Shown here: one piece after another, positions 1 to 39,730 of the stretch
Position numbering within the stretch: position 1 is the first letter of the stretch
Layout of the letters: every line of letters begins with the position of its first letter
IMG/VR virus record: IMGVR_UViG_3300048694_000994
Coordinates: 1 to 39,730 of that record
DNA from: a virus
Direction: 5' to 3' (one strand)
Length of the DNA: 39,730 bases
Translations under genes and position numbers: made by a program
Notes under the pieces: generated by a model
The model's input: only the letters and a program-made list of their open reading frames with translations
Databases searched by the model: none
Told to the model about the DNA's origin: nothing

Positions 1-46
1 CTCCAAAATTACAGCGGGGGGTGGCGGGGTAGTGGGGTCAACTTAC

Positions 47-58
47 GTGACATGTCAC
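47..58. promoter_or_regulatory. Palindrome GTGACATGTCAC, probable operator
   Basis: A 12-bp perfect inverted repeat lies 7 bp upstream of the -35 hexamer of the promoter at 66-93. It is the core of a longer palindrome, GTGTGACATGTCACAC, that recurs at 763, 828, 959, 1671, 2331 and 5332. Its placement suggests a binding site for a dimeric regulator; no such regulator is recognisable in the window. Confidence 0.6.
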
Positions 59-65
59 AAAAAGT

Positions 66-93
66 TTGACAAAACATTTTATAGGAGTATGAT
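66..93 (+). promoter_or_regulatory. Sigma70-type promoter for the first gene
   Basis: TTGACA at 66-71 and TATGAT at 88-93 are separated by 16 bp, a near-consensus host sigma70 promoter. It reads into the gene starting at 148, whose ribosome-binding site AGGAGAT lies at 137-143. Confidence 0.75.
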
Positions 94-147
94 TCGGGGC
101 GTCGGAAATGCGAACCGAACGGAAGCGCACCGATACAGGAGATTGGA

Positions 148-594
148 ATGGATAGAAGCTTAATGCGCATGGCAGTTTTGTCCTGCTATGCGTACGCTGA
201 TGGTGAAACGAAAGTCGCGGACGATGTCCGCGACTTGTTCACCGGAGTACCCCCAGCGAAACGGGGCGATGTCCGCGCCGCATTTTACCTAGCAATTCGC
301 GAGGCCGATGGCCTCGCGGGGGGTAAGGTCAAGAGTGTCAAGGCGCTGTCGGATCGCGCCCGGAAAGCGTACGATGCCGCGAGGCAAGCGTACTCAAGGC
401 TTTTTCCCGGAAAGAAGAAAGGCGGGAAGAAGAAGGCTGGTCGCGTGGCCAGCGCGATCCGTTCACGGGCCGATGTCGGCCCGAGCGTAGAATACTGGAA
501 ACAGCAAGAAGGGGTTCCGGGGGTTGATATCCCCCGGGTTTTGGCGGCATTTGAGGCCTTGGGAGCGCTGCTCCCGGCCAAGGCCAAAAAGTAG
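148..594 (+). CDS. Small basic protein, unknown function
   Basis: This is a 148-residue protein of no family I recognise. It starts at an ATG five bases after AGGAGAT and is followed directly by an intrinsic terminator, so with the promoter at 66-93 it forms a complete one-gene transcription unit. The middle (about residues 88-100) is a lysine/glycine-rich stretch (GKKKGGKKKAGR) followed by an arginine segment, which suggests nucleic-acid binding. The rest is predicted mostly helical with many Ala, Asp and Arg. Strong promoter, own terminator and position at the edge of the control region fit an early phage protein, possibly a DNA-binding or host-takeover factor. That role is inference only. 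Confidence 0.7.
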   Translation: MDRSLMRMAVLSCYAYADGETKVADDVRDLFTGVPPAKRGDVRAAFYLAIREADGLAGGKVKSVKALSDRARKAYDAARQAYSRLFPGKKKGGKKKAGRVASAIRSRADVGPSVEYWKQQEGVPGVDIPRVLAAFEALGALLPAKAKK

Positions 595-600
595 CACTAA

Positions 601-627
601 ACCCCGGCTTTCGCCGGGGTTTTTTTG
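601..627 (+). terminator. Intrinsic terminator after the first gene
   Basis: ACCCCGGC (601-608), loop TTTC, GCCGGGGT (613-620) and then six more T residues form a textbook rho-independent terminator immediately behind the stop codon at 594. Confidence 0.9.
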
Positions 628-663
628 CCCGCGCGTTGCGCGGGCTTCTCGCCAGTTCTCTGG

Positions 664-757
664 CGGCGGGAGAGCGAGAGAGGGTGAGTGCGCGGGTGTG
701 AGAGTGTGAGTGTGTGAGAGTGCGCGGGTGTGAGAGTGTGTGTGCGAGTGCGTGAGG
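664..757. repeat. GT/GAG-rich low-complexity tract
   Basis: About 90 bases made almost only of G and T with scattered GAG, CGCGGG and GTGTGTG words. Imperfect units of the type GTGTGAGAGT recur. No reading frame here looks like protein. It may be a slippage-prone spacer beside the palindromes; no function can be assigned. Confidence 0.6.
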
Positions 758-762
758 GGGCC

Positions 763-778
763 GTGTGACATGTCACAC
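763..778. promoter_or_regulatory. Palindrome GTGTGACATGTCACAC
   Basis: A perfect 16-bp inverted repeat, the full-length form of the site family first seen at 47. Flanks are CC and GGGG. Confidence 0.55.
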
Positions 779-827
779 GGGGAGAATGCCGCGCGTTGCG
801 CGGGAACTGGCGATGCAAAGGGCGGGC

Positions 828-843
828 GTGTAACATGTCACAC
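828..843. promoter_or_regulatory. Variant of the GTGTGACATGTCACAC palindrome
   Basis: GTGTAACATGTCACAC differs from the consensus by one base in the left arm. It lies 22 bp before the first copy of the 67-bp repeat. Confidence 0.5.
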
Positions 844-864
844 GGGGTGGTTTTTGGTTGCGTT

Positions 865-931
865 GTAACTGCTAACCTGCGCGCAGGTTAGCACCCAGAC
901 TGCAAGCTTGTCAAGTGGCAATAGCAAGCCG
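865..931. repeat. 67-bp repeat, copy 1, with 22-bp palindrome
   Basis: The unit begins GTAACT, then a perfect 22-bp palindrome (871-892; half-site GCTAACCTGCG), then about 39 bp including CTTGTCAAGTGGCAATAGC. The second copy at 982-1048 differs at only one base. The preserved tail beyond the palindrome shows that the whole unit was duplicated. Confidence 0.8.
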
Positions 932-958
932 GAATAGAGCAGGGTGAGGCGGAAAGGC

Positions 959-974
959 GTGTGACATGTCACAC
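959..974. promoter_or_regulatory. Palindrome GTGTGACATGTCACAC
   Basis: Perfect 16-bp copy placed between the two 67-bp repeats. Each of these repeats is therefore preceded by one such palindrome at 828 or 959, giving a composite unit with a period near 117-131 bp. Confidence 0.55.
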
Positions 975-981
975 GGCGAGG

Positions 982-1048
982 GTAACTGCTAACCTGCGCG
1001 CAGGTTAGCACCCAGACTGCGAGCTTGTCAAGTGGCAATAGCAAGCCG
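982..1048. repeat. 67-bp repeat, copy 2, with 22-bp palindrome
   Basis: Near-identical to copy 1 (one difference, A to G, just after the palindrome region). The palindrome occupies 988-1009. Confidence 0.8.
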
Positions 1049-1130
1049 TTTTCCGGGCTGGAGCTAAAGTAAGTTAGTGGTCACTATGCGAGGGAGGAGG
1101 CACTTTTTTTAATGCAATCAGGCACTTGCC

Positions 1131-1343
1131 AATTGTTCTTAATTGTTCCGAAATGTTCTTATGATGTTCCAGCGCTAAGTTGTTGTTATTGTTCTAATTG
1201 TTTCAATTGTTCCAATTGTTCTTACTTTTTAGATATATATATCCCCCCAGAAAAAGTTCTATTTTTAAAATGTTTTTTTAGAACGGCCCCACCCGCGATT
1301 TTTTGCCAGAACGTGTTTTGCCTCTGGAACAATTGGAACAATT
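1131..1343. repeat. AT-rich iteron field (AATTGTTC), candidate origin
   Basis: AATTGTTC occurs at 1131, 1141, 1205 and 1214, with near matches around 1151, 1187 and 1197. Its complement GAACAATT occurs at 1327 and 1336. In between lie an ATATATAT run and T/A-rich tracts, unlike the GC-rich surroundings. Short direct repeats next to an AT-rich unwinding-type segment in a non-coding control region resemble a replication origin. The sequence alone does not prove it, and no initiator gene adjoins it. Confidence 0.45.
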
Positions 1344-1475
1344 GAACTTCTCAACGCATTCAGCCACTTGCCCCACACACTTCACACCACACTCTAGGAA
1401 CATTTCGCCACATCTATGATTGCATGGCCCTTTTCGCCCTTTCCCCCTCAAAACCCGTGCCCCTTCTTCGCTCTC

Positions 1476-1528
1476 TAACTGCTAACCTGCGCGCAGGTTA
1501 GCACCCAAATTCGCCGCCCGTCAAGTGG
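1476..1528. repeat. Divergent third copy of the palindromic repeat
   Basis: The 22-bp palindrome (1481-1502) is exact, with the TAACT before it and ACCCA plus GTCAAGTGG after it retained. The rest of the tail has diverged. Conservation of the palindrome while the tail drifts suggests that the palindrome is the functional element. Confidence 0.75.
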
Positions 1529-1600
1529 TTTCGGCACTTTTTTACGTGCCCAATCACGCAAAATACCCACAAATCACGCTCAGGATTACTTTTAAAACAC

Positions 1601-1629
1601 TTGACAAATACCTTGACCTATGTTAGAAT
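1601..1629 (+). promoter_or_regulatory. Strong sigma70 promoter of leader RNA and early operon
   Basis: TTGACA (1601-1606), a 17-bp spacer and TAGAAT (1624-1629) make a near-perfect housekeeping promoter. Transcription should start near 1636. The first coding region downstream is at 2373, so the transcript begins with roughly 740 untranslated bases. Confidence 0.8.
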
Positions 1630-1670
1630 GGGGGTGTAGTAGAAGTATAAGTAAGGCGCAAGTAAAGGCC

Positions 1671-1686
1671 GTGTGACATGTCACAC
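1671..1686. promoter_or_regulatory. Palindrome GTGTGACATGTCACAC at about +35
   Basis: Perfect copy just downstream of the start expected from the 1601-1629 promoter. A bound protein here could act as a roadblock to the early operon. As RNA it could also form a hairpin. Confidence 0.55.
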
Positions 1687-1702
1687 GCGCTGCGCTCCGC
1701 TC

Positions 1703-1717
1703 GTTCTTTAACAATTT
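1703..1717 (+). promoter_or_regulatory. boxA-like antitermination element
   Basis: GTTCTTTAACAATTT shares CTTTAACAATTT with the boxA of bacterial rRNA leaders, the NusB/NusE (S10) loading site. It sits about 65 nt into the leader and upstream of the terminator at 2227-2250. This is the arrangement needed for processive antitermination. Function is inferred from the match and the position. Confidence 0.55.
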
Positions 1718-1790
1718 GGTGCAACAACCTGCAATGCAATGCCAGAGCTTTGGCGTAGTAGCACGGCTCGCATGGGTTAGTTTATCGCGT

Positions 1791-1808
1791 TGGGTCAGAT
1801 CTGACCCA
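1791..1808. promoter_or_regulatory. Palindrome TGGGTCAGATCTGACCCA
   Basis: A perfect 18-bp inverted repeat, extended by GCG/CGC-type flanks. Related sites occur at 2287 (upstream of the first early gene), 3422 (upstream of the gene at 3472) and, degenerate, at 8341 inside a gene. This is a second probable operator family, distinct from GTGTGACATGTCACAC. Confidence 0.5.
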
Positions 1809-2226
1809 GCGCATCGGAGGCACCTCTGATGCCCATATGAGAGGCTAGCGGCGTGGCTCAAAAGGGGCGGCGGGTTTCGGTAGTAGCTTAGGGTAGTGCA
1901 TGACACGGCAACACCATGCACGAGAGCAAAGCAAACCCGTACCAGCCAGCTAATTCCCCGGATACGAAACGCGGTTGGAGTGCGAAAGCTGACGTGATGG
2001 AAAGGCTTGCAGGGGCGGCAGGGAACGGGTAACGACAAAGGGGATCGGAGCAGTACGGCTAGCATGTGTCGACCCTTTAATCGGTGTCTCGTGACAGGAG
2101 CCCGGTTCCGTTCCCCCCGCGTGGCTAACAAGGCAGATCACTCTGCCTACTATGGGCTAGAACCCCACTGGTAGAAACGCCAGCGCCGAAACAATACAGA
2201 CATCTTCAGTAGATTAATTAAAGGGA

Positions 2227-2250
2227 ACCGGGCCGCAAGGTCCGGTTTTG
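2227..2250 (+). terminator. Terminator-like hairpin at end of leader RNA
   Basis: ACCGGGCC (2227-2234), loop GCAA and GGTCCGGT (2239-2246) pair with one G-U wobble. The T run is short (TTTT then G). It would end the leader transcript or act as a conditional terminator ahead of the operon at 2373. Confidence 0.6.
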
Positions 2251-2286
2251 CGATGCGCTTTGGGTTGGGTTTGCTCGGGTTTGCGC

Positions 2287-2304
2287 TGGGTCAGAACTGA
2301 CCCA
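2287..2304. promoter_or_regulatory. Palindrome TGGGTCAGAACTGACCCA
   Basis: Member of the GGGTCAG family with one central change. It lies 69 bp before the start of the gene at 2373. GCGCTTT (2255-2261) and AAAGCGC (2313-2319) flank it as a larger inverted repeat. Confidence 0.5.
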
Positions 2305-2330
2305 ACGCCCTTAAAGCGCAGCGTAAAGCC

Positions 2331-2346
2331 GTGTGACATGTCACAC
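2331..2346. promoter_or_regulatory. Palindrome GTGTGACATGTCACAC before the early operon
   Basis: Perfect copy ending 26 bp before the ATG at 2373 and 14 bp before its GGAGA ribosome-binding site. A protein bound here could control the operon; in mRNA the hairpin would sit just ahead of the ribosome-binding site. Confidence 0.55.
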
Positions 2347-2372
2347 ACCCATAACTAAACGGAGAAACGACA

Positions 2373-3182
2373 ATGACAATGACAACCCGTAGACCGATCC
2401 GTGCATGGCATTTCGTAGACAAGACCCTGCGCGATGGTCAACCCATCCCGAAAGACGGGGAGAAGCTTGTATTTCGCGGGGAACCCATCCCCTGCCAACA
2501 GGGGCTACACGCCTCAATCGACCCCTTTGACGCCCTGATATACGCGCCGGGCGCAACCCTTTGCCTTGTTGAGTGTGGGGGAAAAGTGGTGCGCCAGAAT
2601 GACAAGCTCGCCTGCACCGAGCGCCGGATCGTGATGCGAATGGACGCAACGGAGCTTTTGCGGTTCTTCGCGCGGATGCAGGCGTTGAGCGTGATTGACC
2701 TGTGGAAGCAAGACCCGCCTGAGGTGGTGCTGGGCTTTCTAATGACCGGCGATGAGAAACTAAGGGCCGCTGCTTCGGACGCTGCTCTCGCTGCTTACGT
2801 TGCTGCTCGCGCTGCTCGCGCTGCTTACGCTGCTACTCACGCTGCTTTCGCTGCTTACGTTGCTGCTCGCCCTGCTCGCGCTGCTTACGCTGCTTACGCT
2901 GCTTACGCTGCTGCTCGCCCTGCTCGCGCTGCTGCTCGCCCTGCTCGCGCCGCTGATACTTACGCTGCTGCTCGCGCCGCTGGCGTTGCTGGCGTTGCTG
3001 GCGTTGCTGGCGTTGCTGGCGTTGCTGGCGTTGCTGGCGTTGCTGGCGTTGCTGGCGCTGCTGGCGCTGCTGGCGCTGCTGGCGCTGCTGGCGCTGCTGG
3101 CGCTGCTGGCGCTGCTGCTTACGCTGCCCCTCGCGCGGAATTTGCGCGATTGGTCAACGAGTGTTTCGAGGGAGCGATGTGA
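2373..3182 (+). CDS. DUF7666-like phage protein with Ala/Gly repeat tail
   Basis: A 269-residue protein. The N-terminal 125 residues resemble a phage domain of unknown function (I believe DUF7666): RAWHFVD, a 'GLHAS' motif near residue 48 and 'PGATLCLVE' follow the family layout. From residue 130 on it is a low-complexity tail built from AAYAA/ARPARAA words, then eight GVA and seven GAA triplets encoded by 9-bp tandem repeats at about 2989-3114. The last 20 residues (ending LVNECFEGAM) are normal again. Family members in other phages also carry alanine-rich tails; their function is unknown. It starts after GGAGAAACGACA and is the first gene of the early operon. Its stop overlaps the next start (TGATG). 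Confidence 0.8.
   Translation: MTMTTRRPIRAWHFVDKTLRDGQPIPKDGEKLVFRGEPIPCQQGLHASIDPFDALIYAPGATLCLVECGGKVVRQNDKLACTERRIVMRMDATELLRFFARMQALSVIDLWKQDPPEVVLGFLMTGDEKLRAAASDAALAAYVAARAARAAYAATHAAFAAYVAARPARAAYAAYAAYAAARPARAAARPARAADTYAAARAAGVAGVAGVAGVAGVAGVAGVAGVAGAAGAAGAAGAAGAAGAAGAAAYAAPRAEFARLVNECFEGAM
2989..3114 (+). repeat. 9-bp tandem repeat (GCTGGCGTT / GCTGGCGCT)
   Basis: Eight GCTGGCGTT-type units followed by seven GCTGGCGCT-type units, in frame within the DUF7666-like gene. The pure block structure, with all V units before all A units, points to recent slippage expansion. Copy number is likely variable and may be mis-assembled from short reads. Confidence 0.85.
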
Positions 3183-3394
3183 TGGGAAATGGTGGGTTCA
3201 TGTTCTGTTCGTGCGGGGAAGATATCGACCCGCGCCGCTATGTGTTGGGTTACCGCACATGCCTTGAGTGCGGGGAGAAGCAAGCAAAGCAGATCCGGCA
3301 CACCGTGGCACCGATGCACAAGGGGAACTACATGCTGATAACGGATAGGAAAGACTTGGTTGGTCTCAACAACAAGGGAGGGTTAGTGAAATAA
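3182..3394 (+). CDS. Small Zn-ribbon-like phage protein
   Basis: A 70-residue protein that begins MGNGGFMFCSCGED. Cysteines in a CxC...CxxC pattern (FCSCGED; TCLECGEKQ) fit one small zinc-binding knuckle. The second half ends in the segment HTVAPMHKGNYMLITD, which I associate with small conserved phage proteins of unknown role. The start is chosen at the ATG that shares its A with the previous stop (TGATG), giving translational coupling. An upstream in-frame ATG at 3161 would overlap the previous gene more. The function is unknown. Confidence 0.65.
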   Translation: MGNGGFMFCSCGEDIDPRRYVLGYRTCLECGEKQAKQIRHTVAPMHKGNYMLITDRKDLVGLNNKGGLVK

Positions 3395-3412
3395 AGGAAG
3401 TGAAATAAAGGA
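3385..3412. repeat. 14-bp tandem duplication AGTGAAATAAAGGA
   Basis: Two exact copies (3385-3398 and 3399-3412) span the stop codon at 3394 and add a second AAAGGA motif and TAA. It looks like a recent slip. Confidence 0.8.
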
Positions 3413-3421
3413 AGTAACACC

Positions 3422-3437
3422 GGGTCAGATCTGACCC
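3422..3437. promoter_or_regulatory. Palindrome GGGTCAGATCTGACCC
   Basis: A perfect site of the second operator family in the 77-bp gap before the gene at 3472. Its presence in front of two early genes supports a regulatory rather than structural role. Confidence 0.55.
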
Positions 3438-3471
3438 AACAAAATAAAACTGTAGTTAACGGAGAGACGAC

Positions 3472-5127
3472 ATGATTATCGACATGAAATACGCAGAGCC
3501 CGCGCGTAGCTATGAGAAACAGCGTGCGATGTATAGGTTGGAGCACGGCATTCTCACTGCGCGAGACGACCTCAAGCGCGTGGGCCACGAAATCGGTGCC
3601 AAAATGGCGCGGCACCGCAAGGCGTTGGATCGTCCTCTGACACTGGAGGAAAAGCTGGCCATGGTACGCGATGGCACGGTCGGCTTCGGTTTTGGCTACG
3701 CCTTCATGGCGTCATGCATGGACTCGATCATGGGCAGTTGGTTTGGTGCCCGGTTCGATGAGGTGCAAGAAGAGTTTAATTCAGGTCGTTGGCGCGTGCC
3801 CCCGTTCGGGAAGTTTGATTCTTCCGTGGCAATGAATTGCTACGGCATGGTTCAGGAGCGCAGAGGAAACGAGAACAAGCCCCTCTTCTACGCGCATCAT
3901 TTCCTCCATGTTTCCACCGTTGACCCGCAGCAGGTGGCGTTCTACCAGAGCATCGAGCACATGATGCAGAGCAGGGAGACGCGCTGCAAACCCGGGCGCT
4001 ATCTCACGCGGTTCTTTGGCGAGATATTCCCCCAGTGCGAGATGAAGGCGTGGGTTGAGCACTTCATGAAAGAGCAGGCCCCCGTGAATGTGAAGTTCGC
4101 CCGCACCAAGGACGAGATTATCCGCGCGATTGCCGAAGGGTCTGATGACTCCTGCATGAGCAACAAGTACCATTGCAACAAGCGCACTGATTATTCCTAC
4201 TGGAGCGGCCACGTCCATCCTGCCGCCGTATACGCGGCTTCGGGCGATATTGAAGTGGGTTATATCGAGAACGATGCAGGTGAGGTAACAGCGCGCGTGG
4301 TCTGCAACGCCCGTACTATGAAGATGGCCCGCTGCTACGGTGACGCTAACCGCCTGCTGCCTGCGATGCAGGCTCTGGGGTATGTGGAGGAACGCGGCGC
4401 GCTTGTGGGTTGCAGGCTGGAGGTGATTGACAACAAGAATGGCGATGGCTGGATCATGCCTTATGTGGATGCGGGCACCCGTAGTGGCGGGGGGTGCCTG
4501 TCTGTCAGCCGTAAGGGTGAGTGGTGGGTATTGGGCTCTGACGGTGACTACAGCACCATGGCGGGGTACGAGAATAATGGCGTACTGCGCGAGCAAAGCG
4601 GTGAGCAGTGTGACGATTGCGGGGACATGGTGGACGAGGATGACATGGTGTACGTGGACTACCACGAGCGCAACGTGTGCCAGAACTGCGCGGAGCGTAA
4701 CTACGTGAGCGCGTATGGGCGAAGAATGGACCAAGTGCTGGTTGCTATTGACAGCCCGGATGTTATCTATTGCGAGAGTGATGGGGAGTATTACCTTGTT
4801 CGCTACGCTGCGGATAACAATCTCGTGCAGGATGAGGACACCCAAGACTGGTACAGCATCGACGATCTTGTGGGTACCTCACGCGGGCTTATCCATGTTG
4901 ATTGTGCCGCGCGGCTTGACGTGGAGGATAGCGACGGCAATGACTTCGCACACAAGGATGATACGGTGACTACCTGTGATGGCCGCTTGATCCATGAGAA
5001 CGATGCGGTAACCCTTGACGATGGGCGCGTGATCCATGAGAACGACAACGAGGAGGATTACCGGGACGAAGCGCCGGAGGAGCTTGAGGCGCAGGCAGTG
5101 AAAACCCAGATGGCACTTGCCCTCTGA
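3472..5127 (+). CDS. Large phage protein with central Cys4 zinc finger, unknown
   Basis: A 551-residue protein starting after GGAGAGACGAC. I do not recognise a named family. Residues about 215-330 form a conserved-looking block: GSDDSCMS, HVHPAAVYAASGDIEVGYIE and then GYVEE. Residues about 382-410 carry CDDCGDMVDEDD...NVCQNC, a CxxC/CxxC zinc finger. The C-terminus holds two near-identical acidic repeats (CDGRLIHENDAVT and LDDGRVIHEND) and is strongly acidic, which may mean nucleic-acid mimicry or a protein-interaction tail. A long antisense frame covers much of it but lacks any protein character. The protein is one of the largest in the early operon; its role is unknown. Confidence 0.8.
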   Translation: MIIDMKYAEPARSYEKQRAMYRLEHGILTARDDLKRVGHEIGAKMARHRKALDRPLTLEEKLAMVRDGTVGFGFGYAFMASCMDSIMGSWFGARFDEVQEEFNSGRWRVPPFGKFDSSVAMNCYGMVQERRGNENKPLFYAHHFLHVSTVDPQQVAFYQSIEHMMQSRETRCKPGRYLTRFFGEIFPQCEMKAWVEHFMKEQAPVNVKFARTKDEIIRAIAEGSDDSCMSNKYHCNKRTDYSYWSGHVHPAAVYAASGDIEVGYIENDAGEVTARVVCNARTMKMARCYGDANRLLPAMQALGYVEERGALVGCRLEVIDNKNGDGWIMPYVDAGTRSGGGCLSVSRKGEWWVLGSDGDYSTMAGYENNGVLREQSGEQCDDCGDMVDEDDMVYVDYHERNVCQNCAERNYVSAYGRRMDQVLVAIDSPDVIYCESDGEYYLVRYAADNNLVQDEDTQDWYSIDDLVGTSRGLIHVDCAARLDVEDSDGNDFAHKDDTVTTCDGRLIHENDAVTLDDGRVIHENDNEEDYRDEAPEELEAQAVKTQMALAL

Positions 5128-5155
5128 CCGACACACAATGAAACAGGGATACAAC

Positions 5156-6208
5156 ATGGAAACGGAAACGACAACCGCTGAAATGCTGGAAATGCTCACG
5201 CTCACGCGCTGCCACGGCAGCGAAGGCGAGCAACTGTTCTACAAGAACTATATCGCGCCGCTGGAACCGACAACCTACACTGATCCGGGGGGCAATGCGC
5301 TTGCCTATGTCGTGCAGGTGGGCGTGCCTGCGTGTGACTTGTCACACGGAATTCTTTTCTCGTCCCACATCGACACCGTGCATTCGATGACCGACCCCGT
5401 GCGCCAAGATGTCATGTTCGATGAACAGACACAGCTTGTGTACAAGGATGACAAGCGCCCGCTCGGTGCTGATGATGCTGCGGGGGTGTGGTTGATGCGG
5501 CGCATGATCAGCGCCGGGGTGCCCGGTACTTATATTTTTCACAGGGGCGAAGAGCGTGGCGGTATCGGTTCACGCGGCATGTCATTGCATCACAGGGAGT
5601 TCCTCGCGCAGTTCGATATCGCCATTGCCTTTGACAGGCGCGGGACGAACGCCATCATCACGGAACAGATGACCGGGGTATGCGCATCGCAGGCGTTTGC
5701 ACTTGCGCTTGGTGACTTGCTGCACGCGGCGCAGCCCGAGGTTGACCTGCATCCCGACGACACCGGCGTCTTCACTGACACTGCCAACTACACCGACGTC
5801 ATTTCAGAATGCACCAACATTTCCGTTGGCTATGAGAACGAGCACTCGGGCGATGAGTATCTGGACATTGACTATCTGCGGCGTCTGACCGATGCTTTCA
5901 TCGCGGTCTTCAGTGATCCCAAGGTACGCGACAAGCTCCCTGCCAAGCGTGACCCAAGCGTGGTGGACTATGGTGGCGGGTTCGATACGAATGGCTGGTT
6001 CTACAGGAAAGGCTCGGCGTACAACAGTTTCGCCGCTAACGAGTCAGGCAAAAGCAACGGGTTCACGGGTTACGAGTATCTGGAGCCGGGGGATATCGTC
6101 AACATGCGCTTTCAGGAACTGGTGAACTACGTGCGCACGGCTCACCCCGAGGATATTGCGGACTTGCTCATGGACATGGCAACCGATCTTGATAAACAGT
6201 ATCAGTGA
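5156..6208 (+). CDS. M20/M28/M42-like zinc metallopeptidase/hydrolase
   Basis: A 350-residue protein with the co-catalytic two-zinc aminopeptidase layout. HID at residues 71-73 and the bridging Asp in GADDAAG (106) are present. GEE (131-133) supplies the general base and a ligand, FD at 159-160 a further ligand, and NEH (H230) a candidate last histidine. Such enzymes remove terminal amino acids or deacylate small peptides or amides. In a phage it might act on host peptides, cell-wall peptides or a defence signal; none of that is shown. The ATG at 5156 follows AGGGA with good spacing. An ATG at 5138 and a TTG at 5117 are alternatives. A GTGTGACTTGTCACAC site lies inside the gene at 5332. Confidence 0.75.
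   Translation: METETTTAEMLEMLTLTRCHGSEGEQLFYKNYIAPLEPTTYTDPGGNALAYVVQVGVPACDLSHGILFSSHIDTVHSMTDPVRQDVMFDEQTQLVYKDDKRPLGADDAAGVWLMRRMISAGVPGTYIFHRGEERGGIGSRGMSLHHREFLAQFDIAIAFDRRGTNAIITEQMTGVCASQAFALALGDLLHAAQPEVDLHPDDTGVFTDTANYTDVISECTNISVGYENEHSGDEYLDIDYLRRLTDAFIAVFSDPKVRDKLPAKRDPSVVDYGGGFDTNGWFYRKGSAYNSFAANESGKSNGFTGYEYLEPGDIVNMRFQELVNYVRTAHPEDIADLLMDMATDLDKQYQ
5332..5347. promoter_or_regulatory. Intragenic GTGTGACTTGTCACAC site
   Basis: A one-mismatch copy of the operator-like palindrome, lying within the metallopeptidase gene. It encodes CDLSH there. It may be a true intragenic site or coincidence helped by codon use. Confidence 0.35.
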
Positions 6209-6222
6209 AAGGGGAAAACAAG

Positions 6223-7074
6223 ATGCGTAAGTACGAGACGACCGATGAAACTAAAACCGTAGATGGTGTGACGTTGCACCGGATCAGATACTTATCTGAT
6301 GGCCGTTTGGGCGGCTGGTTGGAAAGTGAAGCCAACCTATCACAAGACGGGGATGCGGGAGTTTTTGAGAATGCGCTGGTTTCTGGGAATGCGCAGGTTT
6401 CTGGGAATGCGCAGGTTTCTGGGGATGCGCGGGTTTATGGGAATGCGCTGGTTACTGGGGATGCGTGGGTTTTTGGGGATGCGCGGGTTTATGGGGATGG
6501 GCAGGTTTTTGGGAAGGCGTGGGTTTTTGGGAATGCGCAGGTTTATGAGAACGCGCGGGTTTCTGGGGATGCGATGGTTCATGGGAATGCGGTGGTTTAT
6601 GGGGATGCGCGGGTTTCTGGGAATGCGCGGGTTTATGAGAATGCGCTGGTTTCTGGGAATGCGCTGGTTTCTGGGAATGCGCTGGTTTCTGGGAATGCGC
6701 AGGTTGCTGGGAATGCGTGGGTTTTTGGGGATGCGCTGGTTTCTGGGAATGCGTGGGTTTTTGGGAATGCGCTGGTTTCTGGGAATGCGCAGGTTTCTGG
6801 GAACGCGCGGGTTTCTGGGAAGGCGCGGGTTTATGGGAACGCGCTGGTTTCTGGGAATGCGCAGGTTGCTGGGAATGCGCTGGTTACTGGGGATGCGCTG
6901 GTTACTGGGGATGCGTGGGTTTTTGGGAATGCGCGGGTTTCTGGGAATGCGCGGGTTTATGAGAATGCGCTGGTTTCTGGGAATGCGCTGGTTTCTGGGA
7001 ATGCGTGGGTTTTCGGTGAGGCAAGGGTAAATCGGGGGCAACTAACTAGCGGATGGAGATGCAACGATGCGTAA
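6223..7074 (+). CDS. Hexapeptide-repeat beta-helix protein, long paralogue
   Basis: A 283-residue protein. A 45-residue N-terminal domain (MRKYETTDETK...GWLESEANL) is followed by about 38 tandem hexads of the form A-x-V-x-G-N/D (for example ALVSGN, ARVYGD), ending in a TSGWRC-type cap. Such repeats fold as a left-handed parallel beta-helix. In phages they are of unknown function and are sometimes annotated as polymer-forming or hexapeptide-repeat proteins. The repeat is also plain in the DNA as 18-bp units. The ATG at 6223 follows AAGGGGA; an in-frame ATG at 6205 would overlap the peptidase gene. A shorter paralogue follows directly, overlapping by 8 bp. Confidence 0.8.
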   Translation: MRKYETTDETKTVDGVTLHRIRYLSDGRLGGWLESEANLSQDGDAGVFENALVSGNAQVSGNAQVSGDARVYGNALVTGDAWVFGDARVYGDGQVFGKAWVFGNAQVYENARVSGDAMVHGNAVVYGDARVSGNARVYENALVSGNALVSGNALVSGNAQVAGNAWVFGDALVSGNAWVFGNALVSGNAQVSGNARVSGKARVYGNALVSGNAQVAGNALVTGDALVTGDAWVFGNARVSGNARVYENALVSGNALVSGNAWVFGEARVNRGQLTSGWRCNDA

Positions 7075-7612
7075 GTACGAAATGACCGATGAAACTAAAA
7101 CCGTAGATGGTGTGACGTTGCACCGGATCAGATACTTATCTGATGGCCGTTTGGGCGGCTGGTTGGAAAGTGAAGCCAACCTCTCACACGAGGGGAATGC
7201 GCGGGTTTCTGGGAATGCGCAGGTTCATGGGGACGCGCGGGTTTCTGGGAATGCGCTGGTTACTGGGGATGCGCTGGTTACTGGGGATGCGCTGGTTACT
7301 GGGGATGCGTGGGTTTTTGAGAATGCGCTGGTTTCTGGGAATGCGCAGGTTTCTGGGAATGCGCAGGTTTCTGGGAATGCGCGGGTTTATGGGTATGCGC
7401 AGGTTTCTGGGAATGCGCGGGTTTATGGGGGTGCGCAGGTTTCAGGGAATGCGCAGGTTTCTGGGGGTGCGCGGGTTTATGAGAATGCGCTGGTTTCAGG
7501 GGGCGCGTGGGTTTATGGGTATGCGTGGGTTTCTGGGGGCGCGTGGGTTTTCGGTGAGGCAAGGGTGGATTGGGGAGATCTAACTAGCGGATGGAGATGC
7601 GCACATGGATAA
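7067..7612 (+). CDS. Hexapeptide-repeat beta-helix protein, short paralogue
   Basis: A 181-residue tandem duplicate of the preceding gene. The first 130 bp are almost identical, with a couple of codon changes at residues 5-6 and around 47-50. About 21 A-x-V-x-G-N/D hexads follow, then the same GEARV...TSGWRC ending. Hexads here contain more GG and GY variants, so the arrays have diverged by unit gain and loss. The ribosome-binding site (GGAGA) lies inside the conserved 3' end of the upstream gene, and the same arrangement is copied before the next gene. The function is unknown; a surface or assembly beta-helix is the structural guess. Confidence 0.8.
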   Translation: MRKYEMTDETKTVDGVTLHRIRYLSDGRLGGWLESEANLSHEGNARVSGNAQVHGDARVSGNALVTGDALVTGDALVTGDAWVFENALVSGNAQVSGNAQVSGNARVYGYAQVSGNARVYGGAQVSGNAQVSGGARVYENALVSGGAWVYGYAWVSGGAWVFGEARVDWGDLTSGWRCAHG

Positions 7613-7850
7613 ACGCCTTGGGAGACAACTAAAAGAATACGAGAAGCACGGCTTCACGGTGAAGACCTTAGAGCCAAGCCGGGGCTCGCATGTGCGGGTT
7701 GTGTTCAACGAGTTCAGCGAACCGCAGTTCCTGACTGTGCATGCCGGTGATCCTCGCGCCCTCAAAAATAACATCGCCCGCTTCAAGCGCTTGGCAAAGG
7801 AAAGTGTGGAAGAGAAAACAAAAGAGGAGGTGCCAAATAGATCTACGTGA
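7605..7850 (+). CDS. HicA-like small protein
   Basis: An 81-residue protein resembling the HicA mRNA-interferase fold: the N-terminal helix LGRQLKEYEKHGF is followed by a GSHVRV motif whose His is the usual catalytic residue of HicA, then a strand with TVHAG and a C-terminal helix. No HicB antitoxin gene follows, so it may be a solitary phage homologue or a double-stranded-RNA-binding-like fold with another job. It overlaps the previous gene by 8 bp and uses the GGAGA in the repeat gene's tail. Its 3' end contains the GAGGAGG of the next gene. Confidence 0.6.
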   Translation: MDKRLGRQLKEYEKHGFTVKTLEPSRGSHVRVVFNEFSEPQFLTVHAGDPRALKNNIARFKRLAKESVEEKTKEEVPNRST

Positions 7851-8325
7851 AGACGAAATAGAAGCGCTGCTCAAGTTCGATGGTGCGCGGCTGGGGGTTA
7901 TCCCGTTGACTGAACGGGGCGGTCAATTTTTGGTGTTGCTGCATCTCTATGAAGGTGCTCCGGTCCGCGTGCTTCACGCAACAGACACTGTGCGCATCAA
8001 CGCTGTGCGCGCTGTATGGGACAAGTACAACCGAATGAAGGAGGAAGAAAAGAAAAACCCACCTGCGACAAGCATGGCTTGGTATCACTTGGAAGAAGCA
8101 AGAGCAAACATAGAAATGATGCTCGCTGTATGGGACAAGTACAACCGAATGAAGGAGGAAGAAAAGAAAAACCCACCCGCGACAAGCATGGCTTGGTATC
8201 ACTTGGAAGAAGCAAGAGCAAACATAGAAATGATGCTCGCTAATAAAATATTTACAAAACGACAGGAGAGACAACATGAACGAAATGAAGCTCGGAGTAT
8301 CGGTAAGCCTCACCGAAGCCGCTGA
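7837..8325 (+). CDS. Unknown protein with 38-residue internal duplication; ATA start
   Basis: A reading frame of about 162 residues beginning IDLREDEIEALLKFD. No ATG, GTG or TTG lies where the start should be. A perfect ribosome-binding site GAGGAGG (7824-7830) sits six bases before an ATA codon at 7837, so initiation at ATA is the best guess. A GTG at 7804 has a poor site. The protein has an N-terminal beta-rich half (GVIPLTERGGQFLVLLHLYE) and then two nearly identical 38-residue helical units (AVWDKYNRMKEEEKK...). The C-terminal 50 bp overlap the MoxR gene in another frame. The function is unknown. Confidence 0.55.
   Translation: MDLREDEIEALLKFDGARLGVIPLTERGGQFLVLLHLYEGAPVRVLHATDTVRINAVRAVWDKYNRMKEEEKKNPPATSMAWYHLEEARANIEMMLAVWDKYNRMKEEEKKNPPATSMAWYHLEEARANIEMMLANKIFTKRQERQHERNEARSIGKPHRSR
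8010..8237 (+). repeat. 114-bp in-frame tandem duplication
   Basis: Units 8010-8123 and 8124-8237 are identical except for one silent change (ACCTGCG versus ACCCGCG). This indicates a very recent duplication inside the gene. Confidence 0.9.
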
Positions 8326-9349
8326 CATGGTGCAGTACGTTGGGTCAGAAGTGACCCTTGTATTTCAAGGCGAGATGGGCATGGGCAAATCTTCGATCCT
8401 CAACGTACTGGGTAGCCGCATGCCCGGGTATCGCATGGTCTATGCCGACCTGCCCACTTTCGATGTCTCCGATATTGGTGGAGTGCCTTTCACTGAGGTA
8501 GTCAACGGCATGAAGGTAACAAGCTTCGCGCCCAATGCGCTGCTCAACCTGCAACACGGGGCACCGGTGATCTTCATGGCCGATGAGATTGGCAAGGCAT
8601 CGCGTCCCGTGCAGAATTCCATGCTGCGCCTGCTGCACGAGGGCAAGGTTGGGGAGTATTCGCTGCCCAAAGGCAGCATCCGGTTTGCCACGACAAACCT
8701 TGCCGCTGAAGGGCTTGGCGACATGATGCAGGCCCATGCCATGAACCGGGTTGCATTCGTCACGGTTCGCAAACCCTCCGCCGAGCAATGGCTTCCTTGG
8801 GGCATGGCCAACAACGTCCACCCGGTAGTGCTTGCATGGGTTAAGCGCTTCCCCATGTGCCTTGACTCCTACATGGACGGCGTGAAGGACAACCCTTACA
8901 TCTTTTACCCGGGAAAAACCAATCGCCCGTTTGTCTCACCGCGTTCACTTGAGAAGGCAAGTCACATCATGCATCAGCGCCACAAGATCGGTGAGAACGC
9001 CACGGCTGCGGGGTTGTGTGGCACGGTAGGGGATGCTGCGGGCACCGACATGCTTGGCTTCGCGCAGACCTTTGACCGGCTGGCTTCATGGGAGTCGATC
9101 ATTGCTACCCCGGACACGGCAAGCGTGCCAAGCGCGCAGGACTTCGCGGCTAACTTCGTGACGGTGTTTGGTGCTATTTCTTCCGTGACGAAGGAAAGCT
9201 TCACCCCGTGGATGACATATTGCCAGCGCCTGCCCAAGGAATATCAGGGTGTCTTTGCCATGCAGGTGCTCACCTCGCCCAAGCGCAACATCGCCATCGA
9301 GAATCGCTCTTTCGTGGTGTGGGCTACTCAGAATCACTGGATGGTTTAA
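8276..9349 (+). CDS. MoxR-type AAA+ ATPase
   Basis: A 357-residue single-domain AAA+ protein. Walker A is GEMGMGKSS (32-40), Walker B IFMADE (99-104) and sensor 1 FATTN (137-141), the layout of the MoxR/AAA_5 branch. These ATPases act as chaperones that insert metals or remodel partners together with VWA-domain proteins. The next gene, two bases away, encodes such a VWA protein, so the pair almost certainly works together. The start follows GGAGAGACAAC. A degenerate GGGTCAG...TGACCC site lies at 8341 within the gene. Confidence 0.85.
   Translation: MNEMKLGVSVSLTEAADMVQYVGSEVTLVFQGEMGMGKSSILNVLGSRMPGYRMVYADLPTFDVSDIGGVPFTEVVNGMKVTSFAPNALLNLQHGAPVIFMADEIGKASRPVQNSMLRLLHEGKVGEYSLPKGSIRFATTNLAAEGLGDMMQAHAMNRVAFVTVRKPSAEQWLPWGMANNVHPVVLAWVKRFPMCLDSYMDGVKDNPYIFYPGKTNRPFVSPRSLEKASHIMHQRHKIGENATAAGLCGTVGDAAGTDMLGFAQTFDRLASWESIIATPDTASVPSAQDFAANFVTVFGAISSVTKESFTPWMTYCQRLPKEYQGVFAMQVLTSPKRNIAIENRSFVVWATQNHWMV
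8341..8357. promoter_or_regulatory. Degenerate GGGTCAG-family palindrome in the MoxR gene
   Basis: TGGGTCAGAAGTGACCC keeps both GGGTCA/TGACCC arms of the second palindrome family with an altered centre. Being intragenic, it could be coincidence. Confidence 0.3.
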
Positions 9350-9351
9350 CC

Positions 9352-10524
9352 ATGACAAACTATGACGGTAACCTGACGCCGCACCAGCGGCTGCAGAAGA
9401 ACATGCTCGCGCTCATTACCCATAAGCACTATCGCTCGCTGGGTGGGATCATCATGTCAGGCGAGGCGAGAGTGGATGAGACAGGGGAGGTACCCACTGC
9501 TGCAACCGATGGCTTCAACGTCATCTACTCCAAAGCGTTTATCTCCAGCATGCCGGACCCGGAGTTACGCTTTGTCATCCTGCACGAGAACCTGCACAAG
9601 GCACTGCGCCACCTGAGCACTTGGTACACCATGTGGCAGGAAGACCCGGGCACGGCAAACGCGGCGTGTGATTACGTCATCAACCTGATGATCATGCGTT
9701 CCTGTGAGGATGGCTTTCTCGCCATGCCCAAGATCGGGGGGCTTCTCGATGAACGCTTTGCTGGCATGGATGCGGGGGAAGTCTACCGGCTGCTTCGCAA
9801 GGAGGGGAACGGTCATCAGAGTAAGGGGTTTGATGTCCACGAGTGGGGCAAGGCAAACGCTCGGGGCAAGCAGGCGAAGGCCGAAGTTGACGCCGTAATC
9901 GAGAACGCCCTTCGCCAAGGGAGTTTATTGAAAGGCGTACTGGGCGGGGAGATTGACCGTGCGGTGGGGGAGATACTGGCACCGAAGGTGAACTGGCAGC
10001 AGGAGCTTTGGGAGTTTGTCACTTCCCTTTGCAAGGGGCACGACATGAGCACATGGCGGCGTCCGAACCGGCGCAGCATCGATAGCGGCGTCTACACCCC
10101 GTCATCCTTCACCGAGTCCATGGGTAGGCTTGTGATCGCCGTGGACACTTCGGGCTCTATCGACGGGGTAATGATCAGCCGCTTCTTGGGTGAGGTTGCT
10201 GGGATATGCAATGTGATCAACCCGGAACTGCTGGACTTGATCTACTGGGATGCGCGTGTCGCCGCTCATGAGAAGTACGGGCAGGGACAATACGAAAGCC
10301 TTATGTCCTCTACCCGGCCCAAGGGCGGCGGGGGTACTGCCCCGTCATGTGTTTCTGCGTACCTGCTTGAGCACAGCATCAAGCCTGAGTGCATCGTGGT
10401 GTTGACAGATGGCTATGTCGGCACGGATTGGGGGTCTGGATGGAATGCACCGGTGCTTTGGTGTGTCATCAACAACAAACGTGCGAGTGCTACTACGGGC
10501 CGCACACTTCATGTGGAGGTGTGA
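9352..10524 (+). CDS. VWA / DUF2201-type metallopeptidase-like partner of MoxR
   Basis: A 390-residue protein. The N-terminal half matches the putative metallopeptidase region of the DUF2201 family, with HENLH (78-82) giving an HExxH zinc motif. The C-terminal half is a von Willebrand A-like domain with a MIDAS-type DTSGS motif near residue 265 and VVLTDG further on. It follows the MoxR gene after two bases (TAACCATG). Such MoxR-VWA pairs occur in many bacteria and phages. Their targets are mostly unknown; inference here is a phage-encoded chaperone or protease-like remodeler. Confidence 0.8.
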   Translation: MTNYDGNLTPHQRLQKNMLALITHKHYRSLGGIIMSGEARVDETGEVPTAATDGFNVIYSKAFISSMPDPELRFVILHENLHKALRHLSTWYTMWQEDPGTANAACDYVINLMIMRSCEDGFLAMPKIGGLLDERFAGMDAGEVYRLLRKEGNGHQSKGFDVHEWGKANARGKQAKAEVDAVIENALRQGSLLKGVLGGEIDRAVGEILAPKVNWQQELWEFVTSLCKGHDMSTWRRPNRRSIDSGVYTPSSFTESMGRLVIAVDTSGSIDGVMISRFLGEVAGICNVINPELLDLIYWDARVAAHEKYGQGQYESLMSSTRPKGGGGTAPSCVSAYLLEHSIKPECIVVLTDGYVGTDWGSGWNAPVLWCVINNKRASATTGRTLHVEV

Positions 10525-10525
10525 G

Positions 10526-10840
10526 ATGGAAGATAGCAAAGATCAGAACCACAAAGAGCCACTTGCCATACTGAGCATTGGTTCATTCACGCAGATCATC
10601 ATGCCGCTTGACCTTGCGTACACCTTCATGCGCCGAGCCCATACGTTTGAAAATTACACCGAGCATTGGGATGGTACCTTGAATAAGTCAACACCGAGAG
10701 TTTGCCCGTTTGTAACAGGTGTAGAAATCAAAGCTATTGCTCCCGAAGTGCACGCCATGGGTCGCATGCTGTGGAAGGCCGATCAGATGCGCGAAGAAGA
10801 AGCAAATAGACAGAAGAATGATAAAGGACGGATCGTATGA
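10526..10840 (+). CDS. Hypothetical 104-residue protein
   Basis: Begins MEDSKDQN one base after the previous stop, with GGAGGTG in the end of the VWA gene as ribosome-binding site. It has an unremarkable mixed composition (LAILSIGSFTQIIMPLDLAY, then a polar C-terminal helix MREEEANRQKNDK). I recognise no family. Its last codon overlaps a tiny leader-like frame at 10837. Confidence 0.65.
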   Translation: MEDSKDQNHKEPLAILSIGSFTQIIMPLDLAYTFMRRAHTFENYTEHWDGTLNKSTPRVCPFVTGVEIKAIAPEVHAMGRMLWKADQMREEEANRQKNDKGRIV

Positions 10841-10884
10841 AATACACGCTTACCGATGAAACTAAAAAAGGAGAAACGAAATGA
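10837..10884 (+). CDS. 15-residue mini-ORF, remnant of the beta-helix leader
   Basis: The frame encodes MKYTLTDETKKGETK. It starts in an ATGA overlap with the preceding stop and ends in an ATGA overlap with the next start. Its TDETK core and the bases ACCGATGAAACTAAAA match the N-terminus of the two beta-helix paralogues at 6223 and 7067. It also contains the AAGGAGA ribosome-binding site of the next gene. It is either the truncated start of a third paralogue or a coupling peptide. Confidence 0.45.
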   Translation: MKYTLTDETKKGETK

Positions 10885-11732
10885 GCCTTGATAGAAACAG
10901 CATACTTGTCAACGTCTCGATCAGCATGTGGTCTGGCAGAAAGCTGGATCGTGAAGTGTCACAGGAGATTGACGTTACCAAGTCCACCAAGACACGGGCG
11001 GGTAATTACAACAAAAATCTCTTCGCCGGTGTCGATGAGCTTGAGAAGGTGAAGCAGGTGGCCGGTCGCATCCGGGTTTGGTTTGCAAGCCAGACCATGC
11101 CGTGGTCCGATGGGGGTGATCGCCTTCTGCCAATGGCTAACTTTCAGGATTTCAAGCAAGAACTAGTGAGGCTTGAGCAGGAGTTCAACGACGCGGTTAA
11201 GGTTTTCTGTGACCGCTACGCCAACCTGATTTCATCGCAAGCCTTTACTTTGGGGGCGCTTTTTGACCGGGACGACTACCCCACCGCCGACCGTATTGCA
11301 AGCAAGTTCGAGCTTCGGTACACTTTCTCTCCTGTCCCGGACGTAGGGGACTGGCGCGTGGTCAGCGATGATTCAGTGCGCCAAGAGCTTGACCAGCACT
11401 ACCGCAAAGCCTACGAAGATAGGATCAAGGCGGCGAGTCTGGATTTGTGGGAGCGCCTGCACGCCTGCTTGAAACACATGGCTGACAGGCTTACTGATGC
11501 TGATGAAGGCAAACGCAAAGTTATTCGTGAAAGCATGCTCGCCAATGCGATGGAGCTTTGTGCTTTGCTCACCAAGTTGAATGTGGTGAACGATCCGTAT
11601 CTGGAAGCCACGCGAAAGTCCCTTGAATCGCTGCTGGTTGGTGTAACTACCGAGGACCTTCGCAACAGTGCACCTGCTCGCAAGGAATTGAAGATCGAGG
11701 TCGATGCAATCCTCAAGCGATTCGATTTTTAA
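10881..11732 (+). CDS. Helical phage protein, possibly DUF3150-like
   Basis: A 283-residue, largely alpha-helical protein. The N-terminal VSISMWSGRK followed by long helices and a C-terminal basic helix recalls the DUF3150 phage family, which I associate with MoxR/VWA neighbourhoods; I am not certain of the match. Position directly after the MoxR-VWA pair suggests that it belongs to the same functional module. It starts after AAGGAGAAACGAA. No catalytic motif is visible. Confidence 0.65.
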   Translation: MSLDRNSILVNVSISMWSGRKLDREVSQEIDVTKSTKTRAGNYNKNLFAGVDELEKVKQVAGRIRVWFASQTMPWSDGGDRLLPMANFQDFKQELVRLEQEFNDAVKVFCDRYANLISSQAFTLGALFDRDDYPTADRIASKFELRYTFSPVPDVGDWRVVSDDSVRQELDQHYRKAYEDRIKAASLDLWERLHACLKHMADRLTDADEGKRKVIRESMLANAMELCALLTKLNVVNDPYLEATRKSLESLLVGVTTEDLRNSAPARKELKIEVDAILKRFDF

Positions 11733-11743
11733 CGGGGGGTCGA

Positions 11744-12037
11744 ATGACACCGGAAGGCAAAGTCAAGAAACAGGTGAAGGTAGTTCTCGATGCACTTGGG
11801 GCTTATTACTTCATGCCTGCAACAGGGGGCTATGGTCGTTCGGGTGTTCCTGATTTTGTCGGCTGTTTCAGGGGGCATTTCTTTGGTATCGAATGCAAGG
11901 CAGGGAGCAACAAACCCACAGCGTTGCAGGAAAGGGAGATGACAAAAATAAACAGGAGCGGGGGGTTTTCTTTTCTCGTCAATGAGGATAATGTGCATGA
12001 AGTTGAGCAAGCCTTTACCCAATGGAGCTACAAGTGA
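11744..12037 (+). CDS. VRR-NUC domain nuclease
   Basis: A 97-residue stand-alone PD-(D/E)XK enzyme of the VRR-NUC family. GVPDFVG (Asp 37) and the later GIECKAG (Glu 50, Lys 52) form the active site, with TALQ after it supplying the usual glutamine. Small VRR-NUC proteins are common in phages and act on branched or replicating DNA, probably resolving structures. The start follows GGGGGGTCG. The stop overlaps the next start (GTGA). Confidence 0.9.
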   Translation: MTPEGKVKKQVKVVLDALGAYYFMPATGGYGRSGVPDFVGCFRGHFFGIECKAGSNKPTALQEREMTKINRSGGFSFLVNEDNVHEVEQAFTQWSYK

Positions 12038-12318
12038 AAAGTAAAAAACAGGAGGTTGCCCAGAATATTCTCCAGAAGGCGCAAGCCATCATCTACGGGG
12101 ACCGTGAAAAAACCTACGGTAAGCCCGACAAGAATTTGCAGAAGATTGCTGCCATGTGGGGCGCGTACAAAGGTGTGCCTTTCAGTGTTGCCGATGTATG
12201 CCTGATGATGGCGCTGCTGAAGATTGCGCGTCTGCATAACCAGCCCCTTCACTATGATTCACAGATCGATGTCTGCGGGTACCTTGCGCTGCTTGAACGG
12301 GTGCAGACCGGGAAATAA
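12034..12318 (+). CDS. DUF6378-type phage protein
   Basis: About 94 residues. The core AQAIIYGDREKTYGKPDKNL...MWGAY...DVCLMMALLKIARL...DSQIDVCGYLALLER is typical of a small conserved phage family I know as DUF6378, of unknown function. I prefer the GTG at 12034, which overlaps the preceding stop as GTGA and lies six bases after GGAG. An ATG at 12022 would add four residues but lacks a ribosome-binding site. Confidence 0.8.
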   Translation: MKSKKQEVAQNILQKAQAIIYGDREKTYGKPDKNLQKIAAMWGAYKGVPFSVADVCLMMALLKIARLHNQPLHYDSQIDVCGYLALLERVQTGK

Positions 12319-12338
12319 AGCACAAAGGAGAATCAACT

Positions 12339-12509
12339 ATGAACAACGAAGAAAAAAGAGAAAAGGCCATCGCCTACCTCAAAATGCGCGGGATCTGGGT
12401 GCTGGATGGATTCACGCCAACAAGGTCGCATCAAACAGACATACGCAAGACCTTTGCGAAGTACCGCGAGTGGGAGAAAAAGAATGCAAAAGTTCGACCC
12501 GTTGAATGA
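12339..12509 (+). CDS. Small basic protein, 56 residues
   Basis: Begins MNNEEKREKAIAYLKMRGIWVLDGF nine bases after AAAGGAG and ends in KVRPVE. It is predicted helical and lysine/arginine-rich. It overlaps the start of the next gene by 26 bp. It resembles other tiny phage proteins with an 'AxxYLxxRGIxVLD' pattern; the function is unknown. Confidence 0.6.
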   Translation: MNNEEKREKAIAYLKMRGIWVLDGFTPTRSHQTDIRKTFAKYREWEKKNAKVRPVE

Positions 12510-12591
12510 GTTTGTTTTCATCGTAATCGTCCTGCTGCTGATCTGTCTTGTCGTGGGGCAGTGGGACTATCTGATATCGGTGGCCCAATGA
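12484..12591 (+). CDS. Single-span membrane miniprotein, 35 residues
   Basis: Begins MQKFDPLNEF, then a hydrophobic run of about 17 residues (VFIVIVLLLICLVVG) and a short tail. It has a GGGAG ribosome-binding site eight bases upstream. One transmembrane helix with the N-terminus probably outside fits a small inner-membrane protein. Its stop overlaps the next start (ATGA). Role unknown. Confidence 0.6.
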   Translation: MQKFDPLNEFVFIVIVLLLICLVVGQWDYLISVAQ

Positions 12592-13043
12592 GCGACACGC
12601 CGAGGACAGACGCCGCCGCAGTAAAGCGTGCGGACAACATCCGCGCAGACAGCCCGATACCGCTGCCAGTGACGATCAGTTACGACGAAGGGGAGTACGT
12701 TGCTGCTGACTTCGCCCGCGACCTAGAGCGCGCCCTTGCAGCCGCAGAGCGGGAGCGGGACGAGTGGAAGTGGCTATCGGAATCGTTGTCCGCTGGCGCT
12801 TCGGAAAAGGAGCGGTATGTCGGCACTCTGAAGCAGCAACGTGATGCCGCCGAGTCAGCCAGCGCGGCGCTGAAAGCCGGATTCGCGTTTGCGGTGGCGG
12901 CGCTGGTGAGATTCGATTTTTTCGAGGGTGCCGACAAGGAGCGTGTCATCGCCGGACTGAAGGCCGCTCAGTTTCCGAGCATGAAGGTTGAACAAGCATT
13001 CGAGGGCGCCCTTCGCGCCCTCGCGGGGAAGGAGGCTACATAA
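12588..13043 (+). CDS. MSDTPRTDA-type coiled-coil phage protein
   Basis: A 151-residue protein. It starts MSDTPRTDAAA, a widespread N-terminus among small phage proteins, and includes FARDLERALAAAERERDEW, a coiled coil at about residues 40-65. The C-terminal module AESASAALK...ALRALAGKEAT recurs in the protein at 13364. The start is the ATG in an ATGA overlap. Function unknown; it is part of a mosaic cassette running to 15116. Confidence 0.7.
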   Translation: MSDTPRTDAAAVKRADNIRADSPIPLPVTISYDEGEYVAADFARDLERALAAAERERDEWKWLSESLSAGASEKERYVGTLKQQRDAAESASAALKAGFAFAVAALVRFDFFEGADKERVIAGLKAAQFPSMKVEQAFEGALRALAGKEAT

Positions 13044-13367
13044 ATGGACACATATCAAGCAGTTTATGACGCGGTACGCAGCAAGATAAGCGGCGGGAAT
13101 ATCACTCAAGCGGTGATGGACGCCATTAGGGAATCAAACATCGCCTTTTATGCAGAGCAAGCCTGTCGTTCTGCACAGGAAGCGGCGAACGAACACTCGC
13201 GCCCTTGCATTCTGTTCAAGCCAGTTCTTTCGCTGGACGGGAATAAGTGGTGCGCGCTGTACGGCTCAAACCTTCAGGAAGGCGTTGCCGGATTCGGCGA
13301 TTCCCCTGCAGAAGCCATGTACGCATTCGACGCTGAATGGAACAAGAAGATAGGAGAGCAGCCATGA
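13044..13367 (+). CDS. Conserved small phage protein, 107 residues
   Basis: Starts immediately after the preceding TAA. The N-terminal half is helical (AVYDAVRSKISGGNIT). The C-terminal half SLDGNKWCALYGSNLQEGVAG...SPAEAMYAFDAEW resembles a recurring phage module in which a short beta-hairpin precedes 'GDSPxxAM.DFD.AW'. Such proteins are unassigned. The stop overlaps the next ATG. Confidence 0.7.
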   Translation: MDTYQAVYDAVRSKISGGNITQAVMDAIRESNIAFYAEQACRSAQEAANEHSRPCILFKPVLSLDGNKWCALYGSNLQEGVAGFGDSPAEAMYAFDAEWNKKIGEQP

Positions 13368-14080
13368 GCAACGGAACGGAGAGGCACGTTTGCGGATTGC
13401 AAGGATTCAACCCAATGCTTGGGGATAGTTGCCCTGCCTGCGCAGCTTGGTGGAAGGAACGCCCCCGCTCCGCCTCCGAGACGAAGGGGGAGCTGCGCTG
13501 CACTTGCCCGCGTAGCTGCATTGTGACGGGGCGCTGCGATTGTGGCTGCAAGGCGTGTGCCGCCACCCCTCACCCCGAGGCAGTAGTCAAGGAATCCTTG
13601 ACACCTCATTCCGACCATCCCATGCGCGTATGGGACAGGACGTGCCCGGCTTGCAACCCCGAGGCAGAGGCGCTGGTGGACGAACTGCGCGAGCAGCTTG
13701 CAGCCGCAGAGCAACGGGCTACTGCCGCCGAGCGGGAGCGGGACGAAGCAATACGCGGCTTGGATAACTGCATCAAGGATCGCCACAAAATGATGCAGAA
13801 GCGCGCGACGCTGGAGGCCGAGCGGCCGGAAATGTTGGGGAGGCTGGAAACCGCAGAGCGGGAGAACGCAGCCTTAAAGCACGACATAGAGCGGCACGTA
13901 GGCATAGCTGCTGCGGAAGCGACGAGGGCAGAAGCCGCCGAGTCAGCCAGCGCGGCGATGAGGCACCAAATGGAACTGATCGAGCTTGAGACGCGCGATA
14001 ACGGGCAATGGACGCTTGCCGAAGTCAACGAAGTCGCTGCGGACGCCCTTCGCGCCCTCGCGGGGAAGGAGGCTACATGA
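13364..14080 (+). CDS. Cys-rich plus coiled-coil modular protein
   Basis: A 238-residue protein. Residues 1-90 are cysteine-rich: VCGLQG, SCPACAAWW, CTCPRSC, RCDCGCKAC and TCPACNPEAEAL. Such spacing suggests zinc-binding knuckles. A long coiled coil follows (about 100-210). The end repeats the AESASAA...ALRALAGKEAT module of the protein at 12588. The VVKESL...HSDHPMRVWDRTCPACNPEAEAL module recurs almost exactly in the protein at 14268. It is a clear mosaic of reused parts; function unknown. Confidence 0.7.
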   Translation: MSNGTERHVCGLQGFNPMLGDSCPACAAWWKERPRSASETKGELRCTCPRSCIVTGRCDCGCKACAATPHPEAVVKESLTPHSDHPMRVWDRTCPACNPEAEALVDELREQLAAAEQRATAAERERDEAIRGLDNCIKDRHKMMQKRATLEAERPEMLGRLETAERENAALKHDIERHVGIAAAEATRAEAAESASAAMRHQMELIELETRDNGQWTLAEVNEVAADALRALAGKEAT

Positions 14081-14271
14081 GCGAGCAATCCCATACCGCA
14101 GCAATGAGCCTGAGAGATTACGAGGATTTAGTGGCGCTTTATCTTGGGGGCGATTGTTTGGACGAGTACGAAAAGAGACTTTGCGCCTACTACCGCAGCA
14201 ATGGACTTTCTGCCATGACGGCGACAGCGAACATTGTTGGACACCGCAACTGGGAGGCGCAGCAGCCATGA
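14077..14271 (+). CDS. Small hypothetical protein, 64 residues
   Basis: Begins MSEQSHTAAM in an ATGA overlap with the previous stop and ends NWEAQQP in an ATGA overlap with the next gene. GGAAGGAGG upstream is a strong ribosome-binding site. It is acidic and helical, with no recognisable family. Confidence 0.6.
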   Translation: MSEQSHTAAMSLRDYEDLVALYLGGDCLDEYEKRLCAYYRSNGLSAMTATANIVGHRNWEAQQP

Positions 14272-15116
14272 GCAACGGAACGGAGATGGAGGAAGCCATG
14301 AGCGCCCCAGAGGAGAGGGAGCCGTGGCAAGTGATGATGAGCGCACACGCGCTCTGCCCGACTGAGTTATCCCACCCTGACAAGATGCGCTGGATGGCTG
14401 ACTACTTCCTGCGCGCCGTCTCCGAGACGAAGGGGGATAGCGCCGATTTTCCCGGCGTGATGCCTCGCTGCACGTTTCCCCGCTGCGCGTGCGATATGGC
14501 GATCAAGGTCTGCGAAATGCCCGCCACCCCTGACGCCGAGGCAGTAGTCAAGGAATCCTTGGCTCACTCCGACCACCCGATGCGGGTGTGGGACAGAACG
14601 TGCCCGGCTTGCAACCCCGAGGCAGAGGCGCTGGAGAACTTGCGGCGTCAGGTGCGCGAGGCAGACGCGGCGTTCGTGAAACTGCAAAGCTACCTTGCCG
14701 AACACCACCCGCATGTCGATCACGGCAACGGAATCGAAGATTGGGCGATCAATGCCCTTCGCTCTCCCGGTGGCGCGGATGCGAGGGATGCGGTCCCGGA
14801 AGGTTGCACGCCAGCGGATGCGATGGCACTGCGCGAAGGCAATTTCGCGCTAGCTCAGGAATTGGAGCTTTTGCGTCAGGCAGTCATTCAGGCTGTTAGA
14901 GATCTAGCAGCCTTCGAGAAGAACAGCGGCATTTTTGTCGGGCGACTGAATCGTGTACTGCTTGAGGCGCTCCCTGACGACTACGCCGCCCTCGCCCGCG
15001 AGCCGGAGGGGGGGGGCGTGAGCGCGGGAGATTGGGTGATCCTTGTTCTCGCGTCGCTTGGCGGGGCAGTCATTGGGGTCGCCATCGAAAAGTTTCTGAT
15101 AAGGAGGAAGCCGTGA
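14268..15116 (+). CDS. Modular Cys-rich protein with C-terminal membrane helix
   Basis: A 282-residue protein. It shares the start MSNGTE and the block AVVKESL..HSDHPMRVWDRTCPACNPEAEAL with the protein at 13364. The middle adds RCTFPRCACDMAIKVC cysteines and a helical LRRQVREADAAF segment. At the end DWVILVLASLGGAVIGVAI is one transmembrane helix followed by KFLIRRKP, so the bulk probably faces the cytoplasm or periplasm as a tail-anchored protein. The gene overlaps the next start as GTGA. Function unknown. Confidence 0.65.
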   Translation: MSNGTEMEEAMSAPEEREPWQVMMSAHALCPTELSHPDKMRWMADYFLRAVSETKGDSADFPGVMPRCTFPRCACDMAIKVCEMPATPDAEAVVKESLAHSDHPMRVWDRTCPACNPEAEALENLRRQVREADAAFVKLQSYLAEHHPHVDHGNGIEDWAINALRSPGGADARDAVPEGCTPADAMALREGNFALAQELELLRQAVIQAVRDLAAFEKNSGIFVGRLNRVLLEALPDDYAALAREPEGGGVSAGDWVILVLASLGGAVIGVAIEKFLIRRKP

Positions 15117-15568
15117 CACTCACGCGGGAGCAGCAACTAGCTTTTGAAACCGCCGTTCGAGCCGCCGATCTGGACGGCGCACAGGCGATCCTAGACCAAG
15201 CGCTCGCCTCTCTCGCGCCGGAGGGAAAGCCGGTGGCGTGGCGCTGGCGTTGGAAGGGCTACCAAACTTGGAACTTCTGCGAGGAAAAGACGCCATTCAC
15301 AGACCGCGAGTTTGAACCCCTCTTCGCCCACCCGGCGCGGCAGGAAGGGTGGATTTCGACGCGAGTATCCGCGAATGAATACGTCTGCGCGGAACCGCCT
15401 TGCTGGCTTTTACTTCGTGACGGTGATCATCGCTGGACGAAATATTGGGCAGGGTATGGATACCCTGCTACAAGTACCAAGGTTGAAATCATTGCCTACT
15501 ACAAAACTCCCTTGCCCCCTCCCCCGCCGCCGACTGGCTCGCAGAACACTGGAGGCGCGGATGTTTGA
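15113..15568 (+). CDS. Hypothetical phage protein, GTG start
   Basis: A 151-residue protein. A strong AAGGAGG precedes the GTG, which overlaps the previous stop as GTGA. The N-terminal helix TREQQLAFETAVRAADLDGAQ is followed by GKPVAWRWRWKG and PLFAHP, words often seen in phage proteins of the 'PVAW...RPLY' type. The C-terminus is proline-rich (PLPPPPPPTGS). No enzymatic motif; function unknown. Confidence 0.6.
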   Translation: MTLTREQQLAFETAVRAADLDGAQAILDQALASLAPEGKPVAWRWRWKGYQTWNFCEEKTPFTDREFEPLFAHPARQEGWISTRVSANEYVCAEPPCWLLLRDGDHRWTKYWAGYGYPATSTKVEIIAYYKTPLPPPPPPTGSQNTGGADV

Positions 15569-15920
15569 CACTTATCGCGTCCAGCATGGCCCGTCCTCGG
15601 TCGATGTTCATTTCACCGAGAAACGAGCACCTACGGATGAGAGCGTCCGGTTGCTCAAGGAAATGGAGGATGCCGCCCGGCAGAAGGTAACTGAGTCCTT
15701 CCTGCTGGAGAGCAACACGTTCAAGGGGCGGTGCATCACTTACAAAGACGATATGGACGACAGCATCCGCTACTCGTTCCACTACGAACTGAACGGCCAG
15801 CGCAAGGAGATCAAGGGCAAGGCATTCGCCCACCAAGGAAAGCCCGAGATCGCCCGCCAAATATTCGGTGAACTAGCTGAACGGCTGACGCTTGAGCTAT
15901 GCAAGGGGCTAAAGCTATGA
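15561..15920 (+). CDS. Hypothetical 119-residue protein
   Basis: Begins MFDTYRVQHG and overlaps the previous gene by 8 bp, with GGAGGCGCGG just upstream. Helical and beta segments alternate (VDVHFTEKRAPTDESVRLLKEME; YSFHYELNGQRKEIKG). It has no motif I know. Strand-coupled position suggests an early gene of the same operon. Confidence 0.6.
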   Translation: MFDTYRVQHGPSSVDVHFTEKRAPTDESVRLLKEMEDAARQKVTESFLLESNTFKGRCITYKDDMDDSIRYSFHYELNGQRKEIKGKAFAHQGKPEIARQIFGELAERLTLELCKGLKL

Positions 15921-15936
15921 ACACTGGAGACGAGCG

Positions 15937-16062
15937 ATGAACGACAGGCCTATTTACCGATGCCGCTGCGGTTTACCCGTGCGCCGTAAGAATGGCGTCT
16001 GCCCACTGTGTATGTTGGGGACGGGAAGCCGCGCAGCGAGAGTCCGGGGGAAGGGGGAGTGA
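15937..16062 (+). CDS. Tiny zinc-ribbon protein, 41 residues
   Basis: Begins MNDRPIYRCRCGLPV with a CxC and then CPLC, giving a four-cysteine knuckle, followed by an arginine/glycine-rich tail (RAARVRGKGE). Size and composition suggest nucleic-acid binding. GGAGACGAGCG precedes the start. Confidence 0.5.
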   Translation: MNDRPIYRCRCGLPVRRKNGVCPLCMLGTGSRAARVRGKGE

Positions 16063-16065
16063 TAA

Positions 16066-16203
16066 ATGAAGATAACCGACATGATAGTGGTGGAAAAAGG
16101 TGCGCTGCTCAAGGCGTACTATCTTGGGTTTTTCGCTGCTACGCTTTGCAGTTTGCTTGGCGTGGTTTTGTATTGGTACTTGAAAATGAAGGCGGGTGCA
16201 TGA
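16066..16203 (+). CDS. Single-span membrane miniprotein, 45 residues
   Basis: The sequence MKITDMIVVEKGALLKAYYLG leads into a hydrophobic stretch (FFAATLCSLLGVVLYWYL) and a basic end KMKAGA. One transmembrane helix with cytoplasmic C-terminus is likely. It has a strong GGGGGAG ribosome-binding site in the previous gene's end and overlaps the next ATG as ATGA. The role could be holin-like or spanin-like, but that is speculation. Confidence 0.55.
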   Translation: MKITDMIVVEKGALLKAYYLGFFAATLCSLLGVVLYWYLKMKAGA

Positions 16204-16529
16204 CAAGACGCAAGGATTTTGATTTGTCGGAAGAGGAGTATATCGATCTGCGGGGTAAACTGCTGACCACACCACCGCCTTGTTTCACAGACCAAGAGCA
16301 GTGGTTTGAATGGCGAAAACTTGCCCGGACTGCCGGTAATGTAGATTACCGCAACAGTTACTGCGAGGACTGCACTCCCGAATTCAAGGCCCAGATGCAA
16401 AAAGAAGACCGCTGCATGTGGCCCTGCGTGACGTTTGGCCGGGACAAGGACGGTGATCTAGTGGGGACAAGGCAATCGCTGCAGAAGATATCTGCTGCGC
16501 AGATGACTTGGCTTCTCAGGGTGAAGTGA
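16200..16529 (+). CDS. Hypothetical 109-residue protein with Cys pair
   Basis: Begins MTRRKDFDLSEEEYIDLR. It contains YCEDCTPEFKAQMQKEDRCMWPCVTF, a four-cysteine CxxC...CxxxC set that could bind zinc. The pattern 'C.DCTPEY...M...GRC..P...F' is common in phage zinc-binding proteins of unknown job. It sits in the dense early operon. Confidence 0.65.
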   Translation: MTRRKDFDLSEEEYIDLRGKLLTTPPPCFTDQEQWFEWRKLARTAGNVDYRNSYCEDCTPEFKAQMQKEDRCMWPCVTFGRDKDGDLVGTRQSLQKISAAQMTWLLRVK

Positions 16530-16562
16530 TGGACAAATGGACTGGTATAGGGAGCATCGTTT

Positions 16563-16793
16563 ATGGCTGGACAGGTACAGGCAACGACTACTTCAAGGCA
16601 AAACTTTACGAAAAATATCCCGGACTATTCGGAAGGGATGATCAGGATCAGGCAGTTGAGGCTGGAAGCGCACGACGCCCTGTTGAAAAAAGACTGGAAG
16701 AAAGCCGCTGATCTGGCCGATGAAATTGTGCTGGCCGCGCGCTCTGTAAAACTTTACTGTTTGAATGAAATTGATGTCCACCAAAACGCCTAG
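16563..16793 (+). CDS. Small helical phage protein, 76 residues
   Basis: The start MAGQVQATTTSRQNFTK follows GGGAG with good spacing. The second half (AHDALLKKDWKKAADLADEIVLAARSVKLYCLNE) is an amphipathic helical hairpin that looks like genuine protein. An overlapping frame at 16529-16711 in another frame has a TGATG coupling but less protein-like sequence, so I prefer this one. Confidence 0.55.
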   Translation: MAGQVQATTTSRQNFTKNIPDYSEGMIRIRQLRLEAHDALLKKDWKKAADLADEIVLAARSVKLYCLNEIDVHQNA

Positions 16794-16974
16794 CTCCCTG
16801 CAACCCATGTGCCAAACCTGTTGGATTGCACCGGGGGTCAAAAAAGTCAAAGTGCAGAACGGACGCGCCACCCGCTGGCGTTGCATGGCGTGCTACAAGC
16901 GCACCTCCACTTCGTTCATCCTTTCATTCAAGGCAGCAAACGAAGCTGCCAAGCGGCATAAGTACAGGGGATAG
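16765..16974 (+). CDS. Small zinc-finger protein
   Basis: A 69-residue frame (or 66 from the ATG at 16774; neither has a clear ribosome-binding site). It carries MCQTCWIAPGVKKVKVQNGRATRWRC-type spacing, a CxxC and later CMAC separated by about 22 residues, followed by a basic helix (AAKRHKYRG). This is a typical small phage zinc finger. It overlaps the end of the previous gene by 29 bp and ends two bases before the polymerase. Confidence 0.6.
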   Translation: MKLMSTKTPSSLQPMCQTCWIAPGVKKVKVQNGRATRWRCMACYKRTSTSFILSFKAANEAAKRHKYRG

Positions 16975-16976
16975 GG

Positions 16977-18296
16977 ATGCCACTGCTTACAGTAGATTTT
17001 GAGACGTATTACGACAAGGAATACTCCCTATCGAAACTGACTACCGAGCAATACATCCGTGATGACCGATTTGAAGTAATCGGGGTATCCGTCAAGCAGA
17101 ATAATAGTACAGTCAGTTGGTTCAGCGGCACCAAGGAAGAGACCAAGACCTTTCTCATGCAATTTCCTTGGGCGGATTCGATAGCGCTTGCTCACAACGC
17201 ATTGTTTGATGGTGCCATCCTTAGCTGGATTTTTGATATTCACCCAAGGGTTCTGGCTGATACCTTGAGCATGTCACGCCCCCTGCATGGCATTGAAGTC
17301 GGGGGTAGCTTGGCAAAGCTGGTCGAGCACTATGGGGTTGGCGTGAAAGGCACGGAGGTCCAGAACGCGCTTGGCAAGCGGCGCGTGGGTTTCACCCCGG
17401 AAGAGCTTGCTGCGTATGGTAGGTACTGCTGCAACGACACCGAGCTTACTTATAAGCTTTTCCAGAAGATGGTGGAGGGGTTTCCCCCCACTGAGTTAAA
17501 GCTCATTGACCTGACTCTCAAGATGTTCACCGAGCCTGTGTTGCGGCTGGACGCACTGCTCCTTGAGCAGCATCTGCATGAGGTACGCCAGAAGAAAGAA
17601 GTCCTGCTTGCTTCACTCTTCGGCTCAGTGGAGGACGAGGAAGAAAAGAAAACCAACAAGAAATCCCTCATGAGCAACGCCAAGTTCGCGCAGTTGCTGA
17701 TTGAGCACGGGGTAAACCCGCCGACCAAGATTAGCGCACGCACGGGTAAGCCGACATTTGCTTTCGCCAAGACCGATCAGGCAATGAAAAACTTGCTGGA
17801 GCACCCCGATGTTGGTGTGCAGACGCTCGTGGGGGTGCGCCTTGGCGTGAAGTCAACCATTGAGGAGACACGTACCGAGCGGTTTCTTGACATCGCGCAG
17901 CGTGGCCCGCTGCCCATACCGTTGAAATACTTTGCCGCACACACGGGGAGATGGGGCGGTTGTTTAGTTGCCGATACGGAGGTTACGGTCTACAATTTGG
18001 TCAACGGGGTAGAAACCAAAAGGATTGTGGACGTATTGCTGGATGACCTTGTATGGGACGGAGAAGCGTTCGTACCCCACGAAGGGGTGGTGTTCAGCGG
18101 CTTCTCTGAAGTCATCGAGTGGGACGGGGTAAAAGGGACCGAAGACCATGCCGTATTTACAGACGCCGGAGAGATTAGCTTACGAGAGGCGATGCAGGGA
18201 CAACACAAAATCAAGGTTGGAGGATGCCCTTCCCAAGACGATGTGGACACCGCAAGACTCTTTGTGGGTGACAACAAAAGACAAGCTCAGGTGTAA
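16977..18296 (+). CDS. polA: DNA polymerase I N-terminal half fused to N-intein
   Basis: A 439-residue protein. Residues 1-328 are the N-extein. It has a DnaQ-type 3'-5' proofreading domain with DFET (7-10), HNALFDG (73-79) and YCCND (150-154), then the start of the polymerase domain ending at the conserved TGRWGG. Residue 329 (17961) is the splicing Cys: CLVADTEV is intein block A, and GTEDHAVF about 67 residues later is block B with its His. The N-intein runs about 111 residues, its last 23 overlapping the endonuclease gene, and then stops. The other half of the polymerase is encoded at 18893 in a different frame, so a working enzyme requires protein trans-splicing. The start follows AGGGGATAGGG. 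Confidence 0.9.
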   Translation: MPLLTVDFETYYDKEYSLSKLTTEQYIRDDRFEVIGVSVKQNNSTVSWFSGTKEETKTFLMQFPWADSIALAHNALFDGAILSWIFDIHPRVLADTLSMSRPLHGIEVGGSLAKLVEHYGVGVKGTEVQNALGKRRVGFTPEELAAYGRYCCNDTELTYKLFQKMVEGFPPTELKLIDLTLKMFTEPVLRLDALLLEQHLHEVRQKKEVLLASLFGSVEDEEEKKTNKKSLMSNAKFAQLLIEHGVNPPTKISARTGKPTFAFAKTDQAMKNLLEHPDVGVQTLVGVRLGVKSTIEETRTERFLDIAQRGPLPIPLKYFAAHTGRWGGCLVADTEVTVYNLVNGVETKRIVDVLLDDLVWDGEAFVPHEGVVFSGFSEVIEWDGVKGTEDHAVFTDAGEISLREAMQGQHKIKVGGCPSQDDVDTARLFVGDNKRQAQV

Positions 18297-18912
18297 GTGC
18301 CAGTGTGGGCGGGAACGGTTGGTGCGGGTACGCGAGCTTCTGGACCAGAAATCCCGATGTTGTCGTTCTTGCTCAGTGAAGTTGAGAATGTTGCGCGTAC
18401 CAGTGGAGCAACGTATTGCAGCGGCTAAAAAAGCTTCTTTAGCGGCTGTACTAAAACTAGCTGACCGCCGCGATCCTTACAAAGAAAAGTACGAAGAGGC
18501 ATTGAGCCATGTGCTCAATATCGCTGCTGGCGCAAAGCAGCGTTGTACTAACCCAAATAGTCTCGGGTACTCCAACTATGGGGGGCGTGGTATCGCGTTT
18601 AAGTTTGTGTCTGTCAGGGCGTTCGCAGAGTGGGTGTTAGATAACTTGGGGGTGCGTCCGTCACCGTTTCATAGCATAGACCGCGTAGACAACAACCGCC
18701 ACTATGAGCCGGGCAACTTACGGTGGGCGTCGCGCACGGAGCAAGCGCGTAACAAGCGTGCGTACAAAAGAACGCAGAACGGAGAACGCATCCGTCGTCT
18801 CAAAGCATTGCGCGATGATTTAACGTATGAAACCTTGCGGCTGTGGATTACGCAAGGTACAACTGACGAAGAAATTTTGAACCGGAGAAAATATGCTCGT
18901 CGCGGTGTATGA
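18148..18912 (+). CDS. HNH homing endonuclease between the intein halves
   Basis: A 254-residue frame distinct from both polymerase frames. A zinc knuckle (KCQCG ... CCRSC, about residues 50-75) precedes the phage HNH core: AGAKQRCTNPNS, YSNYGGRGI and then IDRVDNN and LRWASRTEQARN (about 130-200). The C-terminal DLTYETLRLWITQG looks like a DNA-binding helix-turn-helix. The ATG at 18148 follows AGGGA with a 9-base gap and overlaps the N-intein by 149 bp. An internal start near 18217-18241 is possible. By position it should cut intein-free polymerase alleles and so spread the split-intein cassette. That is the known logic of fractured genes; target cutting is inferred. Confidence 0.8.
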   Translation: MPYLQTPERLAYERRCRDNTKSRLEDALPKTMWTPQDSLWVTTKDKLRCKCQCGRERLVRVRELLDQKSRCCRSCSVKLRMLRVPVEQRIAAAKKASLAAVLKLADRRDPYKEKYEEALSHVLNIAAGAKQRCTNPNSLGYSNYGGRGIAFKFVSVRAFAEWVLDNLGVRPSPFHSIDRVDNNRHYEPGNLRWASRTEQARNKRAYKRTQNGERIRRLKALRDDLTYETLRLWITQGTTDEEILNRRKYARRGV

Positions 18913-19843
18913 CATTCAAAACTGCGGACCCCGCCATCGATTTGTCGCCAACGGTAAGTTGGTGCATAACTCAGACAAGATAAATCTTCAGAATCTACCA
19001 AGCCGGGGCGAAAACGCTGGTACGTTGAAAAGCTCCATTTTGCCTCCGCCCGGGTACGTCATCATCGACGCAGACTCAGCCCAGATCGAGGCCCGCATTC
19101 TTGCATGGCTCTCCGGGCAAACCGATCTTGTAGAAGCGTTCAGGAATAAACAGGACGTTTATTCGATCATGGCAAGCCTCATCTACGCCAAGCCGGTGGA
19201 TCAGATTACCAAGCAGGAACGCTTTGTTGGAAAAACGGTAATCCTCGGTTGCGGGTATGGGACTGGTGCGGCAAAGTTGCAGGTGTTTCTGAAAGGGGCT
19301 ACTCCTTCCATTGAGATGACGCTGGATGAATGCCGTCACATCGTGGATACCTACCGCCGGAACTACTTCAAGATTCCTAAACTATGGGATCAGGGTAACA
19401 CTGCTATCGCCGCTGCAATCGATGGGCAGACGGCCCCGTTTGGCAGGCCAGAAGTAATCAAACTTGCTTTTGGGATGTTTCACACCCCTCTGGGGATACC
19501 TATTAAGTATCATCGGCTTCGGCGTTGGCGTGACCCCAAGGGTCAGGAAAAGTTCCTGTATGATTCTCGTACCGGGAAGACCGACATCTGGGGCGGTAAG
19601 CTCACGGAAAATATTGTGCAGCATTTAGCCCGCATAATTATCGGGCTGCAGATGATTCGTATTTCTAAACGGTACCGGGTAGTTTTGACTGTGCACGATG
19701 CTATTGGCTGTGTCGTAAAGAAAGAAGAAGCCCTTGAATCGCAAGCTTACGTAGAAGAGTGCATGCGCTGGGCTCCGGAATGGGCGCAAGGCTTGCCGCT
19801 TAATTGCGAGTCAGGGATAGGGGAAAACTATGGTCAGTGTTAA
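18893..19843 (+). CDS. polA: C-intein fused to DNA polymerase I catalytic half
   Basis: A 316-residue protein. Residues 1-26 are a compact C-intein: VYDIQNCGPRHRF is block F and LVHN block G with the penultimate His and terminal Asn, followed by Ser 27 as the +1 nucleophile. The extein continues DKINLQNLPSRG and has motif A (DADSAQIEARI, 59-69), motif B (R110, K114, YG at 122-123) and motif C (TVHDA, 266-270). Motif C has Ala where PolA enzymes usually have Glu. The ATG is preceded by CGGAGA five bases away. An in-frame TGA at 18878 closes the frame just upstream, so this half is translated on its own. Splicing to the upstream half gives about 618 residues of polymerase. Confidence 0.9.
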   Translation: MLVAVYDIQNCGPRHRFVANGKLVHNSDKINLQNLPSRGENAGTLKSSILPPPGYVIIDADSAQIEARILAWLSGQTDLVEAFRNKQDVYSIMASLIYAKPVDQITKQERFVGKTVILGCGYGTGAAKLQVFLKGATPSIEMTLDECRHIVDTYRRNYFKIPKLWDQGNTAIAAAIDGQTAPFGRPEVIKLAFGMFHTPLGIPIKYHRLRRWRDPKGQEKFLYDSRTGKTDIWGGKLTENIVQHLARIIIGLQMIRISKRYRVVLTVHDAIGCVVKKEEALESQAYVEECMRWAPEWAQGLPLNCESGIGENYGQC

Positions 19844-19856
19844 CAAGGAAGCATAG

Positions 19857-20519
19857 ATGCCCAAGGCGTGGTCCTACAGCAGCATGTCGCTGTTCCAGCA
19901 ATGCCCCAAAAAATACTACCATCTGAGAGTAGCAAAGGACATTGTAGAGCCGCAGTCAGCACAAATGCGTTACGGACTTGACGCGCATAAAGCTGCCGAG
20001 GATTACGTGAGGGATGGCAAGGACCTGCCCGGGTATCTTGCCTACATGAAAGAACCGCTTGACCGGCTGAAGGCCATGCAAGGACAGGTGTATTGTGAGC
20101 ATCGCATGGGGCTCACTGCGCAACTTCAGCCGTGTGGGTTTTTTGATAAGGAAGTATGGTGGCGTGGAATCGCGGATTTGCTGGTGGTCAACGGCCCCAA
20201 AGCGAGTCTGATCGACTACAAGACCGGCAAAAATACCTACCCCGATACGAAACAGCTTGAGTTGCTGTCACTCGCGGTTTTCAAGCATTTCCCCGAAGTA
20301 GAGGTAGTAAAAGCAGGACTCCTTTTTGTCGTGCATCCCGCGTTCGTCAGGGAGCGGTTTGAGACAGTGGAGCAGGAAGAACGGTGGAAAAAATGGTTGG
20401 ATCAGTCAAACCAACTTGATACGGCGTACCAGTTTGACATATGGAACCCCAAACAGAATTTCACTTGCAAGGCGTGGTGCCCGGTGCTCTCTTGTGAACA
20501 CAATGGCAAAGCACGATAG
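19857..20519 (+). CDS. Cas4/RecB-like PD-(D/E)XK exonuclease
   Basis: A 220-residue nuclease. The N-terminal YSSMSLFQQCPKKYY motif, H44, D107 in GIADLLV and DYK (120-122) form the RecB/Cas4-type active site. C16 in the N-terminal motif and three C-terminal cysteines (CKAWCPVLSC) match the four-cysteine arrangement that binds an iron-sulfur cluster in Cas4 and AddB. Such phage enzymes process DNA ends in replication or recombination. It follows the polymerase after 13 bases with AAGGAAG. Confidence 0.85.
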   Translation: MPKAWSYSSMSLFQQCPKKYYHLRVAKDIVEPQSAQMRYGLDAHKAAEDYVRDGKDLPGYLAYMKEPLDRLKAMQGQVYCEHRMGLTAQLQPCGFFDKEVWWRGIADLLVVNGPKASLIDYKTGKNTYPDTKQLELLSLAVFKHFPEVEVVKAGLLFVVHPAFVRERFETVEQEERWKKWLDQSNQLDTAYQFDIWNPKQNFTCKAWCPVLSCEHNGKAR

Positions 20520-20528
20520 GAGACAGCA

Positions 20529-20804
20529 ATGCCCTATACAAAATCCCCTCGGCCCTATAAGCACGAATGGCAGATGGAAAAGCAACGCGGTGAGAAACCT
20601 GAGCGTGCAGCGCGTGCCCGTGCGCGGTATGCCATGGACAAAAAAGGTGTGGACCGCAAGGGTAAGGATATTGACCATATCGTGCCCTTGTCCAAAGGTG
20701 GCACCAACGCGCCGGGTAATCTGCGCCTGAAGACAGTAAGCTCCAACCGCTCTTTCAGCCGTAACAGCGATCACACGGTCAAGCGCAACCGCCCGAAGAA
20801 GTAA
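20529..20804 (+). CDS. HNH endonuclease, small
   Basis: A 91-residue protein with a classic HNH core: DIDHIVPLSKGG (48-58), N60/N64 and LRLKTVSSNRS. The N-terminus is basic (KRPYKHEW type, RARARYAMDKK). Small HNH enzymes next to replication genes may be packaging, homing or structure-specific nucleases; the type is not decidable. The start follows TAGGAGACAGCA. Confidence 0.85.
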   Translation: MPYTKSPRPYKHEWQMEKQRGEKPERAARARARYAMDKKGVDRKGKDIDHIVPLSKGGTNAPGNLRLKTVSSNRSFSRNSDHTVKRNRPKK

Positions 20805-20814
20805 CCAAACCTGT

Positions 20815-20843
20815 TTGACATCCCCCCGAAAAAGGGGGATGAT
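20815..20843 (+). promoter_or_regulatory. Promoter-like element with hairpin in the spacer
   Basis: TTGACA (20815-20820), a 17-bp spacer and GATGAT (20838-20843) resemble a sigma70 promoter for the helicase-to-primase genes. The spacer holds CATCCCCC...GGGGGATG, a perfect inverted repeat without a T tract, so the same bases could be a weak terminator instead. A second hairpin (CGAAGC...GCTTCG, 20893-20912) follows in the 5' leader. Confidence 0.45.
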
Positions 20844-20939
20844 AGTTGTTCGACTCGCCCGCCAAGAGGTGAGCTTCATAAAAAGCAAAGGACGAAGCAA
20901 ACGACCGCTTCGGCCTCGCGGAGCCATTATGGGTGAAAC

Positions 20940-22499
20940 TTGCAGATAATAGAAAATAAAGCTCTACACCTTCGCGTGCGCGACCCGCAGCGCATCACGT
21001 CAGTCATTCCATGCAGCAAACAGGTTGGCGAACATGAGGTGCTGGTGCGCTGGGGACTGGAGGAAGTGCAGGTATTGAAGAATCTGCAGGTGAAGAACGT
21101 CCCTTCCCCGATTCTTCGCAGTTACGATTGGCCCGGGATGCACAAGCCCTTTGCGCATCAACGAACCACGGCTGAATTCTTTACGCTTCACAGGCGGTGT
21201 TTCTGCTTCAACAGCCAAGGCACGGGCAAGACCGCAAGCGTGATATGGGCAGCAGACTTCCTCATGAACGTAAAGCGCCTTCGTCGCGTGCTTGTGGTCT
21301 GTCCCGTGTCCATCATGGGGTCTGCATGGCAAGGGGATCTTTTTAAGTTCGCCATGCACCGCAGTTGTGACATAGCCCACCATCCGCGTTCAGAAAAACG
21401 CAGTCGTATCATCAAGGGCAACGCAGAGTTTGTCATCATCAATCCTGAAGGACTTGATATAGTTGCTGAGGCTATTGAAGAGGCAGGTGACTTTGATCTT
21501 TTCGTTATTGACGAGGCAAACAATTTCAAAAGCCATACCAGCAAACGCTGGAAAACCCTCACCAAACTGATCAAGCCGCATACGTGGGTGTGGATGATGA
21601 CGGGTACCCCCGCTTCGCAGTCGCCCGTGGACGCCTATGGACTTGCCAAGATCATCAACCCGAACAAAGTGCCGAAATTCTTTGGTGCGTTCAGGGATTC
21701 GGTGATGACGCAGATCACGCGCTTCAAGTATGTGCCTAAGCCCAATGCAAGCGACATCGTATTTAACGCGCTGCAACCGGCAATCAGGTTTACCAAAGAA
21801 GAATGCCTTGACCTGCCTGAGATGATGTATGTCACGCGAGATGTCGAGCTTACCAAGCAGCAGGAGGAATACTACGAGCGATTCTTGCGGCAACAGCTAG
21901 TCGTGGCGGCGGGCGAGGAAATCAGCGCACCGAACGCTGCGGCAATGTTGAGTAAATTACTTCAGATTTCCGGTGGAGCAGTTTATTCAGACACCCGCGA
22001 AGTAATTGAGTTTGACTGCAACAACCGACTGCAGGCGCTCAAAGAAGTGATTGACGAGGCAAGCCATAAGGTGCTTATATTCGTGCCTTACACGCATAGT
22101 CTGGAGATGATTTCAGGCTGGCTCAAGACCAAAAATATAACAAACGAAATCATCAACGGCGCTGTCGCACCAAACAAACGAACTGAGATATTTAACCGCT
22201 TCCAGACCACAAGCGAGCCGCAGGTGCTGGTGATCCAGCCGCAGGCTGCATCGCACGGGGTAACACTTCACGCTGCCAACGTAATTGTGTATTGGTCGCC
22301 GGTGATGAGCGTGGAGACGTACTTGCAAGCCAACGCCCGGGTGCATCGGGCGGGTCAGGTGAACAAGGTAACAGTAGTGCATTTGCAGGGCAGTAGAGTT
22401 GAGCGACGGATGTACAAAATGCTGCAGAACAAAATAGATGTACACCAACGCTTGGTCGATCTATACAAGGAAGAACTTGGGGAAGTTGTAAATCTTTAG
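20940..22499 (+). CDS. SNF2-family DEAD-like helicase
   Basis: A 519-residue superfamily 2 ATPase. The HKPFAHQ motif (68-74), Walker A SQGTGKTAS (92-100), motif II as DEAN (about 190), TGTPAS motif III and the QANARVHRAGQ motif VI are present in order. The SNF2-like C-terminal lobe supports a DNA translocase or remodelling helicase. It starts at a TTG (20940) a few bases after GGTGA, with no better start nearby; the unusual start may limit its level. It is likely part of the replisome or recombination set. Confidence 0.85.
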   Translation: MQIIENKALHLRVRDPQRITSVIPCSKQVGEHEVLVRWGLEEVQVLKNLQVKNVPSPILRSYDWPGMHKPFAHQRTTAEFFTLHRRCFCFNSQGTGKTASVIWAADFLMNVKRLRRVLVVCPVSIMGSAWQGDLFKFAMHRSCDIAHHPRSEKRSRIIKGNAEFVIINPEGLDIVAEAIEEAGDFDLFVIDEANNFKSHTSKRWKTLTKLIKPHTWVWMMTGTPASQSPVDAYGLAKIINPNKVPKFFGAFRDSVMTQITRFKYVPKPNASDIVFNALQPAIRFTKEECLDLPEMMYVTRDVELTKQQEEYYERFLRQQLVVAAGEEISAPNAAAMLSKLLQISGGAVYSDTREVIEFDCNNRLQALKEVIDEASHKVLIFVPYTHSLEMISGWLKTKNITNEIINGAVAPNKRTEIFNRFQTTSEPQVLVIQPQAASHGVTLHAANVIVYWSPVMSVETYLQANARVHRAGQVNKVTVVHLQGSRVERRMYKMLQNKIDVHQRLVDLYKEELGEVVNL

Positions 22500-22508
22500 G
22501 AGAAACAC

Positions 22509-22913
22509 ATGAGCGAAGAAGCACAGCAAGAAGGTCAGTCTTCGCAGTTTGGAAGGCTCATCAAGGTATACATCAAGATGCGCGAACGCCTGAAAGAGCT
22601 TGAGGCGCAGAAGGAAGATCTGGACGAACAGATGAAGAAGGTGAAGGCAAACTTGCTTGATGCCTGCAATGAGATTGGTGCTAACAGTCTCAATACTCCG
22701 TTCGGTCGCCTGACACGCACTCTCAAAACACGTTATTGGACTACCGACTGGGAATCGATGCACCGCTTTATAAAGGATAACGACGCCGCTGATCTGCTTG
22801 AGCGGCGCATCCATCAGACCAACATGAAGTCTTTTTTGGAGGAACACCCAGACCTCGTGCCCCCCGGACTCAATGCAGAACGTGAATACGACCTTCGCAT
22901 TTACCGCAAATAA
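22509..22913 (+). CDS. Coiled-coil phage protein upstream of SSB
   Basis: A 134-residue protein. Residues 17-60 form a coiled coil (MRERLKELEAQKEDLDEQMKK). The rest contains TDWESMHRFI, LLERRIHQTNM and PPGLNAE, a conserved phage pattern of unknown function that I have seen beside replication genes. The start follows TTTAGGAGAAACAC ten bases after the helicase stop. Confidence 0.75.
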   Translation: MSEEAQQEGQSSQFGRLIKVYIKMRERLKELEAQKEDLDEQMKKVKANLLDACNEIGANSLNTPFGRLTRTLKTRYWTTDWESMHRFIKDNDAADLLERRIHQTNMKSFLEEHPDLVPPGLNAEREYDLRIYRK

Positions 22914-22927
22914 TCTAGGAGTAATCC

Positions 22928-23827
22928 ATGAGTAATGACGTTACGCTGTTCAAGAATGGTGTGCCTGACTACCTTCGCAAGAAGGAGTTGAACGCTGTCA
23001 CCAAATCGCTGCTTGGCGGTACCCAGAGCAAGCGCATCTCCATCCGTGGCAATGCCTTTCGCATGATCGTGAACGGAGAGGAAATCGCGGTCAGCAATGA
23101 GCGCACGATGAAGGTAGTGATCGTGAATGTGGCCCCGGAAGTCTCACGTTCCTATTATGACAAGCAGTACGTCGCTGGCTCCAAAGCTTCCCCCATTTGC
23201 TGGTCAGCCAACGGCAACACGCCGAATGCCAAGTCAAAGACCCCCCAACATACCAACTGCGCGGATTGTCCGCAGAACGTAAAGGGTTCAGGCCAGCAGA
23301 ACTCCCGAGCCTGCAAGTTCAGCCGTGCAATCGCCGTGCTGCTTGAGAACGATTTGGACGGGGATCTTTACGCACTTTCGCTTCCCGCGCAGTCGATCTT
23401 TGGCAAATCTGATAACGGCAACATGCCGCTTAACGCATACGCGCAGTTTCTCGCCGGATTCAATGTCAACGTCACCGATGTCGTGACCGAGATGCGCTTC
23501 GACACCGACAGTGCTACGCCAAAACTTTTCTTCAAGGCAGTGCGCCCGCTTACCGAAGAAGAGCACGGTACCTGCACCGAGCGCGGTGCAAGCAAGGAAG
23601 CCAAGGATCTTGTCACGATCGAATACAAAGCCGAAGACGACGAACCGCAAGCTCCTGCCACTGCTGTTGCACCTGCGCCAAAGGCAAAACGAGCCCCGGC
23701 CCCTGCTGTTGAAGAGGATGAAGAAGAGACCCCTGCCCCCAAGAAGCGGGAAAAGGCAGGCGCGTCCGAAGCCGCTCCGGCCAAAGCTGATATCAGCAAA
23801 CTTCTGGATGAGTGGGACGACGAGTAA
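22928..23827 (+). CDS. Putative single-stranded DNA-binding protein
   Basis: A 299-residue protein. The N-terminal 190 residues hold four cysteines (91, 111, 114, 129; NCADCPQN) that can bind zinc. A proline/alanine/glutamate-rich linker (about 220-280) leads to an acidic tip LLDEWDDE. An OB-type core, disordered linker and acidic tip is the usual plan of SSB proteins, and the neighbours are replication enzymes. No family name is certain. It ends 10 bp before a terminator-like hairpin. Confidence 0.65.
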   Translation: MSNDVTLFKNGVPDYLRKKELNAVTKSLLGGTQSKRISIRGNAFRMIVNGEEIAVSNERTMKVVIVNVAPEVSRSYYDKQYVAGSKASPICWSANGNTPNAKSKTPQHTNCADCPQNVKGSGQQNSRACKFSRAIAVLLENDLDGDLYALSLPAQSIFGKSDNGNMPLNAYAQFLAGFNVNVTDVVTEMRFDTDSATPKLFFKAVRPLTEEEHGTCTERGASKEAKDLVTIEYKAEDDEPQAPATAVAPAPKAKRAPAPAVEEDEEETPAPKKREKAGASEAAPAKADISKLLDEWDDE

Positions 23828-23836
23828 CGGGTGTCT

Positions 23837-23868
23837 TGGGGTACGCATGACCTGCGTACCCCATTTCT
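23837..23868 (+). terminator. Terminator-like hairpin after the SSB-like gene
   Basis: TGGGGTACGC (23837-23846) and GCGTACCCCA (23854-23863) form a perfect 10-bp stem with a 7-base loop, followed by TTTCT. The T run is weak, so it may be an attenuator or an mRNA-end stabiliser rather than a full stop before the primase. Confidence 0.6.
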
Positions 23869-23912
23869 GGAGGGATATATGAAACCCACAACCTGATTAA
23901 AATGCGCAACCC

Positions 23913-26741
23913 ATGCTCACACGCCAACAATTTCTGGGTGCGGTACTCGCCCCGGAGGGTAAATACTGTGTAGTCGGCATATCAGGCAAAGGCGCACCAA
24001 GCCAGAGATTCTTTGACACGTTGACGCAAGTTGACGCTGCGGTGGATGAACTGGAGGCACAGCAGGTAAATTCGTTTGTGGCGGTAGCAAGCTACAACAA
24101 CGACACCGACCGCACTGCTGCCAACGTCAAATACCTGAAGTCGTTTTTTCTTGATTTGGATGTCGGAGGGGGCAACGATAAGAAATACCCGGACCAGCAA
24201 AGTGCTGTTGCTGACGTAAAGCGTTTTGTAAAAGAACTGCGCCTGCCGCGCCCGATGCTGGTGAATTCCGGCAACGGGGTGCACGTCTATTGGCCGCTAA
24301 CCGAGCCACTCGCAAGGCCGCAGTGGAAGGTTATTGCCACCCGGTTGAAGATGGCTTGCCTGATGGCGGGCGTGAAAATCGACGCCAAAGTGACAAGCGA
24401 TGCTGCGCGTATCTTGCGCGCGGTCGGGTCAAACAACTGGAAAAACCCGGGTAACCCGCTACCTGTAAGTGTACTGAACCTTGTGCCAGCGGTAGATGTC
24501 GCCTCGTTCCGGGCGGTACTTGGTGTGAACGATGAAATGCTTGAATCAGCCACCGAGCGTCCTATCAACGAAGTAACCAAAGCGTTGATCGAGCAGAAAA
24601 ACGATGTTGCTCCTTCGAGTTTCAGGCTGATCCTGAAGAAAAGCGCAGAGGGCAAAGGTTGTAATCAGATTCTGCATGCGGTGCAGCATCAGGAGGAGGT
24701 GCTTGAACCGCTTTGGCGGGCAGTGTTGTCAACGGCCAAGTTCTGCAAAGACGGGGAACGGGCCATTCATATCGTTTCAAGCAAGCACCCCGACTACAAC
24801 GCGGTGCAGACACAAGCCAAGGCCGACGCGATCCAAGGTCCCTATAGCTGCACGGCGTACTGGGAAGAAAACCCTGATGGGTGCGAAGGTTGCGTTCACA
24901 AAGGCAAGATCACCAACCCCATAGCACTTGGTCGTGGTGAGCTTGCGACTGCTTCGCCCGAAGATAATGTAATCCCCAACCCCAAGCCAGAAGCGGCTCA
25001 AGTTACCTATACGATCCCGGAGTACCCGTTTCCTTTTGCTCGTGGCGCGCATGGTGGAATTGTCGTCAAGAAAAAAGATGAAGACGGCAATCCCGACGAT
25101 GACATGATCTATGAGAACGATTTTTACCTCGTACAGACTATCGATGACCCATTGCAGGGGATGTCGGGGTTGTTCCGGCTGCATCTGCCCCAAGACGGTG
25201 TTCGAGAATTCATGATCCCGCTCAAGGAGATGATCAGCCGGGATCTTTTTGGCAAGCGCATAGCCGAGCAGGGTGTTAGCACCATCGGCAAACAAGTCGA
25301 ATCTCTCATGGCGTATTCAAATATGTCAGTTAAAAAGTACCAAGCCAGTAGCCGAGCCGCCCGCTCTCGGGTGCAGTTTGGCTGGGCGGATAACTACACT
25401 TCCTTTATTGTTGGTGACAGACAGATCACGGCCACTGCAACCCTGTACAGCCCGCCGTCATCGGTGACAATTTCCCTGATGAACCCTTATCGCAAGCAGG
25501 GCACGCTTGAAGAATGGAAAAAGCTTGCCAATACCTACAACCGCCCGGGCATGGAGCCTTATATGTTTGGGCTTTTTCTTGCGTTTGGTTCTCCGCTTGC
25601 CGCGTTCATGAGCGAGCGCTGCGGTATCGTGAATTTCTTCAGTCCTGAATCAGGCACAGGCAAGACCACGATCCTTCGTATGATCAACAGCGTTTTTGGG
25701 CACCCTGATGACACCATGCTGATCAAGGAGGACACCCAGAATTCCCGTATCAACCGCGTGGGGGTGCTACAGAATATCGCCGCAACCGTGGATGAAATCA
25801 CCAACGAAACCCCGGAGGCAACCTCCAACTTCCTGTATCAATTCCTGCACGGGCGCGGCAAACACCGGATGCAGGGCAGCTTCAACATCGAGCGTTCTAA
25901 CAACATCACATGGAAATCAATTGGAGTTGTAACCGCTAATTCTTCACTTCAGGACAAGTTGCACCAAAAGAAAAGTTCCCCCGATGGCGAGCTTGCCCGC
26001 TTGCTTGAATATCAGTTGGACCCGATTACCGGCATGAGCAAGGAAGAGTCTGACGAGCTTTTCAGGCCGCTTTACTCCAACTATGGCGTGGCTTGTGTGC
26101 CCTATATCCGTTACCTACTGCTCAACATGCCGAGCATTGAAAGCTGCTTGAACGACACGCAACGCTCTATTGACCGGGCAGCACAGTTGGTACAACGAGA
26201 GCGGTTTTGGTCTGCCATGGGCACGATTGGGATGGGTGGAGGGATCTTCGCGCGCGAGGCCAAGGTACTGGATATCTCCAATGCCGACATCAAGCGCGTG
26301 TTTGATTGGTTCACCGCTGACCTGAAGGCTAAAAGCAGCAAGACCCGGGAAGTCGTGCCAGCCAATGTCACGGCGGTGGGGGAATTCATGTCCTCCCATA
26401 TCAACGACACCCTGATGATTAATAGCGGCGTGTCACGCACGGGCGGCGGGCCGCAGGAAGCCCCTATCATGATCCCTCGGGGCAAGCTCTACATCCGCAT
26501 CGAGCCCGATACCAAGCGTGTCTACATCAACAAAAGCATATTCCGGCAATTTTGCGCCGAGCGCCAGATATCGTACTCCAGCGTGCTTACCATCCTCGGC
26601 AACCAGAAAAAGTATTTTGGGGAAAGGAAGATGCGTATGGGCAAGGGCATGGTTTCCACTCAGCCGGAAATTGCTCTTGAGTTCGCCTACGAGAACGAGG
26701 AGCTATTCGATGGAAACGCACGGGAGGCCAGTCGTCCTTGA
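23913..26741 (+). CDS. Primase-helicase (AEP-like plus DUF927-type helicase)
   Basis: A 942-residue fusion. The N-terminal 200 residues look like an archaeo-eukaryotic-type primase: FFLDLDVG (78-85) holds the catalytic Asp pair and SGNGVHVYW (119-127) the His. A cysteine cluster CEGCVHKG follows near 328. The C-terminal half is a DUF927/superfamily-3-like helicase with Walker A SPESGTGKTT (about 579-588) and VDEIT Walker B (about 625). Such proteins prime and unwind phage DNA. The start lacks a close ribosome-binding site: a strong GGAGGGA precedes a five-codon frame (MKPTT, 23879-23896) upstream, so re-initiation is possible. Confidence 0.85.
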   Translation: MLTRQQFLGAVLAPEGKYCVVGISGKGAPSQRFFDTLTQVDAAVDELEAQQVNSFVAVASYNNDTDRTAANVKYLKSFFLDLDVGGGNDKKYPDQQSAVADVKRFVKELRLPRPMLVNSGNGVHVYWPLTEPLARPQWKVIATRLKMACLMAGVKIDAKVTSDAARILRAVGSNNWKNPGNPLPVSVLNLVPAVDVASFRAVLGVNDEMLESATERPINEVTKALIEQKNDVAPSSFRLILKKSAEGKGCNQILHAVQHQEEVLEPLWRAVLSTAKFCKDGERAIHIVSSKHPDYNAVQTQAKADAIQGPYSCTAYWEENPDGCEGCVHKGKITNPIALGRGELATASPEDNVIPNPKPEAAQVTYTIPEYPFPFARGAHGGIVVKKKDEDGNPDDDMIYENDFYLVQTIDDPLQGMSGLFRLHLPQDGVREFMIPLKEMISRDLFGKRIAEQGVSTIGKQVESLMAYSNMSVKKYQASSRAARSRVQFGWADNYTSFIVGDRQITATATLYSPPSSVTISLMNPYRKQGTLEEWKKLANTYNRPGMEPYMFGLFLAFGSPLAAFMSERCGIVNFFSPESGTGKTTILRMINSVFGHPDDTMLIKEDTQNSRINRVGVLQNIAATVDEITNETPEATSNFLYQFLHGRGKHRMQGSFNIERSNNITWKSIGVVTANSSLQDKLHQKKSSPDGELARLLEYQLDPITGMSKEESDELFRPLYSNYGVACVPYIRYLLLNMPSIESCLNDTQRSIDRAAQLVQRERFWSAMGTIGMGGGIFAREAKVLDISNADIKRVFDWFTADLKAKSSKTREVVPANVTAVGEFMSSHINDTLMINSGVSRTGGGPQEAPIMIPRGKLYIRIEPDTKRVYINKSIFRQFCAERQISYSSVLTILGNQKKYFGERKMRMGKGMVSTQPEIALEFAYENEELFDGNAREASRP

Positions 26742-26907
26742 CTTTTCCAAGTTCCTGCTTGGCACGTCGTTCTTTGTTCCCGGGACCCGCCTTGAACAGC
26801 TAACAGAGAGTATTGGAAAAGAAATGCGGCGTTTGCATATCCGGGTGGATATCAAGCCGGTAGTGGAAAACGGGATTCTGGGTGTTCGCGTTTGGCGTTT
26901 GCCATAG
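26710..26907 (+). CDS. Conserved small phage protein, 65 residues
   Basis: Begins METHGRPVVLDFSKFLLGTSFFVPG and ends GVRVWRLP. It matches a small phage family with a 'DFSK...GxSFFVP' opening and a 'VRVWR' end, function unknown. GAGGAG lies seven bases before the ATG. It overlaps the primase end by 32 bp and is the last + strand gene before the terminator. Confidence 0.75.
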   Translation: METHGRPVVLDFSKFLLGTSFFVPGTRLEQLTESIGKEMRRLHIRVDIKPVVENGILGVRVWRLP

Positions 26908-26956
26908 CCTCTGCTATTATCGCCCCCGTTGTAATGTTGTTTCTCCCCTCCCCTTA

Positions 26957-26985
26957 CCCCCGGTGCAATGCCGGGGGAATTTTTT
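26957..26985 (+). terminator. Strong terminator at the convergence point
   Basis: CCCCCGG (26957-26963), a 7-base loop, CCGGGGG (26971-26977) and AATTTTTT form a good rho-independent terminator for the rightward operon. Its end touches the stop codon of the leftward virion gene at 26984. On the opposite strand no T run follows, so it acts mainly rightward. Confidence 0.85.
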
Positions 26986-29900
26986 ACTTGAACATCCGCA
27001 GCAGCGCCCAGTCATTGATATTGGGCTCCACTCCAGCAAAGGCTCGTGCACGGGGAAGCTGCAGGCTGCGCAGGAACTTGGTTTGGAATTCATCAAGCTG
27101 GTCAAGTTTATCCCGCATCTCATCTGCACTGAGGTCTTTACTTGCAAAAATGAGCTTGCGCTGTTCCCGGAGTTTTTGCATGACACCATCGACTTGCGTT
27201 TGGTACTTACGAAGCGCAAAGGTCTGTTGGTTTTCCGGGTCGTTCATGTACGCAATGGCTTCTTCGCCACGCCCGGACTTGATCATGTCGTTGTAGGTGC
27301 GTGCTACGCGGTCAATCTGGTCGCGCATCTCGTAAAAGTTCTCAAGATCAGCCTTATCCGACGAACTATAGGTGAATTGTTTCAGCCCCGGGTAATCTTC
27401 AAGGCGCAGGGACGGCGTGACTTTACCTTCAGCGGCGTCCATAAGAGCATTCGTCATTGCGTAGACCGCACCCCCCATCTGCCCTGAGTATCCCCGCAGG
27501 AAGTATTCAAGTTTAAGCGGTGATACATTCAAGGCAAGGCCAAGTTGCTTGGCTATTTCGCCTGTGGAGTCCGTGAACTGATTGTACGGTTCAAGATGCT
27601 CCTTTGATTTCCCTACAATTGGATTCTGTGTGTAGAAGCTGCGGTTAAGTGCCAATTCAATAGGCACGCGCACCGCAAGGGGCAAGAAGTTTTCAAAACT
27701 ACCGAGTTGAGAAAACCCGGTGAAAAGCGCTCTTCCTACACGAGAACCCGCATCTTCCGATTCGATCCCTTCGGCGAGCATGTAGCGCATGATCTGTTCG
27801 GGTATGACTTTGAACATGAACCCCACACCGTCACTGGGCACTGGAATACGCAAATTAGCCCCGGGGATGATGAAGCTACGGTTACGGGTTGCGTCATCAA
27901 GATTCTTGTAGTCGTCATCATCAGAAGCCATGAGCGTGTACAACGCGGTCAACGCCCCAAGTTGCATGCCCCTATACAGAATGGCGCGGCGTACCGCTCC
28001 CGCTTCGGTCTCGCTCAAACGCCCCCTGCCAAGCACCAACCCCTTGTAGAGGTTGTTAAGGTCATTCATGTACACACCCATGAACGGCACGGTCTGGCGC
28101 AGGAAACTTGAATACCCGCTTGAGCCTTGAATATCAAAGTTGATGATGTCACGCGCCCTGCGGATTGCAAGAGCTTCGCTGCCACCTTCCTTAAGGGTCA
28201 GTTCATAAAGCGTCGTGCGGATAGCCGCATCGGAAGCGTTACTCCACTTCTCAAAAAACCCGAGCCCTGCGCCAAACGCACTGCGATCAAGGCCAAGTTC
28301 TTTGCGGAAATGTTTGGTGACTTCACCCCGGGGGATGTCCAGCGCCCTTCCCACAATCCCGTACTGGGCAAGCCTGTGACTGGTCTCGGTCCCGCCAAAT
28401 ACTTCTTTGACAAAATTGGTGAGCACTTTAGGAAAAATAGCAAACGGATTTTTCAAACCACTGAAGATAAACGCCCTCAACGAGTCTTGGGGAAGCTGCC
28501 CCAGCGCAAACACCGGGTACAGGGTGACACCCTTACGAAGCAGGTTCGCAGGTGCAGCCATGGCACTGACCATCGCACCGTGAGCGGTTTCATAACCCTT
28601 GAAGGCCGGTAGAGCCATTGGGTCGGCAAATTCGTAAAATTCAGGCTTACCTTCGCGCATGATTTGCACGACTTTACGAGGGTCGACACCGGAGGCATCG
28701 AACGAACCGACTTTTCGGGCTTGCTTATACTTCAAAGCGTAACGAAGCATATACTCAGCCGTGTCGTTACCAATCGATTTGTTGACCATCCAGTTGCTGA
28801 GTTTAGCCATGTTATCCAGAATGTTATTGATCTGGATATCTTCAATCTTGCCACCTTCAAGGTCTCGCATGTTACTCAGGTTGATGAGTCCTTTTGCGTA
28901 GTCCTTCACGGCTTTGATGTTGATATTGCCTTCTTTGTCCTCGGTGAACCGGAACCACGGTACGTAGCCAGCCGCACCCTTCAGGTCTTTGGCCGTTTCC
29001 GCGTCAATCAGACCCGCCGTAACCATCGAATCGACATTGCGGTTATTGAACTTTTCATACAGACGAAGGGCGTTTTGGATTTCGGGGGTGCTTTCGTAGA
29101 TCGCCAGCCCTTGTTTCAACTGTTCATCGCTGATGGTACGTTTGATTTCCCCGGCTTCAATTTTTCCAGAAGCGATTAAACCCTCTTCACGCTTGGCAAT
29201 CGCGGCCATATTAAAGAAAGTCTGTGCATCCTCGAATGTGGGGGTACGGCGATACTTACCGACCATCTTGTTTACTTCACTGATGACATCCTTGAAGCTT
29301 GCATCGGTCTTCTGGGCTTCCCACATACCGTTTTCTGCTTTGCCAAAACCACCTAGTTCAAGCGTGGAAAGCTGGATACCCGTGATTTTGGAAGACGCAT
29401 GCAGCCGGTCGTAGGCACTTGCCATACCTGCGGCGTCAGTGGCGCTATTGCCGTTGATTGAAGTAAGAAAGTCCTCCCACCAAGTGTATCGGCTCGCCAT
29501 GTTTTGGCGGATTTTCTGGATAACACTACCACCACCGGGACCGACAGCGGTGTTGATTGCGTCTTTTACAAGGCTCTTGGTGGCAGTCGGACCAGTGAAT
29601 GTCCTGAAATCCCGTTCGCTCACTCCGTCCATTGCCGCGTTGGCGGTTGAAAATCTTGGCCCTTCCTGCGTTTTGCCCGGGGCCTTCACGGCGATATGAG
29701 CCGCGCCGAACGCAGCGTCCACCAGATCCTGTTCTGTAAATTCTCCCCGCAGGCCCAACTTAGCCATCGCCCGCTTGAACGCTGCTTTTACCCGGGCGAG
29801 CCAAGTGGATTCCGGGCGAAGTCCCTGCGGTTTTACACCTCGATTGACAAGCTCTTCGACCGTGTACGCGATGATTTCGTCGTTCGATTTGCCGCCCTTG

Positions 29901-32722
29901 GCAAGGGCAATCTTGGCTGCTTGGGCCTTGAGGTCGGAGCCTTTTGACCAGTTCTTTACGGTGCGGGCGAGATGCTCACGATCACCGGGTTTCAGGACTT
30001 GATCGAATCCAAGGTGGGCACCCGCTTCGTGCAGGAATACGCCCAGTTCACGCCCCTGCGGAATATTGTCCGCTACAAGCCAGATACGCCCTTTATAGGC
30101 AACGCCCCGCACACCCGGTGCATAGTCAGGAGCACTGCGCACTGCATCAGGCAATCCTTCTTCGGTTTGCACAACGGTCGTGATGCGCTCAAACCCGGAA
30201 CCCGGACGCATGACACGTTCTATTTCCTTCGCAACACGATCAGCAGTGTTGCCGGTAGGCGCACCAACTTCTCCAACGCTTTTACGCGCGGTGCGGATAT
30301 GGCGAACATCAACCCGTTTTGCTTTCGGGGAAATACCAAGCCGCTTGGCTTCCTTGGTTACATCTTTTCTCTGGGCAAGCAGTTTCTGCTGCTGGCTACG
30401 CAGGGCACTAGTATCTTTCTTATTCTCGATAGCCTCATTAAGATCGTGGCTGATTCCTGAAAGTTGGTCGTCTATTTCTTCAAGTTTGGTAATGACCCTA
30501 GCACGGTCTGCGGATTCAATTTTTGCCGTGCGACCTGCTACCCGCGATTGAGCAGCAAAAAGATCAGCCGCCGGAACCTGTGCTTCTTCAAGTTTTGTTT
30601 TGGCGTACCTGCCATCGCGGTCGTTGTAAGTAGCTTCGCTTACCAGATAATCAAGATGCGCTTCGTATAGTTGTTGGCTGATGTTGGTATCAAGCGCAGC
30701 AAGAGACGCATCAATCTCGGGTGGTGTAGTTTCTTTTTTAGCTTTTTTTGCTACAGCGGGTCTGGGCTCTGCACGCAGGACTTCTTCTTTTACTGGAGCG
30801 GTGACTGGTTTTTCTCCCTCAACAGGGCCACCAACAGGTTGCTCAGGACCTGCCACTCCTCCTCGCTCAACTGCTGCAGACGCGGCTCCCTCGGCAGCTT
30901 CTGGAAGTACAGGTTCGCCAGCGCCTCTTCCACCTGCGGCAACGTCAGGTTCTCCAACAATAGGTGCGGGTGCATTGGTTTTGGGTCCGCTAGGTTGGGG
31001 TTGGACAGGTGCAGCTACACCGGAAGGTGCATAGAGTACAGGTACAGCTTTCGAGAATTCTTCAACTTTGGCCGCATCGTACTTCAACTGCTTGAACTTT
31101 GGCCCGTTGAACACCTCGTCATAGACTTTTTGACCCTCTTCTGTGTTCAGGTCAAGACCGCGCAAAGCTTCCTTGGCTTTCGTTGAACCGTATCCTTTAA
31201 TCCCGAAAGACTTAAGGACATCATCAGTGATGACACCAACGGCAGGCGGCGCGGCTTCCGGGGTTACTTCAGGCGCGGCTTCAGGCGCAGCTTGCGGGGT
31301 TACTTCAGGTGCAGCTTCCGGGGTTACTTCAGGCGCAGCTTCCGGGGTTACTTTAGGTGCAACCTGTTGAGCTTCACCAACTTTGGCTTTAGCCAAAGTA
31401 AGAGCGGCGGGAGCGGCGGGAGCGGCAGGAGCGGCGGGAGCCATCCTTGCCATGATGGTTTTTACATACTTCTGGGTTTCTTTGAACGGAGGTATGCCAT
31501 TTTCAGTTTTTATTTTCTTTGGGTTTTTTCCCGAATTATTAGTACCGTTCAAAAAATCATCGACAGCACCGGGACCTGCGTTATATCGTGCAAGGGCTTG
31601 CGCTACGTCCCCGTTGGAATCTTGAAGCTGTTTTTCAAAATAAGCTTTGCCCAATAACTCGTTATACGCTCTATCCGTTTTATACTTTTTCTCATCGAAT
31701 GGAACGCCAGCAAGTTTTGCGGCTTCTTTGGCGGTATCAGGCATGACTTGAGCAACGCCTACCGCTCCCTTGGGCGACGTAAGAGGCTCTTTGGTGCCGG
31801 GTTTGAACTGCTTACCACCTGATTCTTGCTGGACCAGATGGGGCCACACCTCGTCAACCGCACTTTTTACGGGCGCTTTTAGTTCTTCCGGTGTTTCCTG
31901 CGCAGGGGCGGACATTTGTTTTTCAGGAGCAGGTGCCCCCTTGACTGCACGGCCTCTGCCCGGAATTACGGCGTCCAAAAGAAGCTGTGCAGCCGCACCC
32001 GCTTCAAACCCCTGCCGCAGTGCGTCTTCTGAACCTTCAAGCAATGGCGCGTTAGGGTCATAGGTAATTTGCTTGACCGCTTGCTGGCCCATTTCTTCGG
32101 CAGCGTTTTGCGCCGCTTCCAGCCCGCCTGTCTCAAATGCCCGGGCTACACGAGATACCATCCCTTTGACCGGTGTCGCCCCAAACCGCCCAAGCAGCCG
32201 CTCAAGTGGGATGATATTAGTCGCACCGGGGAAGATACCAAGAATGGTAGCTTGGCGACGCTCTTCTTCAGTAGCACCGAATTTTTCTGCGGCTTCACGG
32301 GCCTGACTTGCGCCCATGGCACCGAACGCCCCAATTCTTGCGGGGACCCCACCCGGAATAAGGGCAGGAGCAAGCATACTGCCTACACCAGAGGCAATCT
32401 CTACTGGCAAGGTATCCGCATATGTGGGGCTGAGTCTTGGAGAAACCCGTTGTGCTGCTTTGGAGATCTGTTCTCGTGCCTTGGTTTCGAGTTCTTCCGG
32501 CAGCGCAGCGGCTGCACCTTTTCCGATTGACGCCAGCGCTCCAACACCGCCGCTAATCAGGGCTTTACCTGATTCTTTAGCGTACCCAAGCACGCTTTTA
32601 GGTTTGCCCGCATCGGGGTTCAGGTGAAGGAGTGCATCAAAAATTTCTTCTTGAGATACACCCTCCGGTCCTTGGATGTCATAGATATTACCGTCCGGGG
32701 CGCTTACTTTATAGATTGGCAT
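26984..32722 (-). CDS. Large internal virion/ejection protein with lytic transglycosylase
   Basis: A 1912-residue protein. Residues about 289-420 are an SLT-type lytic transglycosylase: the Glu in VQQESGG is catalytic, and GAVGVAQVMP plus ALARYNAGPGAV are its other signatures. It would open peptidoglycan for DNA entry, as T7 gp16 does. Proline/alanine repeats (APAAP; EVTPEAAP) follow at about 423-500. An HEAGAH motif (HExxH) near residue 897, within a block resembling polyvalent-protein peptidase domains, may be a second, proteolytic activity. The remaining 900 residues are helical and contain large-polyvalent-protein-like segments. It is the most downstream gene of the leftward structural operon. 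No good ribosome-binding site is visible before the ATG. Confidence 0.8.
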   Translation of the reverse strand: MPIYKVSAPDGNIYDIQGPEGVSQEEIFDALLHLNPDAGKPKSVLGYAKESGKALISGGVGALASIGKGAAAALPEELETKAREQISKAAQRVSPRLSPTYADTLPVEIASGVGSMLAPALIPGGVPARIGAFGAMGASQAREAAEKFGATEEERRQATILGIFPGATNIIPLERLLGRFGATPVKGMVSRVARAFETGGLEAAQNAAEEMGQQAVKQITYDPNAPLLEGSEDALRQGFEAGAAAQLLLDAVIPGRGRAVKGAPAPEKQMSAPAQETPEELKAPVKSAVDEVWPHLVQQESGGKQFKPGTKEPLTSPKGAVGVAQVMPDTAKEAAKLAGVPFDEKKYKTDRAYNELLGKAYFEKQLQDSNGDVAQALARYNAGPGAVDDFLNGTNNSGKNPKKIKTENGIPPFKETQKYVKTIMARMAPAAPAAPAAPAALTLAKAKVGEAQQVAPKVTPEAAPEVTPEAAPEVTPQAAPEAAPEVTPEAAPPAVGVITDDVLKSFGIKGYGSTKAKEALRGLDLNTEEGQKVYDEVFNGPKFKQLKYDAAKVEEFSKAVPVLYAPSGVAAPVQPQPSGPKTNAPAPIVGEPDVAAGGRGAGEPVLPEAAEGAASAAVERGGVAGPEQPVGGPVEGEKPVTAPVKEEVLRAEPRPAVAKKAKKETTPPEIDASLAALDTNISQQLYEAHLDYLVSEATYNDRDGRYAKTKLEEAQVPAADLFAAQSRVAGRTAKIESADRARVITKLEEIDDQLSGISHDLNEAIENKKDTSALRSQQQKLLAQRKDVTKEAKRLGISPKAKRVDVRHIRTARKSVGEVGAPTGNTADRVAKEIERVMRPGSGFERITTVVQTEEGLPDAVRSAPDYAPGVRGVAYKGRIWLVADNIPQGRELGVFLHEAGAHLGFDQVLKPGDREHLARTVKNWSKGSDLKAQAAKIALAKGGKSNDEIIAYTVEELVNRGVKPQGLRPESTWLARVKAAFKRAMAKLGLRGEFTEQDLVDAAFGAAHIAVKAPGKTQEGPRFSTANAAMDGVSERDFRTFTGPTATKSLVKDAINTAVGPGGGSVIQKIRQNMASRYTWWEDFLTSINGNSATDAAGMASAYDRLHASSKITGIQLSTLELGGFGKAENGMWEAQKTDASFKDVISEVNKMVGKYRRTPTFEDAQTFFNMAAIAKREEGLIASGKIEAGEIKRTISDEQLKQGLAIYESTPEIQNALRLYEKFNNRNVDSMVTAGLIDAETAKDLKGAAGYVPWFRFTEDKEGNINIKAVKDYAKGLINLSNMRDLEGGKIEDIQINNILDNMAKLSNWMVNKSIGNDTAEYMLRYALKYKQARKVGSFDASGVDPRKVVQIMREGKPEFYEFADPMALPAFKGYETAHGAMVSAMAAPANLLRKGVTLYPVFALGQLPQDSLRAFIFSGLKNPFAIFPKVLTNFVKEVFGGTETSHRLAQYGIVGRALDIPRGEVTKHFRKELGLDRSAFGAGLGFFEKWSNASDAAIRTTLYELTLKEGGSEALAIRRARDIINFDIQGSSGYSSFLRQTVPFMGVYMNDLNNLYKGLVLGRGRLSETEAGAVRRAILYRGMQLGALTALYTLMASDDDDYKNLDDATRNRSFIIPGANLRIPVPSDGVGFMFKVIPEQIMRYMLAEGIESEDAGSRVGRALFTGFSQLGSFENFLPLAVRVPIELALNRSFYTQNPIVGKSKEHLEPYNQFTDSTGEIAKQLGLALNVSPLKLEYFLRGYSGQMGGAVYAMTNALMDAAEGKVTPSLRLEDYPGLKQFTYSSSDKADLENFYEMRDQIDRVARTYNDMIKSGRGEEAIAYMNDPENQQTFALRKYQTQVDGVMQKLREQRKLIFASKDLSADEMRDKLDQLDEFQTKFLRSLQLPRARAFAGVEPNINDWALLRMFK

Positions 32723-32731
32723 AGATGTGGT

Positions 32732-35365
32732 CTATTGACGGGGTTGTTGCCCAACTATAGCCATCCCGTTGTACACAGTTGGAGCGGAGGTTGGCTTACT
32801 CTGCGGTGTTGTGGCTTCACGTTCCATGCGAATAAGCTCTTCCCGACTTACCCCCATCAACGAAAGTTCACGCGGTGTAAGTTGTTTAAGAACCTGAATA
32901 TACGCCTGCCCTTCTGCATCTTCGGGAGTAAGCGTGGGGAGGCGTGATTTAAGTTGCGCGGTCTTCAGTTTTACTAGAGTGTCAAACCGTTTTTGCATCA
33001 GTTCCTGTGCTTTGGTCGTTTCTTTAAGTTCACGCTCTTCTCGGGCTTTTTGCAGACCAAGGTAAGTCTTGAGTCCTTCTTCACCTGCTACTCCCGCCGC
33101 TTGGAGCGGAGTCTGGCTACCCCGCTGCGACAGCAGATTCAAACCAAACATCATAAGCGCCAACCCCTGATCCTGCTGTCGCTGTGTAGCTGCAGTTGCC
33201 GCCATTTGCTTGCCTTGCTCTATAACCCTTGATATCTCCGTAGCAGTGGGCACGGGGGGAGAAGCATTAGCAGCGGCGTCAGAAGTGGTAGGAGCGGTAG
33301 GGGTAGCAGGGCGAGCCTGCGGATAACCAAGATAGTCGAGAAAATTGGTACGGGCCTGCTCCCGACCTTCAGGAGTCATTAAACCAGCGAAAAATCCTTC
33401 GGTAGTAGGCAGGCCAGCGGGGGCATTAATACGAGCGGATTCTTCATACGTTTCTCTAGAAGGAACCGAAGGGCGCAAGGATATTCCTTGCTCTTTTGCT
33501 CGCCTCCTTGTTTCAACCTGAATGGGAGAAAGATTTACGTCCCGGGTGAGTTCTTCTTCAGCCCGACGAACATTAGGGTCAAAACCAGCCGCATAACCTC
33601 CAAGAAGGTTCGCAAGCTTTTGCCCCGTTTTGGTTTCACCCAAGGCACTTCCCGCTTCCCATGCTCCATAAGCTGCGGCTGGAAGCCCCCAACGGGTCAA
33701 CCCTTTTGCCAGTTTGCTACCAATTTTTACACCTTCACCAGAACCTATACCAAAAGGCCGTTTAGCCACATTTTTTCTAGCCGCACGCGCCCGTTCAGCA
33801 ATATTTTCAGTTTCCGTAGCAGTAGGAGCGGCAGGAGCGGCAGGAGCGGCAGGAGCGGCAGGAGCGGCAGGAGTGGCAGGAGCGGCAGGAGCGGCAGGGG
33901 GTGTGTATTCAATCGTTCCCGCCGGTAGTTTTCCAGCCCGAGCCTTGGCATCCTCTGCCATCTTACGAATACGTGCGGCATCCCTTTCGCTTGCTTTACG
34001 GGCACGTTCTGTTTGCGTTTCAACTTCCCTGACCAACTGGCTTTCTTCTTCACCCGCAAATGCAACGATCCCACCGCGCGCCATACGGGGGCTGTCAAGA
34101 TCAAACCCGCTAACGGGCAATGCGGCCAGCGCCATTTGCCGCTTTTGGTCCAACACCGTAGGCTGATTGGGGTTGTACGCAGCCAAGGCTTCTTGGTTAG
34201 ACGCCGCTGACTGTTGCTTGTCAACGATCCCTTGAGCAAGTGAAGCAGCCAGTCTGGTTTCTGGGTCAAGCAGGTACTTGCTCAGGAAGACACGCGGGTT
34301 CTGGCTTTGAAGCGCCAGTTGCACAAGGTTGTTCGTCTGCTTATCAAGATCGTTTACCCCGCTTACAGTTCCACCCACCGCAAATGCTTTGACTTCACTG
34401 CCTTCTTTTTTATTCAGCCCTGACATATACGCACCCAGCCCGGTAGCTGCCAGCCCACCAAAAGTCTGCAACATCGAAGGCGGAGCCTGATATCCCGTAG
34501 TCGTAGTCGTGCCTTGGCTGATACCCGGCAAGCCAGAGAGGATGCCTTTCTGGAAGCTCAGTTGCTGGTAGGGGTACTGAAGCTGCGTGAGGTAATCTTG
34601 GTAGGCGTTGGTAAGGTTTTGCTGTTGAAGGGCTTGTTGCTGGGCACCGGCTTGTTGCAGCGCGGTGTTGATGCCCATTTGCTGGCCGAACTGGGTTTGT
34701 CCCAGTTGACCAAGCTGGCCTGCTACCTGAGAACCAAGCTGCGCGCCTTGCATCCCGAGCCCTGCGCCATACTGTATATTTTGAAGCGCTTGCTGATAGG
34801 CGTTCTGAGTGCCTGTGGCTTGGATTCCGGCGAGTTGGTTTTGCAGGTTGCGCTGCGCCTCGGCTTGTTGAACAGCTTGGCGTGACCCACCATAGGCACC
34901 GGCCCCCACTGCTTGAGCTTGCATTCCGGGTAGCGCACGGGCGTAGTCCTTGATTGCCTGCTGCTTCTGGTAGTCCACTACGTCCTGCATGTAGGGGGAC
35001 ATATAGGACTGCAGCGTGCCGGGGGAGGTGACTGCTTGGGTGTACTGTTGCCCCGCGCCAAGACCGTATTGGCCTGCTTGGGTTGCGAGGTCGGTAGCTT
35101 GGCCCAGTTGCGCCGAGGGCTGCATGCCTTGAAGTTGCTGGAACGCCTGTTCCTGCATCGGGGTAAACCCGGCAACCCGCTCACCCGCATAGGGCGTGTA
35201 GGGGGTCTGAGTAGTCAGCGCGTAGCTTCGACCAAGGATGTCTTCAACATAGGGCTGCGCAAAAGCAGGGATCTGCTGCGCTTGGGTCTGGACGGAAGTG
35301 GGGGTCGTCGGCGCTTGGGTCTGGGTGAGGGAGCCCAGACCGAGAAGATCAGCAAGAGTTGCCAT
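32732..35365 (-). CDS. Gln/Ala-rich structural protein
   Basis: An 877-residue protein. The N-terminal 330 residues are rich in Gln, Ala and Gly (PYMQDVVDYQKQ, GAGAYGGSRQAVQQAEAQRN), a pattern I know from virion proteins of environmental podoviruses. An APAAPAAP repeat lies near residue 490-510. The C-terminal part is helical (TTKAQELMQKRFDTLVKLKT). It lies between the ejection protein and the Gly-rich protein, so it is probably an internal core or tail component. The start follows AAGGATAGG, 10 bases after the previous stop. Confidence 0.75.
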   Translation of the reverse strand: MATLADLLGLGSLTQTQAPTTPTSVQTQAQQIPAFAQPYVEDILGRSYALTTQTPYTPYAGERVAGFTPMQEQAFQQLQGMQPSAQLGQATDLATQAGQYGLGAGQQYTQAVTSPGTLQSYMSPYMQDVVDYQKQQAIKDYARALPGMQAQAVGAGAYGGSRQAVQQAEAQRNLQNQLAGIQATGTQNAYQQALQNIQYGAGLGMQGAQLGSQVAGQLGQLGQTQFGQQMGINTALQQAGAQQQALQQQNLTNAYQDYLTQLQYPYQQLSFQKGILSGLPGISQGTTTTTGYQAPPSMLQTFGGLAATGLGAYMSGLNKKEGSEVKAFAVGGTVSGVNDLDKQTNNLVQLALQSQNPRVFLSKYLLDPETRLAASLAQGIVDKQQSAASNQEALAAYNPNQPTVLDQKRQMALAALPVSGFDLDSPRMARGGIVAFAGEEESQLVREVETQTERARKASERDAARIRKMAEDAKARAGKLPAGTIEYTPPAAPAAPATPAAPAAPAAPAAPAAPTATETENIAERARAARKNVAKRPFGIGSGEGVKIGSKLAKGLTRWGLPAAAYGAWEAGSALGETKTGQKLANLLGGYAAGFDPNVRRAEEELTRDVNLSPIQVETRRRAKEQGISLRPSVPSRETYEESARINAPAGLPTTEGFFAGLMTPEGREQARTNFLDYLGYPQARPATPTAPTTSDAAANASPPVPTATEISRVIEQGKQMAATAATQRQQDQGLALMMFGLNLLSQRGSQTPLQAAGVAGEEGLKTYLGLQKAREERELKETTKAQELMQKRFDTLVKLKTAQLKSRLPTLTPEDAEGQAYIQVLKQLTPRELSLMGVSREELIRMEREATTPQSKPTSAPTVYNGMAIVGQQPRQ

Positions 35366-35375
35366 AGCCTATCCT

Positions 35376-37373
35376 TTACGCGGGGAGCAGCTTTTCTGCT
35401 CTGGTATCTGCCGCAACGTTTTTGAGGGTGGAGCCGCGTCGTTTCTGGATACGGTCCATCATTGCGTACAATTTGCGGGCACCCGCTTCGGTAGACCCGT
35501 TGCCAATCTCTGAGACAATCCTTGCCGGGAGCACAAACTCCCCATCCGCCAGCGCCGCGCGCTGGGGCTGTTTGCCGCTGATAACCGCAGGAATACTATC
35601 AGAAACCCCGTCTCCGGGCCCCCGCAAAAGCCTGCCGCCTGCGGCGTAAGTAGGCGTGAGGTCAGCCAACCCTCCACCAGCCATCTGCTCTTCCCCCGTA
35701 AAAGGGTTGAGCCGGGGACCATACCCGCTACTCACTACAGCCTGTTGCATCGGCCTTTGCAGCGGAGTGGCGTAGGAGGAATGGTCAATCGAGGACTGCG
35801 GGTACATGTTGTCAAGGTCGGGGATTTGCCCGCCGTTTGCTGCCCGGAAAGTGGGTTGCGCACTATATTGCTGGAGGAAATACGGCTCACCGGGTTTGCC
35901 CCAGTTGGGGTTGCGGATTTGGGTAAATTGATACGGGCGGATCGTCCCCGGCAAGCCAGCCCCTGCACTACCGGCACCCCCTGCACCAACGCCCGCACCT
36001 CCTGCACCCGGCGCAGCCGTGCCACCAAAAACAGCACCAAGGGGTTTACCAAGCAGCCCCGTGCTGGGTGTGGAAGCGAGTCCTAGAAGACCTAGACCTG
36101 TTTTCAACCCACTGGACACCCAGTTTGTGTCACTTCCGGGAGGAGCGTTATACGAATTATATAAACCGCCAATACCGGAACCCAGTGAAGCGCCAGCAAG
36201 CGCACCGGCAAGATTGCCGGATTTCAGGAAACCAAGGGCTGCACCAACAGAACCGGGGTACAGCTTGGCAAATTGCCCAGCACTTTGAAGGCTATTTATT
36301 TTTTGGATATCACCCAAAAAATCCGTTCCACTCATTCCAGCGCCGGTAGTGTCGCCAATTAAAACCCCACCGAGTCCAGCAGAACGCCCTGCAAACCCGG
36401 TACTAACGTCCCCCGCTCCACCCAGCACAGAAAGATCGGATGCTTGAATAACTCCGCCACTAGGCGTATACGCCATCGGTTGACTAAGAGAAGAAAAGTC
36501 AACAGCGTCTTGTGCAAGCAAGCCCGCGTCTTTATAAGCTTGCAGCATTTGAGGGTCTACTGCTTCTGTCCCAGTAGAAGAAATGCCAGCAGGGAGGTCG
36601 GGAGAGTATGCGGGGCCGGGGTATATATTGGCTTCCGCTAGTTGTTGCCCACCCATGACATTACCCGGGGGCAGATCCACCGGTTGCCCCCCGATATCTA
36701 CTACGTCACCTGCACCGCCCAGTGAACCAAGACCTTGAGAAAGACCATAAGAGAGCGCAAGATTTCCAGCTACCTTCAAAGGATCTGCGCCTGCGGCTAC
36801 TTGTGTCGCACCTTCAGCACCCAATACCCAAGGCAGTGCCTCCGGCGCAGCGGCGGCGACAGCAAGGTTTGCTATAGGACCTGCATCACTAATAGCATTT
36901 GAAAGCCCACCCAGCCAAGTATCAGGCTGGTTCTGTGCTTGCCATGCCTGCTGGACTTGTTGACCAACCGCTTGAACGCCGGGGTCGGCAAACATATTGG
37001 AGATGAACGGCTCTTTATATTGATTTGCCGTGCTACCCCAGTCAGTACCGCGAATTATTTTTTGAGCAAGGTCATACGGATTTTCAGTTGTAGAAAGTCC
37101 ATAAGTATTGACATACGCATCCGCTGCTTGCAATGCTGTAGTAGGATCAGCACCAGAGGATTGCACAAACGCATTCAGCGCCCCTTGCAGCCCCCCGCCA
37201 ATATTGCCATATTGTCCGTAAACGGCGTCTGGTGTTGTTTGAGCAGGGGCAGGGGCATTAGGCGACCAACCGCCGCCACCTTCAATGGCGGGGTCCCAAT
37301 ACAGAGTTTGGGTAACCGGGTTTCCGTCCCCATCAACGCCTGTGTAAGTAGTTGTGTCACCTGCTTGTGGCAT
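35376..37373 (-). CDS. Gly-rich structural protein
   Basis: A 665-residue protein of low-complexity Gly/Ala/Pro character. The N-terminus (GVDGDGNPVTQTLYWD) is followed by a hydrophobic Ala/Gly middle. A conserved C-terminal block (GGLADLTPTYAAGGRLLRGPGDGVSDSIPA...LADGEFVLPA) is shared by many phage virion proteins near tail genes. Function within the particle is unknown. GGAGG lies eight bases before the ATG. Confidence 0.75.
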   Translation of the reverse strand: MPQAGDTTTYTGVDGDGNPVTQTLYWDPAIEGGGGWSPNAPAPAQTTPDAVYGQYGNIGGGLQGALNAFVQSSGADPTTALQAADAYVNTYGLSTTENPYDLAQKIIRGTDWGSTANQYKEPFISNMFADPGVQAVGQQVQQAWQAQNQPDTWLGGLSNAISDAGPIANLAVAAAAPEALPWVLGAEGATQVAAGADPLKVAGNLALSYGLSQGLGSLGGAGDVVDIGGQPVDLPPGNVMGGQQLAEANIYPGPAYSPDLPAGISSTGTEAVDPQMLQAYKDAGLLAQDAVDFSSLSQPMAYTPSGGVIQASDLSVLGGAGDVSTGFAGRSAGLGGVLIGDTTGAGMSGTDFLGDIQKINSLQSAGQFAKLYPGSVGAALGFLKSGNLAGALAGASLGSGIGGLYNSYNAPPGSDTNWVSSGLKTGLGLLGLASTPSTGLLGKPLGAVFGGTAAPGAGGAGVGAGGAGSAGAGLPGTIRPYQFTQIRNPNWGKPGEPYFLQQYSAQPTFRAANGGQIPDLDNMYPQSSIDHSSYATPLQRPMQQAVVSSGYGPRLNPFTGEEQMAGGGLADLTPTYAAGGRLLRGPGDGVSDSIPAVISGKQPQRAALADGEFVLPARIVSEIGNGSTEAGARKLYAMMDRIQKRRGSTLKNVAADTRAEKLLPA

Positions 37374-37403
37374 CTAAAAATCCTCCAAGCCTTTCTTGCG
37401 TAC

Positions 37404-38270
37404 TTAATACGCTGAAACGAAAGACATTGTAGCAATTACCGAGGCTGTAGTTGGCCGAGTAGGGCTAGTCCCGGCGGCGTAATAGTGCATGTCGACTTGA
37501 GCACTGTCCGTGGACCACCAAAGCTCTACGTAATCGTTTGCGGCAAGCTGTACAAAATAATTCCACCCAACGATGACATGCCCGGGAGTGCCGCCATGGC
37601 TGTTGGCTACAGAAACCAGACCGTTAGAACCTGAAACGTCAGTTGCTGTTCCAGAGGCGTCTTGGCGCAGCCATATATCCACGTCGTGTAGCTGGGTGTC
37701 GGAGTTTTGAAATTGGGAACTGAACTGCAGGTTGTAAATCCCTGCGTTGGCGACAACGATCTTGGACTGGATGGTGCCGGTCATGGCGCGAGAAGAAAGC
37801 GTAGCCGAAGTGCTGACTGTGTAGGTGCCCGCGCCTCCGGTACCTGTGCCAAAAGCCGTGATCATGGTGCCAGCCGTAACCCCCGTGCCGCTCACCGTCA
37901 TGCCAAGGTAGATAGTGCCAGAGGCAACGGCGGTTACCGTCAGCGTGGTGGTTGCTTGTGAAGCAGTGAATGAAGCCGTATGCGAACCAAGACTCACCTC
38001 GTTCGATGTATCCGTCTGATTAAAGCGCATGACCTGCGCGGTATTGGCAGGGATGGTTTGCGTGGTGCCATCCTGAAACGCCCCATACGGAAAACGCAGA
38101 TATTTGCCCCCACCTTCGGCGTTGATTGAAGCAAACCAATTATCCAGTTGGTTGAAATACAACCGCAGGACATTACTGAACTGATCCTGATACTGCTGGC
38201 TGTAGTCCGTTGGCCCAACGGGAAGATTGGGTGCTTTAGGGGGCCGAACGATGTTGTAAGTAAAACTCAC
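37404..38270 (-). CDS. Tail fibre-like / C1q-like virion protein
   Basis: A 288-residue protein. The N-terminus [17 protein letters not shown] and a helix [19 protein letters not shown] suit particle attachment. A central Thr/Gly-rich beta insertion ([18 protein letters not shown]) interrupts a C-terminal jelly-roll of C1q/TNF-like type ([13 protein letters not shown] ... VDIWLRQ ... DYVELWW). This would be a receptor-binding or decoration role. I place the start at the GTG at 38270, which overlaps the upstream stop as GTGA with AGGA ahead; an ATG at 38321 would overlap far more. Confidence 0.75.
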
Positions 38271-39730
38271 GTCTTCCTGCCATCGGGCCGAATATCGATC
38301 CGGGGTACGCCCAACTGCCATGCAACCCCCAGATCATCGGAATCAATACGCATGGACATCTGCCGCCCGCGAATGCGAGTGTAGACTTCTTGCGTGTACT
38401 GCTCCACGGGAATGGTTGCCGTGCGGGTTACTGTCGGGGCTGCGCCATAGCCGTAAGGGGCACCGGGGAATGTCCGGGGCTTGACCGTCAGCGTGATGTA
38501 CGGAGCGTTCGACGTGGAGGAAGTGAAGTTGATATCCGGGATCATGCGCCAGACAAAACCGTAGTTATGCCCGTCACCAATGTCAAAATCCGAAGATCCC
38601 ACATAAGCTGCAATCGCCACGTTCGTTCCAGTGGAAGCATCATCCAACCCATACTCGTGGTACAGGATGCCGTTGGAAGCGTAGGGTGAAACTGTTGAAT
38701 AGGCGATGTGAGATGCAGCCGTAGAGCCGAGCGCTCCGCGAGTGCAGCCTGTAAGGTTGCTTCCATCATTGCCCGTATAGGTGATGGTTTCCGAGTCAAT
38801 GGTGACTGTACCGACATCCGGGTAGCTTGAAGCGTTGAGCAGTGAAACGGTTGTCACGGAGCTATTGATCGCGTTGTTCAAATAGCTCGTCTGGGTACTG
38901 ATCACGCCCATCGGGTATTGACGAAGCGGGCTATCAAGCCAAGCGGTGCGGTTCAAGGTGCCGTAGTACCAGACACGCTCAAGATAGTTATAGATTACGT
39001 AGCGGTCGTTGACCAAGGATTCGTTGGAGGGGTAGTGCCACCACACTTCGTTGTAACCCTCGTTGGTACCGCACACGATCTGCCACGCCTGATCTTGATT
39101 CAGATCACTGTACACATATTGACGAAGGCTGCATGGCAGCGTCTCCACCCGGCCTGAATACTGGTAGAACTTGTCGCAGCCCATCCAATAGGTAATGTTA
39201 TTTACCGTTATAGCCGAATTAGGCGAGATGATGGAGATGTTATCCATCAGAAGCTGAAAGCCCCAGACGTAAGGAGGCCCGAGGTACTGCATCGAGTAAA
39301 GTGCTGAATCCGACCAAATCAAGATTTCCTGCCGGGTGATCCGCCCGCAGACAAGATAGGACCCGTTTTGCAGTGGTTGTTCGCCAGACTGGTTAGTAGA
39401 AGTAGGGGTCCAGTCGTAGACGTTTTCCTGATCCGACCAGCGCACCAGCATCGGGTTGAAGTCTGCCGTGGTCGTGGTGCCGTAGGGGTTGGCCCCAAGA
39501 CAAATCACAAAGCGCTGCACATCAGAGGCAATCACTTGGTTGGTCTGGACCGGGACATCGGCACCCACATACCCCGCCGTGGTAGCAGCAGAAGAAAGCA
39601 GGATCGCCCGCGCCCATGTGGTCGTGTCGTTTGCCCAGTAGTACAAGGGTCCGCCGCGTGGTGCGAACACAAGGTCTTGGCCGAAGTTGTCTTGGCTCCA
39701 CAGCCGAAGTTGCAGACCCGCCGTGATGGC
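38267..39730 (-). CDS. P22 gp10-like tail accessory protein, partial
   Basis: At least 487 residues, with the 5' end beyond the window edge and the frame open to 39730. [22 protein letters not shown] and later [18 protein letters not shown]-type blades resemble the beta-propeller packaged-DNA stabilisation / tail accessory proteins of podoviruses (P22 gp10 type). It has an inserted Ig-like beta segment ([20 protein letters not shown]). It would join the portal and adaptor to the tail. A GTG at 39670 is internal, not the true start. Confidence 0.7.

What the first reader, a model, noticed from the sequence alone, without database searches (positions are those of the whole stretch)
16977..19843. 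Fractured DNA polymerase: split intein with an HNH endonuclease gene inside
Seen: three adjacent frames encode polymerase N-half plus N-intein (Cys1, block B His, own stop), then an HNH endonuclease, then C-intein plus polymerase C-half (HN end, Ser +1). The C-half has its own ribosome-binding site and ATG, and an in-frame TGA at 18878 rules out read-through. Known: fractured genes with split inteins and embedded endonucleases have been described in aquatic metagenomes. Inferred: active PolA arises by trans-splicing, and the HNH enzyme spreads the cassette. An HNH enzyme in a phage polA is a valuable new or rare example.
Basis: partly seen in the sequence, partly recalled or inferred. Interest (0 to 1): 0.95.

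Follow-up and report, generated by a model that had tools for sequence, protein, structure and literature searches.

The report
Split-intein phage polymerase with nested endonuclease
A phage DNA polymerase gene is broken into two parts that carry the two halves of a self-splicing protein (split intein) with a DNA-cutting enzyme gene lodged between them, and its relatives show the same cutting enzyme hidden in an overlapping reading frame of unbroken inteins, which suggests how such broken genes arise.

Summary
PolA N-half plus N-intein (16977-18296), an HNH endonuclease in the +1 frame, and C-intein plus PolA C-half (18893-19843) are real. A second assembly is identical over this locus. In 79 intein-free relatives the two exteins join exactly at the predicted splice point. 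Best explanation: a fractured gene. The polymerase (328 + 290 = 618 aa) is made by protein trans-splicing, and the HNH enzyme makes the cassette mobile. Neither activity was tested.

It is not rare. A motif scan of IMG/VR found 52 split-intein loci in the corresponding polA region, 50 with a related HNH and none continuous. The arrangement itself is known (Dassa 2009; phage MIJ3 PolB).

The surprise lies in the relatives. Homologous inteins at other sites are unbroken, and their HNH gene overlaps the intein in the +1 frame (57 of 57 loci). Synonymous shuffling predicts 318 stops in the intein frame of 47 such loci; none is seen. In 13 split loci stops are at chance (204 seen, 198 expected). 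The HNH keeps the +1 frame in 48 of 50 split loci. Fracture therefore seems to release a dual-coding constraint, a possible route to split inteins. The direction of change is inferred.

The parts
16977..17960 (+). PolA N-extein, 328 aa (3'-5' exonuclease domain and region up to HTGRWGG)
   Evidence: Pfam DNA_pol_A_exo1 E 2.6e-07; aligns to residue 328 without insert in 79 intein-free relatives
17961..18296 (+). N-terminal split intein, 111 aa (Cys1, block B GTEDH), own TAA stop 18294-18296
   Evidence: 64-83% identical to the N-intein of other fractured polA loci; homologous cis intein models as a Hint fold
18148..18912 (+). HNH endonuclease ORF (254 aa from ATG 18148; alternative start ATG 18241, 223 aa), +1 frame relative to N-intein, overlaps N-half and C-half
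   Evidence: PHROG HNH endonuclease E 4.8e-32; conserved D-R-x-D-N, GNLRWA, EQARN and Cys motifs in homologues; dN below dS in all 78 pairs, dS mostly saturated; model pLDDT 84, matches viral HNH models
18878..18880 (+). TGA in the C-half frame, ruling out plain read-through from upstream
   Evidence: C-half frame open only from insert position 921; sequence
18893..18970 (+). C-terminal split intein, 26 aa, ATG start with CCGGAG upstream, ends VHN
   Evidence: 81-100% identical in relatives; start codon at -26 in 41 of 52 split loci, SD-like sequence in 44 of 52
18971..19843 (+). PolA C-extein, 290 aa (Ser+1; polymerase palm/fingers) and stop
   Evidence: Pfam DNA_pol_A E 3e-35; DADSAQIEAR, RFVGKTVILGCGYG and TVHDA motifs visible

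Best explanation
A fractured family A DNA polymerase gene carrying a mobile split-intein/HNH cassette. The three overlapping ORFs are translated separately. The N-intein (111 aa) and C-intein (26 aa) associate, cut themselves out and ligate residue G328 to S329 to give a 618-aa polymerase. The HNH enzyme cuts intein-free polA alleles at this site, so repair copies the whole cassette in. The cassette belongs to a wider family of inteins whose HNH gene lies in the +1 frame of the intein. At this polA site the intein frame has broken, giving a split intein and freeing the HNH gene from dual coding. Shown: architecture, exact empty sites, conservation of intein and HNH, co-inheritance decoupled from the polymerase, the overlapping-frame relatives and the contrast in stop codons. 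Inferred: trans-splicing, cleavage and homing, and the direction from cis to split.
For: Exact 0-bp empty site in 79 relatives. Catalytic residues present. 52 split loci with 39 distinct N-inteins, all with a stop in the N frame, 50 with HNH, 0 cis in the corresponding polA region. Intein identity exceeds extein identity in 78 of 78 pairs; intein and HNH identities correlate at 0.63, extein and HNH at 0.09. Intein presence needs 7 changes on the polA tree, 4 forced by well-supported branches. L083 has lost most of the HNH but keeps both intein halves, still split. HNH dN below dS in 78 of 78 pairs, with dS saturated in most. Cis relatives: HNH in +1 frame with no intein-frame stop in 57 of 57; 0 stops against 318 expected in 47 loci, while 13 split loci show 204 against 198 expected. 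HNH frame +1 in 48 of 50 split loci. Split N-inteins are more acidic (median -12 against -6) and C-inteins more basic (+3 against +1) than in cis relatives.
Against: No splicing, cleavage or homing was measured. Pfam has no hit for the HNH, and neither sequence nor fold search found a solved structure that matches it; its start codon is unsettled. The split inteins at this site may trace to one event, so the charge comparison is not independent. The intein and HNH trees are unrooted, so cis-to-split is parsimony only. No cis intein was found at this site. The 47 loci in the stop-codon test were taken from loci already selected as open, though the 57-of-57 set was not.
Confidence: 0.82

Rival explanations
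1. The polymerase works as two non-covalently associated halves; the intein halves are relics that no longer splice.
For: No splicing data exist here, and some phage genes are known to work in pieces (own knowledge: split nrdA of phage Aeh1).
Against: Cys1, block B TxxH, HN and Ser+1 are kept; the intein is more conserved than the exteins in every pair; an HNH-less derivative retains both halves intact.
Confidence: 0.07
2. The HNH is a free-standing endonuclease unrelated to the mobility of the intein that happened to land here.
For: HNH genes are common in phages and free-standing relatives exist.
Against: Same position and +1 frame in 48 of 50 split loci; HNH and intein identities covary while HNH and extein do not; HNHs form site-specific clades.
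Confidence: 0.08
3. One continuous polypeptide is made by programmed frameshifting or hopping over the HNH region, followed by cis splicing.
For: All three ORFs overlap, so recoding is conceivable.
Against: Many stops in both non-HNH frames (13 and 12 in the window); the frame offset differs among homologues (2, 0 and 1 mod 3: 38, 11 and 3 loci); an own start codon near -26 with SD-like sequence is common.
Confidence: 0.02
4. Sequencing or assembly error has broken a continuous intein gene.
For: The window is a single metagenomic virus record.
Against: Identical locus in a second contig; the same fractured structure in 52 loci.
Confidence: 0.005
5. The insert is a self-splicing intron with an HNH ORF.
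For: HNH enzymes often sit in phage introns (own knowledge).
Against: No Rfam intron match in 16900-19900; both insert ends encode conserved intein blocks.
Confidence: 0.005

Closest known systems
Fractured genes with split inteins (Dassa et al. 2009, NAR 37:2560; paper not held here, known from memory and from citing papers)
   Same: DNA-synthesis gene broken by a split intein with a free-standing endonuclease gene between the halves, in phage/metagenomic DNA
   Different: HNH rather than the Vsr-like endonuclease highlighted there; host gene is a family A polymerase; the ORFs overlap and the HNH lies in the +1 frame shared with unbroken inteins
Split intein with HNH in PolB of Pseudomonas phage MIJ3 (PMC6892783)
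   Same: Phage DNA polymerase in two ORFs with split intein halves and an HNH ORF between them
   Different: Family B polymerase; no overlapping-frame relatives in the passages read
Hidden out-of-frame HNH in phage methylases, 'ShiLan domain' (PMC11855218)
   Same: HNH encoded out of frame inside an insertion that stays open in the host frame
   Different: That insertion has no intein splicing domains; here the overlapping HNH lies inside a true intein (cis relatives) or between intein halves (window)
APSE-1 DNA polymerase P45 with nested P46 (NC_000935)
   Same: Intein in phage PolA with related HNH in the +1 frame
   Different: Unbroken intein at another polA site; HNH 25% identical to the window HNH over the matched part

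Membership tests
Fractured gene with split intein | Conserved enzyme gene broken into two ORFs at a point filled by intein halves | tested here: met
Fractured gene with split intein | Free-standing endonuclease ORF between the halves | tested here: met
   HNH ORF, PHROG E 4.8e-32
Fractured gene with split intein | Protein trans-splicing of the two products | not testable with these tools
   Needs expression
Class 1 intein | Cys1, block B TxxH, C-terminal HN, nucleophile at +1 | tested here: met
   C...GTEDH...VHN|S; same in homologues
Class 1 intein | Hint (horseshoe) fold | tested here: inconclusive
   Cis homologue from L094 models with confident N and C parts; Foldseek top hits gp41-1, DnaB and RecA inteins; the window's own halves were not modelled
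HNH homing endonuclease | HNH catalytic motif with conserved residues | tested here: met
   predicted strand-strand-helix at 144-176; BFVD HNH matches
HNH homing endonuclease | Cleaves the empty site and promotes copying | not testable with these tools
   Only indirect: patchy distribution and decoupled histories
Intein with overlapping +1-frame HNH (cis form) | Intein frame open through the whole HNH gene | tested here: not met
   Window has 13 stops in the N-intein frame across the HNH; met by 57 of 57 relatives with the GPFIVHNC C-end
Family A DNA polymerase | Exonuclease and polymerase domains | tested here: met
   Pfam PF01612 and PF00476
Group I/II intron | Match to intron RNA models | tested here: not met
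   No Rfam intron match

The most novel reading that the evidence does not exclude
A large class of phage inteins encodes its homing endonuclease not as an in-frame domain but as a separate gene in the +1 overlapping frame of the intein linker. Fractured genes such as this polA arise when the intein frame of such an element breaks, which turns the intein into a split intein and releases the endonuclease from dual coding.
Probability: 0.6. Interest if true: 0.88.

Novelty: new variant of a known kind. Interest (0 to 1): 0.72.

Why it matters
How split inteins and fractured genes arise is an open question. Here one family offers intein-free, cis with overlapping HNH, split with HNH, and split without HNH states, partly in isolated phages that can be grown (Caulobacter phage RW, Shewanella phage SFCi1). 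It also adds dozens of natural split inteins with short 26-aa C-parts to a set that biotechnology uses, and shows endonuclease genes hidden from annotation in overlapping frames.

Tried and rejected
Artefact: rejected by a second contig and 52 homologous split loci. Intron: no Rfam match. Read-through or simple frameshift: many stops, varying frame offset. I first took L273-L278 as cis forms at this site because N- and C-inteins share a frame; checking the ORFs showed a stop before the HNH, so they are split too. I first took ATG 18241 as the HNH start; conservation favours ATG 18148, undecided. Moraxella phage Mcat21 first looked like a cis intein in polA; its gene is a ThyX-like/PolA-flank chimera (by eye). 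Nucleotide search of known phages gave nothing; PDB sequence and fold searches with the HNH gave nothing useful.

Full report
OBSERVATION. The window is a 39,730-base virus record. Three same-strand ORFs cover 16977-19843. The first gives 328 aa of a PolA exonuclease-containing part and 111 aa of N-intein starting with Cys and ending at its own stop. The second is an HNH endonuclease ORF in the +1 frame. The third starts at ATG 18893 and gives a 26-aa C-intein ending VHN and 290 aa of PolA starting with Ser. Pfam confirms both polymerase parts. The HNH matches PHROG HNH endonucleases at 4.8e-32.

NOT AN ARTEFACT. A 61-kb contig matches the window over 11.5 kb with no mismatch and one gap; its polA-HNH proteins are identical. 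Of 80 best polA relatives in IMG/VR, 79 lack the insert, and in all of them the exteins join exactly between G328 and S329. The insert here is 1010 bp, so the two halves are in different frames.

A WIDESPREAD CASSETTE. A pattern for HN|polA, a scan with the HNH, an HNH profile and a pattern for the N-intein find the same arrangement widely. In the last scan 52 loci are split in the polA region that corresponds to this site, with 39 distinct N-inteins; every one has a stop in the N-intein frame and 50 have a related HNH. The five continuous inteins in that scan lie elsewhere: by their flanks one is at the helicase-type NKLLQIS site, and the other hosts were not worked out. The start codon lies 26 codons before the splice point in 41 of 52, with an SD-like sequence in 44. 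L083 has lost most of the HNH and is still split.

MOBILITY. Intein-bearing and intein-free polA genes intermingle on the polA tree (7 changes, 4 forced; a quick tree with long branches). Across 78 pairs the intein is always more similar than the extein (medians 0.77 and 0.56). Intein and HNH identities correlate (0.63) while HNH and extein do not (0.09). This fits horizontal spread of intein and HNH as one unit. Homing itself was not tested.

OVERLAPPING-FRAME RELATIVES. Three of the split polymerases (L094, L099, L101) carry a second intein that is unbroken, with an HNH gene in an overlapping frame inside it. A scan for the C-end of that intein (GPFIVHNC), made without regard to frame, gave 57 loci. 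All 57 have an HNH in the +1 frame of the intein and none has a stop in the intein frame over the HNH match. Most hosts are polA genes at YGGK|C or VEN|C; others are helicase-like genes. Further cis forms sit at an LA|CGYG-type site in polA and in other genes, including bacterial genome contigs; three (L101, EBPR siphovirus 2, L281) use the +2 frame. Isolated phages have the cis form too: APSE-1 (P45 with nested P46), Shewanella phage SFCi1, Caulobacter phage RW.

DUAL CODING AND ITS RELEASE. Shuffling synonymous codons of the HNH predicts 318 stops in the intein frame of 47 cis loci; none is seen. These 47 came from loci picked as open, so the unbiased statement is the 57 of 57 above. In 13 split loci the same frame holds 204 stops against 198 expected. 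In 48 of 50 split loci the HNH is still in the +1 frame; the two exceptions have truncated HNHs. AlphaFold of a cis intein (L094) gives a confident N part (1-90) and C part (about 250-281), with the part that overlaps the HNH at very low confidence; best solved matches are gp41-1, DnaB and RecA inteins. Split N-inteins are more acidic and C-inteins more basic than in cis relatives, as expected for fragments that must find each other; this may reflect a single event.

EVOLUTION. HNHs of the split loci form one clade, grouped with HNHs of cis inteins at the LA|CGYG-type site (in the intein tree the split group holds the Mcat21 intein as well). Cis overlap occurs on both sides of the tree, so the simplest history is cis with overlapping HNH first and one fracture later. 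The trees are unrooted and no cis intein was found at this site, so this step is inference.

PRIOR ART. Fractured genes are known (Dassa et al. 2009, cited in PMC6892783 and elsewhere; not readable here). A split intein with HNH in PolB is published for phage MIJ3. Hidden out-of-frame HNHs are published for phage methylases, explicitly without intein motifs. My searches of the held library found no description of an HNH in the overlapping frame of an intein, but subscription journals are mostly missing, and the nested APSE-1 genes are annotated in a public record.

VERDICT. The finding is real. As a fractured gene it is a new variant of a known kind; its main interest is the link to overlapping-frame inteins.

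Noticed in passing
window 20529-20804: A second, small HNH-type ORF (91 aa; phrog_6050 E 6.6e-07) two genes downstream of polA.
   Followed up: no
window 9208-10524: 438-aa ORF matching a PHROG labelled HNH endonuclease (phrog_1314, E 3.7e-84), outside the finding.
   Followed up: no
window 20940-22499: Helicase with sequence LSKLLQISGGAVYSD, intein-free at the site where L146 and L178 carry a cis intein with overlapping HNH.
   Followed up: partly
L094, L099, L101, L269 (same contig as L113), L281: Polymerase genes with a split intein at the fractured site plus a second, unbroken intein with overlapping HNH further downstream.
   Followed up: yes
L143, L152, L158: A single long ORF with two inteins, each overlapped by an HNH gene in the +1 frame.
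   Followed up: partly
L248:2629-3558 (Moraxella phage Mcat21): A ThyX-like start is joined to a short PolA flank ending HTGRYGG, followed by a related continuous mini-intein without HNH; looks like a displaced piece of polA with its intein.
   Followed up: no
L242 (NC_000935, APSE-1): Annotated gene P46 (HNH) lies wholly inside P45 (DNA polymerase) in another frame, within the intein.
   Followed up: partly
L249, L251, L252, L254, L289: The same cis intein with overlapping +1 HNH in other genes, in bacterial genome contigs and one viral contig.
   Followed up: partly
L389, L373, L398: Split-intein loci with shortened inserts (601-622 bp): HNH missing in L389, truncated in L373 and L398.
   Followed up: partly
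L101:5401-5755: The overlapping HNH of the second intein has one in-frame stop, so it may be decaying.
   Followed up: no
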